Assembly (NCBI GenBank): GCA_903885195.1
Contig: CAISHQ010000176.1
Coordinates: forward strand, 1 to 40,757
Reading direction: 5' to 3'
From: an uncultured Pseudomonadota bacterium
GTDB lineage: Bacteria > Pseudomonadota > Gammaproteobacteria > Steroidobacterales > Steroidobacteraceae
Length of the DNA stretch: 40,757 bases
A model generated the notes under the pieces. The model was not told where the DNA came from and made no database searches. It worked only from the letters and a program-made list of their open reading frames with translations. A program made the position numbers and the translations under genes. Of the stretch, positions 1 through 40,757 are shown piece after piece; positions within the stretch are counted from its first letter, which is position 1, and every line of letters starts with the position of its first letter.

Positions 1-401
1 ACACCGGCCTCGAACGAGGCAATCACGTCGTGACCGAGCTCATGCAGCGCAAAGCGCCGTTTCAGTTCGGCCCAGTGCAGATCGCCCACGTTGGACAGCA
101 GGAAAACTCGATGCCGTGCGCACAGCTGCTCCGCCAAGGCAAACATGGCAGGCTGCGGATCGAACATATCGATCCACGCGGCTGCCACCTCCGCCTGCGC
201 GGGCTCGCGCGGCGCAAGACGGGCGATGTTCGCCACGAGCCCGGCCCCATCGAGCCGACCGCTCTCGTGTTCGTGCAAGTCGATGCGCCCCGTGACCTCA
301 TCAAGGCGGCTCACCTCGGCTCCGTGCCGACGCAGCAGATTCAACAGCGGTTCGGGCGCCAGATGCACGAGCACCCAACCGATATCGAAGATCACGTTCA
401 T
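1..401 (-). CDS. HAD-superfamily phosphatase, YihX-like (3' end outside window)
   Basis: The visible 133 residues are the N-terminal part of a class IA HAD hydrolase; the stop lies beyond position 1. Motif I reads VIFDIGWVLV, with the nucleophilic Asp. The usual second Asp is replaced by Gly, as in the YihX sugar-phosphatase group. A HEHESGRLD stretch resembles the HQHERG segment of YihX, and motif II is FLLSNVGDLHW. The family dephosphorylates small phosphorylated metabolites such as glucose 1-phosphate; the substrate here is unknown. The ATG (401-399) overlaps the comB-like stop in an ATGA, so the two are translationally coupled. Family is fairly certain, substrate is not. Confidence 0.8.
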   Translation of the reverse strand, partial: MNVIFDIGWVLVHLAPEPLLNLLRRHGAEVSRLDEVTGRIDLHEHESGRLDGAGLVANIARLAPREPAQAEVAAAWIDMFDPQPAMFALAEQLCARHRVFLLSNVGDLHWAELKRRFALHELGHDVIASFEAG

Positions 402-1105
402 GCTGACACCCCTGCGCGCTCGAGGCGCAGTTCGGTAAGGCCACTGCCGTCTCGTCCGAGGCGTACGGCGAAGGGCAGTGCATCGAGGGTCGTACAGAGC
501 GCGAAATCGCCCTCCGGTGCCCAATCGGCCGCCGGGTCAAAGAATTTCGCCGCAGCAGGCGCCGCGCGCAGTCGCGGGACGAAATCGGTCGTGTCGATGG
601 CTCGACCGGCAAGACCTGCGAGCAGCAGCTCGCGGCACAGATCATCCTCGGTGCAGCGCTCGCGGGCCTCGTGCCCCATGGCCACAACATGCACTTCGGA
701 CGGCGCACGCGCGCGCACCGCAGCCGCAGTGGCGGCAGCGTTGACGAGCGCCCCCGTGTATACGATGGCACCGGCCGCCGCCGCGGCCGTAAGACCTTGG
801 GTTCCGGCGTGCGTCGTGTGGATCAGCGTGCGCCCCGCCAAGGGCAGACGCAGCACCTGAGTCGGCGAGTTGCCGCAATCGAAGCCCGGCAAGGGCCGCG
901 CGTGTCGCTCACCGATGAGCCACCAATCGGGGTGCTGCGCCTTGAGTTCGCGTGCCTCTTCGATCGAGGCGACCGGGATCACGCGCTCGGCGCCCGCGGC
1001 CAAGGCATGCGCGACCACCGAACAGGCCCGAAAGACATCGATGATGATTGCTACGCCCTGCGCGGCTTGGGCGCCCGCCACGAAGTCCCCGCTCAGCAGG
1101 CGCAC
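398..1105 (-). CDS. ComB-like 2-phosphosulfolactate phosphatase family protein
   Basis: A 235-residue product that matches the ComB family: IIIDVFRAC near the N terminus, a GFDCGNSP block, TTHAGTQGL (the TTNGT element of the family) and a CTEDDL acidic motif. In methanogens ComB removes phosphate from 2-phospho-3-sulfolactate during coenzyme M synthesis; many bacteria carry homologues whose substrate is not settled. No other sulfolactate or coenzyme M gene lies nearby. The start chosen is GTG at 1105, 13 bp after the DUF882 stop, because the reading frame upstream of it belongs to an out-of-frame shadow of DUF882. An internal GTG (the VAGAQ valine) is an alternative. The 3' end overlaps the HAD gene. 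Confidence 0.8.
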   Translation of the reverse strand: MRLLSGDFVAGAQAAQGVAIIIDVFRACSVVAHALAAGAERVIPVASIEEARELKAQHPDWWLIGERHARPLPGFDCGNSPTQVLRLPLAGRTLIHTTHAGTQGLTAAAAAGAIVYTGALVNAAATAAAVRARAPSEVHVVAMGHEARERCTEDDLCRELLLAGLAGRAIDTTDFVPRLRAAPAAAKFFDPAADWAPEGDFALCTTLDALPFAVRLGRDGSGLTELRLERAGVSA

Positions 1106-1118
1106 TATGCGGGCAGGA

Positions 1119-1688
1119 TCAACCGGCCCAGGCGCGGACGCGGCCGGTGTCGAGGTGCACGAAGTTCGACGCCCGGTAGTAACCGACGCCGCCGGCGGCC
1201 GCGCGCACGGCGAGGTCCCGCAGAGCGGCACAAGACACGCCATGCAGACGCACGTCGATGGCCCGTCCTTCCATATGCAGGCTGCGTGTGGCGACGCCCC
1301 GCCCGGCCGCGCGCAATGCAGCGTTGGTGCGCGGCGATCGGTACGCGGAAATGACTTCAAAACGAGGATCGACGCCTGCGGCCTCGGCGAGGGCCGTGAG
1401 CTGATCGAACAACTGCGCGTCCATGCGGCCTGCTTCGTTGGCGCGGTGATCGCGCAGCAGCCAGCGCATCTTGTCGAGCGCCGGAGCGATGAACCCGGAA
1501 GCGTCGCGATACGCGAGCTGCAGGGTTTCGGCAGTGTGGGTGTTGGCGAGCTCGATCCAGCGCGAGACGCCCGCGACAGGCCCCTGCGCACGGGCCTGCG
1601 GCGCCGCGGTACCGAGCACCGCTACGCCGCCCGCGGCACAGGCTGCCAGCAGGAAACGACGGCGATCGAGGGAGGTGGGCTCGGTCAT
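1119..1688 (-). CDS. Tat-exported DUF882 / YcbK-like M15 peptidase-fold protein
   Basis: A 189-residue protein starting MTEPTSLDRRRFLL. The twin-arginine signal (DRRRFLLAACAAGGVAVLG) is followed by a cleavage-like region near AQA and RAQ, which predicts export in folded form. The mature part has the DUF882 (peptidase M15_2) features: HTAETL, SAYRSPRTNAALR, a zinc-ligand block LHMEGRAIDV and a second FVHLD. The family is related to D-Ala-D-Ala metallopeptidases, so a cell-wall role is the usual inference. ATG at 1688 was chosen because it sits directly before the Tat motif; ATGs at 1700 and 1727 are in frame but add nothing recognisable. First gene of a likely three-gene unit with comB and the HAD gene. 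Confidence 0.85.
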   Translation of the reverse strand: MTEPTSLDRRRFLLAACAAGGVAVLGTAAPQARAQGPVAGVSRWIELANTHTAETLQLAYRDASGFIAPALDKMRWLLRDHRANEAGRMDAQLFDQLTALAEAAGVDPRFEVISAYRSPRTNAALRAAGRGVATRSLHMEGRAIDVRLHGVSCAALRDLAVRAAAGGVGYYRASNFVHLDTGRVRAWAG

Positions 1689-1756
1689 GGCGGGCGGCAT
1701 GCTCCCAAACCCGGCGCGCTGAGGCAACCCCCCCGGGCGATTAGCGCGCCTTAACC

Positions 1757-2938
1757 TTAGAGAATAGCCAGCACGCTGCCCCGATCCCCCGGCGTCCGGT
1801 TCACCGAGACCACCGTGGCGCGGGGGAAGAAGTTGAACTCCGAGGCACTCGCCCAGGTGTAGGCGCCCATGGCACGCCCCACGATGAGATCACCGCTGTC
1901 GAGCTCGGGCAGCAGGATGTTTTCGGTGATGACGTCGATGCTGTCACAGGTCGGCCCCGCGAGCACGGCCGGTTCGCGCACTTTGCCGCGCTTGAGCGAT
2001 TCGAGCGGATAGCGGGCGTGATCGAACAACTGCCCGCTGTAGGAGCCGTAGAGTCCATCGTCGAGGTAATACCACCAGCGACCTTCACGCCGGGCTCGCC
2101 CCATGACGCTCGCCACGCCTATGGCGCTCGGGCCTGCGATGTAGCGACCCGGCTCAGCAATGACGCGTACGCGCTTGGGCAACTTGGCGAGCGCCGCGCG
2201 GATTGGGGCGCAGAAGTAGCCGATCGATGGCGCGCGCGCCGAGTAGTCGATCGGGAATCCGCCACCGATGTCGAGCGTGTCGCAGGGTCCGAGCTTCTCG
2301 CGGCGCGCGGCCGCAAGCAGTTTCGTGCAGGCCTCGATCGCCTCCACGTGCTTACCCGGATCCGGCGCCTGTGAACCGACATGGAAGGACAGGCCGCGCA
2401 CGCATAGCCCAAGATCCTTCGCCCGGCGCGCGAGCGTGAGCAGCGCCTCGGGGTCGCAGCCGAATTTGCGCGAGAGGTCCGAGACGGCGCCGGGACTGCG
2501 GAACGAGACCCGCAACAACACCTCGGCTTCGCGAGCGTAAGGCACGAACTTGCGCAGCTCGTCCGGGTTGTCGGCGACAAACACGCGTACGCCGCGCGCG
2601 AGCGCAGCGCGAATGTCCGAGTCGCGCTTGATCGGATGAGTGTGGATGCAGAGCTTGGGGTCGACGCCGAGACGGGCCACGAGCTCCACCTCGCCGGTGG
2701 TGGCGAGATCAAGGAATCCACCCTCCTCCAGCACCGTGCGGATCACGGCCGGGTGCGGCAAGGGCTTGAGCGCATAGTGCAGATCCACGCCGGGGAGCGC
2801 CTCCTGCAATTGCCGATACTGCGTGCGCACACGCTCGCAATCGACGATGAGCAGCGGTGAACCGAACTCGGCCACCAAACGACGAATCTCGCGCGGTTCG
2901 AACGGATCAATGAAACGCGCCTGGCGTGCAGTGCTCAT
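1757..2938 (-). CDS. Fold-III PLP decarboxylase, ornithine/lysine type
   Basis: A 393-residue alanine-racemase-fold amino acid decarboxylase. The PLP lysine is in YALKPLPHP (about K58), followed by HVGSQ, GGGFPIDY, EPGRY and the C-terminal GPTCDSIDV. The CDS form (rather than CES) and the DDGLYGSYSG segment favour ornithine/lysine decarboxylase over diaminopimelate decarboxylase, and the length matches bacterial bifunctional L/ODC enzymes. The expected product is putrescine, and cadaverine if lysine is used. ATG at 2938 has a GAGGG Shine-Dalgarno about 10 nt upstream; the in-frame TTG at 2944 is less likely. Substrate preference cannot be settled from motifs alone. Confidence 0.88.
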   Translation of the reverse strand: MSTARQARFIDPFEPREIRRLVAEFGSPLLIVDCERVRTQYRQLQEALPGVDLHYALKPLPHPAVIRTVLEEGGFLDLATTGEVELVARLGVDPKLCIHTHPIKRDSDIRAALARGVRVFVADNPDELRKFVPYAREAEVLLRVSFRSPGAVSDLSRKFGCDPEALLTLARRAKDLGLCVRGLSFHVGSQAPDPGKHVEAIEACTKLLAAARREKLGPCDTLDIGGGFPIDYSARAPSIGYFCAPIRAALAKLPKRVRVIAEPGRYIAGPSAIGVASVMGRARREGRWWYYLDDGLYGSYSGQLFDHARYPLESLKRGKVREPAVLAGPTCDSIDVITENILLPELDSGDLIVGRAMGAYTWASASEFNFFPRATVVSVNRTPGDRGSVLAIL

Positions 2939-2989
2939 CGGCAAAAAACCCTCGAAAGCTTGAACGGAATCAGATGTGAAGTGGGCCGG

Positions 2990-3979
2990 TCAGGTGAACG
3001 TCGCGGCGGCACGGCTCAGACGGTCACGGACCGCATCCCACTCTATGCCCGCCGGCACGCGCTCGATGAGGATACGCGAGACGCCGAGCTTGTCGAGCCG
3101 CCGCAGCGTCGCATAGAGCAGCCGCGCGTAATCGGGCGCCGACTGGGGCATGTGCTCCCAGTGCAGCGTCGGAGACGTCGCTGAGGTTGCAGGCGCCGCA
3201 CCACGTGACATCACGGCAATGCCCTCGCCCCGCGCCGCTGCGTCGGTGAGTGCACGGGCAAGATCGCTCGTGCCAAGCACACTCACGGGCGTCTGCGGAG
3301 CATAGTGCTGCGCGGTGCTACCGGGCACACGCGGCGCGGCGCCCGGCGCGCCGGCCTCGAGCACCGGCCCGATGACATCCTCGAGTTGCGCGCGCGTGAT
3401 CGCTCCCGGACGCAGCAAGCGAGGCTCGGCATCGAGCAAAGAAACGATGGTGGACTCGAGTCCCACCGCACACTCGCCGCCCTCGAGCACGAGCAGCCCT
3501 TGCGGGAACTCCTCGCGAACATGCTCGGCGCGGGTCGGTGAGACCCGCCCATAGCGATTGGCCGAGGGCGCTGCAACACCGCCACCAAACGCTGCGAGCA
3601 AGGCCCGCGCAATGGGGTGTGCCGGCACGCGGATCGCGACCGAATCCTGGCCGCCGGTGAGTTCGTCGAGGACGCCACTCGCACGCGGCAACACCAAGGT
3701 CAGCGGACCCGGCCAAAACCGTGTGGCGAGCGCCTGCGCCGCAGGCGGCACCGCAGCCACCCACTGCGACAGCTGCGCCGCATCGGCCAGATGCAGGATC
3801 AGCGGATGCGTGCTGGGTCGACCCTTCATCGCATAGACCTTGCGCAGCGCCGCAGGGTTGCGTGCGTCAGCCCCGAGTCCATAGACGGTCTCGGTAGGAA
3901 AGGCGACGAGTTCACCCGAACGCAGCGCGGCGACCGCTGCATCGATGTCGGCCGGGGAAGCCCCCGCAACAGCATTCAT
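2990..3979 (-). CDS. tsaC: L-threonylcarbamoyladenylate synthase, Sua5-type
   Basis: A 329-residue YrdC/Sua5 enzyme that makes threonylcarbamoyl-AMP from Thr, bicarbonate and ATP for the t6A modification at position 37 of ANN-decoding tRNAs. The YrdC domain (about 1-200) shows FPTETVYGLG, KGRPSTHPL (the K-x-R signature), FWPGPLT, IRVPAHP and APSANRYG. A Sua5 C-terminal domain follows after STAQHYAPQTPV, so this is the two-domain Sua5 form and not the short TsaC of E. coli. There is no clear Shine-Dalgarno; instead TACACT ends 6 nt before the ATG, which suggests a leaderless start. It lies downstream of the DUF72 gene across a 58-bp gap. Confidence 0.93.
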   Translation of the reverse strand: MNAVAGASPADIDAAVAALRSGELVAFPTETVYGLGADARNPAALRKVYAMKGRPSTHPLILHLADAAQLSQWVAAVPPAAQALATRFWPGPLTLVLPRASGVLDELTGGQDSVAIRVPAHPIARALLAAFGGGVAAPSANRYGRVSPTRAEHVREEFPQGLLVLEGGECAVGLESTIVSLLDAEPRLLRPGAITRAQLEDVIGPVLEAGAPGAAPRVPGSTAQHYAPQTPVSVLGTSDLARALTDAAARGEGIAVMSRGAAPATSATSPTLHWEHMPQSAPDYARLLYATLRRLDKLGVSRILIERVPAGIEWDAVRDRLSRAAATFT

Positions 3980-3985
3980 GCGCGA

Positions 3986-3991
3986 AGTGTA
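3986..3991 (-). promoter_or_regulatory. -10-like hexamer TACACT six nt before the tsaC ATG
   Basis: On the minus strand TACACT is followed by tcgcgc and then the tsaC ATG. Initiation 6-7 nt past a -10 box would put the transcript start at the ATG. No -35 match is evident. Promoter activity is inferred. Confidence 0.45.
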
Positions 3992-4037
3992 GCCGAGCGG
4001 CCAGCGCCACGATTACCGCGTGTGCTGAGAGACGCGT

Positions 4038-5036
4038 TCACTTCGCACACCACTGCCGCGCCAACTGCGCCACGCTGAGCGGCGCAGAGCCCTCGGCCTT
4101 ATTGTTGACGATGACGATCACCGTACGACCGCGGCCCACAGCCTGCTGTCCCAGCGACACGATGCGCGAGCGATTGACGAGGTCAGGGTCGACGAGTCGG
4201 TCGAACGGTGCGTAGGCCGCCTTGGCTTCCTCGTATTGCCGACCCGGCGCCAGCAACCAGCGGATGACGAGCGGTCCTTGCGCCTCGGGGTCTGCGCCCT
4301 GCGCATCGAGTGCCGGCATGCGCGGATGCGCGCAGAGGCCATGCACGGCACCGGCTGCGGCCAACATCTGCTGATAATCGGGCCCGAGCATTGCCGCATC
4401 GCGCCATTCGACGGCGTAGTGCACATCGCGCGGCAGTGCGCGCAGGAACGCCCCGAGTCTCTCGAGTAGCAACTCCCGATGCCGCAGCACCCGCTCGCCG
4501 AGCGGCGAAAACTGAAAGAGCACAACGCCGAGTCGCTCCCCGAGTACCCGCCGCGCGGGGTCGATGACCGTCTGGGTCGCGTAGTCAGCATCGAGGAAGG
4601 CCTCCGGAGCCCCGCGCAAAAACTCGGGGCGATGGGCCGTGCGCGGCGTGGTGAGTGCGGCATGGGCCTTCATGAGAAAGCGAAAACTCTCGGGCACGGC
4701 CGCCCGCCAGCGCTCGAGCGTGGTCACGCCGACCGGCGCGTAGAAACTGCGATCGACGCCGACGGCACGCAGCAATGGATGCCGTGCATAAGCGGCGAGA
4801 CCCTCGCGAGCGAGTTTGCTCTCTTCGTATGCACCGTCGTAGACAAGACCCTGCCAGCCGGCAAACGACCAGGTCGACGTGCCGAGATGCAGCTCGCGGG
4901 GCAGCACTGCAGCGAGCGCCACGTCGGCATCGGCGGGCGCAACGGCTGCTACGGCAGGGCGGCGTGGCTTGCGGGGCGTCGCTTCAGTCAGGGGCGCGCC
5001 GAACAGATCGGTTTGCGGCAGATCCGCTCTCACCAT
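4038..5036 (-). CDS. DUF72 (YecE-like) family protein
   Basis: A 332-residue member of the DUF72 TIM-barrel-like family, recognised by LHLGTSTWSFAGWQG, VDRSFYAPVG, FRFLMKAH, FQFSPLGER, HYAVEWRD and VNNKAEGSAPLSV. The biochemical function of the family is unknown. About 45 residues rich in Pro, Ala and Arg precede the domain. The ATG (5036-5034) overlaps the stop of the upstream kinase by 7 bp, so the pair is probably translationally coupled. An alternative GTG is the second codon. Family call is secure; no role can be assigned. Confidence 0.88.
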   Translation of the reverse strand: MVRADLPQTDLFGAPLTEATPRKPRRPAVAAVAPADADVALAAVLPRELHLGTSTWSFAGWQGLVYDGAYEESKLAREGLAAYARHPLLRAVGVDRSFYAPVGVTTLERWRAAVPESFRFLMKAHAALTTPRTAHRPEFLRGAPEAFLDADYATQTVIDPARRVLGERLGVVLFQFSPLGERVLRHRELLLERLGAFLRALPRDVHYAVEWRDAAMLGPDYQQMLAAAGAVHGLCAHPRMPALDAQGADPEAQGPLVIRWLLAPGRQYEEAKAAYAPFDRLVDPDLVNRSRIVSLGQQAVGRGRTVIVIVNNKAEGSAPLSVAQLARQWCAK

Positions 5037-5968
5037 TCGAGCGCGACGCCGAACTCCGTGCGATAGCGCTGCGCAAACTCCTCGCGCGTGAAGCGGTGGG
5101 TCTGCGTGCCGTGATGACCGATCTTGATCGAACCCATGAGCGAAGCGATGCGGCCGGTCGTAGCCCAGTCTAAACCGCGCTGCAGACCGTACAACAGGCC
5201 GCCGCGATAGGCATCGCCGCAGCCGGTCGGATCGGCGATCTGCGCAGCCTTGACCGGCGGAATCTCGTGAACGGCACCGCCCGTGTGGATCTGCGAACCC
5301 TGTGCGCCGCGCGTGACGATCAGCGCTTCGACCTTGCCCGCGATGTCCGCAAATGACCAGCCCGTGCGTTCGACGAGCAGACTCGCCTCGTAATCATTGA
5401 CCGCGACCCAGCGCGCCTGACCGATCATCTCGCGCAGGTCGTCGGGCCCGAGCAGGGTCATCGCCTGACCGGGATCGAAGATGAAGGGGATGCCCGCTGC
5501 GGCGAATTGCGCGGCGTGTTCACGCATGCCGATGTGGCTCTCGGGAGCCACGATGCCGAGTTGGACGCCCGCGTCCTTCGGCACCTTGTTGACGTGGGCG
5601 TGATTCATGGCGCCCGGGTGGAAGGCGGTGATCTGGTTATTGTCGGCGTCGGTGGTGATGTAAGCCTGCGCCGTGTATTCGTCGTCGAGCTGCCGGATGT
5701 GATCGAGCGAAAGTCCACAGTCGATCATCCACGCCCGGTACGGACCGAAGTCCATGCCGACGGTGGCCATCACCTTGCCCTGACCGCCGAGCAGTTTGAG
5801 GTTGTAACCGATGTTGCCGGCACAGCCACCGAAATTGCGGCGAAGCCCTGGTACCAGGAACGCCACGTTCAGCATGTGAATGCGGTCGGCGAGGATGTGA
5901 TCCTTGAAGTGCCCTTCGAAGACCATCACGGTGTCGTAGGCCACCGAGCCGCAGATGAGTGCCGTCAT
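5030..5968 (-). CDS. PfkB-family carbohydrate kinase, adenosine-kinase-like
   Basis: A 312-residue ribokinase-fold kinase. The N-terminal NFGGCAGNIGYNLKLLGG substrate motif (about 45-62) and the C-terminal PfkB signature DPTGCGDAYRGG, with the catalytic Asp at about 252, are both intact. The GGCAGNIGYN form is typical of bacterial proteins annotated as adenosine kinase, which would phosphorylate adenosine to AMP for purine salvage; another nucleoside or sugar is possible. ATG at 5968 is preceded by TAGGAG at a good spacing. It heads a unit with the overlapping DUF72 gene and lies 24 bp downstream of dgkA. Confidence 0.87.
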   Translation of the reverse strand: MTALICGSVAYDTVMVFEGHFKDHILADRIHMLNVAFLVPGLRRNFGGCAGNIGYNLKLLGGQGKVMATVGMDFGPYRAWMIDCGLSLDHIRQLDDEYTAQAYITTDADNNQITAFHPGAMNHAHVNKVPKDAGVQLGIVAPESHIGMREHAAQFAAAGIPFIFDPGQAMTLLGPDDLREMIGQARWVAVNDYEASLLVERTGWSFADIAGKVEALIVTRGAQGSQIHTGGAVHEIPPVKAAQIADPTGCGDAYRGGLLYGLQRGLDWATTGRIASLMGSIKIGHHGTQTHRFTREEFAQRYRTEFGVALEW

Positions 5969-5992
5969 GCGATTTCTCCTATCAGGACCGGC

Positions 5993-6367
5993 TCAGCGGT
6001 CGAAAAGCACCAGGGCCCAAACGACCGCGAGCAGTGCGAAGGAAGTGAATACGGCCGCAGACCCAAGGTCCTTGGCGAGACCCGACAACTGATGACGCTC
6101 GAGACCGATGCGATCGACCGTGGCCTCGATGCCGCTGTTGAGCAACTCGACGATCAGCACGATGAAGATCGGCCCGACCAGCAAGGCACGCTCGACGCCG
6201 TTATCGCCAAGCCACAGGCCTAGCGGAAAAAGCACCACGCACAGCGCCAGCTCCTGACGGAACGCCGCCTCCTCGCGAAAGGCGCCAACGTATCCCTTCC
6301 AGGTGTTGCCGAAGGCGTTCCAGAGGCGAATCAGGCCGGTCGGTTTGGGGCGATCTGTCAGTTTCAC
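5993..6367 (-). CDS. dgkA: Diacylglycerol kinase
   Basis: A 124-residue integral inner-membrane kinase that phosphorylates diacylglycerol (and undecaprenol in some relatives) with ATP, recycling the lipid released by periplasmic glucan or LPS modification. The family signature [15 protein letters not shown] (about 74-88) is intact, and hydrophobic helices lie near residues 40-55, 62-75 and 104-120. The start is GTG at 6367, whose GTGA overlaps the gcvPB stop, so it is coupled to the glycine cleavage operon. That linkage is not an obvious functional one. Confidence 0.94.
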
Positions 6368-7851
6368 GCTGCGGAGTTTACCGGCTTCCAGGTCAGTTCG
6401 AGCTGTTTTGCCGCACGAACGTCATCCAGACGCCGGACCGGCATCGTGTAGGGCGCACCCTTGAGCCGAGCGGCATCGGTCTGTGCCTCACCGAGGATCG
6501 CCACCATCGACTCGACAAACGCATCGAGCGTCTCGCGGCTCTCGGTCTCGGTCGGCTCGATGAGCAGACACTCCGGCACGAGCAGCGGGAAGTAGGTCGT
6601 CGGCGCATGGAAGCCATAATCGAGCAGGCGCTTGGCCACATCCATGGCCGTGACGTTCAACTCGCGAGCCTGACGCTTCATCGTGATGATGAACTCGTGG
6701 CTTGCACGCCGCGTGGGATAGGCCAGATCGAAACCTGCCGTACGCAGTCGCGCCATGAGGTAGTTGGCGTTGAGCGTCGCGTGCTCGCCCACGCGACTCA
6801 TGCCCTCGCGCCCGAGCATGCGCATGTACACGTAGGCGCGCAGCAGTACGCCGGCGTTGCCCATGAACGCCGAGAGCCTGCCGATCGACTGCGGTCGATC
6901 CGCTTCGCTCAGCCAACGGTACCCTTCACCCTCTCGGCCCACGACGGGCACCGGCAGGAACGGCTCGAGTCGCGCGCTGACCCCAACGGCACCCGCGCCG
7001 GGACCCCCGCCGCCGTGGGGCGTCGAGAACGTTTTGTGCAGGTTCATGTGGATGACATCGAACCCCATGTCACCTGGACGCACCTTGCCGAGAATGGCGT
7101 TGAGGTTCGCGCCGTCGTAGTAGAGCAGTCCACCCGCGCCGTGCACGAGCTTGGCAACCGCCTCGATCTTGCGCTCGAACACGCCGAGCGTGGACGGGTT
7201 GGTCAGCATGATGCCCGCGGTGTTGGGACCCACCGCCTTGGCGAGCGCCTCGAGATCAACGTCGCCCTGCGCATCGACCGGTATTTCCTTGACCACGCAC
7301 CCGCACATGGTCGCGGTGGCCGGGTTGGTGCCGTGCGCTGCTTCGGGCACGATGATCTCGTTGCGCGCGAGGTCACCTCGTGCGCGGTGGTACGCACGAA
7401 TCATCGCGACACCCGCGAATTCACCGTGCGCGCCCGCCATCGGGTTGAGCGATACGGCCTTCATGCCGGTCACTTCCTTCAGCATCTCCTGCAACTCGAA
7501 CATGCAGGAAAGAAAGCCCTGACCCTGCGTGTCCGGTGCAAGCGGATGACGCGCGAGAAACTCGGGCAGCATCGCGTACTGGTTACAGGCCTTGGGGTTG
7601 TATTTCATCGTGCACGAACCGAGCGGATAAAAGTTCGTGTCGATGGAGAAGTTCAGCTGCGAGAGGCGGGTGAAATGCCGTACCGCATCGAGCTCGCTGA
7701 CCTCGGGCAGCCGCGGCGGCGTGCGCCGGCGCAGCGCAGGCGGCAGCGTATCGAGCACTGCCGCACCGTCCGCGACCGGCGGATGCTGGGCGAAGGCGCC
7801 GCGACCGGGCTGCGAGTATTCGAAGATGGACTTTTCGAGTGTCTGGTTCAT
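6364..7851 (-). CDS. gcvPB: Glycine dehydrogenase (decarboxylating) subunit 2
   Basis: A 495-residue C-terminal-type subunit of the split P-protein. With GcvPA it forms the PLP enzyme that decarboxylates glycine and loads the aminomethyl group on the lipoyl arm of GcvH. The PLP lysine is in [16 protein letters not shown] (about K273); [24 protein letters not shown] and [11 protein letters not shown] are conserved blocks. The ATG at 7851 overlaps the gcvPA stop (ATGA). The frame stays open about 600 nt further upstream, but that part is a shadow of gcvPA. E. coli has a single fused GcvP; here the two halves are separate genes. Confidence 0.96.
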
Positions 7852-9212
7852 GCGGCCTCCAACACACGGCGCAAGGAATCGACAAAGCGCTGCAGATCGG
7901 CTGTGGTCTTGGTCTCGGTGGCGCAGACGAGCAAGGCCGGGCCGAGCTCGGGGTAATCGGCGGCGAGATCGACGCCACCCAGAATGCCCTGCGACTCGAG
8001 TCGTCGCAGTACGTCGGCGACCGGCCGCTCGAGCAACACCACGGCCTCGTGAAAGCGGCTGCCCGCAAAGGCAACCCGCACGCCTTTGACTTGTGCGAGC
8101 GCCGCGACGAGTGCCGCCGTTTGCGCCGTGCATCGCTCGGCCACGCGTGCGAGTCCCGTGGGGCCGACGAGCGTCATGTAGATGGTCGCCGCCGTCATCA
8201 GCAGTCCCTGGTTGGTGCAGATGTTCGAGGTGGCCTTGCCGCGCCGGATGTGCTGTTCGCGCGCCTGCAAGGTCAGGGTGTACCCGGGTCGACCTTCGAG
8301 ATCGACCGTACGGCCGACGATGCGGCCCGGCATCGAACGGACGTACTCCATGCGCGTCGTCATGAAGCCGAAATACGGACCGCCTGAGGACAGCGGTACG
8401 CCGAGGGGCTGCCCCTCGCCAACGCAAATGTCCGCTCCCTTCGCGCCCCACTCGCCGGGCGGCTTGAGCACAGCCAAAGAGGTCGGGTTGACCACGGCAA
8501 TGACCAACATCCCCTGCGCGTGCGCCCAGTCGGTGAGCCGATCGACATCTTCCAGTTGGCCAAAGAAATTAGGCTGCTGGATGACGAGGGCGGTGATGTC
8601 CTCGCCCGCGTAGCCCTCGAGCGCCACCGGGTCGATGCAGCCACTCTCGCGCAAGTACGGCACGGTCTCGAAGCGCACGCCCTGATTCCCCGCCGTGCTC
8701 TGCACCACACGCCGGTAGCTCGGATTGACGGTCGAGGGAATGAGTAACCGCAGACTTCGCGACCTGCGGTGCGCGCGTACCGCCATCAGCGCGGCCTCGG
8801 CGACGGCCGAACCGCCGTCGTACAGCGAGGCGTTCGACACCTCCATGCCAGTGAGGCTCGTGATCATGGTCTGGTATTCGTGAATCAGCTGCAGCGTGCC
8901 CTGCGAGGCCTCGGCCTGGTACGGCGTGTAGGCGCTGTAGAACTCGCCGCGGGTGGTGATCGCCCAGACCGCCGAGGGAATGTGGTGCTCATAGGCGCCT
9001 GCGCCCAAGAACGACAGCGGCCGACCATCGAGAGAGGCGCGCTCACTCATCAAACGGCCGATCTCCATCTCCGAGAGCCCGGGCGGTATGCCCTCGAGTC
9101 CCTGGATACGCAGGCTCTCGGGGATCTCGTCGAACAAGGCATCGATCGAGTCGGCACCGATCGTGTGCAGCATGTGCTGCACGTCGGCCGCAGTGTGAGG
9201 GATGAACGGCAC
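7848..9212 (-). CDS. gcvPA: Glycine dehydrogenase (decarboxylating) subunit 1
   Basis: A 454-residue N-terminal-type subunit of the split P-protein, partner of GcvPB. Typical blocks are [15 protein letters not shown] at the start, [42 protein letters not shown] and [20 protein letters not shown]. This half lacks the PLP lysine, as expected for the alpha subunit. It starts 3 bp past the gcvH stop and is coupled to gcvPB by a 4-bp overlap, which suits equimolar synthesis of the two subunits. Confidence 0.96.
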
Positions 9213-9215
9213 GGT

Positions 9216-9611
9216 CTAGGCCTCTGCGCTCGCCAGCACCGCGGAGTAGGCCTCGGGCGAGAGTAGCGCCTCGAGTGCCGTGGCGGAGGCCGGTTGCACG
9301 CGCATCAGCCAGCCGCGGCCGTAGCAGTCCTGATTGATGAGCTCGGGATTGGCGGCGAGTTCCGCGTTGCCCTCGACCACGGTGCCCGCGATCGGCGCGT
9401 AGACGTCGGATGCGGCCTTGACCGACTCGACCACCGCACAGGCCGCACCGGCTTCGAGCACTCGGCCCGTCTCCGGCACCTCGACGAAGACGAGATCGCC
9501 GAGGGCCTGCTGCGCATGGTCGGTGATGCCGATCTCGATGCGACCGTCGGGCAGCAATCGCGCCCACTCGTGGGATTTGGCGTATTTCAGCTCTGCGGGA
9601 ACCTGGCTCAT
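9216..9611 (-). CDS. gcvH: Glycine cleavage system H protein
   Basis: A 131-residue lipoyl carrier that shuttles the aminomethyl intermediate between the P, T and L proteins. The lipoylation site is in VESVKAASDVYAP (about K65), and the N-terminal block KSHEWARL and the INQDCYGRGWLM segment fit the family. It has one of the best Shine-Dalgarno sequences in the window (TAGGAGG, about 6 nt before the ATG), consistent with high demand for the carrier. Second gene of gcvT-gcvH-gcvPA-gcvPB. Confidence 0.97.
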   Translation of the reverse strand: MSQVPAELKYAKSHEWARLLPDGRIEIGITDHAQQALGDLVFVEVPETGRVLEAGAACAVVESVKAASDVYAPIAGTVVEGNAELAANPELINQDCYGRGWLMRVQPASATALEALLSPEAYSAVLASAEA

Positions 9612-9650
9612 GACTAGCCTCCTAAAAAGATTAAGTCGACGATGCGAACG

Positions 9651-10766
<1,116 letters not shown>

Positions 10767-10814
10767 TTGCCCTGCGCCCTCCCAAAGGAATGCACCGGAC
10801 CTTCCGCAAGGCCA

Positions 10815-10851
10815 ATAAAAAAGGCGGCAGGAGCACTATGCCCCTGCCGCC
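10815..10851 (-). terminator. Intrinsic terminator in the gcv leader
   Basis: On the minus strand GGCGGCAGG pairs perfectly with CCTGCCGCC across a loop of about 11 nt, followed by TTTTTTATT. It lies between the second glycine aptamer and gcvT, where it can serve as the expression platform of the riboswitch: terminating without glycine and read through when glycine binds. The switching polarity is inferred from the known glycine ON-switches. Confidence 0.88.
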
Positions 10852-11055
10852 CCTCTGTCCTTGGACCTGAGAGATCGGGCCCACTGACGCGGACCGCTCC
10901 CCTTCGGTGGACCCCGCCGCGGCGCACCGCGTGGGATCACTCTCCAGAATTCGCCTGCGACCCCCCGTTTATTTGCCTGAGCGTTTCCGGGCGGAAACTT
11001 GCGCCTTCGGCGTCTGCCTGACCCGCTTGGCGGGCCCGCAGAACTCTTCGGCAAG
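10852..11055 (-). ncRNA. Tandem glycine riboswitch upstream of gcvT
   Basis: Two glycine aptamers can be read on the minus strand. The promoter-proximal one (about 11050-10965) shows GAAGAGTTC, then GCCGAAGGCGCAA, then AAACGCTCAGGCAAATAAAC. The distal one (about 10952-10852) shows CTGGAGAGTGATCCC, then CACCGAAGGGGAGC, then ATCTCTCAGGTCCAAGGACAGAGGGG. These are the conserved glycine-aptamer core elements, in the usual order, next to a gcv operon. The second aptamer runs straight into the terminator stem. This element fills most of the 354-bp gap between gcvT and the divergent DUF885 gene. Confidence 0.9.
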
Positions 11056-11078
11056 GTCGGAATGCGCGAACGGGTGAG

Positions 11079-11087
11079 ATCATACCA
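11079..11087 (-). promoter_or_regulatory. Probable extended -10 promoter of the gcv leader
   Basis: TGGTATGAT on the minus strand fits the extended -10 pattern TGnTATAAT with one mismatch and lies about 25 nt upstream of the first riboswitch aptamer. No good -35 is visible, as is common for extended -10 promoters. Confidence 0.55.
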
Positions 11088-11106
11088 GTCGTTGCAGCTC
11101 CTTGGT

Positions 11107-11112
11107 TAGACT
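11107..11112 (+). promoter_or_regulatory. -10-like hexamer TAGACT before the DUF885 gene
   Basis: TAGACT ends 8 nt before the ATG at 11121, and there is no Shine-Dalgarno in between. It is divergent from the gcv promoter only about 20 bp away. A leaderless or near-leaderless transcript is inferred. Confidence 0.35.
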
Positions 11113-11120
11113 GTCGAGTC

Positions 11121-12980
11121 ATGAACATTGCAGTCTGCCGCAATCCTCCGCCCGCGCAGAGCGCGGCCCGCCCGTCACGCTGGCGCGCGAGCGCGCTCGC
11201 ACTGCTCTGCGCACTATTGACGCTGGGTGTATCCGACCCCGCAGCCGCCGCCAACGCTGCAGCAGCGGCCAACCCTGCGGCTGCAACAAGCGCCACCGAG
11301 CGGCTGCACGCACTGTTCCGCGACAGTTGGCAGACGGAACTCGCGGCCGATCCGCTCGGCGCGAACTACCTCGGTGACAACCGCTACAACGACCGCTGGC
11401 CCGACCTGTCGGCTGCCGGCTTTACAAAGCGCCAGCAGCACGATCGCGACACGCTCGCGGCACTGCGGGCCATCCCTCGCGGTGAACTGTCGAGTGCCGA
11501 CCAACTCAACTACGACCTCTTTGCGCGCGAGTACGAGCAACGGCTCGCCACGCAGCCGTTCAAGCCCTGGCTCTATCAGATCAACCATCAGGGCGGCATA
11601 CAGACCCTCTCCGAGGTCACCGAACTGCTGAGCTTCGTCACCATCAAGGATTTCGAGGACTGGATCGCGCGACTCGACAAGGTCGGCACGCTGGTCGATC
11701 AGCACATCGCGCTGCTCGATCAGGCAGTGCGCGAAAAGCGCACCCAGCCACGCGCCATCATGCAGCGCATTCCGCCGCAGCTGGCCCTGCAGACCGTGGC
11801 CAACGCCGAGCAGAGTCCGTTTTTTGCGCCGTTCAAGCGCTTCCCGGACAGCATTGGCGAAGCCGATCGTGCACGCCTCTCGGCCGCCGGGCGCGCGGCC
11901 ATCGAGCGCACGGTGCTGCCCGCCTACGCCCGACTGAGCAAGGCCTTCAATGAGCGCTACCTGCCGGCGACGCGCGAATCGGTCGGCATCAACGACACGC
12001 CGGAGGGCGCGGCCTTCTATCGTGAGCGGATTGCCTTCCACACCACGAGCAGCGCCCTCACGGCCGATCAGATCCATGCCATCGGTCTCGCTGAGGTCGC
12101 GCGCATCCGCGGCGAGATGATCAAGATCAAGGACCAGGTGGGCTTCAAGGGCAGCCTGCAGGAATTCTTCGTGTTCCTGCGCACCGATCCGAAGTTCTAC
12201 TACAAGACAGGGCAAGAGCTGCTCGAGGGCTACCTCGCCGTCTCCAAGCGCATCGATCCGAATCTCGTCCGCCTCTTCGGCACGCTGCCGCGTACGCCCT
12301 ATGGCGTGCGGCCGATCCCGGCAACGAGCGCACCGAACACGACCACGGCCTACTACCAGGGTCCGGCGGCCGATGGCACGCGGCCCGGCTACTACTACGT
12401 CAACCTCTACCGTCCCGAGGTGCGACCGAAGTACGAGATGGAAGTGCTCTCAGTGCACGAGGCCGTGCCCGGCCATCACCTGCAGATCGCTCTCGCCATA
12501 GAGCAGGCGGGCATGCCCGACTTTCGCCGTAACGCCGGTTACACCGCCTACGTCGAAGGCTGGGCGCTCTACTCCGAAAGTCTCGGCGAGGAACTCGGTC
12601 TGTATCAGGATCCGTACTCCAAGTTCGGCCAGCTGACCTACGACATGTGGCGCGCCGTACGGCTCGTCGTCGACACCGGCATGCACGCCAAGGGCTGGGG
12701 CCGGCAGCAGGCGATCGATTTTTTCAAGGACAATGCCGCCAAGACCGAGGCGGACATTGTCAATGAAATCGATCGCTACATTTCCTGGCCCGGTCAGGCA
12801 CTGGCGTACAAGATCGGGCAGCTGCGCATCCAGAACCTGCGGGCCGAAGCCGCGCGCGAGCTCGGACCGCGCTTCGACCTGCGCCGCTTCCACGACGCCC
12901 TGCTCGGCAGCGGCGCCGTACCTCTTGATCTGATGGAGCAAAGAATGCGCAGTTGGATTGCCGCGAGGAAAGCCGAATGA
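11121..12980 (+). CDS. Secreted DUF885 family protein, putative metallopeptidase
   Basis: A 619-residue DUF885 protein. The first ~45 residues form a Sec-type signal: basic PSRWR, a hydrophobic [12 protein letters not shown] core, then an Ala-rich stretch. The key motif is [13 protein letters not shown] (an HExxxGHH zinc-type motif), followed by [17 protein letters not shown], which supplies the likely downstream Glu ligand. These resemble gluzincin carboxypeptidases, so a periplasmic or secreted peptidase is the usual inference for the family. It has no Shine-Dalgarno and its stop overlaps the ispG start (ATGA), an unusual pairing of an exported protein with an isoprenoid enzyme. Confidence 0.88.
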
Positions 12981-14191
12981 TCCGCCGACGTGCAAGCATT
13001 GCGACCAGCGTCGGGGGCGTACGCGTCGGCGGCGGCGCACCCATCGTCGTGCAGTCCATGACCAACACGGACACCGCGGACATCGACTCCACCGTCACCC
13101 AGGTACGGGCGCTGGCCCGCGCGGGATCGGAGCTCGTCCGCATCACCGTCAACTCCGACGAGGCCGCAGCCGCCGTGCCGCATATCCGCGACCGGCTCGA
13201 TGCAGCCGGTGTCGGCGTGCCGCTGATCGGCGATTTTCACTTCAATGGGCACAAGTTGCTGAAGGCGCACCCCGCCTGCGGCGAGGCGCTCGCCAAATAC
13301 CGCATCAATCCGGGCAATGTGGGACGCGGCAGCAAGCGCGATCCGCAATTCGCCGAGATGATCGAAGTCGCGTGTCGCAACCGCAAGCCGATCCGCATCG
13401 GCGTCAACTGGGGCAGTCTCGACCCGGAACTGCTCACTCGGATGATGGACGAGAACAATGCCTCAGCCGAGCCGCTCAGCGCCAACGAGGTGATGCGCGC
13501 CGCGGTGGTCGAATCCGCGCTGCAGAGTGCGGGCCGTGCCGAGGAACTCGGACAGCCGCACGATGCGATCGTGCTGTCGGCGAAAGTCAGCGGCGTGCAG
13601 GATCTGATCGCGATCTACAGCGCCCTGGCTGCACGCTGCGACTACCCGCTGCACGTCGGACTCACTGAAGCTGGTATGGGCAGCAAGGGCATCGTCGCCT
13701 CGACCGCCGGCATCGGCGTGCTGCTGCAGGCGGGCATCGGCGACACCATCCGCGTCTCGCTGACGCCGGAGCCGAACGGCGATCGCACTCAGGAGGTCAT
13801 CGTCGCGCAGGAAATTCTGCAAACGATGGGCCTGCGCTCGTTCGTGCCCATGGTCATCGCCTGCCCGGGTTGCGGTCGCACCACGAGTACGTACTTCCAG
13901 AAGCTCGCACAGGACATCCAGTCGCACATCCGTCACCGCATGCCTGAGTGGCGCAAGCAGTACGTCGGCGTCGAGGAGATGAACGTCGCGGTCATGGGCT
14001 GTGTCGTCAACGGTCCCGGCGAGAGCAAGCATGCCAACATCGGCATCAGCCTGCCGGGCACGGGCGAGCGGCCGGTGGCCCCCGTGTACGAGGATGGCGA
14101 GAAGACCGTAACGCTCAAGGGCGATCACATCGCCGAAGAGTTCCAGCAACTCGTCGAAGCCTACGTGGCTCGCCGATTCAATCCCCGATAA
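12977..14191 (+). CDS. ispG: 4-hydroxy-3-methylbut-2-enyl diphosphate synthase (flavodoxin)
   Basis: A 404-residue [4Fe-4S] enzyme of the MEP isoprenoid pathway that converts methylerythritol cyclodiphosphate to HMBPP. The N-terminal TIM barrel has VQSMTNTDT and RINPGNVG; the C-terminal cluster domain has CPGCGRTTS and [10 protein letters not shown], supplying the three cluster cysteines and the conserved Glu. The ATG at 12977 overlaps the DUF885 stop; the frame is open 24 nt further upstream inside DUF885 but that adds nothing conserved. The pathway feeds the octaprenyl tail of ubiquinone, whose hydroxylases lie nearby. Confidence 0.96.
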
Positions 14192-14202
14192 GGATTACCG
14201 AC

Positions 14203-14559
14203 ATGAGCACCACACCGACAAGCACTTCGAGCTCACTGACCGAGAAGAAGTGCCTCCCCTGCGAGGGCGGCATTCCGCCGATGCCGCCCGAGGAGGCCGA
14301 GCGCCTGCTTGCGCAACTGTCGAGCGAGTGGCGTCTGTCGCCCGACGGTCGCGAGTTGCAACGCGAGTTTGTTTTCAAGGATTTCTACCGCACGATGAGC
14401 TTTGTCAATGCGCTCGCCCACGTCGCCAACCGCGAGGACCACCATCCCGATCTCGCCATCGGCTACAACTACTGCCGCGTTCGCTACACCACCCATGCGG
14501 TGAACGGGCTCACCGAGAACGATTTCATCTGCGCGGCGAAGATCGATCGTCTCGACTGA
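14203..14559 (+). CDS. 4a-hydroxytetrahydrobiopterin dehydratase (pterin-4a-carbinolamine dehydratase)
   Basis: A 118-residue PCD/DCoH-fold protein. The CEGGIPPMPPEEAERLL start, the FKDFYRTMSFVNALAHVA block and the EDHHPDLAIGYNYCRVRYTTH catalytic histidine region are typical of PhhB. The reaction dehydrates the pterin carbinolamine made by aromatic amino acid hydroxylases; no phhA is in the window, so another role is possible. An AAGGA Shine-Dalgarno lies about 8 nt before the ATG, 11 bp after the ispG stop. It is convergent with ubiI, with only 6 bp between the two stops. Confidence 0.92.
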   Translation: MSTTPTSTSSSLTEKKCLPCEGGIPPMPPEEAERLLAQLSSEWRLSPDGRELQREFVFKDFYRTMSFVNALAHVANREDHHPDLAIGYNYCRVRYTTHAVNGLTENDFICAAKIDRLD

Positions 14560-14565
14560 GAGATC

Positions 14566-15840
14566 TCAGGCGCGTCGCGCCACCTGCGGCAGCTCACCGC
14601 TGAGGCCGAGCGCGCGCTCGGCAAACGGTCGGCGGAGCGCCGCGCTGCGGCCGACCCAGCCCATGCCCTGCTCGGCCCAGCGCCCGAGTTCGCCATCGCC
14701 GAACGCCAGGAACCGGTTGAGCAGACTGAGCGCGAGGGCAAGTGATTCGTTCTCGCTCTTGCGCCAGCGTTCGTAGCGGCGCAGCAGGCGCAAGGCGCCG
14801 GGATCCTCGCCGACCGCCCGACCCGCGGCGAGGGTTTCGGCGAGCGCCGCGGCATCCAGGAAACCGAGATTCACGCCCTGCCCCGCCAGCGGATGCACCG
14901 AGTGGGCCGCATCACCGACGAGTGCACAGCGTTCGCGCACGTAGTGCAGTGCGCTCGTCCGCCGCAACGGAAACTGCAGTCGCTCGCTGACGAGTTCCAG
15001 CCCGCCGAGGACGCGATCCGAGGCCGCGGTGAGTTCGGCGGAAAAATCTTCAGCCGGCAGCGCCAGCAACTCGAGAGCTCGCACCCGCGGCAACGACCAG
15101 ACGATGGAACTCTCGCCGCTCGGGAGCGGCAACAACGCGAGTGTCCCTTCACCGAGAAACCGCTGCCAAGCCGTGTGCTCATGCGGCTGCTCGCTGCGCA
15201 CGTTCGCGACCAGCGCCAGCTGTCCGTAATCCTCGCTCTCGCTGCCAAGGCCTGCCTGCTCGCGCACTACCGAGCGACCGCCGTCGGCCCCGACGAGCAG
15301 AGCCGCAGTCACGACGCCCGCCGAGCTCTGCAAGCGCACCCGATCGGCGAGGAACTCGACGCCTTGCAGGCTGCCCTGCTGCACGCAGCCGCCTGCAGAC
15401 TCGAACGCCGCGAGCGCGGCGCGCTGCAGCGCACTGTTCGTAACGATGTGACCGAGGTTGGGCTCGCCGAGCTCGGCGGCATCGAAGTTCAGCGCACCTT
15501 CACCCCGTGGTCGGCCCCGCATCGGCCACACGTGCATCCGCTCGTAGGCCGCAAGTGAGGCGGGCTCGGCGGCAAGCGCCTCCCAGCCACCGATGGCCCG
15601 CAGGATGCGCTCGCTCGCGCGCGAGAGCGCGAAGACGCGCAAGTCTGGCGTGGACGCTGCGTCGACGGGCGATCGCGAGCGTTCGGGCGACAGAGCACGC
15701 TCGGCCGGCAGCGCTCGCTCAAGCAGCAGCACCCGAGGCGTTCGGCCGGAAGGCGTCTGCCGCAGCAGTGCGCCGAGCGTTGCACCCACGGGCCCGCCAC
15801 CGACGATCACTACATCGAAGGTCGAATCGCCGCTGCTCAT
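14566..15840 (-). CDS. ubiI: Ubiquinone biosynthesis FAD monooxygenase, UbiI/VisC-like
   Basis: A 424-residue aromatic-ring hydroxylase of the UbiH/COQ6 family. FAD-binding motifs are VVIVGGGPVGATLG (about 10-23), a VGADGGRSVVRE block and GDAAHSVHPLAGQGVNLGFLDAAALAE near residue 310. It aligns better with UbiI than UbiH: PDLRVFALSRASERIL, LGHIVTNSAL and the terminal ALGLSGELPQ match UbiI features. UbiI adds the C5 hydroxyl of the ubiquinone ring. The start lies 10 bp after the ubiH stop. Assignment between UbiI and UbiF-type activity is less sure than the family. Confidence 0.85.
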   Translation of the reverse strand: MSSGDSTFDVVIVGGGPVGATLGALLRQTPSGRTPRVLLLERALPAERALSPERSRSPVDAASTPDLRVFALSRASERILRAIGGWEALAAEPASLAAYERMHVWPMRGRPRGEGALNFDAAELGEPNLGHIVTNSALQRAALAAFESAGGCVQQGSLQGVEFLADRVRLQSSAGVVTAALLVGADGGRSVVREQAGLGSESEDYGQLALVANVRSEQPHEHTAWQRFLGEGTLALLPLPSGESSIVWSLPRVRALELLALPAEDFSAELTAASDRVLGGLELVSERLQFPLRRTSALHYVRERCALVGDAAHSVHPLAGQGVNLGFLDAAALAETLAAGRAVGEDPGALRLLRRYERWRKSENESLALALSLLNRFLAFGDGELGRWAEQGMGWVGRSAALRRPFAERALGLSGELPQVARRA

Positions 15841-15850
15841 TCGCGCACCG

Positions 15851-17098
15851 TCACGCCGACTTCACGCCCGGCAATGGCAGGCCACGCGCCAGGCGCGGGA
15901 TCTGGCCGGAAAATCCCCAACTCAAACGCGACATCGCCTGCTTGGCGCTGGGCGACAAATCAAAGAGCAGCAGCCCGAGATCGCGCAGCAACGGCACGCC
16001 GGGTCGCGTGTCGCCAAAGAGCTTCACGAGTCCGTCGGTGAGTCGCGTGACGCCATCCCGATCGCTCGATCGACGGGCGGCAAACTCGGCGAGCACGGCG
16101 TCGCTGCCGACATCGACCGCGGCGTCTTGGCGACAGCGCTCGGCCAGCACCTCGGCAAGCGTAGCGGCATCGCGCAGGCCGAGATTGAAACCCTGACCCG
16201 CGACCGGATGCAGCGCCTGCGCCGCATTGCCGATCAGCGCCACGCGTGAACCCGTCACGACGCTCGCACGCGTGAGCTTGAGGGGATACGCGCTGCGCTG
16301 CCCCACCCGCTCCAACCGACCGATGCGCCAACCAAATGCGCGCTGCAAGGCCGCGAGATATTCGGCATCGGGCAGTGCCATCACGTGCTCGGCGGCCTGC
16401 GGCGTGAGCGTCCACACCACGCCGTAATGACCGTTGTGCAACGGCAGCACCGCGAAGGGCCCATCCGGCGTGAAGCGCTCGTAGGCGATACCGGAGGCGG
16501 CGCGAGCGGCAGCGACGTGCGCCACCACGGCGACCTGTTGATAGTCCTCGATCTCTGCGGGCAAGCCTGCGGCACTGCGGACGAGCGAGTTCGCTCCATC
16601 GGCCGCGACCACGAGCCGCGCCTGCAACGGCGGTGCGGTCGGGGTGGTTTCGAGTCGGACAACATCGGGCCCCAGAGTGACTGCACTGCAGCGGGCGGGA
16701 CGGCGCAGTTCGAGTGCGGTGAGTGCGCTCAAGCGCTGCTGCAACGCCGCCCCGAGCACACGATTGGTGACCACGTAGCCGAACGCGTCGATGCCATGCT
16801 CGGCGGCCTCGAGCCGCGCAAAGCCGTAACGCCCGGCATCGGAGACGTGGATGTGCCGAATCGGTGCCGCAGCAGGAGCGATCGCAGACCACACGCCGAG
16901 CGCCTCGAAAACGCGCCGCGTGCCGTTGCCGAGCGCCGTGGTGCGATCGTCGAAACTCGGCTGCACCGCAGCCTCCGGCGCCACACCTTCGATGAGCGCC
17001 ACACGCAGTCCGGTCGGTTCGAGCGCGAGGGCCAGACTCGCGCCAACGAGCCCGCCGCCGACGATGGCGACATCCACCCTGAGCGCATCGACGCTCAT
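15851..17098 (-). CDS. ubiH: 2-octaprenyl-6-methoxyphenyl hydroxylase
   Basis: A 415-residue FAD monooxygenase that hydroxylates C1 of the ubiquinone ring. VAIVGGGLVGASLALAL is the dinucleotide fold; FDDRTTALGNGTRRVFEALGVW, IRHIHVSDAGRYGF, YERFTPDGPFAVLPL and LIGNAAQALHPVAGQGFNLGLRD closely follow E. coli UbiH. The ATG at 17098 overlaps the pepP stop in an ATGA. The ygfB-pepP-ubiH-ubiI order is the classical gammaproteobacterial ubiquinone operon. Confidence 0.94.
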   Translation of the reverse strand: MSVDALRVDVAIVGGGLVGASLALALEPTGLRVALIEGVAPEAAVQPSFDDRTTALGNGTRRVFEALGVWSAIAPAAAPIRHIHVSDAGRYGFARLEAAEHGIDAFGYVVTNRVLGAALQQRLSALTALELRRPARCSAVTLGPDVVRLETTPTAPPLQARLVVAADGANSLVRSAAGLPAEIEDYQQVAVVAHVAAARAASGIAYERFTPDGPFAVLPLHNGHYGVVWTLTPQAAEHVMALPDAEYLAALQRAFGWRIGRLERVGQRSAYPLKLTRASVVTGSRVALIGNAAQALHPVAGQGFNLGLRDAATLAEVLAERCRQDAAVDVGSDAVLAEFAARRSSDRDGVTRLTDGLVKLFGDTRPGVPLLRDLGLLLFDLSPSAKQAMSRLSWGFSGQIPRLARGLPLPGVKSA

Positions 17099-18462
17099 GA
17101 TCGCTCCGCCATCAGTTGTTCGATCTCTCGGGCGTGCTTGGGTACGCCCGTGGTGAGCACCTCGTGGCCCTCACGCGTCACGAGCACGTCGTCCTCGATG
17201 CGGATGCCGATGTTGCGAAACTCGGGCGGAATGCCTCGCGTGCCGGGCGGGATGTACAGCCCGGGTTCGACCGTGAGCACCATGCCAGGCTCGAGCTGAC
17301 GCCACGCATCGCCGATCTTGTAGTCACCAACGTCATGCACGTCCATGCCGAGCCAGTGGCCGGTCTTGTGCATGTAGAACCGTCGATAAGCGAGCGACTT
17401 GACGAGCGACGGCACGCGACCCTTCAGCAAACCGAGCCGCACCATACCGGCCGTGAGCACCTGTACAGCCACCTCGTGCGGTCGATTCCAGGAGGCACCG
17501 GGTCGCACGGCCTCGATCGCCGCGAGGTTGGCTTCCAGCACCACGTCATAGGCGGCGCGCTGCGGCGGCGTGAACCGACCATTGACCGGCAAGGTGCGGG
17601 TGATGTCCGAGGCGTAGCTCTCGTATTCGCAACCGGCATCGATGAGCAGCAACTCCCCATCGCGCAACTCATCGGCGTTCTCCCGATAGTGCAGGATGCA
17701 GCCGTTGGCCCCGCCACCCACGATCGGCAGGTAAGAGATGTCGGCGCGCGCGCGCATGAACTCGTGGCGGATCTCCGCCGCGATCTCGTACTCGAAGCGA
17801 TCGGGGCGACACGCACGCATGGCCCGCACATGGGCCCGGGCGGCGATCTCTGCCGCGTGGCGCATTTGGGCGCACTCGGCTCGACTTTTGAACAGGCGCA
17901 TCTCGTGCAGTTCGTGCTCAAGGGCCACCATCTCGTAGGGCGCATGTCGACCCTGCTTGGCTTGCGCGCGCAGGCCGTTGACCCAGCCCAGCACGCGCTG
18001 GTCGAACTCGCGATGAATGCCGACCGTGTAGTACACCTTGGCGCGACCTTCCATCAGGCCGGGCAAGATGTCGTCGATGTCACCGATCGGGAAAGCATCG
18101 TCGGCGCCGTAATCGCGTCGCGCACCAACGGGTCCTGCGCGACGACCGTCCCAGGTCTCCCGTGCAGGGTCGCGGTCGCGCACGAAGAGCAGGTACTCGC
18201 CCTGCGGCCGACCCGGCACCAGCACCGCCACAGACTCAGGCTCGGCGAAGCCCGTAAGGTAGAAAAAATTGCTGTCCTGCCGGTAGGCGTGCTCGACGTC
18301 GTTGTTGCGCAAATGCACGGGCGCTGCAGGGATAATGGCAATGGCCTCGCGGCCCATGGCCTTGATAAGTTGCCGGCGCCGCCGGGCAAACTCCTCCCGA
18401 CCGATCCGCGCGGGCTCCGCCGGCACTCCGATGTCCGGCTCAGTGGAGCGAGCGCGGCGCAT
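17095..18462 (-). CDS. pepP: Xaa-Pro aminopeptidase II
   Basis: A 455-residue pitta-bread metallopeptidase (M24B) that removes N-terminal residues preceding proline. The five dimanganese ligands are all present: D275 and D286 (LIDAGCEYESYASD), H369 (HKTGHWLGMDVHD), E399 (TVEPGLY) and E423 (IRIEDD). The spacing matches E. coli PepP. ATG at 18462 is chosen because GAGGTGG precedes it by 3-6 nt; it overlaps the ygfB 3' end by 23 bp. An internal GTG at 18426 is an alternative start. The frame runs open further upstream but there it is a shadow of ygfB. Confidence 0.94.
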   Translation of the reverse strand: MRRARSTEPDIGVPAEPARIGREEFARRRRQLIKAMGREAIAIIPAAPVHLRNNDVEHAYRQDSNFFYLTGFAEPESVAVLVPGRPQGEYLLFVRDRDPARETWDGRRAGPVGARRDYGADDAFPIGDIDDILPGLMEGRAKVYYTVGIHREFDQRVLGWVNGLRAQAKQGRHAPYEMVALEHELHEMRLFKSRAECAQMRHAAEIAARAHVRAMRACRPDRFEYEIAAEIRHEFMRARADISYLPIVGGGANGCILHYRENADELRDGELLLIDAGCEYESYASDITRTLPVNGRFTPPQRAAYDVVLEANLAAIEAVRPGASWNRPHEVAVQVLTAGMVRLGLLKGRVPSLVKSLAYRRFYMHKTGHWLGMDVHDVGDYKIGDAWRQLEPGMVLTVEPGLYIPPGTRGIPPEFRNIGIRIEDDVLVTREGHEVLTTGVPKHAREIEQLMAERS

Positions 18463-19009
18463 CGTCCACCTCGGTGTTGACGCCCTGATCGCGGAACCGA
18501 GCGAGTTCATCGTGCAGCAACTGCACGCCGACCCGCACGAACTCAACGAGTTCGGCATAGGCCTGCTCGCTCTCCTCGAGCGGTTCGTCGGCATCGACAC
18601 CGATCTGGGTGAGCGCGGTGAGATCGCGAACGATCTCGGCCACTTCCTCAGGCAACTGTTCAACGTCAGGCAACGGGCTCGAGCCGAGGCCATAGAGGAA
18701 ACCCTGACACCACTGACCAAGGGCCGTCGCCCGCTCGGTCACCGGGGTCTCGTCCCCGGGCAGCAACAAGCGGAACTCCAGCTGCCCCGCGGTGAGCACA
18801 TGCCGCGTCCACTCAAAGAGCGCGAGCATCGTCGACTCGGCCTCACCCGCAACACCGTCGGCAAAAACCTCGCGCAACCAATCCTGCAGGCTGACCGCAT
18901 GGGTCGCGCAGAGCGCCCCGGCCAGCGTGCCATGCGCCTCGGGCAGGTCGGTCAGGGCCCTCGAGGCCGCCAGCCGTCGCTCGATTTCGTGGAATTCGGG
19001 TTCGCTCAT
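18440..19009 (-). CDS. ygfB: UPF0149 / YgfB family protein
   Basis: A 189-residue all-helical UPF0149 protein, recognised by EAHGTLAGALCAT, WLREVF, LLPGDETPVTERATALGQWCQGFLYGLG and DDAPRSLH at the C terminus. E. coli YgfB and its Pseudomonas homologue lie in the same ubi operon; in Pseudomonas the homologue has been linked to regulation of ampDh3 and beta-lactam response. ATG at 19009 has CATAAT ending exactly 6 nt upstream and no Shine-Dalgarno, so it looks leaderless; a GTG at 19027 is possible. First gene of ygfB-pepP-ubiH-ubiI. Confidence 0.9.
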   Translation of the reverse strand: MSEPEFHEIERRLAASRALTDLPEAHGTLAGALCATHAVSLQDWLREVFADGVAGEAESTMLALFEWTRHVLTAGQLEFRLLLPGDETPVTERATALGQWCQGFLYGLGSSPLPDVEQLPEEVAEIVRDLTALTQIGVDADEPLEESEQAYAELVEFVRVGVQLLHDELARFRDQGVNTEVDDAPRSLH

Positions 19010-19015
19010 GAAGGA

Positions 19016-19021
19016 ATTATG
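19016..19021 (-). promoter_or_regulatory. -10 hexamer CATAAT six nt before the ygfB ATG
   Basis: On the minus strand CATAAT is followed by tccttc and the ygfB ATG. It matches TATAAT in five of six positions. With the opposite promoter at 19043-19070 it gives back-to-back leaderless-type promoters in a 67-bp gap. Confidence 0.5.
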
Positions 19022-19042
19022 CCTCACGGGGCGCCAGGTCCA

Positions 19043-19070
19043 TTGATCGGCGCCGACTCCAGCCTATAAT
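19043..19070 (+). promoter_or_regulatory. Promoter of the TIGR02449-zapA genes (TTGATC-N16-TATAAT)
   Basis: A consensus TATAAT at 19065-19070 has TTGATC 16 bp upstream. The -10 ends 6 nt before the ATG at 19077, so the predicted transcript start is the A of the start codon, and no Shine-Dalgarno fits in between. This is the strongest leaderless candidate in the window. Confidence 0.7.
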
Positions 19071-19076
19071 TTTCCC

Positions 19077-19316
19077 ATGAGCGAGAAGCCCACAGTCGAT
19101 AAGAACGGCCTCGATGGCGAATTGCGTCGCCTCGAGAAACAGGTCGATGCGCTGCTCGCCACGATCGGCGCGCTGCGCGAAGAGAACCGCGCACTGCGGC
19201 ATCGGCAGGACAATCTCGCCAACGAGCGGGCAAGTCTCATGCAGCGTAACGAGCAGGTCCGTACCCGGGTCGAGGCGATGATCGGTCGCTTGAAGACCCT
19301 GGAGCACGGTTCGTGA
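19077..19316 (+). CDS. TIGR02449 family coiled-coil protein
   Basis: A 79-residue, almost wholly helical protein with heptad leucines (LRRLEKQVDALLATIGALREENRAL and onward), matching the small TIGR02449 family found just upstream of zapA in many gammaproteobacteria. The coiled-coil architecture is like that of ZapB, a division protein that binds ZapA, so a partner role in Z-ring organisation is a reasonable inference from form and position. The stop overlaps the zapA start in a GTGA, so the two proteins are made together. Confidence 0.85.
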   Translation: MSEKPTVDKNGLDGELRRLEKQVDALLATIGALREENRALRHRQDNLANERASLMQRNEQVRTRVEAMIGRLKTLEHGS

Positions 19317-19648
19317 GCGGCGCCGACAAGCCCGGCGACAAGGACTCCGCGCGCGTCAATGTGCGCATTATGGAAAAGGAATACCTCGTTGCTTGCCCGC
19401 ACGAGGAGCGTTCGGCGCTGCTCGATTCGGCCGAGTTGCTCAATACCCGCATGCGCGAGATCCGCGACAGCGGCAAAGTGGTCGGCCTCGATCGGATCGC
19501 GGTGATCGCCGCGCTCAATCTCGCCAACGAACTCATCAAGCTGCAGAACCGCGACCAGCGGAGCGAGGCGGAACTCGGCAATCGGGTTCGCGCCCTGCGC
19601 GATCGCATCGAAGGCGAACTCGCCCGCGGCCAACAACTCGAATTGTGA
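19313..19648 (+). CDS. zapA: Cell division protein ZapA
   Basis: A 111-residue FtsZ-ring-associated protein. The N-terminal domain VNVRIMEKEYLVACPHEERSALLDSAELLNTRM is the ZapA globular head, and the rest is the dimerising coiled coil (ALNLANELIKLQNRDQRSEAELGNRV). ZapA crosslinks FtsZ filaments at midcell. The start is GTG at 19313, overlapping the TIGR02449 stop. The next gene is 6S RNA, as in E. coli and relatives. Confidence 0.95.
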   Translation: MSGADKPGDKDSARVNVRIMEKEYLVACPHEERSALLDSAELLNTRMREIRDSGKVVGLDRIAVIAALNLANELIKLQNRDQRSEAELGNRVRALRDRIEGELARGQQLEL

Positions 19649-19667
19649 ATTCTGGTGTAGAGTGATC

Positions 19668-19862
19668 GGGCGTCGCCTGCGGTGTTCGATAGTGGATCGG
19701 GTTACCTCTCGACCCTAAGTTGGAACGCCCCGGGGCACCAGGGCTTGCTGCCAGCACTGTGCATGTCCGCCACGAGCGGAAAGCCTTACCTGGCGCAGTC
19801 CGCCCCACTTGTTGCTCTGTGTCGAGAGCAACGGTTCACACCGGCACAGGCGGGCGACGCCC
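19668..19862 (+). ncRNA. ssrS: 6S RNA (SsrS)
   Basis: The gap between zapA and ygfA holds a 195-nt element closed by a perfect 13-bp stem: GGGCGTCGCCTGC (19668-19680) with GCGGGCGACGCCC (19850-19862), including one G-U pair. Inside are the expected long imperfect hairpin with internal bulges (CTCTCGACC opposite GTCGAGAG) and the AAGCCTTA-like segment near 19783. Length, closing stem and the zapA-ssrS-ygfA position all match 6S RNA, which binds the sigma-70 holoenzyme and mimics an open promoter in stationary phase. End points are set by the stem and may be off by a few bases. Confidence 0.88.
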
Positions 19863-19899
19863 TTTCTCCCCACGCGGTGCATCCACGGAGTCTCTGGCC

Positions 19900-20487
19900 T
19901 TGAGCGACCGGGCGATCGAGCGCAAACGCCTGCGTGCCGCACGCGCGGCGCTCCCTCCCGCCGCGCGTCGCGCGGCGGAGCGGGCCATCGCCCGCCACCT
20001 CGAACACAGTGGCCTGATCGCACCCGGTTCCCGGATCGCCGGCTATGCCGCCTTGGGCAGCGAGATCGGCTGCGCGCCGGCGCTACGACTGGCCGAACAG
20101 CGACACTGCCGCATCTACCTGCCGCGCATCACGCACTTTCGCAAGCGCCAGATGCGCTTTGTCGCCGTGACCGGCCGCTGGCAACGCAACCGCTACGGTA
20201 TCGCCGAGCCGCAGGGCGCGGCCTACGCCCCGCTTCGCAGCCTGCACGTCATCCTCGTACCGCTCGTCGGCGTCGATGCCCGCGGCAATCGGCTCGGCAT
20301 GGGAGCAGGGTTCTATGACCGCGCCCTAGGCCGGCTGCACGTGGGTGCCTGGCGTCGACCGCGACTCGTCGGCATCGCCCATTCCTGCCAGCAAGTGGCG
20401 CAACTTCAGGCGCAGCCCCATGACGTGCCGCTCGATGCGCTCGTCACCGAGCGCGGCATCGTTTTCTTTCGCGGAGACATTGCATGA
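19900..20487 (+). CDS. ygfA: 5-formyltetrahydrofolate cyclo-ligase
   Basis: A 195-residue enzyme that converts 5-formyl-THF to 5,10-methenyl-THF with ATP. IERKRLRAARAALP at the N terminus, IYLPRI, RYGIAEP and GMGAGFYDRALG are the family blocks. The frame is open back to 19720, but that part lies inside 6S RNA and is not conserved, so TTG at 19900 is chosen; GGAG lies about 10 nt upstream. Processing of the 6S transcript with ygfA is known in E. coli and is plausible here. The stop overlaps the EVE gene (ATGA). Confidence 0.9.
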   Translation: MSDRAIERKRLRAARAALPPAARRAAERAIARHLEHSGLIAPGSRIAGYAALGSEIGCAPALRLAEQRHCRIYLPRITHFRKRQMRFVAVTGRWQRNRYGIAEPQGAAYAPLRSLHVILVPLVGVDARGNRLGMGAGFYDRALGRLHVGAWRRPRLVGIAHSCQQVAQLQAQPHDVPLDALVTERGIVFFRGDIA

Positions 20488-20954
20488 ATCACTGGCTGAT
20501 GAAATCCGAGCCCTCGACCTTCAGCATCGACGATCTGGCGGCGGCATCGAAACGCACGACGTGTTGGGACGGCGTACGCAATTACCAGGTGCGGAACATG
20601 CTGCGCGACCAATTCGCGGTCGGCGATCTCGCCTTCATGTACCACTCGAGCTGCCCGGAGCCGGGCATCGTCGGCGTGATGAAGGTGGTCAAGACCGGTT
20701 ATCCCGACAGCACCGCGTTCGATCCGAAACACGATCACTACGATGCGGCATCGACACCGCAACAGCCACGCTGGTACATGGTCGATGTGCGTCTGGAACA
20801 GCGTTTTTCCCGAGTGATTACGCTCGATGAACTGCGTCGCCATGCAACGAAACAACTGCGTGGTTTGCTCATCCTGCAACGCGGCAATCGTCTCTCCATC
20901 ACGCCGGTGAGTGACGATCACTGGCGCCTCATCATGTCGCTCGCCACTGCGTGA
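20484..20954 (+). CDS. EVE domain-containing protein
   Basis: A 156-residue PUA-like EVE-domain protein (THYN1 family). It is recognised by NHWLMKSEPSTFSIDDL, TCWDGVRNYQVRNMLRD, GDLAFMYHSSCPEPGIVGV and RWYMVDV, which form the pocket for a modified base. EVE domains bind modified cytosine or other modified bases in DNA or RNA; bacterial single-domain members are proposed to act on modified RNA. The ATG overlaps the ygfA stop. Family is secure, ligand unknown. Confidence 0.92.
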   Translation: MNHWLMKSEPSTFSIDDLAAASKRTTCWDGVRNYQVRNMLRDQFAVGDLAFMYHSSCPEPGIVGVMKVVKTGYPDSTAFDPKHDHYDAASTPQQPRWYMVDVRLEQRFSRVITLDELRRHATKQLRGLLILQRGNRLSITPVSDDHWRLIMSLATA

Positions 20955-20991
20955 GTGGTGCGCGCGAGGTCACGCGCGTACACCCCCTTGC

Positions 20992-21019
20992 TTGTTTTTT
21001 GCAATCGCGTGTATATACT
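20992..21019 (+). promoter_or_regulatory. Promoter of the Lys/Ala micro-gene
   Basis: TTGTTT (20992-20997) and TATACT (21014-21019) are separated by 16 bp in a locally AT-rich stretch. Initiation near 21026 would give a leader of about 28 nt containing the GGAG site. Both boxes are one or two bases from consensus. Confidence 0.65.
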
Positions 21020-21053
21020 CACCCTCGGACTAACCCGTAACTGGAGAAATACC

Positions 21054-21116
21054 ATGGCTAAGGCCAAGAAGAAGGCGAAGGCAAAGGCTAAGAAGAAAGC
21101 CGCCAAGAAGAAGTAA
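21054..21116 (+). CDS. 20-residue Lys/Ala micro-protein
   Basis: An ATG at 21054 opens a 20-codon frame, MAKAKKKAKAKAKKKAAKKK, ending in TAA. It has 12 Lys and 7 Ala and no other residue after Met. GGAG lies 7 nt before the ATG, a promoter lies upstream at 20992-21019, and hairpins follow the stop, so it looks like a complete monocistronic gene. Eleven of twelve Lys codons are AAG. The composition is that of histone H1 or AlgP-type tails, which suggests binding to DNA, RNA or another polyanion; this is inference. An alternative is a leader peptide controlling rpiA. It is easily missed by gene finders because of its length. Confidence 0.7.
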   Translation: MAKAKKKAKAKAKKKAAKKK

Positions 21117-21134
21117 GATTCCTTGAGAATCTTC

Positions 21135-21161
21135 GGCGGGCTCGATGCAAATCAGCCCGCC
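21135..21161 (+). terminator. GC hairpin after the micro-gene
   Basis: GGCGGGCT and AGCCCGCC form a perfect 8-bp stem with an 11-nt loop, starting 18 nt after the micro-gene stop. It is followed by GTCTTCTAAAAA without a true T-run, so it may stabilise the 3' end and not terminate by itself. Confidence 0.5.
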
Positions 21162-21173
21162 GTCTTCTAAAAA

Positions 21174-21207
21174 GAGGATGCCCGCGAAAGCGGGCATCTT
21201 CGTTTCT
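21174..21207 (+). terminator. Intrinsic terminator between the micro-gene and rpiA
   Basis: GATGCCCGC and GCGGGCATC form a perfect 9-bp stem closed by a GAAA tetraloop and followed by TTCGTTTCT. It lies 27-49 nt before the rpiA ATG, so it should separate rpiA from upstream transcription. Confidence 0.75.
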
Positions 21208-21233
21208 GGCCCTAAAAAACCGGGAGAAAACGC

Positions 21234-21893
21234 ATGAGTGATCCGCAACACGGCAAGCGTCTCGCTGCTGCCGCAGCGCTCGAGTTCGTTACCGAAGGCA
21301 TGATCGTCGGCGTCGGTACGGGCTCCACCGTCAATCTCTTCATCGATGCCCTCGCCGCCCGACGCGATCGAATCGCCGGCGCTGTGTCGAGCTCGGAAGC
21401 CTCGACCGCACGGCTGAAGGCAGCCGGCATCGAGGTACTCGAACTCAATCGCACCGGCGATCTCGAACTCTACGTCGACGGTGCCGACGAGACCGACGAA
21501 CACCGGCGACTCATCAAGGGTGGCGGCGCCGCGCTGACGCGCGAGAAGGTGGTCGCTGCCGCCTCGCGCAAGTTCGTCTGCATCGTCGACGATTCGAAAC
21601 TCGTCGATGTGCTCGGTCGTTTCCCACTGCCCGTCGAAGTGATTCCGATGGCGCGCTCCTACGTGGCACGGCAACTCACCCGCCTTGGCGGTCAACCCGT
21701 GTGGCGCGAGAACGTGACCACCGACAACGGTAACCAGATCCTCGATGTGCATGGCCTGCGCATCCTTGACCCCCCTGCGCTCGAGACTGCAATCAACGGC
21801 ATCGCGGGTGTCGTCACGGTGGGGCTGTTTGCCCATCGACGTGCGGACGTCGTGATCATCGGCGGCCCGACGGGCATCCGTCGCCTCGAGTGA
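21234..21893 (+). CDS. rpiA: Ribose-5-phosphate isomerase A
   Basis: A 219-residue enzyme of the non-oxidative pentose phosphate pathway that interconverts ribose 5-phosphate and ribulose 5-phosphate. [13 protein letters not shown], the catalytic DGADETDE and [11 protein letters not shown] are all present. GGGAGAAAACGC precedes the ATG with a good Shine-Dalgarno. rpe, the matching epimerase, is also in this window but in another unit. Confidence 0.96.
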
Positions 21894-21933
21894 ACCGCGC
21901 CCCGGGCGCGGACAAGCCCAGGTGTGCCAAATG

Positions 21934-21968
21934 AAAAGGCCCGCATCGTTCGCACGATGCGGGCCTTT
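21934..21968. terminator. Bidirectional terminator between rpiA and tRNA-Gln
   Basis: GGCCCGCATCG and CGATGCGGGCC form a perfect 11-bp stem around TTCGCA, flanked by AAAA on the left and TTT on the right, so it can stop rpiA transcripts and the converging rplM-rpsI-tRNA transcript. It starts 5 nt past the tRNA 3' end. Confidence 0.88.
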
Positions 21969-21972
21969 GTTC

Positions 21973-22046
21973 TGGCTGGGGGACTAGGATTCGAACCTAG
22001 GTAAACGGAGTCAGAGTCCGTTGTCCTACCGCTAGACGATCCCCCA
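21973..22046 (-). tRNA. tRNA-Gln, anticodon CTG
   Basis: A 74-nt tRNA on the minus strand. The acceptor TGGGGGA pairs with TCCCCCA, followed by discriminator G and an encoded CCA. The anticodon arm is ACGGA-CTCTGAC-TCCGT, giving anticodon CTG (reads CAG), and the T arm is CTAGG-TTCGAAT-CCTAG. T-G at the first acceptor positions is usual for tRNA-Gln. It lies 41 bp downstream of rpsI with no obvious promoter, so it may be cut from the ribosomal-protein transcript. Confidence 0.95.
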
Positions 22047-22087
22047 AAAAGCGGCAGCCTGGACGGCGGCAGTACCTCGCGACTATA

Positions 22088-22477
22088 TCAGCGCTTGGAG
22101 TACTGCGGACCGCGACGCGCCTTGCGCCGGCCGACTTTCTTGCGCTCGACCTCGCGGGCGTCGCGGGTCACGAACCCGGCCACACGCAACGGACGGCGCA
22201 ACGTTTCGTCGTACTCGATCAACGCGCGGGTGATGCCCTGGCGGATCGCACCGGCCTGCCCGGTGATACCGCCACCGGCGACCGTCACGTTGACGTCGAA
22301 TCGACCCGTAGTCTCGGTCAGCTCGAGCGGCTGGCGCACGATCATGCGACCGGTCTCACGACCGAAGAAGTTCTCGATCGTACGGTCGTTGATGGTGATC
22401 TTGCCCGAGCCGGGCTTGAGGAAGACGCGGGCGGTGGAAGTCTTGCGACGACCGGTACCGTAATTCGTAGCAGGCAT
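22088..22477 (-). CDS. rpsI: 30S ribosomal protein S9
   Basis: A 129-residue ribosomal protein whose C-terminal tail reaches the P-site t[39 protein letters not shown] and the terminal [13 protein letters not shown] are hallmarks; the last SKR is invariant. It follows rplM by 14 bp in the conserved L13-S9 operon. Confidence 0.98.
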
Positions 22478-22491
22478 TCTGGGTATTCCTG

Positions 22492-22920
22492 TCAGACGTT
22501 CAGGGGCTTCGGCTGCTGGGCCGAGTGCGGGTGCTTGTCACCGGCGAAAACATGCAACTTGCGGTACATGCGCCGGCCGAGGATGGTCTTCGGGAGCATG
22601 CCCTTGACCGCGAACTGGATCACCCGCTCCGGATGCTCTTTAAGGAGCTTCTCGAGGGCAATCGACTTGATGCCGCCGATCGCGCCGGTGTGGTGGTAGT
22701 AGATCTTGTCGGTGAGCTTCGCGCCCGTGACCCGAACCTGCTCCGCGTTGACGACGACGATGTGATCGCCCATGTCGACGTGCGGGCTGTAATCCGCCTT
22801 GTGCTTGCCCTTCAGGCGCAGCGCAATCTGCGACGCCAGACGACCGAGGGTCTTGCCCTTGGCGTCGACGACGAACCAATCCCCGCGCACCGTGGCGGGC
22901 TTCGCAAATACCGTGCTCAT
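22492..22920 (-). CDS. rplM: 50S ribosomal protein L13
   Basis: A 142-residue early-assembly protein of the large subunit. [50 protein letters not shown] and [16 protein letters not shown] are the family blocks. The ATG at 22920 has GGAG about 11 nt upstream, and a good sigma-70 promoter lies at 22969-22997. It leads the rplM-rpsI-tRNA-Gln unit. Confidence 0.98.
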
Positions 22921-22968
22921 ATCTAATGTCTCCGCGGGGGATGCCGCGAGTCCCGAAAAAGGGGCGGA

Positions 22969-22997
22969 AGTTTACTCAAGCCCACCCCGGTTTGCAA
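22969..22997 (-). promoter_or_regulatory. Promoter of rplM-rpsI (TTGCAA-N17-TAAACT)
   Basis: On the minus strand TTGCAA (22997-22992) and TAAACT (22974-22969) are spaced by exactly 17 bp. The predicted start near 22962 gives a leader of about 40 nt, GC-rich, before rplM. Confidence 0.65.
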
Positions 22998-23019
22998 AAC
23001 CCCCTGCATCATCGGACCG

Positions 23020-23086
23020 CGGGGGGCCGCTGGACGGGTACTAGCGGAGAGCCCCCGGACGGCCCCAATCCGCGCCCAGGGGGCCG
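23020..23086. other. Two GC-rich hairpins between rplM and coq7
   Basis: In the 240-bp divergent gap, a bulged hairpin (CGGGGG 23020-23025 with CCCCCG 23052-23057, inner CCGCT/AGCGG) is followed by a second one (CGGCCCC 23060-23066 with GGGGCCG 23080-23086). They lie upstream of both genes. No T-run follows on either strand, so they are not clear terminators; function unknown. Confidence 0.35.
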
Positions 23087-23160
23087 AATCCCATGTTTAT
23101 GTCACTATCTTGGCCTTCCACCCTCAAGGTCCGCCCCCGGCGGTCGAAACAAGGACTGAC

Positions 23161-23805
23161 ATGAGCACTCTGACCCCATTGGACGAACTGTTGACCCACG
23201 TGGATCGCGCCCTGAAGGCCGTCTTCGTGACGCCGACGCCAGCGAGGCCAATGCCGCAACCCGGACCGCACCATGACCCCAACATGGCACTGAGCGATTC
23301 CGAGCAGCGCACGGCCGCAGCGCTCATGCGTGTGAACCACGCCGGCGAAGTCGCCGCCCAGGCCCTGTATCACGGCCAGGCGGCCTTCGCGCGGCGACCT
23401 CAGGTTCGCACCCTGCTGCTGCAGTCAGCGCGCGAAGAAGCCGACCACCTCGCCTGGTGCGACCAGCGGCTGCGCGAACTCGGCTCAAGGCCGAGTCTGC
23501 TCAGCCCGCTCTGGTACGCCGGCTCGTTCGCTATCGGTGCGGCCGCAGCAGCGGCCGGCGACGGCGTGAGCCTGGGCTTCGTCAGCGAAACCGAGCGACA
23601 AGTGGAAGGCCACATCGACTCGCATCTGCAGAAGCTGCCGGAGCAGGATCGGCGCAGTCGCGCCGTACTGGAGGCCATGCGGGCCGACGAGATCGCACAC
23701 GGCGCCACGGCGAGAGCCGCGGGTGGCGTGGAGCTGCCCCCACCGGTGCAGACGGCCATGCGTGCGTCGGCCAAAGTCATGACCACAACGAGTTACTGGA
23801 TTTAA
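23161..23805 (+). CDS. coq7: 3-demethoxyubiquinol 3-hydroxylase (Coq7 type)
   Basis: A 214-residue diiron carboxylate enzyme that adds the C6 hydroxyl, the last ring hydroxylation of ubiquinone. The metal-ligand motifs are [41 protein letters not shown] and ADEIAHG, so all ligand glutamates and histidines are present. ATG at 23161 is chosen because AAGGA lies about 6 nt upstream; the frame is open back to 23110. With UbiH and UbiI elsewhere in the window, all three ring hydroxylations are covered, and Coq7 takes the place of UbiF. Confidence 0.95.
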
Positions 23806-23824
23806 CCCCTCGGAGAACGGTGCT

Positions 23825-24628
23825 ATGCCCCCATTCAACAATCCGCCCAAGGCTCCGTCCGCGAACACCGTTGGCAACCCGGTCCGTCCGGGCTATCCGG
23901 TGCAGCGACCGGGGGCGGCTGCGCCGGCCGGCGCAGCCACAGCACCGGGTTCACGACCTGCGATCACACCGATCCAGCGCTTCGTCGACATGGCGGTGAG
24001 ACGCACGGTGCCAAACCGCACCGTCCTAGTGCGCGGCGGTGAGCCACCCGATTCGCTCTTCTACATCATCACGGGCTCGGTCGAGGTCGTGGTCGAGGAC
24101 GATCAGGGCAAGCAGATGGTGCTCGTGTACCTCAGCAAGGGCGAATTCTTCGGCACGATGGTGACCCTCGGTACCGACTCGGGCCGCAGCATGCTGGTCC
24201 GCAGTCGCGGTCGCAGCGAAATCGCCGAGATGCACTACGCACGCTTCAAGCAGCTCGCCTCGGAGAACCCGTTGCTCGCACTCGAACTGGCTGCGCAGCT
24301 GGCCGGACGTCTCGAGCAGGCCACGCGGAAGCTTCGTGATCTCGCCTTCGTCGATGTCAGCGGACGCATCGAGCAAACGCTGCGCGAACTCTGTGAGGCC
24401 GATGACGCGATGACGCACCCGGACGGCATGCAGATCCGTGTGTCACGGCAGGACCTGGCACGACTCGTCGGCTGCTCGCGAGAGATGGCGGGCCGTGTAC
24501 TGAAGAACCTGGAAGATGAGGGCGTGCTGCGCGCCACCGGCAAGACGGTGGTGATGATCGGGATGCGCCCGCGTCAGACGCCCCCTTCGGCGATGGCGAC
24601 GCGCATGCTGCGCAACACGGCGGCGTAA
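23825..24628 (+). CDS. Crp/Clp-family transcription regulator with altered nucleotide pocket
   Basis: A 267-residue CRP-like regulator, longer than the usual 210-230. Residues 1-45 are a Pro/Ala-rich, probably disordered extension. The cyclic-nucleotide domain (about 50-165) is followed by a winged-helix DNA-binding domain whose [22 protein letters not shown] (207-228) is near identical to that of Xanthomonas Clp, so CRP-like DNA sites are expected. In the pocket, R121 and S122 (E. coli R82, S83) are kept, but E72 becomes T111 and T127/S128 become A166/T167, so cAMP binding is doubtful. A C-terminal tail (from about 250) overlaps rpe on the other strand. GGAG precedes the ATG. Confidence 0.9.
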
Positions 24629-25260
24629 TCGGTCGCACCGAAAATCGCAGAGCCTGCAACGAACGTATCGGCGCCCGCGGCAGCGATGGCGCCGATATTC
24701 GTTGTTTTGATGCCGCCATCGACCTCGAGGCGCACCTCACGACCGCTCGCATCGATCCGCTCACGCACGGCGCGAATCTTGGCGAGCGTCGAGGGGATGA
24801 ACGCCTGACCGCCGAACCCCGGGTTCACGGACATCAACAGCACTAGATCGAGCTGCTCGAGCGTGTGGTCAAGACAGTGCAGCGGCGTGGCGGGATTGAG
24901 CACGAGACCCGGGCGACAGCCGAGTTCCCGAATGAGGCCGATGGTCCGGTCGACGTGTTCGCTCGCCTCCGGGTGAAAACTGATCCACGTGGCACCGGCG
25001 CGCGCAAAATCCGTCACCAATCGATCCACCGGCTTGACCATCAAGTGCACATCGATCGGTGCTGTGACGCCGTAACGACGCAGCGCCTCGCACACCAGTG
25101 GCCCGATCGTCAGATTCGGCACGTAGTGGTTGTCCATGACGTCGAAATGGATGAGATCGGCGCCCGCTGCAAGCACCGAGTCGACTTCGGCACCGAGTCG
25201 CGCGAAATCGGCCGAGAGGATCGACGGTGCGATCCAGTAATTGCGCCCTGCCGTGCTCAT
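24574..25260 (-). CDS. rpe: Ribulose-phosphate 3-epimerase
   Basis: A 228-residue TIM-barrel epimerase interconverting ribulose 5-phosphate and xylulose 5-phosphate. [59 protein letters not shown] and FVAGSAIFG are all canonical, with the metal-ligand Asp and His residues. The ATG at 25260 overlaps the djlA stop. The 3' end overlaps the 3' end of the Clp gene on the plus strand by 55 bp. Confidence 0.96.
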
Positions 25261-26324
25261 GATTTGATCCCTCGCGCTTCGCGGATGATGTTCCACGCCT
25301 CGATGATCTGCTGCGTGCGTTGCTGGGCGTGCTCGAGCATCGACTCGGGCAGCCCGTTGGATTTGAGTTTGTCAGGATGGTGTCGCGATAACTGCCGACG
25401 GTAGGCCTTCGTCACCTCGCCATCCTTCGCCGAGGCCGCCACGCCCAGCACCTCGTAGGCCTCGGCCACGCTCAGAGCCGCGCCGCTCGGCGCCGCGCGC
25501 GGACGTTCCTGCTGTTTTTCGCGTGTGCCAGCACGAGCCTGCTCACGCTTCTCCTCGGCGCGGCGCGCGTACTCACCTGTACCCGGGCGGTTCCAATCGG
25601 CCGCAGCCCCGCGATTGCCGCGCGCCTTGTAGCGAATGCGCAGCACGGTCTCGAGCCGCGCAAACTCGAGGCCGCTGACGCCGAGCATGGCGGCGATGCG
25701 ATTGAGCAGAGGGCGCGATGCGCCCTGCAAATCGGAGCCGCCGATGGCCGCGCGGATCTGGATCTCGAGGAAGTTGTGCAGCATGTCCGGCCGACCCGCG
25801 CAGGCACGCCGCAACGCCATGACAGCGCGCGACCAGTCGTAATCAGGCTGCTTGCCGACGTTGAAGGCCTTGATCGCCCGCTCGACCTGCGCCGCCTCAA
25901 GCTTGAACTCATCCATCACGGCCCGCGCCGCGCGGATGTCCTGCTCGGAGACGCGACCGTCGCTCTTTGCGACGCAGCCCATGACCTCAAAGGTGGTCTG
26001 GAAGAACCGATCGGCTACCGCACGAGGGTCGGAGACCTGAGGGCCCTCGCCGCCGCTCTCGTTGAACTCGACCGGCTCGACCTCGATCGTGCCATCTTCA
26101 ACGTGGTGCACGCGCCGCTGGGGCGCTGCCTCGCGTGCGTTGCGAGCGTAGGCCTCGGTGCCCGCGGTATTGCGCCGCTGCGGTGGGCGCGGCTTGGAAT
26201 TTTCCGCCTCACGCGTCAGCTTGTCGTCGAGCAGATGCCCGGCGAGCACGCCGAGTGCAGCGCCCACGGGGCCACCCAGCACCAGCCCGGCTGCGCCCCC
26301 GACGAGTTTCCCGAGCCAGTCCAT
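25257..26324 (-). CDS. djlA: DjlA-like membrane-anchored J-domain co-chaperone
   Basis: A 355-residue protein with three parts. A Gly-rich N-terminal segment, [28 protein letters not shown] (about 7-34), is a GxxxG-type membrane anchor. A TerB-like helical domain follows (about 105-225, [28 protein letters not shown]). The C-terminal J domain carries the HPD triad (RHHPDKL, about residue 318) that stimulates DnaK. The order matches E. coli DjlA, which acts at the inner membrane in envelope stress signalling. It has no Shine-Dalgarno; TAGTAT ends 6 nt before the ATG. Confidence 0.92.
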
Positions 26325-26330
26325 CCTGCA

Positions 26331-26336
26331 ATACTA
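26331..26336 (-). promoter_or_regulatory. -10-like hexamer TAGTAT six nt before the djlA ATG
   Basis: On the minus strand TAGTAT is followed by tgcagg and the djlA ATG. The gap to the divergent purC start is only 50 bp. A leaderless transcript is inferred. Confidence 0.45.
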
Positions 26337-26374
26337 CCAATGCCCGGCACCCAGCCGGAAACCGCGAGACCGAC

Positions 26375-27277
26375 GTGGACCCGATTCCCACCGTGCACAC
26401 CACTGCCCTGCGTCACCTGAAACTGCTGCATCGCGGCAAGGTGCGCGACATCTACGAGCTCGACGCGGCGCACATGCTGATCGTCACCACGGACCGCCTG
26501 TCGGCCTTCGATGTGGTGCTGCCCGACCCGATTCCGCACAAGGGCCGGGTGCTGACCGAGATCTCCGAGTTCTGGTTTGCACGAACCCGCGCGATTGTGC
26601 CGAACCAACTGTCGGGACGCAGTCTCGATGCGCTGCCGCTCGAGCCCGACGAGCGACAGATGCTCGAGGGGCGCGCGGTCATCGTGCGCCGCCTCAAGGC
26701 ACTGCCCATCGAGGCGGTGGTACGCGGTTATCTCATCGGCTCGGGCTGGAAGGACTACCAGCGCACGGGCAGCGTCTGCGGTATCGCCCTGCCCTCAGGA
26801 CTCGAACTTGCCAGCCGTCTGCCACAGCCGCTCTTTACGCCGGCGAGCAAGGCGCCCGCTGGACAGCACGATGAGAACATCTCCTACGCCGAGGTCGAGG
26901 CCACGATTGGCGCCGTCAACGCCGCCCGTATCCGCGACACCTCGCTCGCCCTATACGATTTCGCGGCGGCACACGCGCGCGAGCGCGGCATCATCATCGC
27001 CGATACCAAGTTCGAGTTCGGTCTGGACGAGCAGGGGCAACTGACGTTGATCGACGAGGTGCTGACGCCCGACTCCTCGCGCTTCTGGCCCGCCGACACC
27101 TACCAGGTCGGCATCAGCCCGCCCTCCTTCGACAAGCAGTTCGTGCGGGATTACCTCGAGACGCTCGACTGGAACAAGCAGCCGCCGGCCCCGACTCTGC
27201 CTGCCGAGATCGTCCGCAAGACCAGTGAGAAGTATCGCGAGGCCTTGGCCCGTCTGACGGGGCCTGCGACGCGCTGA
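26375..27277 (+). CDS. purC: Phosphoribosylaminoimidazole-succinocarboxamide synthase
   Basis: A 300-residue SAICAR synthetase, the purine step joining CAIR to aspartate with [65 protein letters not shown] and [15 protein letters not shown] are the family blocks. It is the longer form (about 300 residues, like yeast) and not the 237-residue E. coli type. The start is uncertain: GTG at 26375 is chosen, and GTG at 26390 is the main alternative. The frame is open upstream, overlapping djlA antisense. Confidence 0.93.
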
Positions 27278-27290
27278 GCGCGCCGGCGCC

Positions 27291-28637
27291 TCACTCCCCG
27301 GCGATCGTCAGCTCATCGAGCAGGATCGAGCCCACGCGGATGCCGCCGCGGACATCAACGTCGGTGCCGATGGCGATCATGTTCCGGTACATGTCGCGCA
27401 AGTTGCCCGCGATCGTCAGTTCGTGAACCGGGTAGGCGACTTCGCCGTTCTCGATCCAGAACCCAGTCGCGCCGCGCGAGTAGTCGCCGGTGACGCCATT
27501 GACGCCCTGACCCATGAGTTCGGTGACCCACAAGCCGCGCTGCATTTGGCGCAGCATCGCGCGGGCATCGGCTGCGCCCGGGCTTGGTTCGACCAGGAGA
27601 TTGTGCACACCGCCGGCATTGCCCGTGCTCGCGAGACCGAGCTTGCGCGCGCTGTAACTGCCGAGCAGATATCCATCGAGCACGCCATCGCGAACGAGGT
27701 GCCGATCGCGCGTCCGCACGCCCTCACCGTCCCAGTTGGTGCTCGCCAGTCCCTTGTGCAGGTGCGGTCGCTCGTGCATCTGTACCCAGTTCGGGAACAC
27801 AGCCTGGCCTGCGGCGCCGAGCAGGAAACTTGCCTTGCGATACTGGCTGCCACCGCGGATGGCGCCAATGAAATGGCCGATGAAGCCTCGGGCCACCTCG
27901 GGTGCCAATAGCACCCGCGCCTTGCCCGTGGCCGGTCGGCGCGCGCCGAGCCTCGCCACAGCACGTTCGCCGGCGATGCGCCCGACGGTGGTCACATCGA
28001 GCAGATCCTGCGGATCGCGCGCGCTCGTGTACCAGTAGTCGCGTTGCATGTCCTCACCGGCCTGCGCGAGCAGCACGCAGCTCACCGAGTGACTCGAAGC
28101 AACGTCGCCCGCGAGGAACCCGTGCGAGTTGCCGTAGACGCGTACGCCGCGCTGCGTGCCAACACTCGCGCCTTCCGAGTTGCCGAGACGCGGATCGACT
28201 GCCAGCCCCGCAGCCTCGCAACGGCGCGCAAGCTCGACCGCCTCCTCCGGGTTCAGTGCCCACGGAAAATCGAGACCCAGATCCGGAAACTCCGTCGCCA
28301 AGAGGGCAGGATCAGCGAGCCCCGCACACTCGTCGGCTGCGGTGTGCCGCGCAATGGCGCAGGCCTTGGTCACCATGTCGTTGATCGAGGTCGTCGACAG
28401 ATCCGCCGTGCTGGCCGAACCCTTGCGGGTACCGAAATAAACGGTGATACCGAGGGCTCGATCGCGCTGATACTCGACGGTCTCCACCTCGCCGAGCCGC
28501 ACCGTCACGCTCAAGCCTTGCGAGAGGCTGGCATCCACCTCGGCCTGCGTGGCGCCGGCGCGCGCAGCCACCGCAAGTGCCGTGGACACGACGGTTTTGA
28601 GCTCGGGAATACGGGAGGCGTCAACGGCTTGCGACAT
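27291..28637 (-). CDS. pmbA: Metalloprotease PmbA (TldE)
   Basis: A 448-residue member of the TldD/PmbA (U62) family. It is the TldE subunit, which pairs with TldD to form a protease that processes microcin-type peptides and the CcdA antitoxin in E. coli. Family blocks are SLSQGLSVTVRLGEVETVEYQRDRALGITVYFG, STADLSTTSI, STNWDGEGVRTRDR, LLGSYSARKLGLASTGNAGG and FWIENGEVAYPVHELTIAGNL. The HExxxH motif of TldD is absent, as is normal for TldE. ATG at 28637 has TACAAT 8 nt upstream and faces yjgA 17 bp away. Confidence 0.95.
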   Translation of the reverse strand: MSQAVDASRIPELKTVVSTALAVAARAGATQAEVDASLSQGLSVTVRLGEVETVEYQRDRALGITVYFGTRKGSASTADLSTTSINDMVTKACAIARHTAADECAGLADPALLATEFPDLGLDFPWALNPEEAVELARRCEAAGLAVDPRLGNSEGASVGTQRGVRVYGNSHGFLAGDVASSHSVSCVLLAQAGEDMQRDYWYTSARDPQDLLDVTTVGRIAGERAVARLGARRPATGKARVLLAPEVARGFIGHFIGAIRGGSQYRKASFLLGAAGQAVFPNWVQMHERPHLHKGLASTNWDGEGVRTRDRHLVRDGVLDGYLLGSYSARKLGLASTGNAGGVHNLLVEPSPGAADARAMLRQMQRGLWVTELMGQGVNGVTGDYSRGATGFWIENGEVAYPVHELTIAGNLRDMYRNMIAIGTDVDVRGGIRVGSILLDELTIAGE

Positions 28638-28641
28638 GAGG

Positions 28642-28651
28642 CAGAATTGTA
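28642..28651. promoter_or_regulatory. Overlapping divergent -10-like boxes between pmbA and yjgA
   Basis: The 17 bp between the two start codons holds CAGAAT on the plus strand (28642-28647, 7 nt before yjgA) and TACAAT on the minus strand (28651-28646, 8 nt before pmbA). The hexamers overlap by 2 bp, so polymerase could use only one at a time. Confidence 0.4.
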
Positions 28652-28654
28652 GCC

Positions 28655-28963
28655 ATGTCACGCATCCACAGATACACGCCCGAGCCCGAGGCTGCCACCG
28701 AACTCGACGAGTTCGACAAGCCGAGCAAGAGCGCACGCAAGCGAGCCGCCCATGCGGCACAGGCTCTCGGTGAGCAGTTGATCGCACTCAAGGAGACGGA
28801 CCTCATACGCCTGCCGCTACCGGAGACGGTCCTCGAGGCGGTGCGTGCCGCGCGGCGCATCAAGGCCCGCGGCGGCCTGGCGCGTCAGAAGCAGTACATC
28901 GGCAAGCTGATGCGCGACGTCGATACGCTCGCCATCGAGGCTGCGCTCGCGCAATTGCGCTAG
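28655..28963 (+). CDS. yjgA: DarP/YjgA (DUF615) family protein, half-length
   Basis: A 102-residue protein that aligns with the N-terminal half of E. coli YjgA/DarP (about 183 residues): KPSKSARKRAAHAAQALGEQLIALKETDLIRLPLPETVLEAV, then RRIKARGGLARQKQYIGKLMRDVDTLAIEAALAQL. DarP binds late 50S precursors and helps assemble the peptidyl transferase centre. The whole C-terminal helical half is absent, and purE begins 10 bp after the stop, so there is no room for a frameshifted remainder. Conserved basic residues of the first half are kept. The pmbA-yjgA adjacency is conserved in gammaproteobacteria. Confidence 0.85.
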   Translation: MSRIHRYTPEPEAATELDEFDKPSKSARKRAAHAAQALGEQLIALKETDLIRLPLPETVLEAVRAARRIKARGGLARQKQYIGKLMRDVDTLAIEAALAQLR

Positions 28964-28966
28964 AAT
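28961..28966 (+). promoter_or_regulatory. -10-like hexamer TAGAAT six nt before the purE ATG
   Basis: TAGAAT is followed by gccgcg and the purE ATG; its TAG is also the yjgA stop codon. A leaderless purE transcript is inferred, in addition to read-through from yjgA. Confidence 0.45.
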
Positions 28967-28972
28967 GCCGCG

Positions 28973-29464
28973 ATGCAGCCTCTCGTCGGCATCGTCATGG
29001 GCTCACGCTCCGATTGGGAGACGATGCGCCCTGCCGTGGAAACTCTCGAGTCCCTCGGGGTCGCACACGAAGTTCGCGTGGTCTCCGCACACCGTACGCC
29101 CGACCTGCTCTTCGACTACGCCGCATCGGCCGCGAGCCGAGGGCTGAAGGTGCTGATCGCCGGCGCGGGCGGTGCCGCGCACCTGCCCGGCATGCTGGCC
29201 GCCAAGACCCACCTGCCCGTGCTCGGCGTACCCGTGATGTCGAAGACGCTGAACGGCGTCGATTCTTTGCTCTCCATCGTGCAGATGCCCGCCGGTGTAC
29301 CCGTGGCCACCTTCGCCATTGGACCTGCGGGTGCCACCAACGCCGCGCTCACTGCAACGGCCATCCTCGCACTGCACGATCGAACCCTCGATGCCGCGCT
29401 GCAGGCCTTTCGCGCGCGGCAAACCGCTGCGGTGCTCGAGCGTCCCGACCCGCGCACGCCCTGA
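28973..29464 (+). CDS. purE: 5-(carboxyamino)imidazole ribonucleotide mutase
   Basis: A 163-residue class I PurE that moves the carboxylate of N5-CAIR to give [84 protein letters not shown] and AGATNAAL are the family signature. It is followed directly by purK, which makes its substrate. Confidence 0.97.
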
Positions 29465-29466
29465 CC

Positions 29467-30585
29467 GTGACCGTAGGCATCATCGGCGGCGGACAACTCG
29501 GGCGCATGATGGCGCTCGCCGGTTACCCACTCGGCCTCGACTTCCTGTTCCTCGATCGCAGCAACGATACGCCTGCTGCGGCCGTAGCCCCGACACTCGT
29601 CGGCGAGTTCACGGACCGCCGCCTGCTGCGCGAGCTCGCGCGGCGCAGCGAGGTGCTCACCTTCGACTGGGAGAACATCTCGCTAGAGAGCGTGCAGGCG
29701 CTTGGTCGGCGCACACGCGTGGCCCCGCCGCTGGCTGCGCTCGCCATGTCGCAGGATCGCATCAGCGAGAAAAAGCTGTTCGAGAAACTCGGCATACCGA
29801 CCACCCGCTATGCCGCGGTCGACTCTGCGGCGGCCCTCACCCGTGCGCTGCGACGGGTCGGTCTGCCGGGCGTGCTCAAGACCCGACGCCTCGGCTACGA
29901 CGGCAAAGGCCAAGCGGTGGTGCGCAGTGCCGAGGAGGCCGCAGCGGCCTGGAGCAGGCTTGGGGGCGTGCCGCTGATCTACGAGGAATTCGTCCCCTTC
30001 GATTACGAGGTGTCGATCATCGGCGCTCGCAGCCGACACGGCGAAGTGGCGATCTACCCGCTTAATCGCAACCTGCACCGCGACGGCATCCTGCGACTGA
30101 CCTTGGCGCCGTGGTCCGCCCCGACGCTGCAACGCGCCGCTGCGCGGCATCTGCGGCGTGTGCTCGAACACTTCCGCTACGAGGGTGTGCTCAACATCGA
30201 ATTCTTCGTGCATCGGGGTCGGTTGCTCGCCAACGAGACCGCACCGCGCGTGCACAACTCAGGGCACTGGACCATCGAGGGTGCGGCAACCAGCCAGTTC
30301 GAGAACCACCTGCGCGCCATCCTCGGTTTGCCGCTCGGCGCGACGCGCGCGCGTGGCCACGCGGCGATGATCAACTTGATCGGCGAGATGCCCTCGCGCG
30401 AGCAGTGGCTCGGCAATCGCGAACTGCATTGGCACGACTACGGCAAGACTGCGCGGCCGCAGCGCAAGCTTGGGCACATCACGATACTGGGTGAAACCGC
30501 CCGCGAACGAGACACCGCGGCGCGGCGACTGCTCGCCGCGATCGATCCGGCCAGCCTGCGCGAGTGGCGCGCGCGGACGCGCTAG
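29467..30585 (+). CDS. purK: 5-(carboxyamino)imidazole ribonucleotide synthase
   Basis: A 372-residue ATP-grasp enzyme that carboxylates AIR with bicarbonate and ATP to N5-CAIR. The N terminus TVGIIGGGQLGRMMALAGYPLG is the preATP-grasp loop; KTRRLGYDGKGQ, VPLIYEEFVPFDYEVSIIGAR and ANETAPRVHNSGHWTIEGAATSQFENHLRAI are core motifs. The start is GTG at 29467, 2 bp after the purE stop; the frame runs open upstream inside purE. Its TAG stop is shared through CTAG with the tldD stop on the other strand. Confidence 0.96.
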   Translation: MTVGIIGGGQLGRMMALAGYPLGLDFLFLDRSNDTPAAAVAPTLVGEFTDRRLLRELARRSEVLTFDWENISLESVQALGRRTRVAPPLAALAMSQDRISEKKLFEKLGIPTTRYAAVDSAAALTRALRRVGLPGVLKTRRLGYDGKGQAVVRSAEEAAAAWSRLGGVPLIYEEFVPFDYEVSIIGARSRHGEVAIYPLNRNLHRDGILRLTLAPWSAPTLQRAAARHLRRVLEHFRYEGVLNIEFFVHRGRLLANETAPRVHNSGHWTIEGAATSQFENHLRAILGLPLGATRARGHAAMINLIGEMPSREQWLGNRELHWHDYGKTARPQRKLGHITILGETARERDTAARRLLAAIDPASLREWRARTR

Positions 30586-32075
30586 CCCGTACCGCCGACC
30601 GTCAGACCCTCGACGCGCAGGGTGGGTTGCCCCACGCCAACCGGCACGCTCTGGCCTTCCTTGCCACAGGTCCCAATGCCATCGTCGAGCTTCAGGTCAT
30701 TGCCGACCATGCTCACCCTCGTCAGCACGTCCGGTCCATTGCCGATGAGCGTCGCACCCTTGATCGGTGCGCCGATGCGGCCGTTCTCGATCAAATACGC
30801 CTCAGCAGCGGAGAACACGAACTTCCCCGAAGTAATGTCGACCTGACCACCACCGAAGTTGACCGCGTAGATGCCCTTGCTCACCGAAGCGATGATGTCC
30901 TGCGGATCGTGCGGCCCCGGGCGCATGTAGGTATTGGTCATGCGCGGCAGGGTCATGTGCGCGAAGGATTCGCGACGGCCGTTGCCCGTGGAGCGCGTGC
31001 CCATCAGTCGCGCGTTCATCTTGTCCTGCAGGTAGCCCTTCAGCACGCCGTTCTCGATCAGCGTCGTGCACTGCGTCGGTGTGCCCTCATCGTCGATGTT
31101 GAGCGAGCCACGGCGCGCCGACAGCGTGCCATCGTCGACCACGGTGCATTGCTCGGCTGCCACGCGCTCACCGATGCGGTTGCTGAAAGCCGAGGTGCCC
31201 TTGCGATTGAAGTCGCCCTCCAGACCATGACCGATGGCCTCGTGCAACAGGATGCCCGGCCAGCCTGCGCCGAGCACGACCGTCATCGCTCCAGCCGGTG
31301 CGGGCTGCGCACCGAGGTTGACGAGTGCCTGTCGCGCGGCCTCGCGGCCAAGCGCGAGCGGCCGATCGGCCTCTACAAGCTGGGACAAGGAATATCGCCC
31401 GCCCATCCCGGCAAAACCCGTCTCACGACGTCCATCCTGCTCGGCGATCACCGACACATTGAACCGCACCAGCGGACGCACATCTGCAGCGTAACCACCG
31501 TCGCTGTCGGCGAGCAGCACGACTTCGAATGACGACGAGACGGACGCCATCACCTGCACGATGCGCGGATCGATGCGGCGCGTCTCGCGATCGACGCGCT
31601 CGAGCCAGCGAACCTTGTCGTCGTCCGACAACGTGCCCTGGGGATCCTGCGGCACATACAGCGCATGCCCGGCTGAACGACGCAACACCGGCTGCCGTCC
31701 GCTCTGGCCCGCCCGCGCGATGGCGCGCGCGGCGCGCGCTGCTTCACCGAGGGCCGCAGGCAACAGTTCGTCGGAATAGGCGAAGCCGGTCTTCTCACCC
31801 GACAAGGCGCGCACGCCAACGCCTTGTTCGATGTTGGCGCTGCCCTCCTTGACGATGCCATCCTCGAGCGACCAGGACTCATCGCGCGCGAACTGAAAAT
31901 ACAGATCCGCAGCATCAATGCCAGGGCCGGTGGCGGCGGCGAGGGCCTGCACGATCGCGGTTTCATCGAGACCGGCGGGTTCAAGGATCAGTTGCTGCGC
32001 CAGAGCGAAAGGATCGGCGGCAAGCGCCGCGGCATCAATAGACACCGGAGCGCTGTGGGACACGGGCTGGTTCAT
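30582..32075 (-). CDS. tldD: Metalloprotease TldD
   Basis: A 497-residue catalytic subunit of the TldD/TldE protease. The zinc motif HEAIGHGLEGDFNRKG is intact. Other blocks are DLYFQFARDESWSLEDGIVKEGS, GVGVRALSGEKTGFAYSDEL and GTPTQCTTLIENGVLKGYLQDKMNARLMG. Its partner pmbA lies about 2 kb away, with yjgA-purE-purK between them. ATG at 32075 starts the conserved part; TACCAT ends 6 nt upstream and there is no Shine-Dalgarno. It is convergent with purK, with stops overlapping by 4 bp. Confidence 0.95.
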   Translation of the reverse strand: MNQPVSHSAPVSIDAAALAADPFALAQQLILEPAGLDETAIVQALAAATGPGIDAADLYFQFARDESWSLEDGIVKEGSANIEQGVGVRALSGEKTGFAYSDELLPAALGEAARAARAIARAGQSGRQPVLRRSAGHALYVPQDPQGTLSDDDKVRWLERVDRETRRIDPRIVQVMASVSSSFEVVLLADSDGGYAADVRPLVRFNVSVIAEQDGRRETGFAGMGGRYSLSQLVEADRPLALGREAARQALVNLGAQPAPAGAMTVVLGAGWPGILLHEAIGHGLEGDFNRKGTSAFSNRIGERVAAEQCTVVDDGTLSARRGSLNIDDEGTPTQCTTLIENGVLKGYLQDKMNARLMGTRSTGNGRRESFAHMTLPRMTNTYMRPGPHDPQDIIASVSKGIYAVNFGGGQVDITSGKFVFSAAEAYLIENGRIGAPIKGATLIGNGPDVLTRVSMVGNDLKLDDGIGTCGKEGQSVPVGVGQPTLRVEGLTVGGTG

Positions 32076-32081
32076 GGCGAC

Positions 32082-32087
32082 ATGGTA
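32082..32087 (-). promoter_or_regulatory. -10-like hexamer TACCAT six nt before the tldD ATG
   Basis: On the minus strand TACCAT is followed by gtcgcc and the tldD ATG, within the 32-bp gap after the nitrilase-family gene. A leaderless start is inferred. Confidence 0.35.
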
Positions 32088-32107
32088 ACCGGCGACAGCC
32101 ACCGGCC

Positions 32108-32923
32108 TCAAAGTCGTCGATGCGTGAGCGCCGGGAACTCCTCGCGGGTCTTGCGCTGCGCATCAGGGTCGAGCGTGGCCGTGACCACCCCCTCACCCTC
32201 GGGCAACCGCGCGAGCACGGCACCCCAATGATCGACGATCAGACTGTCGCCGTAGGTCTTGCGCCCGCTCGGATGGGTGCCGGTCTGACCGGGTGCGATC
32301 ACCCAGGCGAGGTTCTCGATCGCGCGAGCCCTCAACAACACTTCCCAATGCGCGCGCCCGGTGGGTACGGTGAACGCCGACGGGATCACGAACCCCTCGG
32401 CACCCGCTGCCGACATAGCGCGGAAGAGTTCCGGGAAGCGCATGTCGTAGCACACCGAGAGGCCAATGCGGCCGGCCGGCGTGTCGACCAGCACGGGCGC
32501 TGCGCCCGGCGCGATGTTCGTCGACTCGCGATGCGACTCGGCCTTGCCCGGCAGATCGACGTCGAACAGATGCATCTTGTCGTAGCGCGCCACCTGCGCA
32601 CCGCTCGCGTCGAACACGAGGCTCGCTGCGGCAACGCGACGCTCCCCGGGGATCCTCATGGGGATCGTCCCGGCGATGATCCACAGACGCAGTCGCTGGG
32701 CGAGACTCGACAGGCGTTGCTGGATCGGACCCTCGCCCGCGCCCTCGGCCGCCGCAAGCTTGTCGGTGTCGCGACGACCCATCAGGGCGAAATTCTCCGG
32801 CAGCACAGCGAGTGTCGCGCCGCGCTCTGCCGCCTCGTGCAGCAGGCGCTCGGCCACATCGAGGTTCGTGGCGACGTCATCCACCGAACACATCTGCACC
32901 GCTGCAACGACGACTGCACTCAT
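32108..32923 (-). CDS. Carbon-nitrogen hydrolase (nitrilase superfamily, Nit1-like)
   Basis: A 271-residue amidase-type enzyme. The Glu-Lys-Cys triad is visible: E in VLPENFALMG (about 42), K in YDKMHLFDVDLP (about 115) and C in LSVCYDMRFPELFR (about 157). The sequence type is that of Nit1/YafV-like omega-amidases and deaminated-glutathione amidases; which substrate is used cannot be told. GAGGTG lies about 6 nt before the ATG. It lies between rng and tldD on the same strand, a neighbourhood seen in other gammaproteobacteria. Confidence 0.9.
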   Translation of the reverse strand: MSAVVVAAVQMCSVDDVATNLDVAERLLHEAAERGATLAVLPENFALMGRRDTDKLAAAEGAGEGPIQQRLSSLAQRLRLWIIAGTIPMRIPGERRVAAASLVFDASGAQVARYDKMHLFDVDLPGKAESHRESTNIAPGAAPVLVDTPAGRIGLSVCYDMRFPELFRAMSAAGAEGFVIPSAFTVPTGRAHWEVLLRARAIENLAWVIAPGQTGTHPSGRKTYGDSLIVDHWGAVLARLPEGEGVVTATLDPDAQRKTREEFPALTHRRL

Positions 32924-32963
32924 GGCTTCACCTCAAGCTTCACCGTGAGGCCGAATCGGCGCC

Positions 32964-34487
32964 TCACACCAGCACCACGTCGTAACGATCAATGTCGTAC
33001 AGGCTCTCGGCCTGCAAACGGATCGGCCGTCCCACCGCTCCTTCGAGCTCACCGAGCACCGCCGACTCTTCGCCGAGCAGCCGTTCGACCACATCCTGAT
33101 GCGCGAGCACCAATAATTCGCGGCTGCTGAACTGCCGTGCCTGACGCAGGATCTCGCGGAAGATGTCCTGGCAGACGGTTTCGGCCGAGCGGATCGAACC
33201 ATGGCCCTCGCAGGTCGGACACGCGACGCACAACAAATGCTCGAGACTCTCGCGGGTGCGCTTGCGGGTCATCTCGACGAGCCCGAGCGGGGAGATCGGC
33301 GCCACCTGCGTCTGCGCATGATCGGGCTGCAAGGCACGCTCGAACGCGTCCAGCACCTGTTGTCGGTGCGCCTCGTCGCGCATATCGATGAAGTCGATGA
33401 TGATGATGCCGCCGAGGTTGCGCAGCCGCAGTTGCCTCGCAATGGCGACCGCCGCCTCGAGGTTAGTGCGGAAAATCGTGTCTTCGAGATTGCGATGACC
33501 GACGAACCCGCCCGTATTGACGTCGATGGTGGTCATCGACTCGGTCTGGTCGATGACGAGATAACCGCCCGATTTGAGCGTCACCTTGCGCTCGAGGGCG
33601 CGATTGATCTCCTCCTCGATGCCGTGCAGATCGAAGATCGGCCGCGGACCGGCATGCAGTTCGAGTCGTGGCGCGCCCTCGGGAATGAAATCATTGACGA
33701 ACTGCTGCAGGCGGCCGAGTTCCCCGGCATCATCGACGAGCACACGCTCGACACCCCGCGCCAGTTCATCGCGCAGCACCCGCATCCCGAGCGGCAGATC
33801 CTCGTGCACGAGCTCGCCGGGCGAGGCATGCAGCGAGCGCTCGCGCACGTGACCCCAGAGTCGCTCGAGGTAGGCGAGATCCGCCGCCAACCGCGCCGCA
33901 TCCACCCCCTCGGCCGCCGTGCGCACGATGTAACCGCCCGGGTGACCCTCGCGCACGAGGCTCTGCATGAGTTCGCGCAGCCGCGCACGCTCAGTCTCGG
34001 ATTCGATTCGCGCCGAGATGCCGATGCCTCGGCCGCGAGGCATGAACACGAGATAGCGCGAGGGCAAGGACATGAAGGTGGTGAGGCGAGCGCCTTTCGC
34101 GCCCATCGGATCCTTCACCACCTGCACGACAATGTCGTCCCCGCCGCTGATCAGACGCCGGATGTCGATCTCGTGCTCGCGCAACGCCGTCGAGGGCACA
34201 CCGGAAGGCCCGCCCGAGGCACCCGCCGCCGCCACGCTCTGCGCATCGAAGTGCGCATCGGCGCCGACAATGTCGGTCGCATGCAGGAAGGCCGTGCGCG
34301 CAAGACCCACCTCCACAAAGGCGGCTTGCATGCCGGGCAACACCCGTGTCACGCGTCCCTTGTAGATATTGCCGACAATGCCGCGTCGGCTTTCGCGCTC
34401 GATAAACAGCTCCTGCAGCACACCACCCTCGAGCAGCGCAGCGCGCACTTCTCGCGGGGCGACGTTGATGAAGATTTCGGCGCTCAT
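32964..34487 (-). CDS. rng: Ribonuclease G
   Basis: A 507-residue RNase E/G endonuclease that matures the 16S rRNA 5' end and decays mRNA. The N-terminal S1 domain includes GNIYKGRVTRVLPGMQAAFVEVG. Catalytic metal ligands lie in TTIDVNTGGFVG and IIIIDFIDMRDEAHR, and the zinc-link cysteines in CVACPTCEGHG. There is no C-terminal scaffold, so it is RNase G and not RNase E. ATG at 34487 overlaps the maf stop (ATGA); M1 of the longer open frame lies inside maf. The S1 domain has a 20-residue Ala/Gly-rich insert around residue 80. Confidence 0.95.
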   Translation of the reverse strand: MSAEIFINVAPREVRAALLEGGVLQELFIERESRRGIVGNIYKGRVTRVLPGMQAAFVEVGLARTAFLHATDIVGADAHFDAQSVAAAGASGGPSGVPSTALREHEIDIRRLISGGDDIVVQVVKDPMGAKGARLTTFMSLPSRYLVFMPRGRGIGISARIESETERARLRELMQSLVREGHPGGYIVRTAAEGVDAARLAADLAYLERLWGHVRERSLHASPGELVHEDLPLGMRVLRDELARGVERVLVDDAGELGRLQQFVNDFIPEGAPRLELHAGPRPIFDLHGIEEEINRALERKVTLKSGGYLVIDQTESMTTIDVNTGGFVGHRNLEDTIFRTNLEAAVAIARQLRLRNLGGIIIIDFIDMRDEAHRQQVLDAFERALQPDHAQTQVAPISPLGLVEMTRKRTRESLEHLLCVACPTCEGHGSIRSAETVCQDIFREILRQARQFSSRELLVLAHQDVVERLLGEESAVLGELEGAVGRPIRLQAESLYDIDRYDVVLV

Positions 34488-35095
34488 GCCCCAGCCTGCC
34501 ATAGCGGCACGCCGGCGGCGACCAGCATCGCCGCGGTCTCGGCGAGCGGCAGTCCGACCACCCCCGAGAAACTGCCCTCGATGCGCTCGACGAACACGGC
34601 ACCCAAGCCTTGGATGGCGTAGCCACCGGCCTTGTCACAGGGCTCCCCGCTCTGCCAGTAGCGCTCGATCTCGGCCGAATGCAGCGGACGAAATCGTACG
34701 CGCGTGCAGGAGAGTCGCCAGAGGGGTTCGCCCGCGCCGACGAGCGCTACCGCCGACCAGACTTCGTGCTCACGACCGGACAGTCGTCCGAGCATGTCAC
34801 GCAATTGCGCCAGATCAGCCGGCTTGCCAAGGATCAAGCCGTCGATGCTGACGGTGGTGTCGGCTCCGAGCACGGGCAGCGCAGGCGTGATGCCCTGCCG
34901 CGCTGCGTGTACGGCCTTCGCCTTCGCCAGCGCGAGACGGGCGACGTAATCGGCAGGAGATTCCTGCGGTGCGCAGCGCTCGTCGAGATCGGCTGGCTGC
35001 ACGAGATGCGGCACACCGATCTGCCACAACAACTCGCGCCGCCGCGGCGATGCCGAGGCGAGACAGAGCACAGGCGTGGACGATTCGAGCGTCAT
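34484..35095 (-). CDS. maf: Maf-family nucleoside triphosphate pyrophosphatase
   Basis: A 203-residue Maf protein that hydrolyses dTTP, UTP or modified nucleotides to monophosphates. LCLASASPRRRELL, VLGADTTVSIDGLILGKPAD and CDKAGGYAIQGLGAVFVERIEGSFSGVVGLPL are the signature blocks. The GADTTV and DKAGGYAIQG forms are those of the dTTPase/UTPase (YhdE) branch. The start overlaps the rlmH stop. Confidence 0.95.
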   Translation of the reverse strand: MTLESSTPVLCLASASPRRRELLWQIGVPHLVQPADLDERCAPQESPADYVARLALAKAKAVHAARQGITPALPVLGADTTVSIDGLILGKPADLAQLRDMLGRLSGREHEVWSAVALVGAGEPLWRLSCTRVRFRPLHSAEIERYWQSGEPCDKAGGYAIQGLGAVFVERIEGSFSGVVGLPLAETAAMLVAAGVPLWQAGA

Positions 35096-35562
35096 TCGCG
35101 ATGGTACGGATGGCCGAGGAGCACACTTTGTGCCCGGTAAAGTTGCTCGACGAGCATGACTCGGGCGAGTCCATGCGGCAGCGTCAGCGGCGACAGCGAC
35201 CAGCTCTCGATCGCGCGTGCACGAACCGCAGGCGCGTGACCATCGGGGCCGCCGATCAACAGCGCAAGATCGGGTGCCTCGCGCGAGAGGCGTTCGAGTC
35301 GGTTGGCGAGATCCCGCGTGCCGAAGCTCTTGCCCGTTTCGTCGAGCAGGATCAGGCGCTCCCGATCCTTGACGGCGGCGAGGACCTTCTCGCCTTCCTT
35401 GTCGCGTGCCGCATCGGCGCTGCGCGTGGCACTGCGCGGCGCCGCCTCAATGACATTCAGCTCACAGCGCCAAGGCGCGCGGATGCGCTTGAGATACTCC
35501 TCGACGGCGGCATCGACCCAAGCCGGCTGGCGCGCGCCCACGGCGATGATGCGCAGCCGCAC
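35092..35562 (-). CDS. rlmH: 23S rRNA (pseudouridine1915-N3)-methyltransferase
   Basis: A 156-residue SPOUT methyltransferase acting on pseudouridine 1915 in helix 69 of assembled 70S ribosomes. LLDETGKSFGTRDLA, FALLIGGPDGH-type SAM loop (LLIGGPDGHAP) and the terminal LPHGLARVMLVEQLYRAQSVLLGHPYHRE are diagnostic; the last Tyr-His-Arg is catalytic. The start is GTG at 35562 with CAGGT close upstream. It follows rsfS by 27 bp, the usual pairing. Confidence 0.97.
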   Translation of the reverse strand: MRLRIIAVGARQPAWVDAAVEEYLKRIRAPWRCELNVIEAAPRSATRSADAARDKEGEKVLAAVKDRERLILLDETGKSFGTRDLANRLERLSREAPDLALLIGGPDGHAPAVRARAIESWSLSPLTLPHGLARVMLVEQLYRAQSVLLGHPYHRE

Positions 35563-35589
35563 GACCTGAGCACTCCGTCGTCGCTTCCG

Positions 35590-36069
35590 TCAGCTCAAGG
35601 TCGCGGCAGGGCGACGACGCTTGGCTGCACGCGGCGCCGTAGCCGGTTCCTTGCGCGGCGCATCCCACAACTGTTCGAGCTGATACAACTCGCGGGTGCG
35701 CGGCAACATGATGTGCACCATCACGTCCGGCAAATCGACGAGCACCCATTCGCCCTGCTGCTCGCCTTCGACGCCCAGCGGCCGCTGGCCTGCCGCCTTC
35801 GACATCTGCACCACGCGGTCGGCCACCGAACGCAAATGCCGATCCGATGTGCCGCTGGCGATCACCATGAAATCGGCGACATCGCTGAGACCGCGCACGT
35901 CGATCACGCGCACATCCACGGCCTTCATGTCGGCAAGAGCCGCTTCGACGATGGGCAGTGCGCGGGGGAGGTTGCTGGGCTTGCGGGCTGCGGGCGCAGT
36001 GCGCTTCGGGGCAGGACGACGGGTCTTCGCTCGGGGCTTGGCGGCAACGGACTTGCTCGGTGTCTTCAT
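35590..36069 (-). CDS. rsfS: Ribosomal silencing factor RsfS with basic tails
   Basis: A 159-residue RsfS protein. The core (about 35-140), VEAALADMKAVDVRVIDVRGLSDVADFMVIASGTSDRHLRSVADRV and onward to WVLVDLPDVMVHIMLPRTRELYQLEQLW, binds L14 on the 50S subunit and blocks subunit joining in starvation. It is flanked by a Lys/Arg/Ala/Pro-rich N-terminal extension of about 32 residues and a basic C-terminal tail (KEPATAPRAAKRRRPA). E. coli RsfS, about 105 residues, lacks both. ATG at 36069 is used; the frame is open back to 36141. Confidence 0.92.
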   Translation of the reverse strand: MKTPSKSVAAKPRAKTRRPAPKRTAPAARKPSNLPRALPIVEAALADMKAVDVRVIDVRGLSDVADFMVIASGTSDRHLRSVADRVVQMSKAAGQRPLGVEGEQQGEWVLVDLPDVMVHIMLPRTRELYQLEQLWDAPRKEPATAPRAAKRRRPAATLS

Positions 36070-36104
36070 GCGGTGTTGTTCAACTCCTGGAGAAATGGGC
36101 CGTC

Positions 36105-36767
36105 TTACCTGGGACGGCTCTGTTGGGATCGAGCATAGCACTGCGTCCGGCGGATGATCTCGCAGACGGCATCAGGCACGAGAAATCGGGGATCGCGGCC
36201 CGAGGTGATGATGGCCCGCAGATCACTCGAGGCGATCTCGAGTTGGGTTACCGCCTGCACGCGAATGCGACCCGCGAGCGTCGCGTGCAAATCAGCGATC
36301 TCCTTCACCGCGCGCAACTCGAGCAGCGAGGCCAATGGCCCCGTCTGCGGCGCCTGCCAGCCGGGCCGATGCGCAACGACGAGGTGCGCGTGCTCGAGCA
36401 CGGCCTGCCAGCGGTGCCAGGACTCGAAACCGAGGAAGGCATCCATGCCGAGAATCAGGCAGAGCGGGCGATGTGGGAATTCGCGGCGCAATTCGCCGAG
36501 CGTGTCGACCGTGTAGGTGACGCCCGTGCGACGGACCTCACGATCATCGACTACAAACCCCCGCTGATCAGCGGTTGCCGCGCGCACCATCTCGAGACGC
36601 AGCGACGCATCGGCGAGCGGCGCGCCGCGATGGCCGGGGTTACCAGCCGGGATCCAGCGCAACTCGCCGAGCTGCAGCACCTGCAGCAGCTCAAAGCCCG
36701 TACGCAAATGTCCGAAGTGAATGGGATCGAACGTGCCGCCGAAGATGCCGATGGGCGAAGCGTTCAT
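36105..36767 (-). CDS. nadD: Nicotinate-nucleotide adenylyltransferase
   Basis: A 220-residue nucleotidyltransferase that makes deamido-NAD from nicotinate mononucleotide and ATP. GIFGGTFDPIHFGHLRTG contains the HxGH motif, WIPAGNPGHR and DAFLGFESWHRWQ are substrate loops, and the C-terminal IASSDLRAIITSGRDPRFLVPDAV is this family's ISxTxIR-like region. The ATG at 36767 overlaps the holA stop. The holA-nadD-rsfS-rlmH order is a conserved gammaproteobacterial unit. Confidence 0.95.
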   Translation of the reverse strand: MNASPIGIFGGTFDPIHFGHLRTGFELLQVLQLGELRWIPAGNPGHRGAPLADASLRLEMVRAATADQRGFVVDDREVRRTGVTYTVDTLGELRREFPHRPLCLILGMDAFLGFESWHRWQAVLEHAHLVVAHRPGWQAPQTGPLASLLELRAVKEIADLHATLAGRIRVQAVTQLEIASSDLRAIITSGRDPRFLVPDAVCEIIRRTQCYARSQQSRPR

Positions 36768-37765
36768 CGCAGCGGACGCATCCCGCAAAATTCGGCGCAC
36801 AGCAGTGACAACTCGTCCCACGGATCACCCGCCAGGCGACCCTTGATCATGCGATCGGCGCGCAACGCGCGCGAAGCGAGACGCGCGAACGGCAGCTTCT
36901 GCGCCCGCGGTCGAGCGCGCTCGAGCGCGGCCAGCTGTTGTGGCGGCAGGCGCGGCCCTGCGCGCCGCGATAGATCGTCGCCACGACGCAGGAACCAAAG
37001 ATTGCGCAACTCGCGGGTGATCGACCACAGCACCAGCGTGGGCTCGACGCCCTCGCCGCGCAGACCCGCGACAATGCGTAGCGCCCGCACGGCATCGCCG
37101 GCGAGCACCGCCTCACCCAGCGTAAACACGTCGTAGCGCGCACTCGGGGCCACCGCCTCGAGCACCGCTTCAGCATCGACCTTGCCTGGCGGCAACAGCA
37201 GCGCAAGCTTCTCGATCTCCTGCTGCGCGGCGAGCAAATTGCCCTCCACACGGGTGGCCAGCAGCGCCACCGCATCGCTCGTCGGCTCAAGGCCCGCCTT
37301 GCGACAACGCTGCATGAGCCACGCTTCGAGTTGGCGCGGACCCACGTCCCACACCGGCAACCACACGCCTCGCGCCTCGAGCTGCTTGACCCACGCGGTG
37401 TTCTGCACCGCAGGCTCGAGTCGTGGGGTGATGACGAGCAGTAACGTGTCGCTGCCTGCGGCATCGATCAGGCGCTGCAGCACAGCACCGCCCTCCTTGC
37501 CGGCTTTGCCCGAAAAGCGCACCTCGAGAATGCGCCGATCGCCAAACAGGGACAGGGAGCCTGCTGAGGCGTCGATCTGCGCCCAATCGCCGGCACGCTC
37601 AGGAAAGTGCACCTCGCGCTCCGTGTACCCCTGCTGCCGAGCCGACCGACGCAGCGCATCGACCGCCTCCCCAACGAGCAAGGCCTCGTCGCCGGAAACG
37701 AGGTAGGCAGGCGCCAAGCGACCGCCCTGCAGGTGCGTCGCCAGGGTGTCTAGACCCAACTTCAT
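36764..37765 (-). CDS. holA: DNA polymerase III subunit delta
   Basis: A 333-residue clamp-loader delta subunit, which opens the beta clamp. The N-terminal domain has LAPAYLVSGDEALLVGEAVDALR, and SLSLFGDRRILEVRF carries the clamp-binding Leu-Phe wedge (about 80-90). The rest is the AAA-like lid and collar. The usual lptE neighbour upstream is absent and a TonB receptor is divergent instead. GATAAT ends 7 nt before the ATG, without a Shine-Dalgarno. Confidence 0.94.
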   Translation of the reverse strand: MKLGLDTLATHLQGGRLAPAYLVSGDEALLVGEAVDALRRSARQQGYTEREVHFPERAGDWAQIDASAGSLSLFGDRRILEVRFSGKAGKEGGAVLQRLIDAAGSDTLLLVITPRLEPAVQNTAWVKQLEARGVWLPVWDVGPRQLEAWLMQRCRKAGLEPTSDAVALLATRVEGNLLAAQQEIEKLALLLPPGKVDAEAVLEAVAPSARYDVFTLGEAVLAGDAVRALRIVAGLRGEGVEPTLVLWSITRELRNLWFLRRGDDLSRRAGPRLPPQQLAALERARPRAQKLPFARLASRALRADRMIKGRLAGDPWDELSLLCAEFCGMRPLR

Positions 37766-37772
37766 GCGGCGG

Positions 37773-37778
37773 ATTATC
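37773..37778 (-). promoter_or_regulatory. -10-like hexamer GATAAT seven nt before the holA ATG
   Basis: On the minus strand GATAAT is followed by ccgccgc and the holA ATG. It matches TATAAT in five of six positions. A leaderless holA operon transcript is inferred. Confidence 0.45.
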
Positions 37779-37823
37779 CGCCAGCCGCGCCGCGCCCGGG
37801 TAAAGGCCTTCAAGGCCCGAAGT

Positions 37824-37854
37824 GTTATATAGTACTATTATGTAACGTTATAAC
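37824..37854. promoter_or_regulatory. AT-rich palindromic operator upstream of the TonB receptor
   Basis: An imperfect 23-bp inverted repeat has half-sites GTTATATAGTA (37824-37834) and TATTATGTAAC (37836-37846) around a central C, with 9 of 11 positions paired. A perfect 8-bp palindrome GTTATAAC (37847-37854) follows. GTTATA/TATAAC half-sites in an AT-rich island of a GC-rich genome resemble Zur operators, which fits the zinc-uptake genes downstream. Overlapping TATAGT and TATTAT boxes could be the -10. Zur control is inferred. Confidence 0.55.
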
Positions 37855-37875
37855 TTTCCCCACGGAGCCTTCCCG

Positions 37876-39912
37876 ATGCACAGCGCCCTTCGCCTGCTCC
37901 TCGTCGCCACGATGAGCGGAACCCCCCTCGCCCTCGCCGCCGAGCCACAGGCCAAGGCCGAGGATCTGCAGGAAGTGGTGATCACGGCGACACCGCTGCG
38001 CAAGCCTGCCTTGCTCACCGCTCAACCTGTCTTTTCCCTTGGCGGCGAGTCGCTGGTACGACAGCGCAGCGCGAGTCTTGGCGACACCCTGGCGATGCAA
38101 CCGGGCTTGTCGGCGAGCTCGTTCGGTCCGATCGCGAGCCGTCCGATCATCCGCGGCCAGGGGGGTCTGCGCGTGCAGACCTATCAAGACGGTGGCGATA
38201 CGCTCGAAGCGGCGGCGCTCTCGGACGATCACGCTGTGACGCTCGACCCCTTGCTCGCCGAGCGCATCGAGGTGGTGCGCGGACCTGCCGCGCTGATGTT
38301 CGGTAACGCGGCTGCGGCCGGTGCGATCAATGTCGTCACGCCCCGAATCCCACTCGAGCGCCTCGAGCAGACGCTGCGTGGCGCCCTCGAGATGCGCGCG
38401 GGCACTGCCGCCGAGGAGCGCTCCGTGGGTGGCCACATCGCTGTCCGTCTCGGCGAGCATCTGCAATTCCATGCCGACGCACATCGGCAACGCAGCGAGG
38501 ATCTGCACATTCCAGGCTTTGCCTGGTCGAGCGCGGCGCGCGCCGACGCCGTGGCTGCGGGTGAACCCGTCGATCTGAGCCGCGGCAGGCTCGTGAACTC
38601 TGCGGGCGAAGCCGATGGCGCCGGCGCCGGTCTCGCTTGGGTGGGTGAGCGCCACGCGTTCGGCCTCTCCTCAAGTCGCTACGACAGCGAGTACGGCTTG
38701 CCGGGACTCGGCGAGGAAGCGGGCGAACCGCCGGACATTCGCCTGAGCATGAGCCAACGTCGCGATGACTTCAGCGGCCAGTGGCAACCCTCGAGCGGCG
38801 GCATACGTGTGCTGCGCCTGCGCGCCTCGCGCAACGACTACGAGCACCTCGAACTCGAGCCGAGCGGCGATATCGGTACGCGCTACGCACAACTCGGGAC
38901 CGAACTGCGACTGACGGCGGAGCACGGCGATGCACTCGGCGCTGCGAACGGCTCGCGTGGGGCGTGGGGCATGCAAGTGCGCAAGCTCGACTTCGACGCC
39001 GAAGGCGAGGAGGCCTTCCTACCGCCGTCCGTGACACGCAACTCCGGGCTGTTCCTGTTCCAGGAACGCGAGTTCGGCGCACTCACCCTCGAGGCCGGCG
39101 CACGCTACGAGTACCAAACGGTCCTCGATTACTCAGCCGACTCGCTGAGCGGATCGCTCGGTGCCGTGTGGGCTGCGCGCGAGGATCTGAACTTCAGCCT
39201 GCAAATGGCCTCGACCGAACGTCACCCGACGGCGACCGAACTGTATGCCGACGGTCCGCATCTGGCGGTCCAGCGCTACGAGATCGGTGATGACTCACTC
39301 GGCACCGAGACGGGGCGCAGCGTCGATCTCGGTCTGCGCTGGAGCACCAGCGAGGCCTCCGCGTCCCTCAACCTGTTCCTGACAGACTACAACCGCTACA
39401 TCTACGCCAAGCCGAGCGCGATCCCAGCGGAGCTCGATACCGAAGGGTTGCCCCTGATCCGCTACGTCGCAGGCGATGCCCGCTTCACGGGCGTCGAAGT
39501 CGAGTGGAGTCGCCCGCAATGGCTGCAGACGGGCGTCGGCGCACTGGGGCTGCGTGTGTTCGGCGATCTCGTCCGCGCTGAAGATGCCGCCGGCGAGCCG
39601 CTGCCTTTTATCCCACCGCATCGCCTAGGCGCCGAACTCTCGCTCGACAGCAGGCGGATGCGCATCGGCCTCGAAGCCATCTGGCACGACGACCAGACGC
39701 GCGTCGCTGACGATGAACGCAGCACCGCGGGCTACACCATGGTCAATGTCGATCTGAGTCTGCGGCCGACCTTGGCCGGTCGGGAAGTGCTTTTGTTCGT
39801 GCGGGGCAGTAATCTTTTGGATGAAGAGGCCCGCCGTCATACTTCGGCCCTCAAGGACTACGCCCCGCTCGCCGGCCGAGCCGTCAGCGCGGGCGTGCGA
39901 TGGACCTTCTGA
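37876..39912 (+). CDS. TonB-dependent outer-membrane receptor, ZnuD-like
   Basis: A 678-residue receptor with a signal peptide (RLLLVATMSGTPLALAA), a TonB box (LQEVVITATPL), a plug domain (LGDTLAMQPGLSASSFG, PIIRGQGGLRVQTYQDGG, VVRGPAALMFGNAAAAGAINV) and a beta barrel ending in WTF. The plug and barrel order closely follow Neisseria ZnuD (SPDHA/SDDHAVTLDP, YGLP, ASRNDYEH, TATELYADGPH, YNRYIYA), so zinc or another metal is the likely substrate. The His-rich extracellular loop after YGLP in ZnuD is replaced here by an acidic segment without His. GGAG precedes the ATG by 8 nt. The ZrgA-like gene follows. Confidence 0.88.
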   Translation: MHSALRLLLVATMSGTPLALAAEPQAKAEDLQEVVITATPLRKPALLTAQPVFSLGGESLVRQRSASLGDTLAMQPGLSASSFGPIASRPIIRGQGGLRVQTYQDGGDTLEAAALSDDHAVTLDPLLAERIEVVRGPAALMFGNAAAAGAINVVTPRIPLERLEQTLRGALEMRAGTAAEERSVGGHIAVRLGEHLQFHADAHRQRSEDLHIPGFAWSSAARADAVAAGEPVDLSRGRLVNSAGEADGAGAGLAWVGERHAFGLSSSRYDSEYGLPGLGEEAGEPPDIRLSMSQRRDDFSGQWQPSSGGIRVLRLRASRNDYEHLELEPSGDIGTRYAQLGTELRLTAEHGDALGAANGSRGAWGMQVRKLDFDAEGEEAFLPPSVTRNSGLFLFQEREFGALTLEAGARYEYQTVLDYSADSLSGSLGAVWAAREDLNFSLQMASTERHPTATELYADGPHLAVQRYEIGDDSLGTETGRSVDLGLRWSTSEASASLNLFLTDYNRYIYAKPSAIPAELDTEGLPLIRYVAGDARFTGVEVEWSRPQWLQTGVGALGLRVFGDLVRAEDAAGEPLPFIPPHRLGAELSLDSRRMRIGLEAIWHDDQTRVADDERSTAGYTMVNVDLSLRPTLAGREVLLFVRGSNLLDEEARRHTSALKDYAPLAGRAVSAGVRWTF

Positions 39913-39940
39913 AACGGACTTTCTGAGAGGAGAACACTGT

Positions 39941-40558
39941 ATGACCCTGCGTTGGTGCCCGCCCCGGCTCGTCCTGTCACTGATCGCGCTGTCGTTCACG
40001 GCGGTGTCGTCGAGTCTGCTCTCGACCCCCGCCATCGCACAGACCTCGACGGCGAAGCCTGCCGCGCGCGCGCATGACCACGATCACGAGCACGATCACG
40101 CACATGAGGGCGACTCGCTCGAGCAGGGCAAACACGTGCACGGCGAAGTGACGATCAACGTGGCTCTCGAGGGCAACTCGCTCGCCGTTGAGCTGAACTC
40201 ACCCGCCCTGCACGTGGTCGGCTTCGAACGCGCCGCGCGCTCGCCGGAAGAGCAGCGCATCGTCAGTGAGGCGAACACGTGGCTGAAGAGCGGCGCGGGC
40301 CTCATCGGCGTACCGACGACGGCCCTCTGCCGCCTGCAGAGCGTGACCTACACGCCACCTGCAAGCACGGCCAAGCACCCCGACTATCGGGCGAGTTACC
40401 TCTATCGATGCGACCAGCCGACCGCACTCGCCTGGGTGGAACTGTGGGCGTTGCGCCGCCTGAAGGGCGTCGAGAAGGTCGAGTTCAACCTGCTCAACGG
40501 CAGCGTGCAAAAGCAGCTCGACCTCGGCGGCAACCCGGGTCGCATCGCGCTGCGCTGA
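39941..40558 (+). CDS. ZrgA-like DUF2796 periplasmic His-rich protein
   Basis: A 205-residue exported protein. The signal peptide (LVLSLIALSFTAVSSSLLSTPAIA) is followed by a metal-binding run HDHDHEHDHAHEG (about 45-57), then the DUF2796 domain starting HVHGEVTINVALEGNSLAVELNSPALHVVGFE. In Vibrio the related ZrgA is a zinc-regulated periplasmic protein encoded with an ABC transporter. ATG at 39941 has AGAGGAG about 8 nt upstream; the frame runs open back into the TonB gene. It probably receives metal from the upstream receptor. Confidence 0.9.
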   Translation: MTLRWCPPRLVLSLIALSFTAVSSSLLSTPAIAQTSTAKPAARAHDHDHEHDHAHEGDSLEQGKHVHGEVTINVALEGNSLAVELNSPALHVVGFERAARSPEEQRIVSEANTWLKSGAGLIGVPTTALCRLQSVTYTPPASTAKHPDYRASYLYRCDQPTALAWVELWALRRLKGVEKVEFNLLNGSVQKQLDLGGNPGRIALR

Positions 40559-40590
40559 TCGATTCCCGCGCAGACTTGCACCGCATCGAT

Positions 40591-40648
40591 CCAGGATCGG
40601 GCGTCGGCCAGGGATCGGGCGTCGCCTAGGGATCGAGGGTCGACTAGG
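40591..40648. repeat. Three degenerate 18-bp tandem repeats
   Basis: Copies at 40591-40607, 40608-40625 and 40626-40643, plus a partial CTAGG, follow the pattern CYAGGGATCGRGSGTCG. The first copy is 17 bp. They fill most of the 119-bp gap between the ZrgA-like gene and the ABC ATPase. No stem or T-run marks them as a terminator; function unknown. Confidence 0.7.
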
Positions 40649-40665
40649 CCGCGCGCCGCTTCAGC

Positions 40666-40671
40666 TAGACT
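40666..40671 (+). promoter_or_regulatory. -10-like hexamer TAGACT six nt before the ABC ATPase ATG
   Basis: TAGACT is followed by tgcgcc and the ATG at 40678, with no Shine-Dalgarno. A separate leaderless transcript is inferred. Confidence 0.4.
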
Positions 40672-40677
40672 TGCGCC

Positions 40678-40757
40678 ATGGACGACACTCGCGCTCCAGC
40701 CATCGAAGTCCAAGACCTGCAGTACGCCTGGCCCGGCAAGCCGGTGCTGCTACAGAT
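40678..40757 (+). CDS. ABC transporter ATP-binding protein (3' end outside window)
   Basis: Only 26 codons are in the window. They read DDTRAPAIEVQDLQYAWPG and then KPVLLQ, the typical first strand of an ABC ATPase (IEVxDLxYxW), just before the Walker A loop. Next to a DUF2796 gene it is probably the ATPase of a ZrgB-like system, which would be followed by a FtsX/MacB-like permease and a DUF3299 protein. Those genes would lie beyond the window and cannot be seen. Confidence 0.75.
   Translation, partial: MDDTRAPAIEVQDLQYAWPGKPVLLQ

Follow-up and report, generated by a model that had tools for sequence, protein, structure and literature searches.

A 20-codon lysine/alanine gene between the EVE-domain gene and rpiA

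The window (the whole 40,757-nt stretch of Steroidobacteraceae DNA that was analysed) carries, in this order, genes for ZapA, 6S RNA, 5-formyl-THF cyclo-ligase (FAU), an EVE-domain protein, a lysine/alanine-rich (K/A) peptide and RpiA. The 6S RNA is located between zapA and the FAU gene (19671-19860, forward strand). The K/A gene (21054-21116, forward strand) is flanked upstream by the EVE-domain gene (20484-20954, forward strand; Pfam PF01878, 174.5 bits), a conserved neighbour in relatives, and downstream by rpiA (21234-21893, forward strand; PF06026, 198 bits), which has its own ribosome-binding site past the terminator of the K/A gene. This is exactly the gammaproteobacterial ZapA-6S RNA-FAU-EVE-(RpiA) neighbourhood set out in the main text of PMC7641849. 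Looking for "histone" in the same main text turned up neither an H1-like nor a K/A gene in the EVE-RpiA interval, where the window has one. In the open literature, we found no report of this peptide, nor of any H1-like gene located between EVE and rpiA, and the K/A gene has previously gone unremarked. Elsewhere in the window, a glycine riboswitch aptamer (Rfam RF00504, 45.4 bits) lies on the reverse strand at 10955-11061.

The gene and its signals, all on the forward strand, span positions 20987-21205. The frame (MAKAKKKAKAKAKKKAAKKK) consists of 12 lysines, 7 alanines and the initial methionine, is closed by a TAA stop and has orthologues in relatives. A putative -35 element, TTGTTT (20992-20997), overlaps a conserved CTTGCTTG block (20987-20994) that relatives keep as CTTGCTTG or TTGCTGG; the exact hexamer is uncertain. 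After a 16-nt spacer comes the -10 hexamer TATACT (21014-21019), within the region TGTATATACTC (21010-21020). When promoter and leader are aligned across 28 loci, distant ones included, all 28 carry GTATATACT without change. The leader motif CGGACTAACCCG (21026-21037) lies at the presumed transcript start, placed from its distance to the -10 hexamer, and is followed by a ribosome-binding site, GGAG (21043-21046), 7 nt upstream of the ATG and conserved in relatives. Downstream of the stop, a first hairpin (CGGCGGGCT/AGCCCGCCG, 21134-21162) varies in sequence, and relatives have compensatory changes in it. It is followed by an intrinsic terminator (21174-21205), with the stem GAGGATGCCCGC-GAAA-GCGGGCATCTTC at 21174-21201 followed by GTTT, the T-rich tail reaching 21205. 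The 189-nt RNA of the gene folds far more stably than shuffled sequences (z = -5.5). The initial annotation had described a promoter, a GGAG, a 20-residue frame, a TAA stop and two hairpins here, all of which direct reading confirmed. A sigma-70 pattern scan that needed at least 9 of 12 matches did not report this promoter.

The frame is open upstream as far as a GTG at 20955, which would give a 53-residue form. We rejected this start and assign the start to the ATG at 21054, because the GTG precedes the promoter and because the 5' UTR lengths of relatives differ by non-multiples of three. The CGGACTAACCCG leader is near-invariant in the family, and sister families instead have GGGTACCC- or GGTTAACC-like palindromes.

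The K/A gene is conserved in nearly all Steroidobacteraceae

We searched related genomes with a sequence-only model (R1) built from the promoter, the leader or 5' UTR and the ATGGC start, with the body of the frame left out. R1 matched in 180 of 200 family genomes, including 110 of the 114 of good quality, and in 24 of 25 genera. Matches were single copy with few exceptions, and the misses were mostly incomplete genomes. All 30 own-family loci, like the loci labelled Steroidobacteraceae, have a K/A mini frame on the same strand just upstream of rpiA; some loci from separate searches come from the same genome. Peptides in the family loci read are 14-30 residues long, and none of these frames is broken. 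The initial annotation had proposed a search for short K/A frames before rpiA in relatives; such frames do recur there, and the frameshifts or stops that it had named as counter-evidence were not seen in the family loci read. Its view that the frame is no product of chance also holds, given the recurrence of the promoter-leader-start unit in the family and a terminator-like hairpin downstream of the stop in 145 of 148 loci.

Together with those of sister lineages, 31 distinct mini peptides of up to 37 residues were collected, with fractions of 0.56 lysine, 0.28 alanine and 0.05 threonine. Same-length comparisons gave 977 synonymous and 761 nonsynonymous codon differences, against 33 synonymous and 126 nonsynonymous possible single changes (plus 12 to stops), a ratio of about 0.2 that is crude, as pairs are not independent and the repeat phase is ignored. 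Pairs with identical peptides and third-position-only differences (0, 0, 376) were set aside as circular for lysine and alanine codons. The 20-codon frame is a real gene under selection. Cultured carriers include Povalibacter uvarum DSM 26723, Peristeroidobacter soli and Steroidobacter agaridevorans (loci L039, L041 and L051). Gene callers normally skip proteins so short, so the K/A family is likely to have escaped notice.

Long lysine-rich proteins occupy the same slot beyond the family

Beyond the family, R1 matched in 146 of 196 order-level and 32 of 369 class-level genomes, the latter a lower bound as the large searches used strict filters. A phylum-wide sample yielded two matches in 299 genomes; each belongs to the same class as the window and has a K-rich frame after it. 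Of 30 loci read at the class level, 29 have a K-rich frame that begins exactly at the predicted start; at the order level the figure is 39 of 40. Two weak matches (L142 and L209) were discarded, as no K-rich frame follows either. The frames beyond the family encode repeat proteins rich in lysine, alanine, arginine and threonine, with a lysine fraction of 0.35-0.62 and a length of 56-209 residues in nearly all complete cases (for example, 169 in L117, 150 in L064 and 188 in L078). The EVE-domain gene lies upstream of many long forms. Downstream, rpiA is present within the order and absent from many class-level loci (L119, L120, L122-L124, L126, L129-L134, L136 and L137), and in L138 it is on the opposite strand. 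No K/A gene was found before rpiA in the Stenotrophomonas, Luteimonas, Lysobacter, Alteromonas or Vibrio loci examined.

Judged by sequence, the mini and long forms share slot, orientation, predicted promoter, leader, start and terminator, and differ in repeat number. The window's gene has the same slot, orientation, promoter and leader as the H1-like gene of the EVE-rpiA slot, and the interpretation that fits best is that its peptide is an orthologue of a bacterial H1-like protein, reduced to miniature size. This orthology rests on slot and promoter, as the sequence of low-complexity repeats cannot itself prove homology.

Mapped onto a tree of RpiA from 106 loci, the mini label requires seven changes, at least four of which are forced by well-supported branches. 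In family f3, mini forms are nested among long ones (L180, 20 residues; L085, 23; L100, 22; L185, 37). Contraction (or re-expansion) has therefore taken place on more than one occasion. The nesting of family f186 inside the window's family is based on long branches and is doubtful. The MAG contig of L085, labelled Rheinheimera, agrees with L181, from a genome of the window's order, in promoter, peptide and distance to rpiA, and the label looks wrong.

Likeness to histone H1-like proteins

We compared the peptides with known protein families. The window peptide has no Pfam or NCBIfam match. Three long orthologues score against Pfam HC2 (PF07382) with hmmscan, at 32.9 (L064), 33.8 (L078) and 37.4 bits (L188), below the curated cut-off of 40, and other long orthologues have no Pfam match; neither form can therefore be safely placed in HC2 as Pfam defines it. 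The L188 locus reaches 61.3 bits in a six-frame genome search (G426:C25) but 37.4 as the exact protein. The best scores against the NCBIfam families hist_H1_lk_Burk and histone_lik_HC2 are 34.0 and 24.9 bits (both L078), against cut-offs of 80 and 135. The composition is H1-like in the loose sense, with lysine and alanine dominant, threonine, valine, serine and proline minor, KKKAA-like units and a length set by repeat number.

A six-frame profile search of the window's own genome gave no other HC2 match. A second DNA match there, on contig C93, falls in the K/A tail of ribosomal protein L17; it covers a short segment of similar composition and is not a paralogue. This L17 (rplQ, after rpoA; L002, 1114-1572) has a long C-terminal tail of lysine, alanine and arginine, whose DNA is 91% identical to the mini gene over 33 nt.

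The product of the K/A gene is a free-standing H1-tail-like protein of minimal size, shorter than routine annotation picks up. The initial annotation had compared it with H1- and AlgP-type tails by composition; synteny and the shared promoter now tie the gene to full-length H1-like proteins.

Alternative explanations and proposed function

A short K-rich frame with hairpins and a terminator directly upstream of rpiA could be a lysine-codon leader peptide that controls rpiA by attenuation. The initial annotation had held this to be unlikely, and we reject it as very improbable. An intrinsic terminator separates the K/A gene from rpiA. The arms of hairpin 1 change (for example, G-C to A-U at columns 27/50 and C-G to U-A at columns 25/52) independently of the terminator arms GCCCGC/GCGGGC, which are invariant; therefore neither a 1:3 nor a 2:4 alternative pairing has been kept. 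The same promoter drives proteins of 56-209 residues, many without rpiA downstream or with rpiA on the opposite strand. Neither mutually exclusive hairpins that include the terminator nor a regulated gene downstream in all members was found, and to our knowledge RpiA has no link to lysine. The K/A gene is far shorter than its relatives, as a decaying, functionless remnant of an H1-like gene might be, but the gene is too well kept for this: promoter, ribosome-binding site and terminator persist in 24 of 25 genera and synonymous changes are favoured in the frame, so we likewise give the remnant reading next to no credence. It is also improbable, though somewhat less so, that the functional product is the structured transcript of about 180 nt, acting as a dual-function or regulatory small RNA with the peptide secondary. 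Such a role would fit the very stable fold, the near-invariance of CGGACTAACCCG in the family and a consensus structure of 15 loci in which 9 of 21 predicted pairs, hairpin 1 among them, have compensatory changes. However, several genera lack hairpin 1 or have a short one (for example L008, L012, L017 and L022, where the terminator starts 23-25 nt past the stop) whereas the coding frame is always kept, third codon positions vary freely, and the long orthologues have no such 3' UTR.

We consider it likely that the gene is an independently transcribed unit for a 20-residue polycation, a mini orthologue of HC2- and AlgP-tail-type proteins, that binds polyanions by charge. The peptide would be disordered and would behave like a single H1-tail repeat unit or a pair of them, its dense positive charge binding a polyanion, probably DNA, RNA or another such partner, with DNA and/or RNA the most likely. 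This prediction is made because of the charge and the literature on relatives. The peptide might act much as a polyamine does, though encoded by a gene, and would then both neutralise nucleic acid and bridge it. If local charge density suffices, length would matter little, and the repeat number could for this reason drop to a minimum in whole lineages. At cellular salt, nucleic acid binding by the 14-17-mers, which have 9-10 lysines, may be weak.

The main rival keeps the same gene and ancestry but places the main target outside the nucleoid, in polyphosphate, ribosomal RNA, ribosome precursors or the role of a general soluble counter-ion. AlgP, a well-studied H1-like protein, localises to polyphosphate granules (PMC9239181), and a non-covalent lysine-polyP interaction is described (PMC12077175). 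A gene for a polyphosphate kinase is present in the window's own genome, three genes of the HU/IHF family already exist there, and the G+C-rich stretch downstream of the -10 element may resemble that of growth-rate-controlled promoters. However, polyP kinase is widespread, and among the activities of H1-like tails DNA binding is the best documented. We regard polyP or ribosome-related binding as unlikely, if well worth weighing, and favour DNA/RNA binding.

With nucleic acid as the favoured target, a chromatin- or RNA-organising function may be carried by stand-alone K/A peptides of 14-30 residues in the whole family and, separately, in some sister-family lineages, a proposal that we judge to be evenly poised. 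If true, no H1-type proteins smaller than these would be known; they would in effect be polyamines encoded by genes, and an H1-like tail would be reducible to one or two repeat units yet still be kept. The locus offers a natural length series of H1-like polycations, from 14 to 209 residues at the same locus and promoter, that bears on how much disordered tail a cell needs and on how charge alone organises nucleic acid.

Comparison with known systems

Hc2 of Chlamydia (PF07382) and the H1-like proteins of Burkholderia, such as BpH1, consist of K/A-rich repeats without a folded domain and vary in length through repeat number, as here. The number of K-rich pentamers sets the length of Hc2, which binds both DNA and RNA (PMC2848022). 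Hc2 is 165-237 residues long (PMC2848022) whereas the family peptides have 14-30, the long orthologues of sister families match PF07382 weakly and below its curated cut-off, and our comparison with Hc2 and BpH1 gave no sign of a common locus with the K/A gene. The C-terminal KPAA-repeat domains of AlgP and PhaF in Pseudomonas are disordered, DNA-binding polycations rich in lysine and alanine, which the window peptide resembles in composition; DNA binding is documented both for the C-terminus of AlgP and for peptides made of KPAA repeats (PMC9239181). Those repeats are joined to an N-terminal domain, have proline in most units and form a 154-residue region (PMC9239181), whereas the K/A peptide stands alone. 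In charge and size range, with 9-17 lysines each, the mini peptides are like synthetic oligolysines and natural polyamines. Plasmid DNA packaging by oligolysines is stable with at least 16 lysines and less so with 8 (PMC4991294). Unlike oligolysines and polyamines, the K/A peptides are gene-encoded and alanine-spaced.
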